46,301 nucleotides of DNA, taken from the NCBI GenBank assembly GCA_001799795.1, contig MGUD01000025.1, positions 1 through 46,301 on the forward strand. Direction: 5' to 3'. Below the pieces are notes generated by a model. That model worked only from the letters and a program-made list of their open reading frames with translations, did not search any database and was not told the DNA's origin. The position numbers were made by a program, and so were the translations under genes. Below are positions 1-46,301 of the stretch, in pieces. This DNA is from Elusimicrobia bacterium GWC2_61_19. Its GTDB lineage: Bacteria; Elusimicrobiota; Elusimicrobia; Elusimicrobiales; UBA9959. How positions within the stretch are numbered: position 1 is the first letter of the stretch; each line of letters begins with the position of its first letter.

Positions 1-2
1 CC

Positions 3-566
3 GGCTCGACCATGACGGTTCTAAATAACGGCAATGCGGGCATAGGCACGGCGGCGCCGGGCGCGAAGCTGGAGGTCGCGGGACAGATAAAAATAACGGG
101 CGGCGGGCCGGCCGCCGGTGACATGCTGACCTCAGACGCCGACGGCCTGGCGGCCTGGGAGGCGCCATCCGCGGAGCCGGTGCCATCGGGAGCCGTCACG
201 TTTTTCAATCTGGCCGCCTGCCCTTCCGGCTGGACGGCATTGGCCGGCGCCGCCGGCCGGTATCTGGTGGCGCTGCCTTCCGGGGGCACGCTGGCCGGTA
301 CCGCCGGCACACCCCTTACGAACCTCGAAAACAGGGAGGTAGGAGCACATACGCATACCAAAACGGACCCGACCCACCAGCATACCACAAATGATCTAGT
401 ATCACCGGCGAATTCCCTGGGTACCGGAACCGCCAAGCAAGGGGCTTACAATAGCGGAACCACTACGTCCGGCCTGGCTACGATTTCGATTACCATTGAT
501 AACTCCGGCACTGTTTTTGGGACCAACGCGCCTTACCTCCAATTACTTGTCTGTCAAAAGGATTGA
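3..566 (+). CDS. Tail-collar/tail-fibre-like protein, C-terminal part (5' end outside window)
   Basis: The reading frame is open to the left edge, so this is the C-terminal part of a longer protein; the ATG at 12 is probably internal. The visible part has three sections. First comes a short NAGIGTAAPGAKLEVAG stretch, which is typical of the neck of phage tail fibres and large bacterial surface proteins ('GIGT..PGAKLDVAG'). Next is a GAVTFFNLAACPSGW-type segment resembling phage tail-collar domains, where a 'CP-GW' motif is followed by a Gly/Ala-rich RYLVALPSGG strand. Last is a His/Thr-rich segment (GAHTHTKTDPTHQH) and a terminal APYLQLLVCQKD, which matches how collar proteins usually end ('PY.qLl.C.k'). 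The role is inferred: an extracellular, probably trimeric adhesin or fibre. No other phage genes are present, so a host surface protein is at least as likely as a prophage remnant. Confidence 0.6.
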   Translation, partial: GSTMTVLNNGNAGIGTAAPGAKLEVAGQIKITGGGPAAGDMLTSDADGLAAWEAPSAEPVPSGAVTFFNLAACPSGWTALAGAAGRYLVALPSGGTLAGTAGTPLTNLENREVGAHTHTKTDPTHQHTTNDLVSPANSLGTGTAKQGAYNSGTTTSGLATISITIDNSGTVFGTNAPYLQLLVCQKD

Positions 567-697
567 CCTAAAAGCTGTAGCGGTGTCGGGAACCCCTTTA
601 TTCTATAACCTTGGTATTTGGACCGCATTAATATATGAAGACCTCCGGATTATGCTTAACCAGGTCTTGCACTATCAGTAGAGGAAAGGCTTGAACC

Positions 698-877
698 GTG
701 AAAAAGATGTTTTTGATAGCTAACCTGATTATGGCGGCCGGGCTTGCCGCCCCGCGTATTCTGTCCGCCGAAAGCGGGATAATTTTTAACGCATCATCCG
801 GAACGGTAACCGGTCAGCTTGTCATGGGGGTTCCGGGGACAGCATACTTAATTCCTAATCCGTGTGATTTACCTTAA
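698..877 (+). CDS. Small exported peptide, 59 aa, unknown function
   Basis: This short gene starts with GTG after an AGAGGAAAGG ribosome-binding site. The product begins MKKMFLIANLIMAAGLAA and looks like a signal peptide: two lysines, a hydrophobic stretch to about residue 18, and a possible cleavage after ILSA near residue 24. The mature part would be only about 35 residues (ESGIIFNASSG..., ending NPCDLP) with a single cysteine four residues from the end. It stops 12 bp before the ATG of the next gene, a free-standing receiver, so the two are likely co-transcribed. The family is not recognised. It could be a small exported or lipid-anchored peptide, or the decayed start of a longer exported protein. 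The signal peptide plus good ribosome-binding site make it credible, but a gene this short remains uncertain. Confidence 0.45.
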   Translation: MKKMFLIANLIMAAGLAAPRILSAESGIIFNASSGTVTGQLVMGVPGTAYLIPNPCDLP

Positions 878-889
878 TAAGGCGGGCGC

Positions 890-1249
890 ATGTTGAAAAT
901 ACTGGCGGTGGATGATGACCTGTATATCCTGGAACTATATAAAGCGTTGTTCTTGGGCGAAGGTTTTCTTGTGGAAACAGCCGAAGATACTTTAGGGGCT
1001 TTGGTTAAATATCATGAGTTTAAACCCGATCTGATGATCCTGGACGTGGATATGCCGGCCGGCGGGGGGCAGAAGGTCTTTGAAAGACTTAGGAATGTTT
1101 TCGAAAGCCGTATCCCCGTGATCTTTTCCACCGGCCTGCCGGAAAGCGTGGCGCACCTGGCCAAGTCCGCCTCTGTGGCGATATTAAAGAAACCGGTGAT
1201 GAATGAAAAACTCTTATCCGAAGTTAAACGTCTTTTAGGCATAGGCTGA
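890..1249 (+). CDS. Free-standing response-regulator receiver domain
   Basis: This CheY-like protein of 119 residues is a receiver domain with nothing attached. The acidic pocket is D8-D10 (LAVDDD), the expected phospho-acceptor is D52 (MILDVDMP), the switch residue is S80 or T81 (IFSTG), and the conserved lysine is K101 in KKP. There is no DNA-binding, enzymatic or linker segment, so its output must pass through protein contacts. The start follows an AAGGCGGG ribosome-binding site. It lies 12 bp after the small exported peptide gene, probably in one transcript, and is followed by a hairpin at 1303-1360. No histidine kinase is in the window, so its partner is unknown. Confidence 0.85.
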   Translation: MLKILAVDDDLYILELYKALFLGEGFLVETAEDTLGALVKYHEFKPDLMILDVDMPAGGGQKVFERLRNVFESRIPVIFSTGLPESVAHLAKSASVAILKKPVMNEKLLSEVKRLLGIG

Positions 1250-1302
1250 TAAAGAGATGGCGCCGTAATGTCGGGGCTGTTTGCGGAATAAAATGGAATT
1301 AA

Positions 1303-1360
1303 CCGGCGCCGCCAGGTAACCCTTCCCGTTACCCGACCCGAAGGAACCAGGCGGCGCCGG
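1303..1360 (+). terminator. Hairpin between two receiver genes, possible terminator
   Basis: Eleven-base perfect inverted arms (CCGGCGCCGCC at 1303-1313 and its complement at 1350-1360) enclose a 36-base loop. Inside the loop, GGTAAC and GTTACC can pair as well. CCTTTTAAA follows the right arm, so there is only a short T run. It sits about 50 bp after the stop of the first receiver gene and before the second, where a rho-independent terminator or attenuator would be expected. The long loop and short U tract make it an imperfect terminator; it could also be a palindromic intergenic repeat. Confidence 0.45.
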
Positions 1361-1443
1361 CCTTTTAAACGTTTATCCGGTGGGACGATACTGGTTTATA
1401 GTGATATTTAATTCTTTTGCGGCGTCTGATAACGGAAGCGATA

Positions 1444-1821
1444 ATGGAAAAGAAACTTCTTGTAATAGACGACAATGACGAGTACAGGGGCCTGATGCTC
1501 CAATATTTCAGCGGTAAGGGATATATTGTCGACGCCGTTTGTTCCGGCCGGCAGGGGGTGGAGAAGGCCCTCTTGGGGCGTCCGGATATAATAATTCTGG
1601 ACGCCATGATGCCGAGGTTTTCGGGGGTGGAGGTCCTGCGGGAATTGCAGGTGGATGAGCTGACCAGTTCCATCCCGGTTCTATTGGTCAGCGGGCACGC
1701 CTTTGACGATGGAATAAAAACGCTCTTTTGCCTGGAGCCTAACTGCGCGGATTTTCTTCCAAAGTCCGCGGACCTGGCGCCGCTTCACAGGAAAATAGAG
1801 GAGTGTCTCTCAAAGTGGTAA
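1444..1821 (+). CDS. Free-standing response-regulator receiver domain (variant)
   Basis: A 125-residue receiver-only protein. I chose the ATG at 1444 because it follows a GGAAG ribosome-binding site and places the first beta strand (KKLLVIDD) at the N-terminus; an in-frame ATG at 1417 would add nine residues. The acidic pair is D9-D10, the phospho-acceptor is D53 (IILDAMMP) and the switch serine is S83 (LLVSGH). The conserved lysine K107 is present, but the usual Lys-Pro is replaced: the proline precedes it (FLPKS). That alters the beta5-alpha5 loop and may change signalling. It follows another receiver gene and precedes a decayed third copy, which suggests local duplication. Its partner kinase is not in the window. 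Confidence 0.82.
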   Translation: MEKKLLVIDDNDEYRGLMLQYFSGKGYIVDAVCSGRQGVEKALLGRPDIIILDAMMPRFSGVEVLRELQVDELTSSIPVLLVSGHAFDDGIKTLFCLEPNCADFLPKSADLAPLHRKIEECLSKW

Positions 1822-1974
1822 AAACACTTGGAATTCCGGGGAGTGTGACTTAAATTGTGTGCGGTTCATTCGGAGGGTGGTGTATTGATGGTTGATCCGG
1901 TGGTATATTTCAGGGTTATGCCGGCAAAACAAGCGGTGCTATCCCCATCAGACGGGTAAAAGGCGGAAGGGTAA

Positions 1975-2294
1975 ATGAAAGACGTTCAGTTTTTTGATAA
2001 TAAGCCGGTGCGCGGAGCCCAGCGGCAGCTGGGCCGCTTTTCTTTCCGGGTGCGGCTGGGAAGTTGATCTCTGTCGCGGCCGTACGGAATTGCCGCCGGC
2101 CGCCGGCGGATATTCTCTTGATCTGATACTTCTGGACGAAGCGGTTGCAGGAGAGCTGCTTGCAGGTGCGGCTAAAAAAAAGATATAAAACAGCGGGGGG
2201 GATCCTGTTCGCCAAGCCCGTTGCCGCCGAGGTGCTCTTGGTGCGCGTGGAAGTGCTGGCAAGGAAGGGGGGCCGCAACGCCGGCTACATATAA
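1975..2294 (+). pseudogene. Decayed receiver-domain gene with two frameshifts
   Basis: No single frame is open, but receiver-like pieces read in order across three frames. An ATG at 1975 after a GGAAGG site gives MKDVQFFDNKP and continues to about 2035. Near the TTTTCTTT stretch the match moves to the next frame, giving FLSGCGWEVDLCRG and then YSLDLILLDEAV, which resembles the beta3 phospho-acceptor strand of a receiver. At an eight-A run (about 2174-2181) it moves again, giving ILFAKPVAAEVLLVRVEVLA, which matches the Lys-Pro and last helix of a receiver, ending at the TAA at 2292-2294. The order, spacing and total length of about 106 codons fit a third copy beside the two receivers upstream. 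Both shifts lie at or next to homopolymers, so assembly errors are possible. The usual N-terminal acidic pair is not obvious, which argues for real decay. Confidence 0.6.
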
Positions 2295-2313
2295 CCGCTA
2301 TAAAAAACTGATT

Positions 2314-3222
2314 ATGACCGATAAAAAAATATGCCCTGTATGTAGCGGCGAAAATACGCGGACCTTCATTAAGGGCGGCTCGCCTGAAATAATGCGTTGC
2401 GGGACCTGCGGTTTTATGTTCGCCAGCCCGTACTACCTGCAGTACAACCGCAAATGCCAAGGGTGCAGCCATACGTGCTTTGACCCCGGTCCGGGCAGCC
2501 GGTCTTATTACTCCCAATGCGGAAAAAGAGCGAGGCTCTCGGTGGAAGCGAGGCGCCTCGCGCATATTGAGAAGTTGTGCGGACCACTTAAAGGCATGAG
2601 GGTGCTTGAAGTAGGTGCCGGCGCGGGGTATATGGCCAGCCTGGCCATACAGGCCGGAGCGGATTATGAGGGTTTGGAGCCTGAAAAAAACCTCGCCGAT
2701 AAAAGCGCGTCGGCTTTCCCGGAAACGCGAGGGAAAATAAGGCCGTTTTTCCCGCAAGAGGCCGGCCTTAAGGAGAAAAGTTACGACCTTGTCATAGCCG
2801 CGGACTTTCTGCAGTATGTTCCCTGGCCGACGGGTTTCGCAGGATCTCTGGCGGCGCTGCTGAAAGACGGCGGCCGGCTGTATCTTGAAGTGCCGAACGA
2901 AAGACTTCTATGCGTGAGGAACTTTATCCGTCGCGCGCTTGGCCTTTACGCGGGCAGGACGCATCCGGGGAATATCAACTTCTTCTCCCCGTCCTCGCTG
3001 GACAGGGTGCTTGCCGGCGGCGGCTTTTCCGCCATCGTTTCAGGCCAGTTGACGCTGATAGGCGACCCCGCCCGGTTGGAAGCCACTTTTAACAAACCGC
3101 CCGGAATTATCGTCAGAACGGCAGCCGCGGCCGTTGCGGGCGCGGGGTTGGACCTTTTGCTGCAGCAGGGCTCCCTTTACAGGCTGTGCGCGGCCCGGTC
3201 GGGAACAGATGCCGGAAATTAA
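2314..3222 (+). CDS. Zinc-ribbon class I SAM-dependent methyltransferase
   Basis: This 302-residue protein starts with a zinc-ribbon (C7, C10, C29, C32) that leads into a class I methyltransferase fold. Motif I is VLEVGAGAG at about 97-105, the post-I acidic residue lies in GLEPEKN, and a FLQYVP segment takes the place of the usual motif after strand 4. Between the ribbon and the catalytic fold are four more cysteines (C48, C51, C55, C69), perhaps a second metal site. The ATG at 2314 lacks a clear ribosome-binding site; TATAAA lies 9 bases upstream. In this family such proteins often methylate sugars or secondary metabolites; the substrate here is unknown. The next gene, a polytopic membrane protein, overlaps its end by 14 bp, so the two are probably translationally coupled. 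A related methyltransferase with the same cysteine spacing lies in the glycan locus at 37595-38494. Confidence 0.8.
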   Translation: MTDKKICPVCSGENTRTFIKGGSPEIMRCGTCGFMFASPYYLQYNRKCQGCSHTCFDPGPGSRSYYSQCGKRARLSVEARRLAHIEKLCGPLKGMRVLEVGAGAGYMASLAIQAGADYEGLEPEKNLADKSASAFPETRGKIRPFFPQEAGLKEKSYDLVIAADFLQYVPWPTGFAGSLAALLKDGGRLYLEVPNERLLCVRNFIRRALGLYAGRTHPGNINFFSPSSLDRVLAGGGFSAIVSGQLTLIGDPARLEATFNKPPGIIVRTAAAAVAGAGLDLLLQQGSLYRLCAARSGTDAGN

Positions 3223-4858
3223 GCCTGGCCGCCGGGAGCCGCAGGCATGGGGAATTGCGGTGCTGGCGGCGGCACTGGCGCTATACGCCAATATCTCGGC
3301 CTTTCCCCCGTCTTTTGAACCGGTCTATTCCATCTACGGTGATAATTCGAACTTCTACTGGATCCAGTCTTTTCTGGATCCGCGGCTTTTCGCGCATGAT
3401 GCCTGGACAACGCTTTTTAAATCGCGAGCGACTCCGTTCACTGTCGACAGGGTCTGGATCTGGCTCACAAGCGTTTTCATGCGGACCGATCCGTATACCA
3501 TAGGCTTAAAGGCCTTATCAGTTATACTTTTGACCTCCTCGGCACTGATGGTAAGGCGCTTGGCCCGCGTATCGGGGGCGGGCGTCATATCCGCACAGGC
3601 AGCCGCGCTTTTCGCCGTCTTGTTCCTTTCTATGGACACTTTTTACGGAACGAACAGGGCCTACGGCGTTGTTATTCTCCTGGGTTTTATCACGGCCCTT
3701 CAGCAGAAGCGGTTCCTGCTGCTTGCGCCGCTGATAATGACCGCATTCGTTTTTTATCCGGCAGTATCGGTCTCTCTGGGGGCGGCTGCGCTGGCCGCGC
3801 CGTTATTCTACCGGAAAGACTTTAATAAGGGATATTTTGCTTTGTATACCGCAACCCTGGGGCTGGCCGCGATCTTTATTCTGGCCGCACGGGTGAACAG
3901 TATTGTTCTGAGTAATTTAGCGGCGAACCTTGGTTCCGGTCAGCTCGAAGCGTACAAGCTTACGCAGTTCGTTCCAGTCCCGCTCGACCCGGGTTCGCCT
4001 TTGGTCATATTCCTGCACTTCGTGCTGAATTTCAACGAACACGGCAGGTTTTACCCCGTCTTGTTCACGCTGCTCACGGCCATAGCGGCGGCGGGTTTTT
4101 TTAAGCGTCCGGGCCGGCCGGAGTTCCTGCCTGAGGCCTTTAAACCAGTCCTGGCCGGTTCGGCGGCGGCCTTTGCTGTACTCTATCCCATTCACCTGGT
4201 CTCGGCTTCAAGACAATTCGTGTTCATTGTTCCGTTGCTGCTTGTTTTCCTGGCGGCCGAAGGACTTGAAAGATTGACGGGGGCTAAATACCGTTTCATG
4301 TCGCTGCCCGCAGTTATAATCCTGTTTGTCTGTTTAAATCCATTTTTGACCGAGGTTATAAATTGCAGACGTTATCTGCCGGCATATAATTACTTTTCCG
4401 CCACGGAACACGACGCTGTTGTCGCGGCTTACCCGGCCGGCATGCTGGCGGCGACAATCCCCGTATTCTCGAAAAGGGAATCTTTTGTGAGTTACCAGCA
4501 GGATGATCTGCAAATATTATCGCACGGGGCCGAGGGGTTTGAGGCACGCTGCACTGACTTGCTTGACGCTCTTTATTCGGGAGAGAAGCAGATGAAAAGA
4601 TTTTCTGACCGCTACGGCGTGGACTACCTGGTCCTTGAAAAAGAATATTACGATAAAGACTTCCTGGAAGGGGTCAGGACCTCCCCCATGCCGAATTCGC
4701 TGCGTTTAGTAAAGGTCCTGAATAAAAATGCCGGGAATCCGGCCGATATTTATCGAAAGGCGGGGGAAATAGCGGAGTTTTCCTGGATATCCGACGGCAA
4801 GGAAGGTTTGATAATAGATATGCGCAAGCTCAATAAAAACCGGCCGGGTGGACAATAA
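3209..4858 (+). CDS. Polytopic membrane protein, possible GT-C type glycosyltransferase
   Basis: A 549-residue protein with about nine or ten hydrophobic segments over the first 400 residues (first at about 14-28) and a soluble C-terminal part of about 150 residues. I chose ATG 3209 because it follows GGGA, overlaps the preceding methyltransferase gene by 14 bp and begins a normal cytoplasmic N-terminus. The architecture (many membrane spans, an acidic first loop with YGDNSNFYW, and a soluble tail containing VDYLVLEKEYY) resembles lipid-sugar-dependent glycosyltransferases such as the GT39-like genes elsewhere in this window, but there is no clear catalytic DE or DD motif. The function is therefore unassigned. 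Coupling with a zinc-ribbon methyltransferase suggests a joint role in envelope glycan or lipid modification. It ends 44 bp before a convergent regulator gene. Confidence 0.6.
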   Translation: MPEIKPGRREPQAWGIAVLAAALALYANISAFPPSFEPVYSIYGDNSNFYWIQSFLDPRLFAHDAWTTLFKSRATPFTVDRVWIWLTSVFMRTDPYTIGLKALSVILLTSSALMVRRLARVSGAGVISAQAAALFAVLFLSMDTFYGTNRAYGVVILLGFITALQQKRFLLLAPLIMTAFVFYPAVSVSLGAAALAAPLFYRKDFNKGYFALYTATLGLAAIFILAARVNSIVLSNLAANLGSGQLEAYKLTQFVPVPLDPGSPLVIFLHFVLNFNEHGRFYPVLFTLLTAIAAAGFFKRPGRPEFLPEAFKPVLAGSAAAFAVLYPIHLVSASRQFVFIVPLLLVFLAAEGLERLTGAKYRFMSLPAVIILFVCLNPFLTEVINCRRYLPAYNYFSATEHDAVVAAYPAGMLAATIPVFSKRESFVSYQQDDLQILSHGAEGFEARCTDLLDALYSGEKQMKRFSDRYGVDYLVLEKEYYDKDFLEGVRTSPMPNSLRLVKVLNKNAGNPADIYRKAGEIAEFSWISDGKEGLIIDMRKLNKNRPGGQ

Positions 4859-4902
4859 GAACCGCGCAATTCTATAGGATGCCGCTTAGAGCCGGCCGTT
4901 CC

Positions 4903-5745
4903 TTAAAAATCCATAAGTTTTATTACCCTGCCCTCTATTGCGAAGAGCGCGGATTGGTCGGTTCTTTTGGTGATAGAGTAGGTTAAAGATGTTGTAATGT
5001 TAAGGTCCATCAGGGGGAGAAAGTTCCGTAAGTCCATTAAGTCGGCGCGTATTACTCCCCTGCGGAAATATATAGTTTTTCCGGAAGCGACCAATTCGGC
5101 CATGCGTTCATGGGCTTTGTCGCATAAAGGCGCGGTACGCAGGGTGGGGAACTCTACGTGCGATGTCGCCAGCGGGCAGACATAGTTGCCGTTGGAAAGG
5201 CGTTTGACCAGTTTTACCGCCTCCATGGCGCACAGGGACTTTTTCATCGCTTGTTTGTTCAGCCCCAGCTTTTTTGCAAGGTCCTCCGGGTCCCACTCGG
5301 CAGTATCATTTCCCAGCGCCATAAAACACATGTAATTTGTCCGGTTCGCGTAGACAACTTCCGCCCGCTCCCGGGTGATAAAAAATTTCTTTTCAGAAAG
5401 TGATCTCGCCATCGCTTTGTGCAGCGGTGATAAGCCGGAGACAGCTTTTACGGAGATTATCGGTTCAAGGAGATTCCCGTAGGCTTCCTCTCCGGCCATT
5501 GTTTTCAGCCAGGCCACTACCAGGGTGTTGGCCGGAGCGCTTTTAGAGATAAATCTCAAGCCGAAAATTATGCGGCTGAGCCTGCCGAACGTGGGCAGTA
5601 TTTTGCCCTGCTCCATGGACAGGTAATTGCGGTATGAGACTTTCAATACCGGTGCGCCGCCGTTGTCATGATAAAAACTGTAAGCTGTGGCAAAACCGGC
5701 CTCCTTCCTCATGCGGGTTAAAACACTCGAGAAAAAAGTTTCCAT
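4903..5745 (-). CDS. HTH-like regulator, paralogue A of a divergent pair
   Basis: A 280-residue protein that is clearly a paralogue of the product of the gene at 6129-6974. Shared blocks are F..AGF.TAY.FYHDNGG near residues 15-30, SYR.YL..EQG..LP, AWLKT.AGEEAYG, LSP.HKAM and the end FAIE.RV.KL..F. The N-terminal part, with a YRNYLSMEQGK core, looks like a divergent XRE-type helix-turn-helix. A second winged-helix-like segment (DLAKKLGLNKQAMKKSL..., then LVKRLSNGNYV) lies at about 155-190. That layout resembles the TIGR02147/DUF4423 type of putative regulator, but I cannot confirm the family. The ATG follows an AAGGAAT ribosome-binding site. The gene is transcribed away from its paralogue, with 383 bp between them, and converges on the membrane protein gene at 3209-4858. 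A cytoplasmic DNA-binding role is inferred. Confidence 0.6.
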   Translation of the reverse strand: METFFSSVLTRMRKEAGFATAYSFYHDNGGAPVLKVSYRNYLSMEQGKILPTFGRLSRIIFGLRFISKSAPANTLVVAWLKTMAGEEAYGNLLEPIISVKAVSGLSPLHKAMARSLSEKKFFITRERAEVVYANRTNYMCFMALGNDTAEWDPEDLAKKLGLNKQAMKKSLCAMEAVKLVKRLSNGNYVCPLATSHVEFPTLRTAPLCDKAHERMAELVASGKTIYFRRGVIRADLMDLRNFLPLMDLNITTSLTYSITKRTDQSALFAIEGRVIKLMDF

Positions 5746-6128
5746 ATTTAATTCCTTTGTTCAATTGACGCGCGGCCGTGTCGGGGGCTTTCCTCCGGAG
5801 CGGACGGAGGCGCGGTCTTTTGCGCTCAACAATAGGATAGCAGTCCGCGGGATAAAGCGCATGAGGCGTATGCCCTTTTTTTAGGACAGTTGGCTTACGC
5901 GGGGAACATGCACTAAAAAAGGCTGTTTAGTTCCGATTCCCGGCGATTGCAGCAGCGGTGCGTAAACCTATCTCACCATAGTATTCAATCCGCGCGCCGC
6001 CGCGCATGAGGGGAAGGACCCGCATGAAAACTCTTTAGACTGGAAAATAAATAGGAACTGAAAAGGTCTTTTACTACCGCTTTCCCGCGTTATTGTTTAT
6101 CCGGAGCGCTTAATGTAAAATTAACGTT
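5746..6128. other. 383-bp intergenic region between divergent paralogous regulators
   Basis: No coding potential worth reporting was seen on either strand, only very short frames. The left end carries the AAGGAAT ribosome-binding site of the minus-strand gene. The right end carries a promoter-like pair, TTGTTT and TAAAAT, directly upstream of the plus-strand gene. Both genes must be controlled from here, so operators for one or both regulators are likely. By eye I found no long inverted repeat. Confidence 0.6.
6093..6121 (+). promoter_or_regulatory. Predicted promoter, leaderless geometry, for the regulator at 6129
   Basis: A -35-like TTGTTT (6093-6098) is followed by a 17-bp spacer and a -10-like TAAAAT (6116-6121). 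Only seven bases (TAACGTT) separate the -10 from the ATG at 6129, so transcription should begin at or within about a base of the start codon. No ribosome-binding site lies before the ATG, which agrees with a leaderless mRNA. Confidence 0.5.
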
Positions 6129-6974
6129 ATGGGAACCATTTTTTCAGAATCATTGGCTAAGTTCAGGAAAGCGGCCGGTTTCCCGACCGCATATCGTTTC
6201 TATCACGACAACGGCGGCAAGCAGGTGCTGACATTCTCCTACAGGAAATACCTGCTTTTCGAACAGGGCGAGGCCCTGCCTTCGCCTGGAGTGCTGTGCC
6301 GCATTTCCGTAGCTCTCAAACTTATCCCCCAAAGCCCCCCCGCAGGCAGACTTGCCGCGGCATGGCTTAAAACCCTGGCCGGCGAAGAGGCTTACGGCTT
6401 TGTTTTTGAACCCTTTATCTCGATCAAGACGGAAACGCCGGGTCTTTCTCCCATGCATAAAGCGATGGGAGGGTTTCTGAAAAAACACCCTATCACTGTG
6501 GCGCAGTCCATTCTCATACTTTCGAGTTATGACCATTACCGCTCTTTTGTCTTTCTCGCTAACGACGAGGGAGTCTGGTCCTGCGAAGCCTTCGCCAAAA
6601 CGATCGGCTTAAAAAACGCAACTGCCGTTAAGGTATTGTCCGATTTTGTCAAGGCCGGGCTGGTTAAAAAACCTAGGGACGGCTTTTATAAAGCCTGCCG
6701 TGAGAGCATAATACTGGAGTTCCCGCGGGCGGAAATGATGCCCCCCGGGCTCAACGACAGGATGAGGGGCTACCAGGCGGAGATGGTTTCCTCCGGGGCC
6801 ATCGCCTGGAGAAGAATGAACATCCTGCGTGCCGACGCCGTGGAATTGGCGGCTTTTTATCCGGTGCTGTCCCTGAGCATGTCCGCGGCTGCCGGGTACG
6901 AGGTGGGAGAAAAAACAAAGAATTCCGCCATATTCGCCATTGAGAGCCGTGTGGTGAAACTATTTAATTTCTGA
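6129..6974 (+). CDS. HTH-like regulator, paralogue B of a divergent pair
   Basis: A 281-residue paralogue of the product of 4903-5745, similar along the whole length: the FYHDNGG and SYRKYL..EQG blocks in the N-terminal HTH-like part, AWLKTLAGEEAYG at about 80-92, LSPMHKAM, a winged-helix-like segment at about 155-185 (AFAKTIGLKNATAVKVL, then AGLVKK) and the terminal FAIESRVVKLFNF. The middle region (about 115-150) differs most, which is where ligand or partner specificity could lie. The ATG has no ribosome-binding site but sits seven bases after a TAAAAT element, suggesting a leaderless transcript. Its paralogue has a normal ribosome-binding site, so the pair differ in translation start. The family resembles TIGR02147/DUF4423-type putative regulators. 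The target genes are unknown. Confidence 0.6.
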   Translation: MGTIFSESLAKFRKAAGFPTAYRFYHDNGGKQVLTFSYRKYLLFEQGEALPSPGVLCRISVALKLIPQSPPAGRLAAAWLKTLAGEEAYGFVFEPFISIKTETPGLSPMHKAMGGFLKKHPITVAQSILILSSYDHYRSFVFLANDEGVWSCEAFAKTIGLKNATAVKVLSDFVKAGLVKKPRDGFYKACRESIILEFPRAEMMPPGLNDRMRGYQAEMVSSGAIAWRRMNILRADAVELAAFYPVLSLSMSAAAGYEVGEKTKNSAIFAIESRVVKLFNF

Positions 6975-7170
6975 ACGCCTTAGAATCCTGCTTTTACATC
7001 TGCGGAAGGAACAAGGGGTGGTGGCCCCTGCGCGCCCCCTTTCCCTAAGTGCTCAGGTCCGCGTGGGCCCAATAACATGCCGGAACTGGGCCGTTCGCCT
7101 CTGCCGGGAAAACGGCTTTATTCGATATGATGGTTATAGCGGTCAGGTTATAATTAAGGGAGAATCAAGA

Positions 7171-7716
7171 ATGAAAAGAATTATCGCAGCCATCGCTTTA
7201 ACGCTGTTCGCGGCCGGTGGAGTCAAAGCTTCTAATTACCCCTTCGATTATACTTACCAGAACGTGCAGGTGGTTTCCAAGGGCCCGGCTCTTGTGGCCA
7301 CCGTCTCGAGCGGCATAATGAGCAAGCTCGTGATAGGCTACAAGCGCGGCGGCATCCTGGGCGCCAGCAACAGCATACAGGCCGTGGTCAGGGTGACGGC
7401 CGTGGAGTATTATTCCGGCTATTCGAAGACGACCGAGCGCGTCATCGCCCTGCCGAAAGAATGGCATGGCACCGGTTTTATGACCAAGGACATGAGCCTG
7501 TACGATTTTGTTCCCGCCGGGTTCGCCGGTTCCCTGAGCAGGGTCGAAGTGGCTTTCTTCTCGGGCCCGCAGTGGGATTCCAACTATGGCGCGAATTATG
7601 TGGTTGAAAGGAACGAATTATACGGCAGCGCCGCCAGGTTCCGCTCCGAGAATAACGGCGGCCCCGACACTGACCTTTACTGCTGGGATTTCATAGTAAG
7701 CCAGATGCGCAAATAA
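7171..7716 (+). CDS. Secreted protein of unknown function, 181 aa
   Basis: The ATG at 7171 is chosen over an in-frame upstream GTG because it begins a clear signal peptide: MKRIIAAIALTLFAAGGVKA with likely cleavage after residue 20 (VKA|SNYP). An AAGGGAGA ribosome-binding site lies about 10 bases upstream. The mature part of about 160 residues is rich in Ser, Gly and Tyr with alternating hydrophobic residues (NVQVVSKGPALVATVSS, VVRVTAVEYYSGYS, LSRVEVAFFSGPQWDSNYG), which suggests an all-beta fold. No catalytic motif is visible, and there is one cysteine near the end (DLYCWDF). It would be a periplasmic or extracellular protein. The gene is single and followed by a strong hairpin terminator. 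TATAAT at 7149-7154 upstream may be part of its promoter. The family is not recognised. Confidence 0.7.
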   Translation: MKRIIAAIALTLFAAGGVKASNYPFDYTYQNVQVVSKGPALVATVSSGIMSKLVIGYKRGGILGASNSIQAVVRVTAVEYYSGYSKTTERVIALPKEWHGTGFMTKDMSLYDFVPAGFAGSLSRVEVAFFSGPQWDSNYGANYVVERNELYGSAARFRSENNGGPDTDLYCWDFIVSQMRK

Positions 7717-7740
7717 GTCTTCCCTTCCGCGGTGACAATT

Positions 7741-7772
7741 AAAAGCCGGCCTTCGCGAGAAGCCCGGCTTTT
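7741..7772. terminator. Bidirectional rho-independent terminator
   Basis: A nine-base perfect stem (AAAAGCCGG at 7741-7749 and CCGGCTTTT at 7764-7772) around a 14-base loop, with an A run on the left and a T run on the right. It works as a terminator on both strands and lies between the convergent secreted-protein gene (ends 7716) and the gre gene (ends 7828). Confidence 0.8.
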
Positions 7773-7827
7773 GATTTCGGACCGGGAAAACACGAGAAGG
7801 TGACCTTCCCCCGTTGTTCCCCGGCAG

Positions 7828-8328
7828 TTATTTGGGGTAGGTTACCGAAAGGACTTCCAGTTTTACTTCCTCGTTCTTCCTGGCGAAAGTTACGATAGTG
7901 CCGGCTTTGGCGCCAAGCAGCGCGGCGGCCAGCGGCGACGCCCAGTTTATGCGGCCCGCGGCCGGATCGGCCTCGTCTTCTCCCACTATAAAATATTCTT
8001 TTTCCGAGCCGTCGCTTTCTCTTATGCGTACGGCGCTGCCGAAGCGCGCATCGGCGGCGGCGAGGCCGCGGTGGTCCGTCAGGATGGCGCGTTTGAACTG
8101 GGTTTCGTAGTAGCTCAGGTCGATTTCCGCCTGCCTTATAGGCAGGCCGGCCTGCTCACCGGGGCGCTTGGCCAAAAGCCGCCCGGCGCGCAGCTCCGCC
8201 AGCTCTTTGATCTTCGCTTCCAGCATGGCGAGGCCCGCGGGCGTGACGTAATTGGGGCGGCCGCTGGGCTGCCGCTGCACCGGTTCTTCCGGGAGGTCCG
8301 CGTCGTTCTTTACGAAGGCCTGGCTCAT
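7828..8328 (-). CDS. GreA/GreB-family transcription factor lacking the acidic tip
   Basis: A 166-residue protein of the Gre family, which binds the RNA polymerase secondary channel. NYVTPAGLAMLEAKIKEL at about 26-43 is the start of the coiled-coil. The C-terminal FKBP-like domain (about 95-165) has the typical YFIVGEDEADPAAG, INWASPLAAALLG and GTIVTF elements. In classical GreA and GreB the coiled-coil tip carries conserved acidic residues (as in LS.NAEY) that position the catalytic Mg; here the tip region reads RPGEQAGLPIRQAEID and lacks that motif. The protein may therefore modulate polymerase without stimulating transcript cleavage. The ATG follows AAGGAATAG placed inside the end of pgl, and the gap to pgl is 3 bp, so it is the last gene of the pentose phosphate operon. 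Confidence 0.8.
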   Translation of the reverse strand: MSQAFVKNDADLPEEPVQRQPSGRPNYVTPAGLAMLEAKIKELAELRAGRLLAKRPGEQAGLPIRQAEIDLSYYETQFKRAILTDHRGLAAADARFGSAVRIRESDGSEKEYFIVGEDEADPAAGRINWASPLAAALLGAKAGTIVTFARKNEEVKLEVLSVTYPK

Positions 8329-8331
8329 GGA

Positions 8332-8994
8332 CTATTCCTTCTCGGAATATAACAGATGGAATTCACCGCGCGGGGCCAGGCGCCCTGCCGGGATCTTCTT
8401 GTCGCCGCGCGCGGCCAGGTCGAAAACTTTCCTTTTAGCCGGGCCGGCCGCCATGAGCACCACGGCGCGGGCGCGGTTGAGGGCTTTGGGCGTGAGCGTC
8501 AGCCGCATTTCCGGCTTTACGCCGCGCGGCGCGGTGATGGCCAGGGCCAGCTTCTCGCTCTTTTCGGCCGCCGAGCCCCGGAAAATAGAGGCCGTATGGC
8601 CGTCGGCCCCCAGGCCGAGAAAAACAAAATCCAGCCTGCCAGAGGGCGCCGTTTCGCTCAGCAGCTCCCTTTCATAGGAGGCCGCCGTCTTCGGCGGGTG
8701 GATGTTGGCCGGCGGGATCTTTATTTTTGAGAATAAGGCCCGGCGGACGGCCCCGAAATTGCTTTGGCGGGAAGAGGCCGGCACGCAGCGCTCGTCGGCC
8801 AGGAAAAAAACTACCCGGTCCCAGGGCAGCGGCAGGGCGGCCAGTTTTTTGAACAGCAGCGCCGGCGTCCTGCCGCCGGAGAGGGCCACCGTGAACCTGC
8901 CGTTCTTTTTAAGCAGCGCTTTTTCGAACAGGCCGGCGGCGAATCCGGCCATGGCCTCCCCGGTCCTGAATTTTCTGGTAGTGCGGTTGTTCAT
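8332..8994 (-). CDS. pgl: 6-phosphogluconolactonase
   Basis: Hydrolyses 6-phosphogluconolactone to 6-phosphogluconate, the second step of the oxidative pentose phosphate pathway, in the cytoplasm. The 220-residue length fits the DevB/Pgl family. Diagnostic elements are ALSGGRTP near residue 40, FFLADERCVP near 65-75 and GLGADGHTASIF near 125-137, the last containing the catalytic histidine region. I chose the ATG at 8994 because it overlaps the zwf stop (ATGA), the usual coupling of these genes; the open frame upstream of it lies inside zwf. It is followed after 3 bp by the gre-like gene. The enzyme looks complete. Confidence 0.93.
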   Translation of the reverse strand: MNNRTTRKFRTGEAMAGFAAGLFEKALLKKNGRFTVALSGGRTPALLFKKLAALPLPWDRVVFFLADERCVPASSRQSNFGAVRRALFSKIKIPPANIHPPKTAASYERELLSETAPSGRLDFVFLGLGADGHTASIFRGSAAEKSEKLALAITAPRGVKPEMRLTLTPKALNRARAVVLMAAGPAKRKVFDLAARGDKKIPAGRLAPRGEFHLLYSEKE

Positions 8995-10481
8995 AGTTGT
9001 ATCCAGGACCGTCCGTCTTTCTTTATAAGTTCGTCCGCCGCGGCCGGGCCGGGGGTGCCGTCCGCGTAGGCGTGCAGGGGTTCGGTCGCCGGCGCGGCGC
9101 TCCAGGCCTCTAGCAGCGGGGCCAGGAATTGCCACATAAAGCCGATCTCGTAGGAGCTCAGGAAAAGTGTCTGGTCTCCGGACATGGCCTCTATCAGCAG
9201 GCGCTCGTAATCCGTGGGGTAGCCGGCGGCTTCATGGCCTTCAGGGCGGTAGTCCAGCCCCATGCTGCGCGGCGTAAAGCAGAGTTTCGGTCCCGGGTGC
9301 TTGCTGATGAGGGAAAAAGAGACCCGCTCCTCGGGCTGTATGCCGAAGGAGAACACGTTGGGATAGCCGATGTCGATATGCGTGAAGATGCCGTGGTCCG
9401 GTTTTTTGTAGACCACGTCTATGCGCGTCTTTTTGCTGCCGGTCTTTTTGCCGGCCCGCACGTAGAAAGGCACGCCGCGCCAGCGGTCGTTGTCCACCAG
9501 GAACTTGAAGGCCAGGAAGGTTTCCTCGGCCGAACCGGGCGCGACGCCGGGTTCGCTCCGGTAGCCGGCGTATTGCCCGCGCACCGTCTGCCGCCGCACT
9601 TCTTCCCGGGTCAGCGGGCGGATGCTTTCGAAGAAACGCCGTTTTTCGGTCTTGAAATCCGTGTCCCGGAAAGTGGACGGCAGGTCCATGGCGGTGATGG
9701 CGGCCAGCTGCAGGATGTGGCTCATCATGTCCCGCGCCAGCCCCATGCGCTCGAAGAAGGCGGCGCGGCCCTCCAGGCCCAGCTCCTCGAAGACGGTGAT
9801 CTGCACGTGGTCCACGAACCTGTTGTTCCAGGTGCCGTCGAAGACGGCGTTGGCCGAGCGCAGCGCCATGACGTTCTGCACCGTTTCCTTGCCGGTAAAA
9901 TGGTCTATGCGGTACACCTGCGCTTCCGGCGCGGCCAGCTTCAGTCCCGCGTCCAGCGAGGCCGCGCTTTCCAGGCTGGAGCCGTAGGGCTTTTCTATTA
10001 TGACCCTGGACCAGCAGGTGCAGTCCGTCGGGTCGGAGAGGAGGCCGGAGGTCTTCAGCTTGGAGGTGATCGGCTCGAAAGCCGCGGGGGGCGTGGCCAG
10101 GTAGAAAAGGCGTTTTTTCTTTACGCCGGACTTCGCGTCCAGCGCCGTCAGGCGGTCCGCCAGGCGCCGGTAAAAGGCGTCGCTCTCGTAATCCGCCTGG
10201 ATGTATTCCAGGCGCTCCAGGAAAGAGCTGAAGACCTCGGGGGCGGGGGTAAAGCCGGCCTTGAGCACCGTGTCCCAGAGGCGGCTTTCCAGCGCGCCGC
10301 GGTCCAAAGGCGTGCGCGAGACCAGGACAGCGTAGAAATTCCTGGGGGTGAGTTTTTTTTCGCAAAGTCCGAAGAGGGCCGGGATGATCTTCCTGGCGGC
10401 CAGGTCCCCGGTGGCCCCGAACAGTATGAAGCCGCAGCTTTCCGGCCGCATCTCCTGGCAGAAGCCCAGTGTTTCAGTCAT
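8991..10481 (-). CDS. zwf: Glucose-6-phosphate 1-dehydrogenase
   Basis: Oxidises glucose-6-phosphate to 6-phosphogluconolactone and makes NADPH; first enzyme of the oxidative pentose phosphate pathway. The 496 residues are a normal family length. The coenzyme loop FGATGDLA is at 21-28, and EKPYG at 163-167 is the conserved K-P element. The substrate-binding signature is RIDHFTGKE at 191-199, with H194 and K198 conserved; the usual RIDHYLGKE is altered at two positions (F, T). The catalytic histidine is in DMMSHILQ (H255). It starts 30 bp after gnd and overlaps pgl by 4 bp. Gene order gnd-zwf-pgl means the oxidative branch is one transcriptional unit. Confidence 0.96.
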   Translation of the reverse strand: MTETLGFCQEMRPESCGFILFGATGDLAARKIIPALFGLCEKKLTPRNFYAVLVSRTPLDRGALESRLWDTVLKAGFTPAPEVFSSFLERLEYIQADYESDAFYRRLADRLTALDAKSGVKKKRLFYLATPPAAFEPITSKLKTSGLLSDPTDCTCWSRVIIEKPYGSSLESAASLDAGLKLAAPEAQVYRIDHFTGKETVQNVMALRSANAVFDGTWNNRFVDHVQITVFEELGLEGRAAFFERMGLARDMMSHILQLAAITAMDLPSTFRDTDFKTEKRRFFESIRPLTREEVRRQTVRGQYAGYRSEPGVAPGSAEETFLAFKFLVDNDRWRGVPFYVRAGKKTGSKKTRIDVVYKKPDHGIFTHIDIGYPNVFSFGIQPEERVSFSLISKHPGPKLCFTPRSMGLDYRPEGHEAAGYPTDYERLLIEAMSGDQTLFLSSYEIGFMWQFLAPLLEAWSAAPATEPLHAYADGTPGPAAADELIKKDGRSWIQL

Positions 10482-10511
10482 AAAATATATCCCGGCCCCG
10501 GCGGGCGCCGC

Positions 10512-11414
10512 CTACTTCCCGGTTACTTCGTGGCCGCCGAACTCGTTGCGCAGCGCGGCCGACAGCCGGTCGCCGAAATCGTCCTTCATCTGCGAACGGA
10601 AGCGTTTGAAAAGCGAGACGGAAATAGCGGGCAGGGGCACGCCCAGGCGCGCCGCTTCCTCCACGGTCCAGCGGCCCTCGCCGGAATCAGGAACCACGCC
10701 TTCCACTTTTTCAAGTTTTGGGTCCTTGTCGAAAGCGTTTTGGGCCAGTTCAAGCAGCCAGGAGCGGATCACGCTGCCGCGGTTCCAGACCGAAGCCAGT
10801 TCCGCCATGTCGATGTCGCCGAAGGGGGAGGCCTTCAGCAGTTCGAAGCCCTCGCCGTAGGCTTCCATCATGGCGTACTCGATGCCGTTGTGCACCATTT
10901 TGGTGAAATGGCCGGCGCCGGACCCGCCGCAGTGCATATAGCCGCCTTCCTGGCACAGGGCTTTAAGAAAGGGTTCCGCTTTCCGGAACGAAGTTTCCGT
11001 CCCTCCGGTCATTATGCAGTAGCCTTTTTCCAAGCCCCAGATTCCGCCTGAGACGCCGGCGTCCAGGAAGTCTATCCCCATTTCAGCCGCTTTTTCTGAG
11101 CGGCGCACCGCGTCATGCCAGTTGCCGTTGGCGCCGTCTATTATCATGTCGCCTTTGCGCAGCAGCGAGAGCAGCCCGAGAAAAAGCGTTTCGGTGGGCT
11201 GGCCGGCCGGCAGCATCATCCAAACGACGCAGGGCTCCGTCAGTTTTGAAAAAAGTTCGGTAAGCGTGGCGGCCGGGATGACGCCCTTATCCGCAAGCGC
11301 GGCGGCCTTTTCCGGCGTGCGGTTCCAGACCACGGGCGTGATCCCCTTGGCGGCCAGGCGCAGCGCCATGTTGGCCCCCATCCGTCCCATCCCGGCAATA
11401 GCAATAGAATGCAT
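10512..11414 (-). CDS. gnd: 6-phosphogluconate dehydrogenase, decarboxylating (short form)
   Basis: Converts 6-phosphogluconate to ribulose-5-phosphate and CO2, reducing NAD(P). At 300 residues it belongs to the short class rather than the roughly 470-residue E. coli type. The dinucleotide fold has GMGRMG at 8-13, and NRT at 31-33, where Asn-Arg at the end of strand 2 suggests NADP use. Substrate and catalytic motifs are DAGVSGGIWGLEKGY (118-132) and HFTKMVHNGIEYAMM, with catalytic K172 and N176. The start follows a GGGGGAC ribosome-binding site. Upstream, between this gene and tkt, is a 181-bp fold-back repeat. zwf follows after 30 bp. Confidence 0.94.
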   Translation of the reverse strand: MHSIAIAGMGRMGANMALRLAAKGITPVVWNRTPEKAAALADKGVIPAATLTELFSKLTEPCVVWMMLPAGQPTETLFLGLLSLLRKGDMIIDGANGNWHDAVRRSEKAAEMGIDFLDAGVSGGIWGLEKGYCIMTGGTETSFRKAEPFLKALCQEGGYMHCGGSGAGHFTKMVHNGIEYAMMEAYGEGFELLKASPFGDIDMAELASVWNRGSVIRSWLLELAQNAFDKDPKLEKVEGVVPDSGEGRWTVEEAARLGVPLPAISVSLFKRFRSQMKDDFGDRLSAALRNEFGGHEVTGK

Positions 11415-11447
11415 ATATTGTCCCCCTGAAAAACTGTGTGTTATCTT

Positions 11448-11628
11448 GCGTCTTTGCCAAGAAACGCGAGATGCGAAGTCGGGTTGGCCAGGGTATGGGC
11501 CCGTCGGGCACGGGGTCGGGACACACCGTGCCCGCCCCTCCTCTCTCAGTCGCCGCGCTTACGTAAGCGGCTCCTTCCGAGAGGGCCCGCCGAACCCATA
11601 CCCTGGCCAGCCCTCCGGGCAAAGACGC
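11448..11628. repeat. 181-bp fold-back intergenic repeat, copy 1
   Basis: The element is bounded by perfect 11-base inverted ends, GCGTCTTTGCC (11448-11458) and GGCAAAGACGC (11618-11628). Nested pairs lie inside: GGCCAGGGTATGGG (11486-11499) with its complement at 11595-11608, CGGGCACGG (11505-11513) with CCGTGCCCG (11526-11534), CCTCTC (11540-11545) with GAGAGG (11579-11584), and a central 14-base palindrome CGCTTACGTAAGCG (11556-11569). The left half recurs at 46223-46301 with long identical stretches, so this is a dispersed element. It sits 12 bp beyond the tkt stop and 33 bp before the gnd start, inside an otherwise tight cluster. It carries no gene. It may be a small non-autonomous (MITE-like) element, or a structured RNA that attenuates tkt-gnd read-through. 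No target-site duplication is evident. Confidence 0.85.
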
Positions 11629-11640
11629 GGTGTAACTAAA

Positions 11641-13605
11641 TTACTTTACCAACTTCTTGGCGGCGGCGGCTATTTTTTCCGCCGTCAGGCCCAGCGCGGC
11701 GTACACTTGGCCGGCCGGCGCCGACTTGCCGAAAGTCTCCACGCCGATAGTCTCCACCTCGGTTCCCACCAGTTCCGTCCAGCCGATGCTGCGGCCGGCT
11801 TCCACCGCCAGCTTGGGCAGGTTGGGCAGGAATACCGAATCCCTGTAGGCCTTGTCCTGCTCGCGGAACAGCTCGAACGAGGGGACTGAAATTATGCGCG
11901 CCGCTATCCCGTCCTTCTCCAGCAGGGCCGCGGCCTCGAAAAGCAGGGACACTTCCGAGCCGGAAGCTATCAGCTCTATCGACGGCACCGTGGACGGGCC
12001 GCGCAGCAGGTAGGCGCCGCGCTTCAGGCCGGCCGCTATCTTCTCCCGGTACTGCGTCATCAGCGGCAGCTTCTGGCGCGACAGGGCCAGGCAGGCCGGG
12101 CGTTTGGAGCGCACCGCCAGTTCCCAGGCGTAAAGCGTTTCCCAGGCGTCCGCCGGGCGCAGCACCAGCAGGCCCGGTATCAGCCGCAGGCTCATCAGGT
12201 GTTCCACCGGCTGGTGGGTGGGGCCGTCCTCGCCCACGCCTATGCTGTCGTGCGTGAACACGAACACCGCCGGCGTCTGCATTACGGCGGCCAGGCGCAG
12301 CGCCGGGCGCATATAGTCCGAGAACACCAGGAAGGTGGCGCCGAAAGGTATCAGCCCGCCGTGCAGCGCCAGGCCGTTGACGATGGCGCCCATGGCGTGC
12401 TCGCGTATGCCGAAGTGCAGCGTGCGCCCCGGCTCCTTTATGAAATCGGTCTTGGTGGAGGGGCCCAGGTCGGCCGAACCGCCGGTGAAGCCCGGCAGGG
12501 CGTCGGCCAGCAGGTTGATTACCTTGCCGCCGGCCTCGCGGGTGGCCATGGGTTTGTCAAAGAAGGTAGCGTCGGGGTTGAAGAGTCCTTCGGGGATCTC
12601 GCGGCCGAGCATGGCCTTGGCCAGCTCCGCCTTTTCCGGCAGCGCCACGGCGTAATTCTTCCAGAGCTTCAGCCAGCGCTTACGGTCCTTCTCGCCGGCG
12701 GCGGCCTGCTCGGCAAAGCGCGCCTTGGCTTCCTCGGGCACGAAGAACGGCTCGGTGGAAGGCCAGTTCAGCGCTTTCTTGGTGGCCAGTATCTCTTCGG
12801 GCTTGAGCGGCTCGCCGTGCACGGAATTTTTGTCCTGCTTGGGGCTGGCGAAACCGATATGGGTCCTGGCTATTATGATGGAAGGGGATTCGGTCTCGCG
12901 TTTGGCTTTCTTTATGGCGGAATCGATCTCGTCCAGGTCATTGCCGTTCTCAACTTCTATCACCTGCCAGTTCTGCGCCAGGAAGCGCTTTTTTACGTCT
13001 TCGGTGAAGGCCAGGCCGGTGGACCCCTCTATGGTGATGCCGTTGGAATCATAAAGGCAGATCAGTTTGCACAGCTTCATGGTGCCGGCGAGCGACGCCG
13101 CTTCGTAGGAGAGGCCTTCCATCAGGTCCCCGTCGCCGCACAGCACGTAGGTGAAATGGTCCACCAGCGCGAACTCCGGCGTGTTGAGCTTTTCGGCCAG
13201 AAGTTTTTCGGCCAGGGCCAGGCCCACGGCGTTGGCGAAGCCCTGCCCGAGCGGGCCGGTGGTGGTTTCCACGCCTTTGGTGTGGCGGTATTCCGGGTGG
13301 CCGGGGGTAAGACTATCGAGCTGGCGAAATTTCTTCAACTGGTCCATCTCAAGACCGTAGCCGTAGAGATGCAGCATGGAATAAAGCATGGAGGACCCGT
13401 GCCCGGCCGATAGCACGAAGCGGTCCCGGTCGAACCACTCGGGGTCGGAGGGGACGAATTTTAGGTGGCCGGCCCAGACGGCGTAGGCCAGCGGCGCGGC
13501 GCCCAGCGGCAGGCCGGGGTGGCCGCTGTCGGCCTGGCCGACCATGTCTATGGAAAGGGTCCTAATGGTGTTGACGCACAGGTTGTCGGTGGTATCGAAT
13601 TTCAT
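11641..13605 (-). CDS. tkt: Transketolase
   Basis: Thiamine-diphosphate enzyme that moves two-carbon units between sugar phosphates in the non-oxidative pentose phosphate pathway. The 654 residues match the family. Motifs are SGHPGLPLG at 27-35, AGHGSSMLY at 67-75, PGHPE at 101-105, the TPP/Mg site CGDGDLMEG at 156-164, and GIREHAMGAIVNG in the pyrimidine-binding half, followed by FVFTHDSIGVGEDGPTHQ. I chose ATG 13605 because it has GGAGC upstream, overlaps the nudix stop by 4 bp (ATGA) and starts at the conserved N-terminus; the frame is open further upstream only inside the nudix gene. The fold-back repeat lies 12 bp after the stop. Confidence 0.96.
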   Translation of the reverse strand: MKFDTTDNLCVNTIRTLSIDMVGQADSGHPGLPLGAAPLAYAVWAGHLKFVPSDPEWFDRDRFVLSAGHGSSMLYSMLHLYGYGLEMDQLKKFRQLDSLTPGHPEYRHTKGVETTTGPLGQGFANAVGLALAEKLLAEKLNTPEFALVDHFTYVLCGDGDLMEGLSYEAASLAGTMKLCKLICLYDSNGITIEGSTGLAFTEDVKKRFLAQNWQVIEVENGNDLDEIDSAIKKAKRETESPSIIIARTHIGFASPKQDKNSVHGEPLKPEEILATKKALNWPSTEPFFVPEEAKARFAEQAAAGEKDRKRWLKLWKNYAVALPEKAELAKAMLGREIPEGLFNPDATFFDKPMATREAGGKVINLLADALPGFTGGSADLGPSTKTDFIKEPGRTLHFGIREHAMGAIVNGLALHGGLIPFGATFLVFSDYMRPALRLAAVMQTPAVFVFTHDSIGVGEDGPTHQPVEHLMSLRLIPGLLVLRPADAWETLYAWELAVRSKRPACLALSRQKLPLMTQYREKIAAGLKRGAYLLRGPSTVPSIELIASGSEVSLLFEAAALLEKDGIAARIISVPSFELFREQDKAYRDSVFLPNLPKLAVEAGRSIGWTELVGTEVETIGVETFGKSAPAGQVYAALGLTAEKIAAAAKKLVK

Positions 13606-14168
13606 TTTTGCTCCAATAATTTTATTTTCCACGCCTGCAAAGCTATTATGGTCTTGGCGTCCTTTATGACGCCCTTCTTCACAAGTTCCCACGCTTTTCT
13701 AAAAGGGAGTATTTCCGTGTGAAGGAACTCGTCCTCGTCGGGGCTGGCCGTCCCGCCGCACAGCCCGGTGGCCGTAAAAATATGCAGCACCTCATTGGAG
13801 AAAGCGGTGGTAGGCCAAAATGAGATCAAAGGTTTAATGCTGGCGGCCGTATAGCCGGTCTCTTCCTTAAGCTCCGCCTTCACCCGGGCCAGCGGTTTGT
13901 CCGACCCCGAATTTAATTTTCCGGCGGGGATCTCCAGCGTCACTAATTTAACAGGATACCTGTACTGGTGCACGAACACAATGCGCCCATCGTCCAGCAC
14001 CGGCAGCACCGCCACGGCGCCCATATGGTCCATGAAAGCGCGCGTCGCCTTCTTCCCGTTGGGCAGCACCACCGTATCCGCCCTGAAATCCACCGTCCCG
14101 GAGAACACCACCCGCTTCCTGTGGAAATCCTCCCGCAGCCCGGCATGCCTGTCTTTCATATTCGCCAT
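13602..14168 (-). CDS. Nudix hydrolase, ADP-ribose pyrophosphatase-like, with variant box
   Basis: An 188-residue Nudix protein similar in layout to NudF-type ADP-ribose pyrophosphatases: an N-terminal strand segment (KRVVFSGTVDFRADTVVLP), then AVAVLPVLDDGRIVFVHQYRYP, then the Nudix box at about 93-115. The box reads GKLNSGSDKPLARVKAELKE, then ETGY. The core glutamates of the REUXEE part are kept, but the first box glutamate is Ser and the Arg before the catalytic Glu is Ala. It may hydrolyse ADP-ribose or another nucleotide diphosphate linked to sugar, which would suit a sugar-phosphate operon. It overlaps tkt by 4 bp and is the first gene of the operon. TATAAT lies seven bases before the ATG. 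Confidence 0.85.
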   Translation of the reverse strand: MANMKDRHAGLREDFHRKRVVFSGTVDFRADTVVLPNGKKATRAFMDHMGAVAVLPVLDDGRIVFVHQYRYPVKLVTLEIPAGKLNSGSDKPLARVKAELKEETGYTAASIKPLISFWPTTAFSNEVLHIFTATGLCGGTASPDEDEFLHTEILPFRKAWELVKKGVIKDAKTIIALQAWKIKLLEQK

Positions 14169-14175
14169 CTTCTCA

Positions 14176-14181
14176 ATTATA
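14176..14181 (-). promoter_or_regulatory. -10 element for the nudix-tkt-gnd-zwf-pgl-gre cluster
   Basis: TATAAT reads on the minus strand from 14181 to 14176, with seven bases (TGAGAAG) before the ATG at 14168. A start point about seven bases downstream would put +1 at the start codon, though the GAGAAG could also serve as a weak ribosome-binding site if transcription starts elsewhere. No good -35 was seen at 17 bp. Confidence 0.45.
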
Positions 14182-14240
14182 TAATTTCCGTAAAATAACT
14201 ATTCGTTATTTATTGCGTCTAGGCACACTTGCCCAGGTTC

Positions 14241-14305
14241 GGCGGAGGTGGGGTTGCCGCTCGCCCCTACGCCCTAAAATTGCTCCCGTCAACCCCGCCT
14301 CCGCC
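14241..14305. repeat. GC-rich hairpin in the divergent nudix/dnaE spacer
   Basis: Arms of 16 bases, GGCGGAGGTGGGGTTG at 14241-14256 and CAACCCCGCCTCCGCC at 14290-14305, pair perfectly except for one G-T wobble, with a 33-base loop. It lies about 70 bp upstream of the nudix start and 134 bp upstream of dnaE, so it is not a terminator for a coding gene of either direction. Like the repeat at 11448 it begins near a GCGTCT sequence (about 14215), but the internal sequence differs, so common origin is not shown. It could be a second type of palindromic intergenic element. Confidence 0.65.
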
Positions 14306-14381
14306 TTCCCCGACTACGCTAACTTGCGGTCCCGAAAACAGCATTTTTCACTGTAAATTCCTAAGCGGCCCTATTTATTTA

Positions 14382-14387
14382 TATAAT
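14382..14387 (+). promoter_or_regulatory. Possible -10 element for dnaE
   Basis: TATAAT at 14382-14387 lies 51 bases before the dnaE ATG at 14439. No convincing -35 was seen 16-18 bp upstream. The untranslated leader of about 45 bases lacks a ribosome-binding site before the ATG; a second weak element, CATATT, sits seven bases from the ATG, so the true start is unclear. Confidence 0.35.
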
Positions 14388-14438
14388 TAAGGCCTGTGAC
14401 CGGGGAAGGGCACAGGGCGTTTATACATATTTGTCTTA

Positions 14439-17400
14439 ATGAAACCTAGTTTTATACATCTGCATAACCACTCCGAGTACTCGCTGCTTGACGGGATGCT
14501 GCGCCTTTCCGACGGGCACGGCGGGCCCTCAGATTTCCTCAAGTCCCTGGCCGTGCACCCCGGCAACGCCCTGGCCATCACCGACCACGGCAATATGTAC
14601 GGCGCCATGGAGTTCTACTTCATGGCCAACGCCGTCGGCCTCAAGCCCATTATCGGCTGCGAATGCTACGTGACCCGCGGGTCCCGCAAAGACCGCGACA
14701 AGACCACCGGCCGCCGCGACAACGGCCATATGACCGTGCTCGCCAGGAACGAGGTCGGCTACCGCAACCTCATGAAGCTGGTCTCCTCCGCTTTCCTCGA
14801 GGGTTTCTATCACGACCCCCGCATAGATTCCGAGATCCTCGCCAAGCACGCCGAGGGCCTCGTCTGCCTGTCGGGCTGCCTCAAGTCCCATATCGCCCGC
14901 AACTGCGCCGAAGGCCGCCTGGACGAAGCCCGGAAAATGGCCATGGAGTACCAGGACATCCTGGGTAAAGGCAATTTCTACCTCGAGATCATGGACCACA
15001 CCATCCCCGAGGAGCAAGCCGCCATGGCCGGCCTTATAGAGGTGGCCAAGCGCACCGGCATCCCGCTCGTCGCCACCAACGACTGTCATTACCAGAAGAA
15101 AGAGGACTGGGAAGCGCACGACGCACATATCTGCATCTCCACCGGTTCGCTGATGGACGATCCCAACCGCATGCGCATGACGCAGCACGAGCTCTACTAC
15201 AAATCCCCCGAGGAGATGATAAAACTCTTCTCCCACACGCCCGAGTCCATCACGAACACCCTCGTCATTGCCGACATGTGCAACGTGAAGATAGACACCA
15301 GCAAGCTGCATCTGCCCGCTTTCGATATCCCGCAGGAGTACAAGGCCAAGCACCCGGAGGGGGACGGCGACTATTATTATCTGAAGGACCTCTGCGAGGC
15401 CGGCCTTAAGAAGAAGGTCCCCAACGCAGGGGACGATTACCGCAAGCGCCTCGAGTTCGAACTGGACACCATCAAGAAGATGGGATTCTCCAGCTACTTC
15501 CTGATAGTCATGGATTTTATAAACCACGGCCGCAGCATAGGCGTGCCGGTGGGGCCCGGCCGCGGTTCGGGCGCCGGCGCCCTGGTAGCCTTCACGCTGG
15601 ACATCACCCGTGTGGACCCGCTGCCCAATTCCCTGCTGTTCGAGCGCTTCCTGAACCCGGGCCGCAAGAGCATGCCCGACCTCGACATCGACTTCTCCGA
15701 CGACGGCCGCGAGAAGGTGGTGCAGTACGTCAGGGAGAAGTACGGCGCCAGCCGCGTGGCCAATATCATCACCTACGGCACCATAAAGGCCAAGAGCGCC
15801 GTGCGTGACGTGGGCCGCGTGATGAATATCCCGCTTTCCGACGTAAACGCCATAGCCAAACTGGTCCCCTCCGAGCTGGGCACCACCCTCTACAAGGCTT
15901 TAAACGAGGTCAACGAGCTTAAAGAATACGCCCGCGACCCCAAGATCAAGAAGATGTTCGACATAGCCCTGAAGGTGGAGGGCCTGCGCCGCCAGACCGG
16001 CGTGCACGCCGCCGGCGTGGTCATTTCCAAGGACGACGTCACCGACTACGTGCCGCTCGCCAACCGCAACAACAAGGACGTCATCACCACTCAGTACGAC
16101 GGCAATATGCTGGGGGCTCTCGGCATGCTCAAGGTGGACTTCCTCGGCCTGCGCACGCTCACCATCATAGAGACCGCCTCCGAGTTCATCCGCAAGCTGC
16201 CGGACAAAAAAGATTTCGACATCTACTCCGTCCCGATGGACGATAAGAAGACATTCGACCTGCTGTGCGACGGCAAGACCACCGGCGTGTTCCAGCTGGA
16301 AAGCGAAGGCATGAAGAAGCTGGTGAAGGGCCTCAAGCCCTCCGCTTTCAGCGACATCGCGGCCCTCGTCGCCCTGTACCGCCCCGGTCCCATCGAGAGC
16401 GGCATGCTGGAGATGTTCGTCGAGCGCAAGCACGGCCGCAAGAAGATCACCTACGACCACCCGCTGCTGGAACCCATCCTGAAGGACACCTACGGCACCA
16501 TGGTGTACCAGGAACAGGTAATGGAGATCTCCAAGCGCCTCGCCGACTTCACCCCGTCGGAGGCCGACGACTTCCGCAAGGCCATGGGCAAGAAGAAGCT
16601 CGATGTCATGGAAAAGCTGCGCGTCAAGTTCGTGGAACAGTCCAAAAAATACCACGACGTTTCCAACAAGCTCTCCAGTAAGATCTTCGACGATATGGCG
16701 AAGTTCGCCGGCTACGGCTTCAATAAATCTCACTCGGTGGCTTACGCGCTGGTGGCATACCATACCGCCTGGCTGAAGGCTAATTATCCCGTGGAGTTCA
16801 TGGCCGCGCTGCTGACCAGCGAAATAGGCAAGAGCGCCGTGAATTCGGAAGACAAAGAGAATAAACTGGTCACCTACATAGGCGAGGCCCAGGATATGGA
16901 GATAGAGATAGCCGGGCCCAGCGTGAACCGCTCCTATAAGAAATTTTCCATCGAGGACCATGACGGCAGGCCGGCCATCCGCTTCGCGCTGACCGCGGTA
17001 AAGAACGTCGGCGAGGGCGTGGTGGAGGCCATAGTGGCGGAGCGCGCCAAGAACGGCCCGTTCCGCTCTTTCGAGGAATTCACCCTGCGCGCGGACTCCA
17101 AGCAGCTTAACAAGCGCGTCATCGAGTCCATGGCCAAAGGCGGCTGTTACGACTGCTTCTACCCGGCCGAAAAGCCCGAGTTCTCGCGCACCAAGGCCAT
17201 GGCGGCCGTGGAGCTTTTCTGCGGCGGCAAGGCGCACGACGCCAACCAGGCCATGCTTTTCGGCGAGGAGAAGAAGGCCGCCCCTGTCATGAGCGAGCAC
17301 GCGCTGCTCAAGAACGAGCACGAGGTCCTGGGCTTCTATTTCTCCGGCCATCCGCTCAACAGCTACCGCCGCCACCTCGGCATGGTGGCCAACGCGCAGG

Positions 17401-17948
17401 TGGAAAAGGTGCTGGCCGGCGGTTTTGAGGAAGGCGCCATGGTGCGCGTGGCGGGCATGGTCACCCAGTTCAAGAACATGCAGACCAAGAAGACAGGCGA
17501 GGCCATGGCCAAGTTCGAGGTGGAAGACCTGACCGGCAACGTCGGCGTCTGCCTGTTCCCCAAGAAATACAAGATGTTCGGCGCGCAGCTGGGGCTCAAC
17601 AAGATAGTGGTGGTCACCGGCAAAGTGCAGAAGTCGGATTTCGGGGAGCAGAACTACGAACTGATAGCGGAAGAGGCCTACGGCCTTTTCGACGCCATGA
17701 ACAAGTGGGCCCGCGGGCTGGTGATCAACCTGCCGGAGGGCATACTCTTCGACGAGAAACAGCTGCACGAATTCAAGAGCGCGCTGGGCAAAAGCCACGG
17801 CACGTGCCCGGTCTATTTCCAGGTGAACGCCGCGCGCGGCACCTACATGATAGAGACCACGGAACGCGTGGGCTTGAGCGACGCGCTGCTGCACGAGATA
17901 GAGAGGCTGCTGGGGGATAAAACATGGAAAGTGGAAAGCGGATTTTAA
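14439..17948 (+). CDS. dnaE: DNA polymerase III alpha subunit
   Basis: Replicative polymerase of 1169 residues, of the DnaE1 size class. The N-terminal PHP domain begins HLHNHSEYSLLDG (7-19). The polymerase core has GPGRGSGAG at about 371-379 and PDLDIDFSDDGR at 413-424, whose D416 and D418 correspond to the catalytic aspartates, followed by the fingers region with RRQTGVHAAGVVIS. GYGFNKSHSVAYA at about 758-770 and the helix-hairpin-helix region follow. A C-terminal OB-fold domain (VRVAGMVTQFKNMQTKKTGEAMA) and a terminal tau-binding-like region complete the protein, so it is full length. It starts with ATG and no clear ribosome-binding site. The end overlaps the next gene, a receiver, by 25 bp. 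Confidence 0.97.
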   Translation: MKPSFIHLHNHSEYSLLDGMLRLSDGHGGPSDFLKSLAVHPGNALAITDHGNMYGAMEFYFMANAVGLKPIIGCECYVTRGSRKDRDKTTGRRDNGHMTVLARNEVGYRNLMKLVSSAFLEGFYHDPRIDSEILAKHAEGLVCLSGCLKSHIARNCAEGRLDEARKMAMEYQDILGKGNFYLEIMDHTIPEEQAAMAGLIEVAKRTGIPLVATNDCHYQKKEDWEAHDAHICISTGSLMDDPNRMRMTQHELYYKSPEEMIKLFSHTPESITNTLVIADMCNVKIDTSKLHLPAFDIPQEYKAKHPEGDGDYYYLKDLCEAGLKKKVPNAGDDYRKRLEFELDTIKKMGFSSYFLIVMDFINHGRSIGVPVGPGRGSGAGALVAFTLDITRVDPLPNSLLFERFLNPGRKSMPDLDIDFSDDGREKVVQYVREKYGASRVANIITYGTIKAKSAVRDVGRVMNIPLSDVNAIAKLVPSELGTTLYKALNEVNELKEYARDPKIKKMFDIALKVEGLRRQTGVHAAGVVISKDDVTDYVPLANRNNKDVITTQYDGNMLGALGMLKVDFLGLRTLTIIETASEFIRKLPDKKDFDIYSVPMDDKKTFDLLCDGKTTGVFQLESEGMKKLVKGLKPSAFSDIAALVALYRPGPIESGMLEMFVERKHGRKKITYDHPLLEPILKDTYGTMVYQEQVMEISKRLADFTPSEADDFRKAMGKKKLDVMEKLRVKFVEQSKKYHDVSNKLSSKIFDDMAKFAGYGFNKSHSVAYALVAYHTAWLKANYPVEFMAALLTSEIGKSAVNSEDKENKLVTYIGEAQDMEIEIAGPSVNRSYKKFSIEDHDGRPAIRFALTAVKNVGEGVVEAIVAERAKNGPFRSFEEFTLRADSKQLNKRVIESMAKGGCYDCFYPAEKPEFSRTKAMAAVELFCGGKAHDANQAMLFGEEKKAAPVMSEHALLKNEHEVLGFYFSGHPLNSYRRHLGMVANAQVEKVLAGGFEEGAMVRVAGMVTQFKNMQTKKTGEAMAKFEVEDLTGNVGVCLFPKKYKMFGAQLGLNKIVVVTGKVQKSDFGEQNYELIAEEAYGLFDAMNKWARGLVINLPEGILFDEKQLHEFKSALGKSHGTCPVYFQVNAARGTYMIETTERVGLSDALLHEIERLLGDKTWKVESGF

Positions 17949-18295
17949 TAGCGGACGACGACCCGGATATAATAGACCTGCTGGAGGCCTATTTCAAGCG
18001 GGCCGGCTACAACGTGACCGCCAAGGTCAACGGGAAGGACGCGCTGCAGGCCGCAGAGGCCGAAAAGTTCGACCTGGTGCTGCTGGACGTGATGATGCCG
18101 TACATCGACGGCTACCACGTGGCCAGCGAGATCTCCTCGCGCCTGGGCTCGGACGCGCCGAAGATAATAATAATGACCTCGCGGGACGTCGCCAGCGAAA
18201 GGGGCATCGCGCTCCTCAGCGGCGCCACGGACGCCGTGCAGAAGCCGTTCTCGCTGGACGAGCTGGACGCTAAAGTGAAGGCCGCGCTGGCCTGA
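17924..18295 (+). CDS. Free-standing response-regulator receiver domain overlapping dnaE
   Basis: A 123-residue receiver-only protein. The acidic cluster is D11-D13 (LIADDD), the phospho-acceptor is D55 (VLLDVMMP), the switch residue is T85 (IIMTS) and the lysine is K107 in QKPF. The ATG lies inside the last 25 bp of dnaE, with GGGGGAT as ribosome-binding site, so translation is likely coupled to dnaE. An outer-membrane protein gene follows after 33 bp. No output domain or kinase is present nearby. Its co-expression with the replicative polymerase is unusual, though the overlap may only reflect compact gene packing. Confidence 0.87.
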   Translation: MESGKRILIADDDPDIIDLLEAYFKRAGYNVTAKVNGKDALQAAEAEKFDLVLLDVMMPYIDGYHVASEISSRLGSDAPKIIIMTSRDVASERGIALLSGATDAVQKPFSLDELDAKVKAALA

Positions 18296-18328
18296 AGATT
18301 TAGACAAATACTCTTAAGGAAGGTAAAA

Positions 18329-19081
18329 ATGAAAAGACTGAATATTGTTCTCTCGCTGGCGCTGCTGCTGGCCGCGGTACCCGCCATGGCCGCCAAAGAC
18401 AAGGATAAAGGCGAGGCCGTGGTGCTGCCCGACGTGGAGATGATAGACATCCCCACCGCCGGCATACTGGACTACTACGGCTTCCTGGTAAAGACCCGCG
18501 CCTACTCCGGCGGCGGCGTGCTGACCGGGCTCAATTTCGGCGTGCTGGAGCGCCTCAACTTGGGCGCGTCGATGACGGTGGATAAGTTCATCGGTTCGGA
18601 TTCCGGCATAAAGATGCGCAAGCCGGAGATCCAGGTGAAGTTCCGCTTCTACGACGGCGGATACTACATCCCGGCGGCGGCCGTAGGCTACGACGGGCAG
18701 GGCTACTACTACAACCCCTCCGACAAGAAGTACCTGGAAAAAGGCAAAGGCCTTTACCTGGTGGGGTCGAAAGAGATAGGCGTGCCCAGCCTGGTGATGC
18801 ACGGCGGCTTCAACGTGCCGGACTTCGACAATAATTACCTTTTCAGCTTTATCGGCATGAACTACACGCTGGAGGATAAGGTGGCCTTTATGGTGGAAAT
18901 GGACAACATGTTCCACTCTAACGACCCGTCGCGCTTCAATGCCGGCACGCGCATCTACATCACCCCGTACTTCCAGCTGGACCTGGCCGTGCGCGAGATA
19001 GGCCGCAACGGCAAATTCGACAACGGTTTGGGCCGCAAGGCGGAGCGCATAGTGCAGATGCGCTACAACACCAGTTTCTAA
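18329..19081 (+). CDS. Predicted outer-membrane beta-barrel protein
   Basis: A 250-residue protein with a clear signal peptide (MKRLNIVLSLALLLAAVPAMA, cleavage after about residue 21). The mature part has repeated amphipathic strands (GLNFGVLERLNLGASM, EIQVKFRFYDGGYYIPAAA, FSFIGMNYTLEDKVAFMVEM, GTRIYITPYFQLDLAVREIG) and ends in Phe (MRYNTSF), as expected of barrels assembled by BamA. A rough count gives ten to twelve strands. AAGGAAGG is a strong ribosome-binding site. The cargo or function is unknown. It lies between a receiver gene and the phosphofructokinase gene, all on one strand with short gaps, so it is probably in the same operon. Confidence 0.7.
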   Translation: MKRLNIVLSLALLLAAVPAMAAKDKDKGEAVVLPDVEMIDIPTAGILDYYGFLVKTRAYSGGGVLTGLNFGVLERLNLGASMTVDKFIGSDSGIKMRKPEIQVKFRFYDGGYYIPAAAVGYDGQGYYYNPSDKKYLEKGKGLYLVGSKEIGVPSLVMHGGFNVPDFDNNYLFSFIGMNYTLEDKVAFMVEMDNMFHSNDPSRFNAGTRIYITPYFQLDLAVREIGRNGKFDNGLGRKAERIVQMRYNTSF

Positions 19082-19107
19082 ACAAACTTTAACAGGAGAA
19101 TCCAACT

Positions 19108-20142
19108 ATGAAGAAAAGAATAGGCATACTTACAGGCGGCGGCGACTGCCCGGGGCTTAACCCGGCCATACGCGGCTGCGTCTACGGGGCGGAAAAATAC
19201 GGCTACGAATGCGTCGGCATCACCGACGGCTGGAAGGGCCTGGTCGAGGGCACGACCACCCCGCTCAGCCGCGAAATAACCGAGTATATCATCATGAAGG
19301 GCGGTACCATGCTGGGGACCTCCCGCACCAACCCTTACAAGGTGGAAGGGAACGTGGAAAAGTGTCTCGCGACTTTCAAGAAGCTCGATCTGCACGCCCT
19401 GGTCGCCATGGGCGGCGACGACACGCTGAGTGTGGCCACCAAGCTTTACAGGGACCACAAACTGAACGTCATAGGCGTGCCCAAGACCATGGACAACGAC
19501 CTGAACGTTACGGATTATACTTTCGGTTTCGACACTTCCGTCACCAAGGCCATGGAAGCCGCCCAGGCCCTGCTCGATACCGGCGCCAGCCACCACCGCG
19601 TGATGGTGCTGGAGGTGATGGGCCGCCACGCCGGCTGGGTGGCGCTCTACACCGGCATAGCCGCCGCCGCCGATTATGTCTGTATCCCCGAACGCGTGAT
19701 CAACACCGAGGAGATGCTCAAGAAGATCAAGGACGCCTACGCCCGCAAGCGCTTCGCGCTGGTAGTGACCAGCGAGGCCTCGGAACTGCCGGCCGCCGGA
19801 GAGGATAAGTCGAAACACGCGGTGGACCAGTTCGGCCACCATATCCTCAAGGACCGCGGTATGGGCGAGCATATCGCCTCTTTCATAGAGAAACAGACCG
19901 GGCTGGAGACCCGCTCCGCCGTGATAGGCCACATGCAGCGCGGCGGCGCCCCCACGCTGTTCGACCGCATGCTCGCCACCCGCGTGGGCCTGAAGGCCGC
20001 CGAACTCGTGCGCGACGGCCAGTGGGGCCATATGGCCGCGCTCGTAGGCAACCAGTACGTAGGCGTGCCGCTGGAGAAGGCCACCGGCGAGCTGAAGACC
20101 GTCAACAAGGAATGGTTCGACCTGATGGAAGTGCTGTTCTAA
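19108..20142 (+). CDS. pfp: 6-phosphofructokinase with PPi-type active-site residues
   Basis: Phosphorylates fructose-6-phosphate in glycolysis; PPi-dependent forms are reversible. The 344-residue enzyme has the PfkA fold: GILTGGGDCPGLNPAIRG at 6-23, catalytic D129 in KTMDND, MGRHAGW at about 171-177 and GHMQRGG near the C-terminus. Two positions separate donor types: ATP enzymes have GGDG and PGTIDND, whereas here the sequences are GGDD (D105) and PKTMDND (K126). In studied members these residues mark pyrophosphate use, so a PPi-dependent enzyme is inferred. AGGAGA precedes the ATG. It is followed after 9 bp by an orphan HAMP protein gene. Confidence 0.9.
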   Translation: MKKRIGILTGGGDCPGLNPAIRGCVYGAEKYGYECVGITDGWKGLVEGTTTPLSREITEYIIMKGGTMLGTSRTNPYKVEGNVEKCLATFKKLDLHALVAMGGDDTLSVATKLYRDHKLNVIGVPKTMDNDLNVTDYTFGFDTSVTKAMEAAQALLDTGASHHRVMVLEVMGRHAGWVALYTGIAAAADYVCIPERVINTEEMLKKIKDAYARKRFALVVTSEASELPAAGEDKSKHAVDQFGHHILKDRGMGEHIASFIEKQTGLETRSAVIGHMQRGGAPTLFDRMLATRVGLKAAELVRDGQWGHMAALVGNQYVGVPLEKATGELKTVNKEWFDLMEVLF

Positions 20143-20151
20143 AAGGATATT

Positions 20152-20697
20152 ATGACCGAACCCACACAAGCGAAAGCGCCGGCGCAGTTCCAGCGCAAGA
20201 CCATATTGATAAAGAAACACCTGCAGTACCGCTACATGGCGCTCATCTTTACGAGCGTCCTGCTGGCCTTTATCGTGGTGGGCCTTGATATGCTGTGGAC
20301 CGTCTCCAAGGTGGTCAACGAGCACCCCATGATGCAGCCGCTGCTGGAGGAGTTCTCCGCCATGATGCCGCTGTTCGGCATCAAGATCGTGATGTACATG
20401 GTGATGGTCCTTATCGTCTCCGCCGTGGTCTCGCACCGCATGGCGGGGCCCGTCTTCAAGTTCGAGAAGAGCTGCGCCACCGTGGCGGAAGGCGACCTGG
20501 CGCACCGCGTCTACCTGCGCAAGGGCGACCAGCTGATGGAACTGCAGGACCAGTTCAACAATATGGCCGGCGCCGTCAACGAGGTCGTCCTGGCTTACGA
20601 TAAGTTCCGGGTCGAAGCGGCCGCCGCCGGCATGCAGGAGAAGTCCGACGCCCTGCAGAAGAAAGTGGCGGAGATAATGCCCAAGTTCAAGGTGTAA
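20152..20697 (+). CDS. Membrane protein with HAMP domain and no output domain
   Basis: A 181-residue protein with a charged N-terminus, membrane spans at about 29-50 and 74-94, and a HAMP domain at about 95-147 (HRMAGPVFKFEKSCATVAEG, DLAHRVYLRKGDQLMELQD, FNNMAG). A coiled-coil-like tail follows to residue 181 (EKSDALQKKVAEIMPKF). The roughly 23-residue segment between the spans is too short for a folded periplasmic sensor. There is no kinase, cyclase or chemotaxis signalling module, so it must act by contact with another protein, perhaps one of the free-standing receivers or a kinase elsewhere. It begins 9 bp after the phosphofructokinase gene (AAAGGAT ribosome-binding site) and 1 bp separates it from the TolC-family gene. 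Confidence 0.82.
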   Translation: MTEPTQAKAPAQFQRKTILIKKHLQYRYMALIFTSVLLAFIVVGLDMLWTVSKVVNEHPMMQPLLEEFSAMMPLFGIKIVMYMVMVLIVSAVVSHRMAGPVFKFEKSCATVAEGDLAHRVYLRKGDQLMELQDQFNNMAGAVNEVVLAYDKFRVEAAAAGMQEKSDALQKKVAEIMPKFKV

Positions 20698-20698
20698 A

Positions 20699-21988
20699 AT
20701 GTCATCTATCCGGTTAACCGCCGCCCTGTGTCTGGCCTTGCTGGGAACGCGGGCGGCGGCCCAGAGCGGCGGGGAAACTTTATCCATAGGCGACGCCGTC
20801 CAGCTGGCCGTCGAGAACAGTCCTGCGGCGCTGGCCGCCGAGCAGGACATCATCATAGCCAGGCAGCGCGTCAGCGAGGCTAGGTTCATGGCGCTGCCGC
20901 AGTTCACCTTGTCGGGCACGGCCAGCAGGGTGAGTCTGGAGTACCCGACGGTGCTCAGCCCGGAGCTGGGCGAGCGGTTCATCGATCCTTCCATAAGCGA
21001 TACTTTCTACACCATGCGCGTGCAGGGCCTGCAGCCGCTGTATACCGGCGGCAGGAATACCAATACGCTCAAGTTGGCCAAGGCGGCCCATAACCAGGCC
21101 AAGGTCAATTATGAAACCGCCAAGGCGGACGCCGCGCTGGCCGCTAAAAAAGCTTTTTACGGGCTGCTTTACCAGCGCCGTCTGCGCGCCGTTTCCCAGG
21201 ACTGGCTTAAGCGCGCCAGGGAACTGAACGCCTCCCTGCGCAAGGACGCCTTCGAGGAACTGGAAGCGGCCATGCTCCTGTCCGGGCTGGCCGACCGCGC
21301 CCAGCAGGCGGAAAGCGGGGCGGACGCCGCCGTGACCGGTTTTTTGAAGGCCCTCAACCGCGAGCCGGGTTATCAGCCGCAGCTCGAGGGCGCGTTCGAG
21401 ACCATCCCGGTGGAGGCCGATCCGACGCGCAGCCTGGTCACCGCCATGGAGACGCGCTCCGAACTGAAGAGTGAACTCTATAAGGCCCAGATGGACGATA
21501 TCGCCGTGAGCATGGCCATGGTGCGCCGCTATCCCACCGTTTACCTGGGCGGCAGCTACGACGTTAACGCCTACAGGGTTTCCGATCTGACCGATAATTC
21601 CGTGCGCGCCAATAACTGGATGGCTACTCTCTCTATCCACTTCCCGCTGTCCTACGACGTGTGGACCCAGGTGCAGCAGCGCAGGGCCCAGCAGCGCCAG
21701 GGCGAGCTTAAGCGCGCGGAGCTTCAGGATAATATACGCTTTGAGATATTGGCCGCCCACAAAGAGGCGGTTTTCTGGCAGACCGAGGCGGACAAACTGT
21801 CGGCCGAGGCCGCGCGGATGAAAGGCGCCTACGAGGCGGCCCTCCGCTCGGCGCGGCCTTCCATGGCGGCGCTGCGCGCTCTGTGCGCCCTGTGTGAACT
21901 GGAAAAGAAAGCCACGGACGCGGTTTACCAGCAGTTGATGGCGCGGATACGCCTGGAATGGGCGAGGGGCCGGGATCTCGCGCGGTAG
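20699..21988 (+). CDS. TolC-family outer-membrane efflux protein
   Basis: A 429-residue protein with a signal peptide ending near ...LGTRAAAQ. The mature part has the alternating long helices and paired strands of outer-membrane efflux proteins: LSIGDAVQLAVENSPAALAA near the start, then the repeat LKLAKAAHNQAKVNYETAKA, a second helical half after residue 230 (ETRSELKSELYKAQMDDIAV), strand segments (YPTVYLGGSYDV, WMATLSIHFPLSYD) and a terminal helix. It would form the outer-membrane duct of a type I secretion or RND-type exporter, but no inner-membrane pump or adaptor gene is adjacent. A patatin phospholipase gene begins directly after, a pairing that could mean export of a lipase or surface lipids. 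Confidence 0.88.
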   Translation: MSSIRLTAALCLALLGTRAAAQSGGETLSIGDAVQLAVENSPAALAAEQDIIIARQRVSEARFMALPQFTLSGTASRVSLEYPTVLSPELGERFIDPSISDTFYTMRVQGLQPLYTGGRNTNTLKLAKAAHNQAKVNYETAKADAALAAKKAFYGLLYQRRLRAVSQDWLKRARELNASLRKDAFEELEAAMLLSGLADRAQQAESGADAAVTGFLKALNREPGYQPQLEGAFETIPVEADPTRSLVTAMETRSELKSELYKAQMDDIAVSMAMVRRYPTVYLGGSYDVNAYRVSDLTDNSVRANNWMATLSIHFPLSYDVWTQVQQRRAQQRQGELKRAELQDNIRFEILAAHKEAVFWQTEADKLSAEAARMKGAYEAALRSARPSMAALRALCALCELEKKATDAVYQQLMARIRLEWARGRDLAR

Positions 21989-21995
21989 CTTGTCA

Positions 21996-22949
21996 ATGAA
22001 ACTTCAGTCCAAGACCTTAACGCTTTGTTCCCTGCTGGCTTTCGGGCCGGCCTTCGCCTTTGCCCAGGGCAGCGACGACGACATCCTGCGCGACGCGCTC
22101 TGGACGCGGGTGGCTTCCTCCAAACCGTCCGCCCGGCCCTCCGTGGGGCTGGCCCTTTCCGGCGGCGGCGCCCGCGGCTTCGCGCATACCGGCGTACTGG
22201 AAGCTCTGGAATACTCCGGTTTCCCGGTGGATTACGTCTCCGGCACGTCCATGGGGTCGGTCATCGGCGCCCTTTACGCTTCCGGCCAGCCCGTCGACGA
22301 GATCTGGGGCTTCGGCAGGAATGCCGCTAACTTTAAAGTGTCGAGCGACTTTAAAAGCATAAAGATGCTGCGTCTTCTGATAACCGACAAACTGATAACC
22401 CCCACCTATATAACCCGCTTTATAGACGAGTACCTGGGCTCGCTGACCTTCGAGAAACTTAAAAAGCCATTCGCCTGCACGGCCATGGACATGCGTACCG
22501 GCGAGAAAATAGTTTTCACCGACGGGCCTCTGGCCATAGCGGTGCGCGCCAGCGTGAACCTGCCGGGCATTTTCGCGCCTGTGCAGTACCGCCACCGCTA
22601 CCTGGTGGACGGCGGCGTGGTGGACTTCATCCCGATAGACGCCGCCCGCGGGCTAGGCGCCGACTGGGTGCTGGCCAGCGTTACCGGCAGCGCCCCCAGC
22701 AAGATGCCGGACAGCGTGCTGCTGTCCCTGCTGCAGGTTATAGACATCCGCGGCTCGCTGCTGGCCCGGGAGTCGGAGAAGAACGCGGATTTCGTGATAA
22801 AGCCGGAAGTAGGAGATATCTCCGTGGCCGAGTTCGACCGCTGCATGGAAGCCGGTGAGGTAGGACTGGTGGAGGCCTCGCGCCGGGTGCGGGCCGCCGA
22901 GGAAACTTACCTGATATTCGCCGCACCGCGCCTGGTGGAGAAACTATGA
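21996..22949 (+). CDS. Secreted patatin-like phospholipase
   Basis: A 317-residue patatin-family serine hydrolase with a signal peptide (MKLQSKTLTLCSLLAFGPAF...FAQ). The oxyanion motif is GGGARGFAHTG at about 56-66, the nucleophile elbow is GTSMG at 83-87 (S85), and the catalytic aspartate is in LVDGGV (D205), with DGG in place of the commoner DGA. There is no POTRA or barrel domain, so it is a soluble periplasmic or exported enzyme. A TTG at 21990 is an alternative start adding two residues. The substrate, probably phospholipid acyl esters, is inferred. It lies 7 bp after the TolC-family gene and overlaps the TPR gene by 4 bp (ATGA). Confidence 0.9.
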   Translation: MKLQSKTLTLCSLLAFGPAFAFAQGSDDDILRDALWTRVASSKPSARPSVGLALSGGGARGFAHTGVLEALEYSGFPVDYVSGTSMGSVIGALYASGQPVDEIWGFGRNAANFKVSSDFKSIKMLRLLITDKLITPTYITRFIDEYLGSLTFEKLKKPFACTAMDMRTGEKIVFTDGPLAIAVRASVNLPGIFAPVQYRHRYLVDGGVVDFIPIDAARGLGADWVLASVTGSAPSKMPDSVLLSLLQVIDIRGSLLARESEKNADFVIKPEVGDISVAEFDRCMEAGEVGLVEASRRVRAAEETYLIFAAPRLVEKL

Positions 22950-23923
22950 GGCTCGCGGTCCTCCTCCTGCTGCTCCCCGCCCTGGCCTCGCCGGCCGGCG
23001 CTTTTCTTTTCGGCGGGGCTTCCGATAAGAGCGCCGCCGCGAAGCTCGCGCAGATGAGCTCCTCTTTCGAGCGGGGCAACTGCGAGGCCGTGCTGGAGAG
23101 TTTCCCCGGTTTCCTGGCGGAAAAACCGTCCGCCCGGCTGCGCGAGGAGGCCTATGGCTACGCGGGCAGGTGCTATGAACGTTCCGGGTCCGCGGACAAG
23201 GCCATAAGTATTTACAAACTGGCGTTGGGGCTTTACCCCGACAACAGCTTTTTCACTTCGCGGCTGGCCTTTATCTACAACCAGGCCGGGTTCTATTCCG
23301 ACGCGGTGCCGCTGTTCCTTAAGGTCCTGGAGCTGAAGTCCGACGATGTGGCGGCCAATCTCGGGCTCGCCCGCGCTTACGCCGCGCTGGGTTTTTACGC
23401 CAAAGCCAAAACGTTCTATTCGCTGGCGGTGGTGCTGCAGGATTTCTCGGATACGGCGGTGCTGCGCGAATACGCCGGAGTCATGCTGAAGAAGCGCGAC
23501 TGGCCCGAGGCGCTCTTTATCACCAAAAAAGGCGCCGCCGCCGCGCCGGCCGCCGCCTTCTGGCCCCTTGTGGAGGCCCGCGTGATGGCCGGGCAGGGGG
23601 ACTATTACAAAGCCCTGCCCTTGATAGAGGCCGCCATACGCCTGGAGCCGTCGAGACAGTTGCGCCTGGAGCGCGCCCTCTACCTGCTGTTGGCCGGTTT
23701 GCCCAAGCGCGCCATAGAGGCCGCCGACCCCGAACTGGCCGTGAACAGGAACGACGCCCTGGCCGCTTCGGTGAAAGGGATGGCGCTTTACCTGCTGGGG
23801 ATGAAAACCGATGCGAACGCCTATTTCACCGTGGCGCGCGGCGGCGGGCCTTTTACGGCCGCTATCGCCGCGTCGTTCCTTAAGGGTTCCTCCGGCGCTA
23901 CGGAGGGCCCATGGGGAAAATGA
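22946..23923 (+). CDS. Secreted TPR-repeat protein
   Basis: A 325-residue protein with a signal peptide (MRLAVLLLLLPALASPAGA). The mature part is built of tetratricopeptide-like helical pairs, for example YGYAGRCYERSGSADKAISI, LAFIYNQAGFYSDAVPLFLK, LGLARAYAALGFYAKAKTFY, and further pairs to about residue 300. TPR proteins are scaffolds for complexes; the partner is unknown, though the preceding patatin gene, with which it overlaps by 4 bp, is the obvious candidate. It overlaps dapF by 13 bp. No catalytic motif is visible. Confidence 0.85.
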   Translation: MRLAVLLLLLPALASPAGAFLFGGASDKSAAAKLAQMSSSFERGNCEAVLESFPGFLAEKPSARLREEAYGYAGRCYERSGSADKAISIYKLALGLYPDNSFFTSRLAFIYNQAGFYSDAVPLFLKVLELKSDDVAANLGLARAYAALGFYAKAKTFYSLAVVLQDFSDTAVLREYAGVMLKKRDWPEALFITKKGAAAAPAAAFWPLVEARVMAGQGDYYKALPLIEAAIRLEPSRQLRLERALYLLLAGLPKRAIEAADPELAVNRNDALAASVKGMALYLLGMKTDANAYFTVARGGGPFTAAIAASFLKGSSGATEGPWGK

Positions 23924-24714
23924 AATTCTGGAAGATGTCCGGGGCCGGCAACGATTTCGTGCTTATAACTGGCGGCCGCTATAAAACCGCGGCGCTTAAA
24001 AAGCTGGCCGTCGGGCTCTGCGCGGCCAGGACGGGCGTGGGGGCGGACGGCCTCCTTTACGTGAGACCCGGGCGCGGCGCCGTCTCCCTGCGCTATTTTA
24101 ATTCCGACGGGTCCGAGGCCTTCTGCGGCAACGGCTCGCGCTGCGCGGCCTGGTGGGCGTACTCCGCCGGGCTTGTGAAAAGGAAAAAATTCCTCCTCAA
24201 GACAGTGAGCGGGGAACTGCCGGTGGAAATAACCGGGCCTGAGAGCGTAAGAATGCGCATGCCCGACGTGGACGGGGTTGCGCTCGGGTACGGCGGTGCC
24301 TGGTCCAAGCCGGTGAAGCGCGTGCATTTGCTGGATACCGGGGTGCCGCACGCGGTGGTGCCCGTGGACGACCTGGGAGGGCTGGATGTCATGGGGCTGG
24401 GGAAGTTGCTGCGCTTTCACAAGGACTTCGGCCCGGAAGGCGTCAATGTCGATTTTGTGGCGGTCCGCGGCGGTAAAGTGCATGTGCGCACTTATGAGCG
24501 CGGTGTGGAGGGGGAAACGCCGGCTTGCGGCACCGGAATAACCGCCAGCGCCGTGGCGCTGGGCTTATCGCTGGGTTTGAGATCCCCGGTGGAGCTTATC
24601 TCGCGCAGCGGTGAGAAATTCCGCGTCTGGTTCCGCGCGGCCGGCGCCGGAGCCCGCGACATATACATACAGGGCCCGGCCAGGATCGTGTTCGAAGGGG
24701 AGATAAAATGCTGA
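23911..24714 (+). CDS. dapF: Diaminopimelate epimerase
   Basis: Converts LL- to meso-diaminopimelate, a precursor of lysine and of peptidoglycan cross-links. The 267 residues fit the family. MSGAGNDFVLI at 9-19 is the N-terminal signature. The two catalytic cysteines are C72 in EAFCGNGSRC and C206 in TPACGTGITAS. The ATG at 23911 is preceded by GGAGGG and overlaps the TPR gene; an ATG at 23920 with GGGGAAA is a possible alternative. It overlaps dapA by 7 bp. The pair supplies DAP for the wall and shares an operon with envelope genes. Confidence 0.95.
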   Translation: MGKMKFWKMSGAGNDFVLITGGRYKTAALKKLAVGLCAARTGVGADGLLYVRPGRGAVSLRYFNSDGSEAFCGNGSRCAAWWAYSAGLVKRKKFLLKTVSGELPVEITGPESVRMRMPDVDGVALGYGGAWSKPVKRVHLLDTGVPHAVVPVDDLGGLDVMGLGKLLRFHKDFGPEGVNVDFVAVRGGKVHVRTYERGVEGETPACGTGITASAVALGLSLGLRSPVELISRSGEKFRVWFRAAGAGARDIYIQGPARIVFEGEIKC

Positions 24715-25592
24715 AACTTAAAGGGACTTTCACCGCCATAGTGACGCCGTTCAAGAACGGCAAAGTGGACTTTGAGGCGCTGGCTAAAATAGTCAGGTTC
24801 CAGGTGGAGAACGGAGTGGACGGGCTGGTGCCCTGCGGCTCCACCGGCGAAGCGGCGACCCTGTCAGCGGAAGAATACCTGGAAGTTATAAAGACCGTGG
24901 CGGCCGGGGCGAAGGGCAAGGCCGCCGTGGTGCCGGGTGTGGGCACCAATTCCACGGACAAGTCCGTCGAGATGGTTAAAAAGGTTTCCGGCCTGGGCGT
25001 GGACGGCCTGCTGGCCATAGTGCCTTATTACAATAAGCCCACCCAGGAAGGCATGACGGCGCATTTTTCGGAGCTGGCAAAGGCCACCCGGCTGCCTATC
25101 GTCCTTTATAATATCCCCGGGCGCACGGGGGTGAACATGCTGCCCGCCACGGTGCTGCGCCTGCGTAAGAAATTTCAGCATATCGTCGGGATAAAAGAGG
25201 CTTCCGGGAACCTGGACCAGGCGAGCGAGATAATAAACGGGGCCGACGGGGATTTCTCGGTGATGAGCGGAGACGATTCGCTCACCCTGCCGATGATGGC
25301 GGTGGGGGCCCGCGGCGTTATTTCCGTTGTGGCCAACGTGGCGCCCGCCCGGACCGCGCGGCTGTGCGAACTGTTCCTTAAGGGGGACGCGGCGGGGGCG
25401 GCGGCCGTTCACCACGAGCTGTTCCCGCTCATTAAGGGGCTTTTTGTGGAGACCAATCCTATTCCCGTTAAATACGCCGTCTCCCTGCTGGGCCTCTGCC
25501 GGCCCGAACCGCGCCTGCCGCTGACCCCGCTGTCGACGGCGCTACGCGCCCCGCTGAAAGCGGCCATGATAAAAGCCGGGCTGCTGGATTAA
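24708..25592 (+). CDS. dapA: 4-hydroxy-tetrahydrodipicolinate synthase
   Basis: Condenses pyruvate with aspartate semialdehyde at the first step of diaminopimelate and lysine synthesis. The 294 residues match the family. Catalytic residues are visible: T46 in CGSTGE, Y134 in LYNIPGRTG (with R139), and the Schiff-base lysine K163 in GIKEASG; Y107/Y108 in PYYNKP is the other tyrosine region. The gene overlaps dapF by 7 bp. It is the last gene of the block that starts at dnaE. Downstream, a short 76-bp gap leads to a separately promoted receiver gene. Confidence 0.96.
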   Translation: MLKLKGTFTAIVTPFKNGKVDFEALAKIVRFQVENGVDGLVPCGSTGEAATLSAEEYLEVIKTVAAGAKGKAAVVPGVGTNSTDKSVEMVKKVSGLGVDGLLAIVPYYNKPTQEGMTAHFSELAKATRLPIVLYNIPGRTGVNMLPATVLRLRKKFQHIVGIKEASGNLDQASEIINGADGDFSVMSGDDSLTLPMMAVGARGVISVVANVAPARTARLCELFLKGDAAGAAAVHHELFPLIKGLFVETNPIPVKYAVSLLGLCRPEPRLPLTPLSTALRAPLKAAMIKAGLLD

Positions 25593-25616
25593 GCATGCAG
25601 CCGGGATCGCGGCATT

Positions 25617-25644
25617 TGTTATTTTAAATTTATTGTGCTAGCAT
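25617..25644 (+). promoter_or_regulatory. Weak promoter candidate upstream of the receiver gene at 25669
   Basis: TTGTTA (25617-25622) and TAGCAT (25639-25644) are separated by 16 bp in an AT-rich stretch after dapA. The predicted start would leave a leader of roughly 15-20 bases that contains the GGAGGG ribosome-binding site. The -10 is a poor match, so confidence is low. Confidence 0.3.
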
Positions 25645-25668
25645 TGCCTTGGGTTGGAGGGCACGTAA

Positions 25669-26079
25669 ATGGAAGAACCGTCTCACAAAATACTCGTAGT
25701 GGACGACGAGGTAAATATTCAGACCCTTATTTCAGAGGCTTTGACCACTGAAAAAAGAAAGATCCTGACCGCCGGCACCATGGCCGAGGCCTGCCAGGTA
25801 GTGGACCATAACAAGATAGACGTGGTCGTGCTCGACCGGATGCTGCCGGACGGCGACGGGCTGGAATTCTGCGCCAAGCTGCGCAGCAACCCGGTGCATA
25901 AAGCCATCCCCGTATTGATGCTCAGCGCCAGGTCCGAAGTGAACGATAAGGTGATGGGGCTCAAGCTCGGGGCTGACGATTATATGAGCAAGCCCTGCGA
26001 CATGAAAGAGTTAAGGGCCAGGATAGAAGCGCTGCTGAGAAGGGCGGAAGAACTGAACCGCTACAGAACCCGTATTTAA
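25669..26079 (+). CDS. Free-standing response-regulator receiver domain
   Basis: A 136-residue receiver of the OmpR/PhoB type but without a DNA-binding domain. The acidic pair is D12-D13 (VVDDE), the phospho-acceptor is D56 (VVLDRMLP), the switch serine is S86 (MLSARSE), and K108 lies in SKPCDMKEL. The C-terminal helix runs on (ARIEALLRRAEELNRYRTRI) and could be a dimer or partner surface, as in the linker helix of PhoB-type proteins. The ribosome-binding site GGAGGG is strong. The gene ends 13 bp from the convergent mtgA end. The kinase is not in the window. Confidence 0.87.
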   Translation: MEEPSHKILVVDDEVNIQTLISEALTTEKRKILTAGTMAEACQVVDHNKIDVVVLDRMLPDGDGLEFCAKLRSNPVHKAIPVLMLSARSEVNDKVMGLKLGADDYMSKPCDMKELRARIEALLRRAEELNRYRTRI

Positions 26080-26092
26080 CGGCGGTTGGTGT

Positions 26093-26905
26093 TCAGTCGG
26101 AAACCGCATAGGTGCTTACCGCTATGCCGGTGGAACTTATAACTCCGAAGGATTCCTCTAACACTTCATCCTCAGATTCCTCCGGCAGGTAGCCGGAGGC
26201 GCGCATGCGCGCCACTATGCGGCTTTTCTGGCGTTCCATGAAGCGGGTACCGCCGGTGGGGTTGTAGCGGCGCGGGCTGGGCAGCGCGGCCGCGAGCGCC
26301 GCGGATTCTTCGGGAGTGAGGTCGGCGGCGTTCTTGCCGAAATAGGCCTCGGCGGCCGCCTGCGCGCCATAGATGCCCTTGCCCCATTCGGCGATGTTCA
26401 GATAGATCTCGAAAATGCGCCGCTTGCCCAGTTCCCGCTCCAGGCGGCGCGCTATGAGTATTTCTTTTACCTTGCGCAGAGGGTTCTTGGAGGGTGACAG
26501 GTAAAGGTTGCGCGCCACCTGCTGGGTTATGGTGCTGCCGCCTTTGGCGAAGCGCTTTTTCTTCCAGTCCGTTTTCAGGGCTTCCCTGGTGCTGTCCCAG
26601 TCCACGCCGTTGTGGCTGTAAAAACCGCCGTCCTCGGCCACCAGCACGGCGTGCTTTAAATTTTCGGAGATAGCGGCCCAGGGGGTCCACGCCATCCTGC
26701 GCGTGAGCTTCAGGCCGCGCGCCCTCGCCTGCCTTTCTTTTAGCCGCATGAAGGAAGTGTCCGCCGGGTTCTTCTTTTTGAACTCCGAGACGTCGGGCAG
26801 CCAAAACACGTAGGCCGCGCAGGCCATAACCAGGAACCCCAGAAAGCCGGCCATTACCGCCAGCTCCCGCCCGCCCAACAGGTACCCGCTGTTCTTTTTA
26901 GTCAT
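26093..26905 (-). CDS. mtgA: Monofunctional peptidoglycan glycosyltransferase
   Basis: Polymerises lipid II into glycan strands (family GT51) in the periplasm, anchored by one N-terminal membrane span (about 14-35). The 270 residues fit MtgA. The catalytic motif AEDGGFYSHNGVDW has E91, followed by KGGSTITQQVARNL at 121-134, RKVKEILIARRLE with the second glutamate E148, KRRIFEIYLNI at 161-171 and the closing YFGKNAADLTPEES. There is no transpeptidase domain. The ATG at 26905 has no ribosome-binding site; a 28-bp perfect hairpin begins three bases before it. It is the last gene of the long minus-strand glycan locus, which suggests wall synthesis is read with it unless the hairpin stops transcription. 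Confidence 0.93.
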   Translation of the reverse strand: MTKKNSGYLLGGRELAVMAGFLGFLVMACAAYVFWLPDVSEFKKKNPADTSFMRLKERQARARGLKLTRRMAWTPWAAISENLKHAVLVAEDGGFYSHNGVDWDSTREALKTDWKKKRFAKGGSTITQQVARNLYLSPSKNPLRKVKEILIARRLERELGKRRIFEIYLNIAEWGKGIYGAQAAAEAYFGKNAADLTPEESAALAAALPSPRRYNPTGGTRFMERQKSRIVARMRASGYLPEESEDEVLEESFGVISSTGIAVSTYAVSD

Positions 26906-26907
26906 AG

Positions 26908-26999
26908 AGGGGACGCTCTTAGTTAATTAGTTTTTGGATGGTTCAGGTTATGGGGCAATCTTAGTTGCTGAAAAAACTAATTAACTAAGAGCGTCCCCT
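26908..26999. repeat. 28-bp perfect inverted repeat between the flavoprotein gene and mtgA
   Basis: Arms at 26908-26935 and 26972-26999 are perfect complements over 28 bases, with a 36-base loop. Each arm joins a GC-rich part (AGGGGACGCTCTTAG) to an AT-rich part (TTAATTAGTTTTT). The stop codon of the upstream flavoprotein gene lies inside the right arm, and its last four codons also come from the repeat. The left arm ends three bases before the mtgA start. The GGGGACG-type terminus resembles REP-like palindromes mobilised by REP-associated tyrosine transposases, but no transposase is present. It would form a very stable RNA hairpin that could block or attenuate transcription into mtgA. Confidence 0.9.
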
Positions 27000-28292
27000 T
27001 AATAGGTACGCGGCGGCTTCCAGGCCTTCTTTTACGCTTTCTTCCATGAAGGAATATTTCCAGGCGCCGTAGCGGCCTATGCTTTGGGCCTTTTTGGCTT
27101 TCAGCCAGGCGTTGATGACGGGCAGGGCTTCGGCCCTCTCTTTGTTGTAGATGACATAGGCGCAGGGGATCTTAAGCCAGAGTTTTTCCACCACCTGGGA
27201 GGCGCGGTGCAGCAGCCCGCAGGCCTTGAGGCCCTTTATGACGGCCGCCTCGGCGGAGGCCAGGTCCAGCGCTTCGCCGGCGGTAGCCAGCTCAACATAG
27301 AAAGAAGCGCAGCCGCCGGGCGCGAGCGCTTTGGAGAAATTACTGGCGAGGCCGGCCCTGTAGAACGGGAAGTCCGGTCCCGGAAAATAGCCCCAATGCA
27401 TGTCCTGCCTTACGCCGCGCGCGCCCAGGTTCAGCACGTAAACGGTGTTGTGGCGCAGCCGGGCCGCGGCGCGCTTCACCGCGGCGGGGGCGTCTTCGGT
27501 CATGGCGATGAAGTCGTTAAGGGGGGAAGTGTTTATGAGGCGCTTGAAGTGTATGGGCCCGAAGTGGCGCACATTGGCCACGCCCTCTTTTATGTTAACG
27601 CTTTCCACTTCCAGGCCCAGCCGCAGGCCGCCGGACTTCATGGCCAGGGCGTTGGCCAGGGCTCCTATGCCGCCGCGTTTAGGGTAATGGAAAACGGTAT
27701 TGTAGCCCATGCCTTCCGTTCTTTTGCCGTAAGCGCCCTCTATGACTTCTTCCGGCCTGGGCATGGGGACGAAAGGCGCGCACCACTCGGTGGTCAGCCG
27801 CTCCAGCGGGTACTGCCAGAGTTTAGCGTTGTACGGCAGCATGAAATGGCGCGAGATGCCGTCGCCCAGGACCCGCCTGGTCCAGCGGCTGAAAACCTCC
27901 GTGCCGTCACCGGGGCCGGTGCGGCCCGTATTATAAGCTTTGAGGAAGCCGCTGACGCAATCGGCTTTCACTTTGGGGGGCATGCCGGAGAGATTGGCCT
28001 GGAAAGGGTAGGGCGTCCAGCTCTTATGCGCGTAGATCCTGGCGTCGCGCTTGAGGCGGCCGCAGTTGCCGGCGAGCGCGTCGAGTATGAACTTGGAGGT
28101 CTTGGGCCAGCGCAGGTGGAGCAGGTGGCCGGAATAGTCGAAATGGAAGCCGCCCTTCGTCACGGTGGCGGCGAGGCCCCCGGGGCGGTTCTCGCGCTCG
28201 GCGATGATATAGTCTTTCTTCCCTTCCAGAGCTTTGGCGGCCGAAAGGCCGGCCAGGCCGCCGCCGATGACCAGAACATCTGTTTTTAGCAT
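26985..28292 (-). CDS. FAD-dependent oxidoreductase, UDP-galactopyranose-mutase-like
   Basis: A 435-residue flavoprotein. The N-terminal Rossmann motif is DVLVIGGGLAGLSAAKAL (5-22), with E32 for ribose binding and RPGGLAATV following. The first 130 residues continue GGFHFDYSGHLLHLR and WTPYPFQANLSGMP, which resemble the GxHxFHT and YPxNL elements of UDP-galactopyranose mutase and related amine-oxidase-fold enzymes. In this glycan locus a sugar-ring mutase or a related redox step is likely, but the substrate is not certain. The ATG at 28292 overlaps the stop of the preceding membrane glycosyltransferase by one base. The C-terminal residues RGRS and the stop are encoded in a palindromic repeat, so the original C-terminus may have been replaced. 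Confidence 0.72.
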   Translation of the reverse strand: MLKTDVLVIGGGLAGLSAAKALEGKKDYIIAERENRPGGLAATVTKGGFHFDYSGHLLHLRWPKTSKFILDALAGNCGRLKRDARIYAHKSWTPYPFQANLSGMPPKVKADCVSGFLKAYNTGRTGPGDGTEVFSRWTRRVLGDGISRHFMLPYNAKLWQYPLERLTTEWCAPFVPMPRPEEVIEGAYGKRTEGMGYNTVFHYPKRGGIGALANALAMKSGGLRLGLEVESVNIKEGVANVRHFGPIHFKRLINTSPLNDFIAMTEDAPAAVKRAAARLRHNTVYVLNLGARGVRQDMHWGYFPGPDFPFYRAGLASNFSKALAPGGCASFYVELATAGEALDLASAEAAVIKGLKACGLLHRASQVVEKLWLKIPCAYVIYNKERAEALPVINAWLKAKKAQSIGRYGAWKYSFMEESVKEGLEAAAYLLRGRS

Positions 28293-29500
28293 TATTTCAT
28301 GTCTTCTTTTAAAAAAGTCAGCCCGGCCCTGTCTGCCGCGCGGGCCAGGGGGCCGGCTGCCAGAATTATCAGCACCGGCATCAGGGGCAGCCGGTATCTT
28401 ATCTGGCTCCACGAAAGAGAGTATATCACTGTGAACGAGGCCAGGTAAATATACGCCGGATAAAGTTCCGCCGACCTGCCCCGCAGCGAAAAAGCCGACC
28501 AGAGGCCGAGCGGGATGAGCCAGCCGTCGCTGAGCAGGCTGACTATGACCAGGAAAAGCCAGGCCCCGGCGGCGTAATCCCTCCCCTGGTGCGGGTAAGG
28601 GCGCCAGAGCTTCAGTAACCGCCAGCCCGTCCGCCCTGCGAAATTAAGGGGCCGCAGCCGCAGTTCTTCCGCGACTTTAGCCTTGAAAAAAACGTCGCGT
28701 TCCGCTTCGGGCAGGGCCAGGCCTTCACGGCACACCGGGTCCCGCGCTATTGCTTCGTTCTCCCGCGGGGTGCCAATGACATCTTTCGGCAGTACGAGTG
28801 GGATATAAAGGTTCAGCAGTTGTCCCCTGGTCAGGAAAAACTTACCGGTAGCATGATAGTTATGGAACAGCAGCGGGGAAATGAACAGCGTGAAAACGGC
28901 GGCGGCGGCGAGAGCGGCCCGGAGAGTCGTTCTTTTCAGCAGCAGGGCCGCGAGCAGCAGCGGCAGCCAGTAAAAAAGGAAAATGGTTTTAGCCGTGACG
29001 GCGAGCCCGGACAGGGCTGAGGCCGCCAACAGGGCGCGGTCCCGTCCCGGGGCTATCCTGAGCGCGAAGTAAAGTATGGCTATGCCCAGGAAAGAGATCA
29101 GACTTTCCCTCAGCAGACAGGCGTCGTAAAAAATGGAAAAAGGGTAGAGGGCGGCCAGCAGCAGAGCCAAAACGGCGGCGCCCCGCCCGAAAAGGCGCAG
29201 AGCGGTCCTGTATATCAGATATACACCGCAGGTGGACATGGCGGCCTGCAGAAGTTTAACGGCCAGCGGGAGCGGCCCAGTCACTTTATACGTCAGCCAG
29301 ACCAGTACCGGGTAAAGCGGTTCCCTGTTATGGAAGAACCCGCCCCAGTCGGCGGCCGACAGCATGGCGACGGCCGTATTGTGGTAGACGCCTTCGTCCG
29401 GGTAGCTAAGTGCGTTGCCCGTGTGGAGTGCGTAGGCGATACGCGCCAGTAAGGAGGCCAGCAGTATGGCCGGAATAAATTTCTTTTGCGGGTCAGTCAT
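28292..29500 (-). CDS. GT-C type membrane glycosyltransferase (GT39/ArnT-like)
   Basis: A 402-residue integral membrane protein with about ten hydrophobic spans. An acidic motif in the first external loop (YPDEGVYHNTA near residue 33) matches the catalytic Asp-Glu of ArnT/PMT-like lipid-phosphosugar-dependent transferases. A basic loop (HNREPLYPVLVWLTYKV) and an external segment before the last spans follow. Such enzymes move a sugar from a polyprenyl phosphate carrier in the outer leaflet or periplasm. It begins inside the end of the GT4 gene (8 bp overlap) and overlaps the flavoprotein gene by 1 bp. The acceptor is unknown. Confidence 0.75.
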   Translation of the reverse strand: MTDPQKKFIPAILLASLLARIAYALHTGNALSYPDEGVYHNTAVAMLSAADWGGFFHNREPLYPVLVWLTYKVTGPLPLAVKLLQAAMSTCGVYLIYRTALRLFGRGAAVLALLLAALYPFSIFYDACLLRESLISFLGIAILYFALRIAPGRDRALLAASALSGLAVTAKTIFLFYWLPLLLAALLLKRTTLRAALAAAAVFTLFISPLLFHNYHATGKFFLTRGQLLNLYIPLVLPKDVIGTPRENEAIARDPVCREGLALPEAERDVFFKAKVAEELRLRPLNFAGRTGWRLLKLWRPYPHQGRDYAAGAWLFLVIVSLLSDGWLIPLGLWSAFSLRGRSAELYPAYIYLASFTVIYSLSWSQIRYRLPLMPVLIILAAGPLARAADRAGLTFLKEDMK

Positions 29501-30629
29501 CGGTCAGAGCTATATCTACTATGCGCGGGGTGGTGCCGGCCCAGGTGTGTTTCTTCACGGTTTCCAGGCCCCCGGCGGCTATCTTCTCCCGGAGTCCCCT
29601 ATCTTCCAGCAGCCTGCAGACGGCGTCGGCCATGGCCTGCGCGTCGCCTGACGGGAAGAATAATATGTCCCGTCCGTCCTCGGCTATTTCGGCTATGCCC
29701 GCCATGCGGGAGGAAACGGAGGCCAGCCCTCCCGCCCAGTATTCGTAGATCTTGAGCGTGGTCACTATGCGGTTAGGCAGGGTGTCCAGACGCGGGATAA
29801 CCCCGATAGCCGCCTCGCGCATATATTCACGGGCCTTTTCACACGGCAGGTAATCGGTAAAGAGGCATTTGTCGTAGACCCCCAGGTCTTTGGCCAGGGC
29901 GATAACGTTAGGCAGCTCCCTGCCCCCGCCTACCACCAGGAATCTCGCCTCCGGGTGCCTGCGGGCCGCGTAAGGGATGCACTTAATGAAGAGGTCCACC
30001 CCGTGCTGGCGGTCCACGGTCCCCAGGTGCAATACGGCTTTTTCGGCCCCGGGCGCCTTGTCCGGTGAGATGCGGTCTATCTCGGCCGCGTCATAGACCA
30101 CCGAGATCCTGTCGGCCGGCACACCGTTGGCCGCCAGCAGGTCCTTCATAGCCAGGGTGACCACCACCACCTTGTCCGCGCTTTTTATTATCCAGTACTC
30201 TATCCAGAGTACCGCGGGGGTGGCCAGTTTCTCCAGCCAGTTGCATTTGGCGGCCGCCAGGTATTCCGCGTGCACGTCGGTCACGTCCAGGATGAACCTG
30301 AACCTGAAGAAAAAGCGCAGGAAGGGCAGCGTGGCCGCGGCGATGGTGTTGTGGACGAAGAACAGGTCGGTCTTGCCGGCGAACTGCAGGAATTTGCGCA
30401 GCAGGCGTACGTTGAACTTTATGGAAGAGAGTATCTGCGAGCGCTGCTTGCGGGGGGCGTGCAGCCAATGGGTCTTTATCCCGTCCAGCTCGCCTATGCC
30501 GTCCGTGGGGGCGATGATGGTAACGTCGTGGCCGCGCTTTTTGAATTCTCCCGCGCATTTAAGGGTGCGCAGGGCGCCGCCGCCCCTTATGGGCGCCAGG
30601 GAATCGTGGGTGGAGACTATTATGCGCAT
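29493..30629 (-). CDS. Glycosyltransferase family 4
   Basis: A 378-residue GT-B fold enzyme. The N-terminal half starts MRIIVSTHDSLAPIRGGGALR, a glycine-rich loop for the acceptor side. The C-terminal half has KAVLHLGTVDRQHGVDLFIK, GGGRELPNVIALAKDLGV, a Tyr/Pro-rich loop (FTDYLPCEKAREYM) and the donor-binding PNRIVTTLKIYEYWAGG with the GT4 glutamate. It would add a sugar to a lipid-linked intermediate in the cytoplasm. It is separated by 1 bp from the radical SAM gene upstream and overlaps the GT-C gene by 8 bp. Confidence 0.85.
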   Translation of the reverse strand: MRIIVSTHDSLAPIRGGGALRTLKCAGEFKKRGHDVTIIAPTDGIGELDGIKTHWLHAPRKQRSQILSSIKFNVRLLRKFLQFAGKTDLFFVHNTIAAATLPFLRFFFRFRFILDVTDVHAEYLAAAKCNWLEKLATPAVLWIEYWIIKSADKVVVVTLAMKDLLAANGVPADRISVVYDAAEIDRISPDKAPGAEKAVLHLGTVDRQHGVDLFIKCIPYAARRHPEARFLVVGGGRELPNVIALAKDLGVYDKCLFTDYLPCEKAREYMREAAIGVIPRLDTLPNRIVTTLKIYEYWAGGLASVSSRMAGIAEIAEDGRDILFFPSGDAQAMADAVCRLLEDRGLREKIAAGGLETVKKHTWAGTTPRIVDIALTDD

Positions 30630-30630
30630 A

Positions 30631-32151
30631 TCAATCGCCGGAGATAAGGCGCTCCTCCTCGAAAATGGCGCGCAGCTGCGAGAATACGAAAGCGGGGCCC
30701 AGGCCGCGCAGCACGCGCAGGAAATACCTGACCTGCCGCAGCAGCCAGCCCGGTGAAACGAGCCTGCGCAGCAGCCAGCGGCGCAGCGCCCTGGCGCGCA
30801 GTTTTTCCACGGCGCCGAGGTCTATCTTGGGGTGGCCGGCGACGTCCTGGGCTTTGCCGTCGTATTTCTCCCAGTTCCGGGTCTTCAGCAGCCCGGCGCG
30901 CTCCGCCTTGTCGAAAAACCGGGTGCCGGGGAAAGGCGTGCAAACGCTGACCTGGATGGTGTCCGAGCCGAGGTCTTCCAGGTAGGCCAGGGTTTCGGCC
31001 ACGCTTTCCATGTCGTCGTCGAAAAGGCCCAGCGAAAAGGTCGCGTGGGTCTTTATGCCGACGGCGGCGCACCAGCGCACGACGTCTTTGACCTTGCCCA
31101 GGTCCAGCGGCTTTCCCAGCGACTTGAGGAGCCGGGGGCTGCCTGTTTCCACTCCGAATTTTATGCCGACGCAGCCGGCCCCCGCCATCTTGCGGACCAG
31201 TTCCGGGGTAAGGTTTATGGCGTCGCCCATGCAGGACCATTTGATATCCAGTCCCCGCGCGGTTATTTGCGCGGTTATCGCCTCTACCTGTTTCGGGTTT
31301 ATCGTGAAATCGTCGTCGTCGAAGTAGATCTCCCGGGCGCCGTAACGCTCCTTCATAGCCTGCATCCCGTCCACCACGCGGGAGGGGGTGAAAACGCGGT
31401 ATTTGCCGTTTGAATACATGACCTGGTTCCACAGGCAGAAGTCGCACCTGTAGGGGCAACCCCTGGAGGCGTGCATCTGTATCGCCGGCCTGTGCTGGCA
31501 GAAACCGTCCCAATAGACCGTGGGGTCGGGCGCCCAGGAGGCGGGAAAAAGGTGATAGGCCGGCTCAGGGAGCTTCCCCAGCGGGTCGATGAGAGGGCGC
31601 GGCCCGGTGACCGCCGCCGAAGCGCCGTCCCTGTGCGCCAGGCCTTTTACCGCGGAGACCGGCTTTCCGTCGCGCAGCGCCGCCGCCAGCTCCGCCAGGG
31701 TCTCTTCGTATTCTCCGACCAGTATAAAATCCACGGCGGGATTTTCCGCCAGTATGGACTGCGGATAGACGGTGCTGTGCGGGCCGCCCAGGATGACCAG
31801 CGTTCCGGGGAGGGCTTTTTTTACGTCCGCGGCCAGGGCCAGGTCGCGGGAGATAGTCGCCGTCGTGGTTTCAAAGAATACGGCGGAGGGGGTCTCGTCC
31901 GTTATCCTGGCGAGCAGGCGGTCGACCGGCAGGTCCAGGGCCACGCAGTCGCAGACCGTCACGGCAAAACCGTCGCGCAGCAGCCAGGCCGCAGCGTAGG
32001 CGAGGAAAAAAGGGAAGGGCAGGTAATGCGGCAGGGTGCCCGGGCGTTTTATGCCGGAATGAGGCCAGCGGGAACCTGAGCGGATATAATATTTTTCCCT
32101 TTCCCCGCGCAGCGGGAAAGAGTAGAGGGGGTTGAAGATGAAGAATTTCAT
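30631..32151 (-). CDS. Radical SAM protein with N-terminal cobalamin-binding-like domain (1)
   Basis: A 506-residue protein. The first 200 residues form a cobalamin-binding-like Rossmann domain (FFIFNPLYSFPLRGE, then VILGGPHSTVYPQSILAENP and FILVGEYEETLAELAAAL). The radical SAM core has the iron-sulfur motif C232-x3-C236-x2-C239 (CPYRCDFC). The C-terminal part (about 430-506) is a basic helical module (RRLVSPGWLLRQVRYFLRVL) of a kind also seen in the other two radical SAM proteins here. Members often methylate or rearrange unactivated carbons of sugars, lipids or peptides. The start at 32151 matches family N-termini; it has no strong ribosome-binding site. Confidence 0.82.
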   Translation of the reverse strand: MKFFIFNPLYSFPLRGEREKYYIRSGSRWPHSGIKRPGTLPHYLPFPFFLAYAAAWLLRDGFAVTVCDCVALDLPVDRLLARITDETPSAVFFETTTATISRDLALAADVKKALPGTLVILGGPHSTVYPQSILAENPAVDFILVGEYEETLAELAAALRDGKPVSAVKGLAHRDGASAAVTGPRPLIDPLGKLPEPAYHLFPASWAPDPTVYWDGFCQHRPAIQMHASRGCPYRCDFCLWNQVMYSNGKYRVFTPSRVVDGMQAMKERYGAREIYFDDDDFTINPKQVEAITAQITARGLDIKWSCMGDAINLTPELVRKMAGAGCVGIKFGVETGSPRLLKSLGKPLDLGKVKDVVRWCAAVGIKTHATFSLGLFDDDMESVAETLAYLEDLGSDTIQVSVCTPFPGTRFFDKAERAGLLKTRNWEKYDGKAQDVAGHPKIDLGAVEKLRARALRRWLLRRLVSPGWLLRQVRYFLRVLRGLGPAFVFSQLRAIFEEERLISGD

Positions 32152-32191
32152 TGGGTTAAGTCCGGCCGCGTTCCTGCCCGGCGCCGCGCGG

Positions 32192-33574
32192 TCACTGCAG
32201 GTCAAGGCGGCGAAACAGAAAATTTTTAAAATTTATCCAAACCCGGCGTACACCCAGCATCCCGTGGCGCCGTACCAGGCTGATATAGTAAGCCGGCCTG
32301 AAATAGAACTTCTGGGAGAGCATGTCGAACTGCTTGAGTATGTACGCCTCATCGAACTGTTCCCCTGTAAAATGATGACCGGAGAAATCATGCCTGTAAT
32401 GCGCCCAGTCGGAGGCTGAAGCGCTGTTATAAAGCTCGGAACCGGGATAGGAGGTGAATATCCCCACCCCTATGACGTCGGGTTCAAGCTCCCGCGCCAG
32501 GTCCAGGGACATCTTTTCGCTCTTTGGGCCGGACCCCGGCAGGCCTACTATGAAATACATGCCGGTAAAAAAACCGTGCCGTTTCGCCGTGGCGACGGCT
32601 TTCCTGACCTGGTCCAGCTGGATGCCTTTCTTTATCCGTTTCAGCACCTCAGGGTCGCCGCTCTCCACGCCGAACCAGAGCGAGTAGAAGCCGGCTTTTC
32701 TCATGAGCGCCGCCAGGCTGTCGTCGAAATTGTTGACCCTGACCCCGTTGGGAAGGGAGAAATGCACGTTCCATTTTCTGGCTATGATCTCCTCGCAGAT
32801 GGCCTTGGCGCGCGCCGTGTCGAACGTGAAATTGTCGTCGATGATGTGTATTTCCCGGTAATGCCTGTTCTCTATCAGCTCCCGCATTTCCGCTATCACG
32901 TTCCCGGCGCTGCGCAGTCTCTGTCTGGAACCGAAAACGGATTTGCAGCAGAAGGTGCACTGATGGGGGCAGCCGCGGGTGGTGATGACGGAGGTTATCG
33001 GTTTGGCTTTGTATTCTATGATGTGGCTGTTGTAAATGGCTATCGGGAAGGCGTCCCGGTCGGGGAACGCGATGGAGTTGATGTCCGCTATCATGGGACG
33101 GGCCGGGGTCAGGACGATCTTCGCTCCGTCGCGGTAGACTATGCCCGCGACCCCCCCGAGCCCTGTTTTATTTTCGAGGGCCGCGCATAATTCCACCGCC
33201 GTGACTTCGCCTTCGCCGACCACGCCGATATCGATCGAGGGCTGTTCCTTAAGGGTGCGCTCCGGCAGGGCCGATACGTGCGGCCCCCCCAATACGGTGG
33301 TGACGGCGGGAAAGTGCTCCCTGACGAGATCGAGCAGGGCCGCGGCCTCGCGTATCTGGCAGGTGTTGGAAGTGACCCCGAAGATATGCGGCGGGTCTTT
33401 TTTGATCCGCTCTATGACCCGGGCATCGTTCAGCTTTTCCGCGCGGACGTCCAGGATGGTAACCTCATGGCCCGCTTTTTTAAGGGCGCCGGTGAGATAG
33501 GCGAGGCCCAGCGGGATGTACTGCAGGTCCGCCCGGCGTTCCTTCATCAGCGGGGTCGCGAGGATTATTTTCAT
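32192..33574 (-). CDS. Radical SAM protein with N-terminal cobalamin-binding-like domain (2)
   Basis: A 460-residue protein of the same type as its neighbour. The N-terminal domain runs MKIILATPLMKERRADLQYI to about residue 140, with VLGGPHVSALPE and VVGEGEV. The cluster motif is C202-x3-C206-x2-C209 (CPHQCTFC), followed by a second Cys (C210) and EIHIIDDNFTFD, GVESGDPEVL, GLPGSGP. The C-terminal part has FYFRPAYYISLVRRHG. Substrate unknown; it probably acts on a lipid-linked sugar or lipid carrier in the glycan pathway. It is transcribed before the first radical SAM gene with a gap of 40 bp. Directly upstream is a 142-bp spacer without a clear promoter. Confidence 0.84.
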   Translation of the reverse strand: MKIILATPLMKERRADLQYIPLGLAYLTGALKKAGHEVTILDVRAEKLNDARVIERIKKDPPHIFGVTSNTCQIREAAALLDLVREHFPAVTTVLGGPHVSALPERTLKEQPSIDIGVVGEGEVTAVELCAALENKTGLGGVAGIVYRDGAKIVLTPARPMIADINSIAFPDRDAFPIAIYNSHIIEYKAKPITSVITTRGCPHQCTFCCKSVFGSRQRLRSAGNVIAEMRELIENRHYREIHIIDDNFTFDTARAKAICEEIIARKWNVHFSLPNGVRVNNFDDSLAALMRKAGFYSLWFGVESGDPEVLKRIKKGIQLDQVRKAVATAKRHGFFTGMYFIVGLPGSGPKSEKMSLDLARELEPDVIGVGIFTSYPGSELYNSASASDWAHYRHDFSGHHFTGEQFDEAYILKQFDMLSQKFYFRPAYYISLVRRHGMLGVRRVWINFKNFLFRRLDLQ

Positions 33575-33716
33575 GCTTTAAGAGGATTTTGTCAGCGCAG
33601 CGGAGCTTCGCCTGGCCCGCAAAAAAGTGAATTCCGCCATGAAAGACGCCGCGGACAGGTTCCTAGGGCTATGATAGCAAGTATGCGTCGAGTAAGTCTA
33701 TTTGGCGCCCGCCCAG

Positions 33717-34786
33717 CTACCGTTTCCACCAGCGCTTTATGAAATCCGTATTTTCCAGCGCCCACCGGCACGTAAGTTCCAGGCGTTTAGCGCTGGTCTC
33801 TTCGGGCCGCCAGCCCCAGTGCTTTTCGGCCAGGCCGGAGTCGGTGACGTAATAAGGGACGTCGTACGGGCGGGTAGCGGCGATCCCTTCCGTCCTGCCG
33901 GGGGCGGAAAAAAAGCCGCGGCAGAAATTATCAAGTTCCAGCAGGGACATGGAATTCTTCGTCCCGCCGCCTACGTTGACGGTGCGCGGGGCTTTGCGGC
34001 CGGGGTTCCGTACCTGCCGGAGGAGCAGCCCGGCGACTTCTTCCGCGGAGACCCAGTCCCGCACCTGCAGGCCGCGCCCCCCGTAGCCGATGAATTTGGG
34101 GCGCAGGCCCAGCGCGTAAGAGCAGGCCCAGAAAGAGAATATTCCCTGGTCGGCCTTGCCGAACTGGCCGGGCCCGCCGATGACCCCGGCCCTGTTGATG
34201 CGCAGCGGGAAACCGAAGGCGCAGGCATACTCCTCCGCCATGACCTCCGAAGCCAGTTTGGTGGCTCCGTAAAGCGAGAGGGGGGCCGCGGTGGAGAACT
34301 TCTCGGAGACGCCGTGCGCGGAAAACCCGGGAACGGCCTTGCCGCCCGCGGCCGTAAAGCGCAGTGGGGTTTTCCTGAGGGGGAGGGCGTTAAGGGCGTC
34401 GGCGGAATAAACCCGGCTGGTGCTAAGCAGGATAAGACCGGAGCCGCGCTGCCTGCAGTGTTCCAGCAGGTTGAGCGTCCCCCCCAGGTTTATCCCGGTG
34501 AGCTGGGCCGAAGTGGTCCCGCCCCCGACGGTGCCGGCGAGCACCGACGGGTTCGCCGCGCAGTCTATGATCCAGTCGGCGTGCGGCAGCGCGTCCAGGT
34601 CGGCCGGCACCCTGACGTCGCCGTGAAAGAACCTGGCCCCGAACTTTTCCAGGAAAGGCAGGTTGCTCTCGGAACCCCTGCGCGAAAGGTTATCCAGGCC
34701 GAAGATCTCCAGGCCCGGGGAGGATTGTGCCAGGCGGGCGGCCACGCGGCTGCCCACGTAACCGCAGATCCCCGTTATCAGTATTT

Positions 34787-34790
<4 letters not shown>
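33717..34790 (-). CDS. NAD-dependent nucleotide-sugar epimerase, CDP-paratose 2-epimerase-like (1)
   Basis: A 357-residue extended SDR. Starting with GTG, the product begins [14 protein letters not shown] with the GxxGxxG dinucleotide motif, then [15 protein letters not shown], the motif typical of CDP-paratose/tyvelose epimerases. The catalytic triad includes S123 (LLSTSRVYS), Y174 and K178 (LYGATK), and [14 protein letters not shown] is another element of that subfamily. The GTG is chosen because it overlaps the stop of the preceding epimerase gene by 4 bp (GTGA). It would alter a nucleotide sugar, probably a deoxyhexose, for the polysaccharide. The exact substrate cannot be read from sequence. 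A 142-bp spacer separates it from the radical SAM genes. Confidence 0.8.
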
Positions 34791-35839
<1,049 letters not shown>

Positions 35840-35900
35840 GTGATATCCTTTTCGCGAAAAGTGAGGCGCCGCAGCGTCTTTTCCCCGTGTTAAAAGACCA

Positions 35901-35906
35901 ATTATA
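35901..35906 (-). promoter_or_regulatory. -10 element upstream of the tandem epimerase genes
   Basis: TATAAT reads on the minus strand from 35906 to 35901, immediately past the stop of the upstream membrane glycosyltransferase and 61 bases before the epimerase ATG at 35839. No convincing -35 was found. It may start a separate transcript for the epimerases and the genes after them. Confidence 0.4.
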
Positions 35907-37598
35907 CTAAATAAGACCGGCCGTCATTATCCGGCGCGACCGGCCGGCGCCGGGGCCTGACCGCGGTCCCCGGCTCTTTTGGAAAACATAAATATAATTC
36001 GGGATAAAGAACATGCCTGGAACCTTGCCGCGCAGGCGGAACCTGAAAAATGAGAAGGAGGCTTCAAAATCTTTTATTTTGCTGTAGCCGTATTTCCGCG
36101 CGGCCGCTCTAAAATCCCCGCCGGCAAGCCCCGCGGCTTCCTGGTCCGTAATTATTATGTAGTCGGGCCGCAGGCTGCCCAGTTTGTCGCAGGCGACGTC
36201 CGTTCCCCATTTTCCGGACGACAGCCGGACATAGGCGTAGTCAGGCAGCCCGGCGTGGTCCGGGTGGCGGTATTTCCGGTCTATAAGGCCGGGGCTGAAC
36301 CAGGACGGCTCGCGCAGCAGGCCGATGGTGGAGCCGGGTTTTATCTCCGCGGCCATCCATTCGGAGGCGGTGTCCCGGATGTCCTGCACGGACAACAGGC
36401 CGAAATAGGCCGTATAGAAAATAAAGGCCTGGACCGCCACCGCGGCCAGCGCGGTGCGGCCGGCCCAGGGCTTCACCCCCCAGGCCCTGGAGAGGGCCGC
36501 CGCGGCCAGGATGGCCATGAAGGGCAGCGCCGGCAGTATGCGCCCCGGCGTCGCGCCCTGGCCCGCTTTGAAAAATAACGCTGTCAACATAATGACCCAG
36601 GAGAGCAGGAGCATATCGTGCTTCGACCGTCTGACCAGGGCCGCGGTCACGCCCGCCAGGCTGAGGAGGAAGACCGGCAGGCCCATGGCTTCCGTAAGCG
36701 AACCGGCCAGGAAAGAGATATGTCCGTAAAAGGAAAGACCGTTGCCCGACGTGGCCACGCGGCTCACCGCGCTCATCCCTTTCATGAAACCGGGGAGATC
36801 AAGGAAGGTGTAGGGGGCGCCGATAAAAAAAGCCGACAGCGCGGCGGCGAAAGCCAGGAACAGTTTTCTTTTTCCCGGGGCGGCGCTCATTAAGTGGGCC
36901 GGGAACAGCATTATGAACAGCGGGAGCGCGGAAAATCTTGTGGCGGCCGCCAGGCCCGTACTGACGCCGGCCAGGACGTAGTCGCGCAGTTCCCCTTTGT
37001 CCACGATATTCTTCATGAAGATGAACGCGAGGACGATCCAGAAGACCCCCGGCACGTTCATTATGATATAGCGGGAGTGGACCACATGCGCCGGCATTAT
37101 GGCCGTGAAGAACGCCGCCAGCAGCCCTGCAAGGGGCCCGAACATGTTCCTCGCCAGGATGAATACCGCCATCACCGTCAGCAGGCCGTAGAAGACGGAA
37201 AGCAGCCTGCCGGCCAGGAAGAGTTTCGCCATTTCCCCTATATGCGAGTAATAAAAATCCTTATCCGGTGTCAGGGTAGCGTATTTTAGCGCTGACAGGA
37301 CCTTTAACAGGGCGCCGTAGGTATAGATGTTGAACGTGCCCTCGGACAGCGCGTACGGGAGTTTGTCGCTTACCGGATTGAAGTCCAGCTTGGCCGGGTC
37401 CATTCCCTGCAGGGCCGTAAGCGCGGTGGACTCGTCGCAGTTGTAGGTGGCGGTGTGGAACCGGTTGGGCAGGCTCCAGGTTACCCAGGAAAGGCGCAGG
37501 GCCGCGGCGCAGATAAGGATCAGGGCGAGGGCCGCTCCGGTCCGCAGCCGCCTGCCTTGCGGCAAGGCGCTTTTTGAGTCATCTCCGGTTGACGTCAT
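35907..37598 (-). CDS. GT-C type membrane glycosyltransferase (GT39-like)
   Basis: A 563-residue membrane protein with about eleven spans over the first 400 residues and a soluble periplasmic C-terminus. The first external loop has [16 protein letters not shown], an acidic Asp-Glu pair like the catalytic site of polyprenyl-phosphate-sugar transferases, followed by [13 protein letters not shown]. The C-terminal region ([13 protein letters not shown]...) is soluble. The gene overlaps the methyltransferase gene by 4 bp (ATGA). It is the last gene before the internal promoter for the epimerases. The acceptor substrate is unknown. Confidence 0.75.
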
Positions 37599-38494
37599 CT
37601 TTTGTCGGGCTTTCTCGCGTACATTATGAGGTTGTCGCCGATATTGGCGTAGAACGTGATATCCGAAAGGCCGAGGGCCTTGATGCCGGCTCCGAGCAGC
37701 GCGAAAGGGCGGTCGACGTAGCTGCGCAGGCGTTCGAGGATGAAGCCCAGGTCGCAGACTTTGCCGCTGGCGGCGGAGGTGTACCTGCCCGGTTCAAAGC
37801 CGGCGGCCCGCAAAAGCCTGCCGAGGGTGGCCGGGGAAAAGAAGTAAAGGTGTTCCGCCGGGCGCTGCATGCAGGCCCACCTGCCCCCGGTCAGCCGCGC
37901 TATGGCGCTGGCCGCGTTCGGGGTCTGGATGACCAGCAGCCCGCCCGGTTTCAATATCCTGAAGGCCTGGCGCAGGTCGGCGCGGGGGTCCGGGAAGTGT
38001 TCCAGCACATCCCACATGGTGACGGCGTCGAAATGGCCGTCGGGCAGGGCGGCGTCGGCAAGGGCGCCGGTGAACACGTTCAGCCCGGCGCGGTCCCTCG
38101 CGGCGGCCGAAGCGAGGGGGGAAAGTTCCACCCCGCTGGCGTCCCAGCCGCTCTCCCTGGCCGTTTCTATGAAGAAGCCGCTGGCGCAGCCCACGTCCAG
38201 GAGGCGGCCTTTCTGTCCGCCGGCCTCCCTCTCGAACCCGGCCATCTTCCTGCGGAACGTGGCCTTGATGTTCTTTTCATCGGCCAGGTAATCGCCGTAG
38301 CCGCAGGTCATGGGGTCCGGGCTGCGGTAATAGGCGTCCGAGACGTAGATAGAGGCGATCTCGCCGGGTTCCAGGCGGGGATTGACGTAGAGGAGGCCGC
38401 AGTCCCGGCAGCGGACTATGCGGAAACCGTTGACCAGGTATTTTTCGGCGCTTTCACCGCTGCCGCAGACCGCGCAGTTGACGTTCTGGGGCAT
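37595..38494 (-). CDS. Zinc-ribbon SAM-dependent methyltransferase
   Basis: A 299-residue protein with an N-terminal zinc-ribbon (C7, C10, C29, C32) followed by a class I methyltransferase. Motif I is LLDVGCASGFF at about 97-107, the acidic residue after strand 2 is in GVELSPLA, and MWDVLEHFPDP is a classical motif after strand 4. QTPNAASA and HLYFFSP follow. It has the same cysteine spacing as the product of 2314-3222 but lacks that protein's extra cysteines. Such enzymes act on nucleotide sugars or glycan ends; C- or O-methylation of a deoxysugar would fit the locus. It lies 5 bp after the radical SAM gene and overlaps the GT-C gene by 4 bp. Confidence 0.85.
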   Translation of the reverse strand: MPQNVNCAVCGSGESAEKYLVNGFRIVRCRDCGLLYVNPRLEPGEIASIYVSDAYYRSPDPMTCGYGDYLADEKNIKATFRRKMAGFEREAGGQKGRLLDVGCASGFFIETARESGWDASGVELSPLASAAARDRAGLNVFTGALADAALPDGHFDAVTMWDVLEHFPDPRADLRQAFRILKPGGLLVIQTPNAASAIARLTGGRWACMQRPAEHLYFFSPATLGRLLRAAGFEPGRYTSAASGKVCDLGFILERLRSYVDRPFALLGAGIKALGLSDITFYANIGDNLIMYARKPDKR

Positions 38495-38499
38495 GGCGT

Positions 38500-39909
38500 T
38501 CAGCGTACCTTGAGAAGGTGGAGGCCGGCGACGACGTGCCGCGCCAGTTCCCCGAAGGAACGGATCCCGGCGGCTTTTTTCAGCACATAGGAAGGCCGCA
38601 AATAGAATCTTTTGTACGCCTGCTTGGTCAGATTTTCAAGTTCTTCTCTTGTCAGGTGTTCGTTCCAGAGAGAGGGGGTGAAGTTTTCGTCCGGGTTCTG
38701 CGCGTACTTCTGCCAGTAGTCTTCGGAAAAAACTCCCAGCCGGAGCGACTCGTCGTAGAGCTCCGTGGCGGGGAAGGGGGTGGTGATGCTGAACTGGACG
38801 AAATCCGGCTTGAGCTCAAGTGCGAAGTCCACGGTCTTTTTTATGTGCTCGCGCGTTTCGCCCGGGGAGCCTATCATGAAATCGGCGAAAGTGGTGATGC
38901 CCAGGTCCCGGGTGGTCTTGAAGATAGCGCGGACCCGGTCGAGGTCTATGCCCTTCTTCAGGGTGGCCAGGATCTCCGGGGTGCCCGCCTCCACGCCGTA
39001 TTGTACGCGCTCGCAGCCTGCCTTCTTCAGGGCGGCCAGCATTTCAGCGTCGACGGTGTCCACGCGGGTGCGGATGTCGAAAAGTATTTTGAGGCCGCGG
39101 GCCTCTATGGCGGCGCAGAGCTTGAGCACCCGCTCCTTGCTTATGGCGAAGGTGTCGTCGAAGAAAAAGAATTCCCGTATGCCGAGGGCGACGCACTCCT
39201 CCAGTTCCGCGATGATGTTCTCCACCGAGCGCGGGCGCCAGCGCTGCCGGCTGGTGGCGCAGAAGGAGCAGTTGAAGGGGCAGCCCCGGCTGGAGATGAA
39301 GGTGGTGACCGGGGCTGTCTTGGCGATGATCGAGGTATACTTCCCGTAGGGCAGGGAGCGGCGGGAGGGGAAGGGCAGTTCGTCGAGGTTCTCGATGGGG
39401 TCCGCCTTGGGATTGGTGACCGCGGCCCCCGCTTCCTTAAAGGTAAGCCCTGGAACCTGCCGGAGGTCGCCGCCGGCGGCCAGGGTGTCGGCCAGTTTGA
39501 GGAAGGCGGCCTCGCCCTCACCGGAGACGGCGAAGTCCACGTTCTTCTGGGCCACGGTCTCGCGCGGGTAGATGGTCGGGTGGGGGCCGCCGGAACAGAC
39601 CAAAATGCGCTCGTCCGCGGATTTCACGACGGCGGCGACTTTAAGCGCGTCCATAAGGGCGAAAGTCAGGGTGTAGATGCCCACCAGGTCCGGCTTTATT
39701 CTCTCCACCGCCGCCTTGATCTCCGGGTAGCCCATTTCCTCCACCTGGGTGTCCAGGACCGTTACCTCGTGCGAGGAGTGCTTTTCCATGTAGGAGGCGA
39801 TATAGAGCAGGCCCAGCGGCGGGTAATGGCCGAGCTTCTGGTTTATGAAGTTGGGCACAGAGGTCTTTATCATGCCCTGCTGCGGGGGAAAAATGAGCAG
39901 TGTTTTCAT
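38500..39909 (-). CDS. Radical SAM protein with N-terminal cobalamin-binding-like domain (3)
   Basis: A 469-residue protein with the same three-part plan as the two radical SAM proteins at 30631-33574. The cobalamin-binding-like domain has LLIFPPQQGMIKTSV, CSGGPHPTIYPRETV and VSGEGEAAFL. The cluster motif is C210-x3-C214-x2-C217 (CPFNCSFC), then EFFFFDDTFAISKERV, GVEAGTPEIL and GSPGETREH. The C-terminal module has FYLRPSYVLKKAAGIR, similar to the RPAYY module of the second protein. The gene overlaps the GT2 gene by 4 bp. It probably modifies a lipid-linked sugar or its precursor. Confidence 0.85.
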   Translation of the reverse strand: MKTLLIFPPQQGMIKTSVPNFINQKLGHYPPLGLLYIASYMEKHSSHEVTVLDTQVEEMGYPEIKAAVERIKPDLVGIYTLTFALMDALKVAAVVKSADERILVCSGGPHPTIYPRETVAQKNVDFAVSGEGEAAFLKLADTLAAGGDLRQVPGLTFKEAGAAVTNPKADPIENLDELPFPSRRSLPYGKYTSIIAKTAPVTTFISSRGCPFNCSFCATSRQRWRPRSVENIIAELEECVALGIREFFFFDDTFAISKERVLKLCAAIEARGLKILFDIRTRVDTVDAEMLAALKKAGCERVQYGVEAGTPEILATLKKGIDLDRVRAIFKTTRDLGITTFADFMIGSPGETREHIKKTVDFALELKPDFVQFSITTPFPATELYDESLRLGVFSEDYWQKYAQNPDENFTPSLWNEHLTREELENLTKQAYKRFYLRPSYVLKKAAGIRSFGELARHVVAGLHLLKVR

Positions 39910-40598
39910 GCGCCGGCTCCGGTGAACCTGTTCTTGACCAGTACCTGGATGGATTTAAAGCCGTCCTTCCAGTTTATTTTCTTGCCGTCTCCATAAGTCC
40001 TGGGGACGTAGCTTATGGGAACTTCCTTTATTTTTTCGCCTTTCTTCAGGAGTTTCACCGTGAACTCGCAGTCGAAATCGAAGCCCTTGCACTCGAACCG
40101 CGTGCCCTTGATGGCGTCCATCCTGAAAACCTTGTAGCAGGTCAGCACATCGGTCATGGCCGTTCCGTAAAGCAGGTTGGTCAGCGTTATTATTATCCTG
40201 TTGGCCAGCAGGCTGGCCGCCCTGAATTTCGCCCCGCCAAGGAAGCGGGACCCGAATATCACGCGGGTTTCCCCGGAGACTATGTGTTTGAGCAGGCCGG
40301 GGTATTCCTCCGGGCTGACTTCCAGGTCGGCGTCCTGTATCAGGGCGATCTCGCCGGAAGCCCTGTCGAGCCCCTTCCTGACGGCGGCGCCCTTGCCCTC
40401 GCGCTTTTCCTCGTAGATGACCGTGGTGCCGGGGAAGTTCTCCTCGAGTTTCAGGTTTTCCCTGGTGCCGTCGGAAGAGGCCCCGTCCACCACTATGATC
40501 TCCTTCTCCATCCCGACCTGCACGCCGCGCACCCGGGCTATGATCTCCCGTATGGTCCCGGCTTCGTTATATACCGGTATTATAATGGAAAGCTTCAT
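39906..40598 (-). CDS. Glycosyltransferase family 2, DPM1-like (1)
   Basis: A 230-residue GT-A enzyme without membrane spans, similar to dolichyl/polyprenyl-phosphate sugar synthases. Elements: SIIIPVYNEAGTI at 4-16, EIIVVDGASSDGT, then the metal-binding QDADLE, FGSRFLGG and the acceptor-side segment GTRFECKGFDFD. The C-terminal GKKINWKDGFKS is also found in the second GT2 at 43586. It would make a polyprenyl-phosphate sugar, the donor used by the GT-C transferases in the same locus. It overlaps the nucleotidyltransferase gene by 4 bp upstream and the radical SAM gene by 4 bp downstream. Confidence 0.85.
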   Translation of the reverse strand: MKLSIIIPVYNEAGTIREIIARVRGVQVGMEKEIIVVDGASSDGTRENLKLEENFPGTTVIYEEKREGKGAAVRKGLDRASGEIALIQDADLEVSPEEYPGLLKHIVSGETRVIFGSRFLGGAKFRAASLLANRIIITLTNLLYGTAMTDVLTCYKVFRMDAIKGTRFECKGFDFDCEFTVKLLKKGEKIKEVPISYVPRTYGDGKKINWKDGFKSIQVLVKNRFTGAGA

Positions 40599-41290
40599 CC
40601 TTTAGCGCCCCAGCCGCGGGTTTCCTGGTTGGCTTCTTCAAGCTGTGAAACCCGTTCTATGCCCAGCCAGTAATCCTTGAACTCGTACTTGCAGACAGGG
40701 CGGTTCTCCTTAAGCAGGACCTTTACCAGGTCGGGCATGGTGAAGAACCTGCCCCCGGGGATCCTGCGCGCGGCGGCGGGTGAAACTATGTAGATGCCGG
40801 CGGAGACGAGGTGCTTTGTGACGGGTTTTTCGGTAATGCCGGTGATGCGGGTCCCCTCCGCGGAGAGCGTGCCGAAAGGCAGCCTGTCCGCGTATTCCCG
40901 GGCGGCAATGGTCAGGTCAGCGCCGCTCTTTTCGTGAAAACGCAGCATCCGGTTGAAGTCGAGGCGCGTCAGTATGTCCCCGTTCATCACCAGGAACGGC
41001 TCCCTCAGGCCCTTTATCAGGCGCAGGGGACCTGCCGTGCCGAGCGGTTTCAGTTCGCGTGTGTATTTTATGGCGACGCCGAATTTGCGGCCGTCCCCGA
41101 AATAGGCTTCGATGAGTTCCGCGCCGTACCCGAGCGTCAGGGTTATATCCGTGATCTTCAGGGAGCGCAGGCGCCTTATTATATGCTCGAGGATGGGTTT
41201 TTCGCCCACCGGGAGCAGGGGTTTCGGTATGGAAAAAGTGAAGGGGCGCAGGCGCGTGCCGGCCCCGCCCGCTATTATTACCGCTTTCAT
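40595..41290 (-). CDS. Sugar-1-phosphate nucleotidyltransferase
   Basis: A 231-residue NTP-transferase-fold enzyme. Signature elements: AVIIAGGAGTRLRPFT at 3-18, K23 in KPLLPVGEKP, VMNGDIL (D105, Mg/nucleotide site), LGTAGPLR, SAGIYIVS. It lacks the left-handed beta-helix of GlmU, so it is a simple activating enzyme of the RmlA/GalU/HddC type; the sugar is not identifiable. It produces the nucleotide-sugar for the LegB/DegT/epimerase steps. It starts 18 bp after the LegB-type gene and overlaps the GT2 gene by 4 bp. Confidence 0.87.
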   Translation of the reverse strand: MKAVIIAGGAGTRLRPFTFSIPKPLLPVGEKPILEHIIRRLRSLKITDITLTLGYGAELIEAYFGDGRKFGVAIKYTRELKPLGTAGPLRLIKGLREPFLVMNGDILTRLDFNRMLRFHEKSGADLTIAAREYADRLPFGTLSAEGTRITGITEKPVTKHLVSAGIYIVSPAAARRIPGGRFFTMPDLVKVLLKENRPVCKYEFKDYWLGIERVSQLEEANQETRGWGAKG

Positions 41291-41308
41291 CGCCCCTCCC
41301 CTGAAGCG

Positions 41309-42298
41309 CTATATCTGGTATTTGTCCGGGTCATAGCCTTCGGTGTGTCCCTTGATCCAGTCCACGGTGTGTTTCAGCCCCGTTTCCAGGCTGGTCCTGG
41401 GTTCCCACCCTATAAGTTCTTTCGCCTTGGCGTTGTCGCAGAGCAGGCGCATGACCTCGCTGCCCTTGGGCCGCTTGCGGTCGCTGGCGGTGACTATTTT
41501 TGTCCTCTTCCCCATGACCTTAAGGATGGCTCCCGCCAGTTCGCCTATGGAAATATCCTTGCCGGTGCCTATGTTTATGACCTCTCCCACCGAACGCGGC
41601 GACTCGGCGATTTTTATAAAGCCGTCCACCGTGTCCAGGACATAGTTGAGGTCCCTTCTCGGAGTCAGGGAACCCAGCTTGATGGTCTTTTTCTTCAGGG
41701 CCTGTATTATTATCGTCGGGATTATCGCCCTGTCCGACTGCCGCGGGCCGTAGGTGTTGAACGGCCTGATGGTCGCCACCGGCACGCCGAACGTTTTATG
41801 GAAGGATTCGGCGATCTTGTCCGCGGCTATCTTGCTGGCGGAGTAAGGCGACTGCGCCTGGAGCGGGTGCAGTTCGTCTATCGGGGTGTAGAGGGCGGAC
41901 CCGTAAACTTCGGACGTCGAGGTTATCACTATCTTGCTGGCGCCGGCGTCGCGCGCGCCCAGCAGCAGGTTCAGGGTGCCGAGGGCGTTGACCTCGAAGA
42001 CCTCGCGTGGGTTCACGTAGGAATACGGGATGCCGACCAGCGCGCCAAGATGGAAGACTACGTCTTTACCGCGGAGGAACTTCTTTATCATCTCCGGGTC
42101 GCGCAGGTCGCCCGGGATGAGTTCCACCTGCGACAGGACGTTCTTGGGCAGGTGGCGCAGGCAGCCCAGGTCGTTGTACGGGGTGTATTCCAGCAGCGCC
42201 GTGACCCGGGCCCCGTCGCGCACGAGTTTTTCGGTAAGGTGGCTCCCTATAAAGCCGCTGCCGCCCGTTATGAACACCTTTTGTTTCTTCCAGTTCAT
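41309..42298 (-). CDS. LegB-type NAD-dependent nucleotide-sugar 4,6-dehydratase
   Basis: A 329-residue extended SDR. GGSGFIGSH at 12-20, HLGALVGIPYSY at 83-94, STSEVYG at 127-133, and Y152 with K156 in PYSASKIAAD. The run VPIDE-like TPIDELHPLQAQSPYSASK and RPFNTYGPRQSDRAIIPTII match the LegB and related UDP-GlcNAc 4,6-dehydratase group. LegB makes UDP-4-keto-6-deoxy-GlcNAc, the substrate of a following aminotransferase, which agrees with the DegT/DnrJ gene just upstream. UDP-glucose 4-epimerase is the alternative. The gap to the aminotransferase gene is 28 bp. Confidence 0.8.
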   Translation of the reverse strand: MNWKKQKVFITGGSGFIGSHLTEKLVRDGARVTALLEYTPYNDLGCLRHLPKNVLSQVELIPGDLRDPEMIKKFLRGKDVVFHLGALVGIPYSYVNPREVFEVNALGTLNLLLGARDAGASKIVITSTSEVYGSALYTPIDELHPLQAQSPYSASKIAADKIAESFHKTFGVPVATIRPFNTYGPRQSDRAIIPTIIIQALKKKTIKLGSLTPRRDLNYVLDTVDGFIKIAESPRSVGEVINIGTGKDISIGELAGAILKVMGKRTKIVTASDRKRPKGSEVMRLLCDNAKAKELIGWEPRTSLETGLKHTVDWIKGHTEGYDPDKYQI

Positions 42299-42326
42299 TC
42301 TGCCTCCGACGTCGTGCCGCGCGTTT

Positions 42327-43457
42327 TTAGACCGCCGCTTTGAGAGAATCTTTTACCGCGTCCGTCACGGTACTGATCTGCGCGTCGGTCAGTTCCGGGT
42401 ACATCGGCAGCGAGAAGACGGTGTCCATCACCGCGTCGCAGACGGGGTTGTCTCCCTTCTTGCCGCCCAGGTGCGCGTAGGCCTCCTGCAGGTGCAGCGC
42501 TATCGGGTAGTAGATCTGGTTGGCGATCTGCTGCTCGGTCAGGTGCTTCTGCGCGTTGTCGCGCTTGGCCTTGGTGTCGAAGCGCAGGGTGTAATAATTG
42601 AAGGAGTGGCGGGCATTGGCCGGCACCACCGGGGTGACGCAGACGCCCTTGAGGGCCTCGGCATATTTGGCGGCCACGGCATTGCGCATCTCGGTCCATT
42701 TCTCCACGTGCTTGAGGCGGACGCCCAGCACGGCGGCCTGCACGGTGTCCAGGCGGGAGTTGAAGCCTTCCATCTCGTGGTGGTAGCGCACCTTGCTGCC
42801 GTGGTTGCGCAGCTGCTTGAGCGTCTCGTAGATCTTGTCGTCGTTGGTGGTGACGGCGCCGCCGTCGCCGAAGGCGCCCAGGTTCTTGGCCGGGAAGAAG
42901 CTGTAAGTGCCGCAGTGGCCGATGTTGCCGAGGTACTTCCAGTCGCCGCCGGCGGGCTTATACTTGCCGGTGAAGGCCTGCGCGGTGTCCTCGACCACGA
43001 TGAGGTTATGCTTTTTGGCTATCGCCATGATGGCGTCCATGTCGCAGGGCATGCCGTAGAGGTGCACCGGCACGATGGCGCGGGTCTTCCTGGTGATCTT
43101 CTTTTCCACGGACTTCGGGTCCAGGTTGAAGGTCACGGGGTCGATATCGGCGAACACCGGGACGGCGCCGATCTGGCTGATGGTCTCGGAGGTGGCGATG
43201 AAAGTGAAAGGCGAGGTGATCACCTCGTCGTCCTTCTTTACGCCGCTGGCGATGAAGGCCATGCGCAGCGCGTCGGTGCCGTTGGCCACGCCTACGGCGT
43301 GTTTGGCGCCCAGGTGGGCCGCGAATTCTTTTTCAAATTTGGTAACTTCTTCTCCGAGTATGAAGTTGGCTTTGTTGAAAACAGCTTTTACGGCCGTTTC
43401 TATTTCGTCCTTTATGGGGGGATAGCCGGCCAGCATGTCTACCATTGGTACTTTCAT
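42327..43457 (-). CDS. DegT/DnrJ/EryC1 sugar aminotransferase
   Basis: A 376-residue PLP enzyme that converts a 4-keto sugar nucleotide to an amino sugar. Elements: VANGTDALRMAF at 57-68 (cofactor phosphate), VPVHLYGMPCDM at 129-140, EDTAQAF at 156-162 with D157, and SFFPAKNLGAFGDGG at 186-200, in which K191 forms the Schiff base. The length is typical. The ribosome-binding site is CGGAGGAAATT. It is the first gene of the minus-strand glycan locus and pairs with the LegB-type dehydratase. A PLP-dependent dehydratase role (as in some DegT members) cannot be excluded, but the lysine is present, so aminotransfer is the default. Confidence 0.88.
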   Translation of the reverse strand: MKVPMVDMLAGYPPIKDEIETAVKAVFNKANFILGEEVTKFEKEFAAHLGAKHAVGVANGTDALRMAFIASGVKKDDEVITSPFTFIATSETISQIGAVPVFADIDPVTFNLDPKSVEKKITRKTRAIVPVHLYGMPCDMDAIMAIAKKHNLIVVEDTAQAFTGKYKPAGGDWKYLGNIGHCGTYSFFPAKNLGAFGDGGAVTTNDDKIYETLKQLRNHGSKVRYHHEMEGFNSRLDTVQAAVLGVRLKHVEKWTEMRNAVAAKYAEALKGVCVTPVVPANARHSFNYYTLRFDTKAKRDNAQKHLTEQQIANQIYYPIALHLQEAYAHLGGKKGDNPVCDAVMDTVFSLPMYPELTDAQISTVTDAVKDSLKAAV

Positions 43458-43493
43458 AATTTCCTCCGTATGACCGCGTGACTAATAATTACT

Positions 43494-43499
43494 ATTATA
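43494..43499 (-). promoter_or_regulatory. -10 element for the minus-strand glycan locus
   Basis: TATAAT reads on the minus strand from 43499 to 43494, 36 bases before the aminotransferase ATG at 43457, which has a good ribosome-binding site (CGGAGGAAATT). Two identical 8-bp direct repeats, GCGTGACT on the plus strand at 43476-43483 and 43505-43512, flank the element with 29 bp from start to start; they could be a regulator site. No good -35 was found. Confidence 0.5.
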
Positions 43500-43549
43500 T
43501 AAAAGCGTGACTTGGAAAGCCACGGGGCCGGCTGTCTTGCGCGTTCCTT

Positions 43550-43578
43550 TTGCCCGCGGGCCCGCTCTTTGTTATAAT
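43550..43578 (+). promoter_or_regulatory. Predicted leaderless promoter for the second GT2
   Basis: TTGCCC (43550-43555) and TATAAT (43573-43578) are separated by exactly 17 bp. Only seven bases (TCAGATA) separate the -10 from the ATG at 43586, so the transcript should start at or one base before the start codon. No ribosome-binding site precedes the ATG. This is the strongest promoter candidate in the window and fires away from the -10 at 43494-43499. Confidence 0.65.
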
Positions 43579-43585
43579 TCAGATA

Positions 43586-44302
43586 ATGAAAACCACGATA
43601 GTCATTCCCTCTTATAACGAGATGCGCACCCTGCCGGCCGTGCTGAAGGTCCTGACCGGGGTGGCTCTGGAAAAGGAGGTGGTAGTGGTCGACGACGGTT
43701 CCAGGGACGGCACCCGCGAATGGCTGGATAAGGTGATAGCGGCTAAAGAATTCCCGTATGAGCTTAAGGTCATAAAGCACGGGGCCAACAAGGGCAAGGG
43801 CGGCGCTCTGATAACCGGCTTCAACGCCGCCACCGGCGGCATAGTGATAGTGCAGGACGCCGACCTCGAGTATGATCCCAACGATATCCCGGCCATTGTG
43901 CGGCCCATCGAGGAAGGCCGCGCCGACGCGGTGTTCGGTTCGCGGATGCTTTCCGGCAGGTCCCAGACCTACAGCCGGCTTTACCTGGCCGGCAACAAGT
44001 TCCTCACTTTCCTCGTCGATCTGCTGTTCGGCGCCAAAATGACCGATTCCTATACCTGCTACAAGGCTTTCAGGGCCCCGCTGCTTAAAAAAATGAATTT
44101 GGTTTCCACCGGGTTCGAGATAGAGGCGGAGATTTCCTGTAAGACCGCTTTTATGGGGCTGCGCTTCGAGGAATTCCCGATAATTTACGCTTCCCGTTCC
44201 AGGCAGGACGGCAAGAAGATAAACTACAAAGACGCCGTAAAGGGCGTGCTTAAGATCCTTGAAATGCGGCTGACGCTGCGGCGCGCGGATTTTAACGGAT
44301 GA
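43586..44302 (+). CDS. Glycosyltransferase family 2, DPM1-like (2)
   Basis: A 238-residue GT-A enzyme with the same blocks as the GT2 at 39906-40598: TTIVIPSYNEMRTLPAV, VVVVDDGSRDGT, HGANKGKGGALITG, VQDADLEYDP, FGSRMLSG, and near the end RQDGKKINYKDAVKG. I chose ATG 43586 over an in-frame ATG at 43550 because the latter would lie in the promoter and adds a non-conserved prefix. It probably makes a polyprenyl-phosphate sugar. It overlaps the RmlD-like gene by 4 bp (ATGA). It starts the plus-strand arm of the glycan locus. Confidence 0.86.
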   Translation: MKTTIVIPSYNEMRTLPAVLKVLTGVALEKEVVVVDDGSRDGTREWLDKVIAAKEFPYELKVIKHGANKGKGGALITGFNAATGGIVIVQDADLEYDPNDIPAIVRPIEEGRADAVFGSRMLSGRSQTYSRLYLAGNKFLTFLVDLLFGAKMTDSYTCYKAFRAPLLKKMNLVSTGFEIEAEISCKTAFMGLRFEEFPIIYASRSRQDGKKINYKDAVKGVLKILEMRLTLRRADFNG

Positions 44303-45168
44303 GAGCCCTGATCATCGGCGCGTCCGGCCAGGTCGGGGCAACGCTGACGTCGCTGTGCGTGCGGCGCAAGATAGAGGTTTACGGCACCTCGCGCAAAGGG
44401 CAGGGGTTCCTTTACCTGGACCTGGCCGAGCCAGCTTCCATCGCCGCGGCTTTCGAAAAGGCCCGGCCCGAAGCGGTCTTCCTGTGCTCGGCCATGACGC
44501 ACGTTGACGGCTGCGAGCGCGACCCCGGGCTGGCGGGCCGCATTAACGCCGAGGGGCCCGCGCTGGTGGCGGCTGAGTGCCGCAAGGCCGGGGCGAAACT
44601 GGTCTATTTTTCCACCGAGTACGTTTTTGACGGCAAGGACGGGCCTTACGCCGAGGACGCGCCGGTCAACCCGGTAAGCGTTTACGGGCGCACCAAGCTG
44701 GACGGCGAGCGGGCCGCCCTGGCGCTGGAGGGGGCGCTGGCCGTGCGCACAACGGTGGTCTACGGGTATAACCCGGCCTCTAAGAATTTTATAATGCAGC
44801 TGATCAACAACCAGCGTTCGGGCGCCAAGATGCGGGTGCCTTCCGACCAGTTCTCCAATCCGACCTATGCCCCGGAGCTGGCGGCGGCCGTGCTGGACCT
44901 GGCGGCGGCGGACGCCGCCGGGATCTACAATGTGGTCGGGCCCGACTGGCTCAGCCGCTACGATTTCGCCTTGAAGGCCTGCGAGGCGTTCGGTTTTGAT
45001 CCGTCGTTCATAGAGCCCAAACTGACCGACGAGCTTTGCCAGGCCGCGGCGCGCCCGCTGAAGGCCGGACTTAAAACTGAGAAGCTGGCGGCGAAACTGG
45101 GCCGCGGTCTGCCGCCTGCCGGCGACAGTCTGCGCAAGATAGCCGCTATAATAAAACAATATGAGTGA
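44299..45168 (+). CDS. RmlD-like dTDP-4-dehydrorhamnose reductase family protein
   Basis: A 289-residue extended SDR of the RmlD type. GASGQVG at 7-13, AMTHVDGCE at 65-73, FSTEYVFDG at 104-112 and Y129/K133 in VYGRTK. The segment YFSTEYVFDGKDGPYAEDAP is typical of RmlD relatives. It would reduce a 4-keto-6-deoxy nucleotide sugar to the final deoxysugar; no RmlABC set is in the window, so the substrate may not be dTDP-rhamnose. It overlaps the GT2 gene by 4 bp and the WecA-like gene by 8 bp. Confidence 0.83.
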   Translation: MRALIIGASGQVGATLTSLCVRRKIEVYGTSRKGQGFLYLDLAEPASIAAAFEKARPEAVFLCSAMTHVDGCERDPGLAGRINAEGPALVAAECRKAGAKLVYFSTEYVFDGKDGPYAEDAPVNPVSVYGRTKLDGERAALALEGALAVRTTVVYGYNPASKNFIMQLINNQRSGAKMRVPSDQFSNPTYAPELAAAVLDLAAADAAGIYNVVGPDWLSRYDFALKACEAFGFDPSFIEPKLTDELCQAAARPLKAGLKTEKLAAKLGRGLPPAGDSLRKIAAIIKQYE

Positions 45169-46198
45169 TCTGCTGGGTAATTTCCGTCTCTATCTGCTGG
45201 CTTTCATCCTGCCGCTGCTGCTGTCGCTCGGGCTGACGCCGCTGCTGCGTATGCTGGCGGTAAGGTTCGGCCATCTGGACAAGCCCACCGACATAAAGAC
45301 CCACAAAACGCCGACGCCGCTGCTCGGCGGGACGGCCATATTCGCGGCGTTCGCCGTTTCGCTGGTGGCCATGCGCTTTTATACCTCTTTCCCCACCGGG
45401 ACGCTGCGCGACCTGCGCCTGATCCTGCTGGGCGGCGGCGTGATGTTCGCCCTGGGCTTCATCGACGACATGCGTAAGCCCTACGGCCTGGGCTTCAAGA
45501 CCAAGTTCGCCGTGCAGTTCGCGGTGGCCATCTTCACCGCCCTCTACGGCATAAGGATACATTTCATCCAGCCGGATTATCTGGGCTTCGCGCTGAGCGT
45601 GCTGTGGATAGTCGGGGTTTCCAACGCTTTCAATATCATCGACATCATGGACGGCCTTTCCGCGGGGCAGGCGGCCCTGGCGGCCTTCGGTTTCCTGCTG
45701 ATAGCTTTCCCTTCGGAATCCATCTACGTCAATTTCGCCTCGGCGTCGCTGGCCGGGGCGGCGCTCGGGTTCCTGCCTTATAACTTTTCAAAGAAGTACA
45801 AGATCTTCATGGGGGATTCAGGCAGCCTGCTCTGCGGCTTCGTGCTGGCGGTAGTGGCGCTGGGCACGAGGTACTCCGACGTTAATCCGCTGGGCGTGTA
45901 CGCCCCGCTCTTCATCCTGGCGGTGCCTATTTACGACACCATCTTCGTTTCTGTGATGCGGCTGAAGCGCGGGCATTCCCCGTTCCTGGGCAGCCGCGAT
46001 CATTTCGCGCTGCGGCTGGAGAAGCTCGGTTTCTCGCCGAGGCAGGTCGTGCGGCTGGCGTCGCTGGCCACGCTGGCCCTGGTGCTTTTCGCCTGGCTCA
46101 TGACCCAGGTCCCCGTGGCCTGGGGCGTCCTGATCGTCGCCGTCCTCGGCCTCGAGTTCATCCTCATCGGCCTCGCCATCGCCAAGATCAAAATATAA
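45161..46198 (+). CDS. WecA/TagO-like undecaprenyl-phosphate glycosylphosphotransferase
   Basis: A 345-residue polytopic membrane protein of the MraY/WecA superfamily with about ten or eleven spans. Catalytic elements: DKPTDIKTHKTPTPLLGG at 40-57, FIDDMRKP with D102 and D103, NAFNIIDIMDGLSAG with D161 and D164, MGDSGS near residue 219, and a C-terminal cytoplasmic loop RGHSPFLGSRDHFALRLEKLG. It transfers a sugar-1-phosphate to undecaprenyl phosphate, the first membrane step of polysaccharide assembly. It shares an operon with the RmlD-like and GT2 genes. Substrate (GlcNAc or a deoxyaminosugar) is not decidable. The fold-back repeat begins 24 bp after its stop. Confidence 0.88.
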   Translation: MSDLLGNFRLYLLAFILPLLLSLGLTPLLRMLAVRFGHLDKPTDIKTHKTPTPLLGGTAIFAAFAVSLVAMRFYTSFPTGTLRDLRLILLGGGVMFALGFIDDMRKPYGLGFKTKFAVQFAVAIFTALYGIRIHFIQPDYLGFALSVLWIVGVSNAFNIIDIMDGLSAGQAALAAFGFLLIAFPSESIYVNFASASLAGAALGFLPYNFSKKYKIFMGDSGSLLCGFVLAVVALGTRYSDVNPLGVYAPLFILAVPIYDTIFVSVMRLKRGHSPFLGSRDHFALRLEKLGFSPRQVVRLASLATLALVLFAWLMTQVPVAWGVLIVAVLGLEFILIGLAIAKIKI

Positions 46199-46222
46199 CA
46201 TCACTCGTCCGTGCGAGGCTGA

Positions 46223-46301
46223 GCGTCTTTGCCTGAAGACCGCAAGATGCAAAGTCGGTCTTGGCAGGGTATGGGCCCGTCGGGCACGGGGTCGGGACAC
46301 A
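46223..46301 (+). repeat. Fold-back intergenic repeat, copy 2 (left half; cut by window end)
   Basis: Begins with the same GCGTCTTTGCC terminus as the element at 11448-11628 and matches it over the whole 79 visible bases with a single one-base length difference. The last 36 bases (AGGGTATGGGCCCGTCGGGC..., ending GACACA) are identical. Divergence is concentrated in the 20 or so bases after the terminus. The flanking sequences of the two copies do not match, so the boundary at GCGTCT is sharp. The right half lies outside the window. This copy follows the wecA-like stop by 24 bp, while copy 1 follows the tkt stop by 12 bp. Confidence 0.85.

What the first reader, a model, noticed from the sequence alone, without database searches (positions are those of the whole stretch)
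11448..11628. Dispersed 181-bp fold-back element with nested hairpins, placed directly after stop codons
Seen: perfect 11-base inverted ends, several nested inverted arms and a central 14-base palindrome, with no gene inside. A second copy starts at 46223 with a sharp boundary, and the last 36 bases visible there are identical. Both copies lie 12-24 bp past a stop codon, one of them inside the tkt-gnd spacer of an otherwise tight cluster. Inference: a non-autonomous mobile palindrome or a structured RNA that tunes read-through. I know of no named family that it matches.
Basis: partly seen in the sequence, partly recalled or inferred. Interest (0 to 1): 0.75.

Follow-up and report, generated by a model that had tools for sequence, protein, structure and literature searches.

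The report
Giant folding repeats of Elusimicrobiota
The 181-base block is one of many scattered, gene-free repeats in a little-known group of bacteria; the copies fold into the same three-armed shape although the bases in their stems differ, and they behave like mobile repeats but fit no family I could find described.

Summary
The block is one copy of a large family. A covariance model finds 25, 47, 71 and 101 copies in four genomes of the genus and matches in 55 of 340 Elusimicrobiota genomes, 32 of 32 of the genus among them. Each unit is a long stem closing a three-way junction with two hairpins. The stems are private yet complementary: 543 doubly changed pair cells against 174 in shuffles. 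Copies lie almost only between genes, a median of 33 nt from a stop codon, in both orientations. The new point: close pairs are inverted with one polarity, 44 of 44 distinct sequences. In some copies an outer 'shell' encloses a second, different core. This is how REP/REPIN repeats behave, but the unit is several times larger, shows no GTAG or CGTC tag, and none of 30 Y1 transposase loci carries it. I read it as a non-autonomous mobile structured repeat with an unknown mobiliser. A cis-acting RNA that tunes read-through is not supported: orientation is nearly random and no terminator is predicted.

The parts
11448..11628 (+). whole element, 181 bp, with outer stem P0
   Evidence: CM R1 matches 11478-11616 at 118.6 bits
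11448..11458 (+). outer stem P0, left arm (present in some copies only)
   Evidence: perfect 11-bp inverted repeat; compensated as GCATCTTTGC/GCAAAGATGC in G014
11618..11628 (+). outer stem P0, right arm
11465..11480 (+). leader CGCGAGATG-NNN-AGTC ('shell', left), present in part of the copies
   Evidence: left boundary (98 occurrences, 10 of them not element-like); with the following GGG in 23 of 32 genus genomes, reversed control 0; AGTCG near the expected place in 29 of 145 and AGTCG followed by G, T or A in 49 of 88 copies chosen by BLAST
11481..11509 (+). long stem P1, left arm
   Evidence: arm-swap test
11512..11538 (+). hairpin A with tip CACACCGTG
   Evidence: fold; columns 38-64 of alignment A1; tip in 87 of 88 BLAST-chosen copies
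11543..11583 (+). hairpin B with tip GCTTACGTAAGC (14-base palindrome at 11556-11569)
   Evidence: fold; tip in 84 of 88 BLAST-chosen copies
11585..11613 (+). long stem P1, right arm
11614..11617 (+). TCCG, right edge of the shell
   Evidence: read
46223..46301 (+). left 79 bp of a second copy, cut by the end of the window and then by N
   Evidence: G014 has an element at the orthologous place (CM match L268:13705-13813; synteny)
11641..13692 (-). tkt, transketolase, ends 12 bp from the element
   Evidence: Pfam
10512..11414 (-). gnd, 6-phosphogluconate dehydrogenase, starts 33 bp beyond the element
   Evidence: Pfam; ORF

Best explanation
The block is one copy of a family of non-autonomous, self-folding mobile repeats of Elusimicrobiota. 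Shown: the common unit is a long stem (P1) that closes a three-way junction with two hairpins; within the genus the hairpin tips hardly vary, while the stems differ from copy to copy but stay complementary; part of the copies, this one included, add a 16-nt leader and an outer stem (P0); copies lie almost only between genes, mostly just after stop codons, in both orientations, alone or as inverted pairs of one polarity; in one lineage many copies are nearly identical. Inferred: the unit, or the inverted pair, is moved or copied by an enzyme acting in trans that reads the folded single strand (shape and tips) rather than the stem sequence, much as Y1 enzymes read REP sequences. Inferred: the stems are kept complementary by selection on the fold together with copying of one arm from the other during replication (template switching), which would also explain why interiors are swapped or inverted inside a conserved outer stem. 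Inferred: the 3'-end location reflects tolerance (promoters and coding regions are purged); any effect on the 3' ends of mRNAs is secondary.
For: Copy number and spread. Structure: 93.9% of cells paired against 74.4% in shuffles and 26.8-57.6% when slid; covariation score 0.502 against 0.160, 0 of 500 shuffles. Own arms pair better than swapped arms, mean score 17.4 against 7.9; in 84 of 145 copies no other copy's arm does as well. Inverted pairs: 44 of 44 pairs of distinct sequence with a gap of at most 130 bp are + then -; p = 3e-27 if the four orientations were equally likely and the pairs independent, which orthologous pairs are not. Context: of 176 copies 14 lack a called gene on one side; of the other 162, 116 are tandem, 34 convergent, 9 divergent, 3 overlap a called gene (p = 6e-6 against junction counts). 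Occupied and empty orthologous sites: 43 'absent' among 217 pairwise comparisons, not independent; examples, one of them a whole doublet (G016:C13 about 46.9-47.3 kb against a short spacer in G014). Lineage amplification: 10 copies of G019 average 0.90 identity to each other and 0.89 to those of the similar genome G026, but 0.74-0.77 to those of G000, G016 and G014 and 0.80 to G003 (copies picked by BLAST rank). Arm copying: a 218-bp palindrome of score 99 in contig C25 at 98622-98839, where the orthologue in G014 has two different halves.
Against: No mobiliser was found: 0 of 30 Y1 loci carry the unit, and among 583 proteins near 176 elements the 14 largest clusters showed, by eye, no transposase (smaller clusters not inspected, no Pfam scan). 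No target-site duplication was visible at the empty sites; flanks were mostly about 71-92% identical, so a short one could be missed. Some positions look old: the three sites of contig C25 that fall in parts aligned with G014 all have a copy at the orthologous place, so present activity is not shown. Inverted and same-way copies at orthologous junctions are equally similar (0.75 and 0.77), so flips and independent insertions cannot be told apart. Covariation and constant tips could also come from a functional RNA.
Confidence: 0.6

Rival explanations
1. A multicopy structured RNA (acting in trans, or in the mRNA) under selection; its copies spread by duplication or conversion. The functional strand would be the one that reads CACGGTGTG.
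For: Strong covariation and near-constant tips. The minus strand folds better in 140 of 145 copies, by 10.5 kcal/mol on average, and in 22 of 25 copies from outside the genus; in P1 the plus strand shows 479 A.C against 217 G.T oppositions, which are G.U on the minus strand.
Against: Orientation to the flanking genes is close to random, 70:46 with p = 0.03; no promoter found at the tkt-gnd copy. The strand difference may partly be base composition (the minus strand is G-rich); I did not correct for it. In hairpins A and B cells changed on one side only are nearly absent (0 or 1 per pair), unlike stepwise compensation through G.U. Whether the copies prefer certain kinds of genes was not tested.
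Confidence: 0.2
2. A genuine REP/REPIN system moved by the Y1 (RAYT-like) transposases of these genomes.
For: Y1 transposases in 27 of 32 genus genomes; inverted doublets, 3'-end location and a strand-specific fold as described for REPs (PMC3733652, PMC3116915, PMC8266576; passages).
Against: Five genus genomes with copies lack a Y1 match, among them G016 (47 copies; about 91% complete). None of the 30 Y1 loci examined has a unit within about 1.5 kb, even at E <= 1; the other listed Y1 matches were not examined. The unit is several times larger than a REP, and GTAG or CGTC are not clearly more frequent in its arms than in shuffles.
Confidence: 0.1
3. A transcription terminator or 3'-end stabiliser kept by selection at gene ends.
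For: Very stable hairpin close to stop codons.
Against: No T-run at this copy (other copies not scanned). It occurs between tkt and gnd and at junctions where relatives have overlapping stop and start codons. In G014 a sequence that reads like an ordinary terminator follows one copy a few tens of bases downstream. Related species lack the unit at the same junction.
Confidence: 0.1

Closest known systems
REP / REPIN (BIME) repeats with RAYT/TnpA-REP
   Same: Intergenic palindromes in many copies, singly or as inverted dimers with a spacer, mostly between tandem or convergent genes close to 3' ends; heterodimers exist; one folded strand is what the enzyme reads (PMC3733652 abstract and passages; PMC3116915 and PMC8266576 passages).
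   Different: REPs are 20-40 bp with one hairpin, a GTAG or CGTC tag and, for GTAG, an association with Y1 genes. Here the unit is 139-181 bp with a three-way junction, private stems, no such tag found and no linked Y1 gene found.
bcr1-bcr18 repeats of the Bacillus cereus group
   Same: Intergenic repeat families, some MITE-like and some with conserved RNA structure, often in UTRs and operon spacers (PMC3446304, passages).
   Different: bcr1 is described as specific to the B. cereus group (title in that paper's reference list). I know of no private-stem three-way junction or one-polarity pairs there (recalled, not compared).
ERIC / intergenic repeat units of enterobacteria
   Same: About 127-bp imperfect intergenic palindromes in transcribed regions (recalled, no call).
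   Different: Known so far from other phyla (recalled). Neither sequence nor architecture was compared directly; the unit has no hit in plasmids or phages.
Integron attC sites
   Same: Imperfect palindromes with private arms, read as folded single strands (recalled; integron integrases are named in PMC8266576 passages as reading folded single strands).
   Different: Neighbours here include syntenic housekeeping genes such as tkt-gnd, not cassettes; no integrase search was made.

Membership tests
REP/REPIN | unit of 20-40 bp, single hairpin | tested here: not met
   139-181 bp, two hairpins on a long stem
REP/REPIN | GTAG or CGTC tag at one end of the hairpin | tested here: not met
   145 copies: GTAG in 2 right-arm and 13 left-arm regions (shuffles 5.8 and 18.7); CGTC in 40 right-arm regions (shuffles 33.0), mostly at one fixed place inside the stem, so a CGTC relic in a minority is not excluded
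REP/REPIN | inverted dimers | tested here: met
   44 of 44 close pairs of distinct sequence inverted, one polarity; many copies are single
REP/REPIN | cognate Y1 transposase gene flanked by the repeat | tested here: not met
   0 of 30 Y1 loci; not all listed Y1 matches were examined
REP/REPIN | doublet members more conserved than singlets | not tested
   -
REP/REPIN | intergenic, near 3' ends of genes | tested here: met
   159 of 162 scorable copies intergenic, median 33 nt to a stop
MITE | terminal inverted repeats and target-site duplication | tested here: inconclusive
   no duplication seen at empty sites with flanks of mostly about 71-92% identity
MITE | related autonomous element with transposase | tested here: inconclusive
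   no transposase, by eye, between inverted copies in the 5 cases 425-1280 bp apart nor in the 14 largest protein clusters nearby; genomes not searched as a whole for it
known Rfam family | match at or near the gathering score | tested here: not met
   0 at gathering in the window; E <= 1 on five loci gave two hits far below their thresholds
intrinsic terminator | G+C-rich hairpin followed by T-run | tested here: not met
   0 found on either strand of 11380-11700
Integron attC | R'/R'' boxes and a linked integrase | not tested
   no integrase search

The most novel reading that the evidence does not exclude
A new kind of shape-read mobile element: an enzyme not yet known moves single-stranded three-way junctions whose two hairpin tips are the recognition code, while the stems carry no information and are rewritten arm from arm. 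Different cores (I and II) can occupy one shell, so cores are exchangeable, and the system is old, reaching several families of Elusimicrobiota and perhaps a second class.
Probability: 0.25. Interest if true: 0.85.

Novelty: new variant of a known kind. Interest (0 to 1): 0.68.

Why it matters
These are among the largest and most elaborate REP-like units I know of (recalled comparison), they are numerous (101 model matches in one genome), and they have a structure that can be traced across families. If they move, an enzyme that reads them must exist in Elusimicrobiota and has not been identified. If they do not, they are a strong covariation signal without a function in that phylum. They also offer a natural test of how palindromes keep their arms complementary: by selection or by template switching. 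Practically, such repeats may break assemblies of these genomes and mislead RNA-discovery pipelines.

Tried and rejected
Rfam, plasmids and phages gave no relative (one query each for plasmids and phages). In viral contigs the core pattern gave none and the leader pattern gave two matches that I judge to be chance by reading. Mobiliser: Y1 transposases were tested and not linked; GGGGACG hairpins near part of these loci suggest that they serve another repeat. Autonomous copy: five inverted pairs 425-1280 bp apart hold no transposase by eye. Strand selection: the G.U / A.C asymmetry was left as suggestive because base composition was not controlled. Flips against independent insertions could not be separated. 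A gap scan of contig alignments found no element, I think because the aligner spread its gaps. Papers: seven searches, four of which held a term for Elusimicrobia; their listings showed nothing on such repeats, and none of the listed Elusimicrobia papers was opened. Opened: passages of PMC3733652 (plus abstract and outline), PMC3116915, PMC8266576 and PMC3446304.

Corrected on checking: the leader is not general (29 of 145 and 49 of 88 copies), and the tag test was run only then.

Rows dropped: only loci with two or more model hits were entered; one weak hit of L105 that overlaps another on the opposite strand was left out; pairs identical in their middle were counted once; loci L208-L221 and most others beyond the 196 sources were not given. 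In one search, 94 of the 108 less redundant copies (from 171) were aligned; of the 14 left out most carry internal inserts. One search left out copies under 80 bits or with N.

Full report
OBSERVATION. The block is as described: perfect 11-base ends, nested arms, a 14-base palindrome, and a second copy whose visible part ends in 37 identical bases. It folds far better than shuffles (z = -9.7). It lies between transketolase and 6-phosphogluconate dehydrogenase, with glucose-6-phosphate dehydrogenase beyond.

FAMILY. BLAST with the element gives 13 places at E < 1e-9 in the window's own genome (1.36 Mb, 66% complete), this copy and the cut second copy included, and at least one match at E <= 0.001 in 32 of 32 genomes of the genus, 1 of 5 from the same family outside it and 0 of 24 from another family of the order. 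A covariance model (R1) from 94 copies finds 25 (G000), 71 (G014), 47 (G016) and 101 (G019) matches at E <= 0.001; only 150 of 1,159-2,919 candidates per genome were scored. In 340 genomes of the phylum, with at most 9 candidates scored each, 55 match at E <= 1e-4: 32 of the genus, 16 of five other genera of the family, 6 of four other families of the class and 1 weak match in another class (G338, 6.5e-5). In 12 genomes taken more fully, matches ranged from 1 to 43. Equal contig lengths suggest that G016 is UBA11697 and G014 is GWA2_61_42.

ANATOMY. The unit in plus orientation is: [outer stem P0, in some copies] - [leader CGCGAGATG-NNN-AGTC, in some] - long stem P1 - hairpin A (tip CACACCGTG) - hairpin B (tip GCTTACGYAAGC) - P1' - [TCCG] - [P0']. 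Among 88 copies picked by BLAST rather than by tips, tip A is exact in 87 and tip B fits in 84. The 94 aligned copies were picked by their tips, so for them only the stems are a fair test: on 30 pairs 93.9% of cells pair (shuffles 74.4%, slid structures 26.8-57.6%), with 543 doubly changed cells (shuffles 174) and a score of 0.502 (0.160) (fold; for the number of pairs with a double change 11 of 500 shuffles reached the observed 22). Left arms pair with their own right arms much better than with others' (17.4 against 7.9). Where the leader occurs it begins sharply: the bases upstream carry almost no information (98 occurrences, 10 of them not element-like). Its pattern occurs in 23 of 32 genus genomes, its reversed control in none. 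A leader word AGTCG near the expected place is found in 29 of 145 less redundant copies, and a near variant GTTCG in 16. Distant members keep P1, the junction and two hairpins but change the tips, so the model, not the tips, links them.

EXCHANGEABLE CORES. Of 31 distinct leader occurrences in 30 loci, by my reading, 13 hold core I forward, 3 core I reversed, 10 a different core (II) or part of it, 1 a degenerate core I, 1 a mixture and 3 none. Core II has the same plan: 9 copies give 38 pairs, 19 with double changes. Small hairpins (CACTGCAG-, AGAAAGTG-) sit at different points of some copies.

ARRANGEMENT. Among 253 model hits on 196 sources I took the loci with two or more. Of 52 neighbouring pairs of distinct sequence within 2 kb, 44 are at most 130 bp apart and all 44 run + then -, right ends facing; the other 8 are 5 +-, 1 ++, 1 -- and 1 -+. 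Gaps run from -3 to 117 bp, 16 of 44 between 44 and 52. Some pairs are orthologous, so they are not all independent. A doublet in G016 is absent as a whole from G014, whose orthologous spacer is short.

CONTEXT. Of 176 core-I copies found by pattern, 14 lack a called gene on one side, 116 lie between tandem, 34 between convergent and 9 between divergent genes, and 3 overlap a called gene; median distance to the nearest stop 33 nt over 150 copies. Among 1,027 junctions in 134 loci 817 are tandem, 104 convergent and 106 divergent (p = 6e-6). Genes were called by a small codon-usage script of mine, not by a standard caller. Orientation in tandem spacers is 70:46 (p = 0.03). At the tkt-gnd junction, by reading, the element is reversed in G000 and G001, forward in G016, G014, G025 and G017, and missing in G003, G009, G002 and G011; G022 has another hairpin, and most other genomes have another gene or a contig end there. 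In 217 pairwise comparisons of orthologous junctions, which are not independent, 90 agree in orientation, 34 are inverted, 43 lack the element and 50 hold another insert.

HOW IT LIKELY WORKS. Amplified near-identical copies in G019 and G026, occupied and empty sites and whole-doublet presence or absence speak for dispersal. The one polarity of pairs and the folded single strand recall REPINs, whose doublets are proposed as the replicating unit and whose kin Y1 enzymes read as folded single strands (PMC3116915, PMC8266576; passages). But the Y1 genes examined here are not linked to it and no tag is found, so membership fails while the likeness of behaviour stands. The complementary but private stems need a cause: selection on the fold, arm copying, or both. 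The 218-bp palindrome in contig C25, where one half looks like an inverted copy of the other while G014 keeps two different halves, suggests that arm copying happens at least sometimes. The near absence of one-sided changes in hairpins A and B fits that or exchange of whole hairpins.

LIMITS. Genomes are draft assemblies. Copies were picked by similarity to the window's element or by its tips. Counts of copies and pairs are not corrected for phylogeny. No model control was run outside the phylum. The mobiliser and target duplications were not found; transcripts could not be tested.

Noticed in passing
window 26908-26999; also L252:18347-18432 and L253:98-157: A second repeat family: hairpins with GGGGACG...CGTCCCC ends and an AT-rich stem, three in contig C25. 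GGGGACG is about twice as dense in the 30 Y1 transposase loci as in 114 other loci (0.38 against 0.16 per kb), so this may be their REP.
   Followed up: partly
L254:12321-12538 (G000:C25:98622-98839): A near-perfect 218-bp palindrome formed by two inverted element halves (score 99); the G014 orthologue has two different halves.
   Followed up: partly
L354, L374, L355 (genus g60 of another family): Three of four related elements carry the same downstream stretch with TTATCCACA, which looks like a DnaA box (motif recalled).
   Followed up: no
L061, L081, L091, L215 and others: Small private-stem hairpins starting CACTGCAG or AGAAAGTG are inserted at different points inside the elements.
   Followed up: no
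L308:1500-1750: A core-I element appears nested inside a core-II hairpin.
   Followed up: no
right arm of P1, about 36-38 nt after hairpin B: CGTC recurs at one fixed place inside the stem in a minority of copies; whether this is a relic of a CGTC-tagged REP was not tested.
   Followed up: no
G000:C25:46302-46449: The second copy runs into a stretch of N, and L012 has N inside its element; some copies in other genomes lie at contig ends.
   Followed up: no
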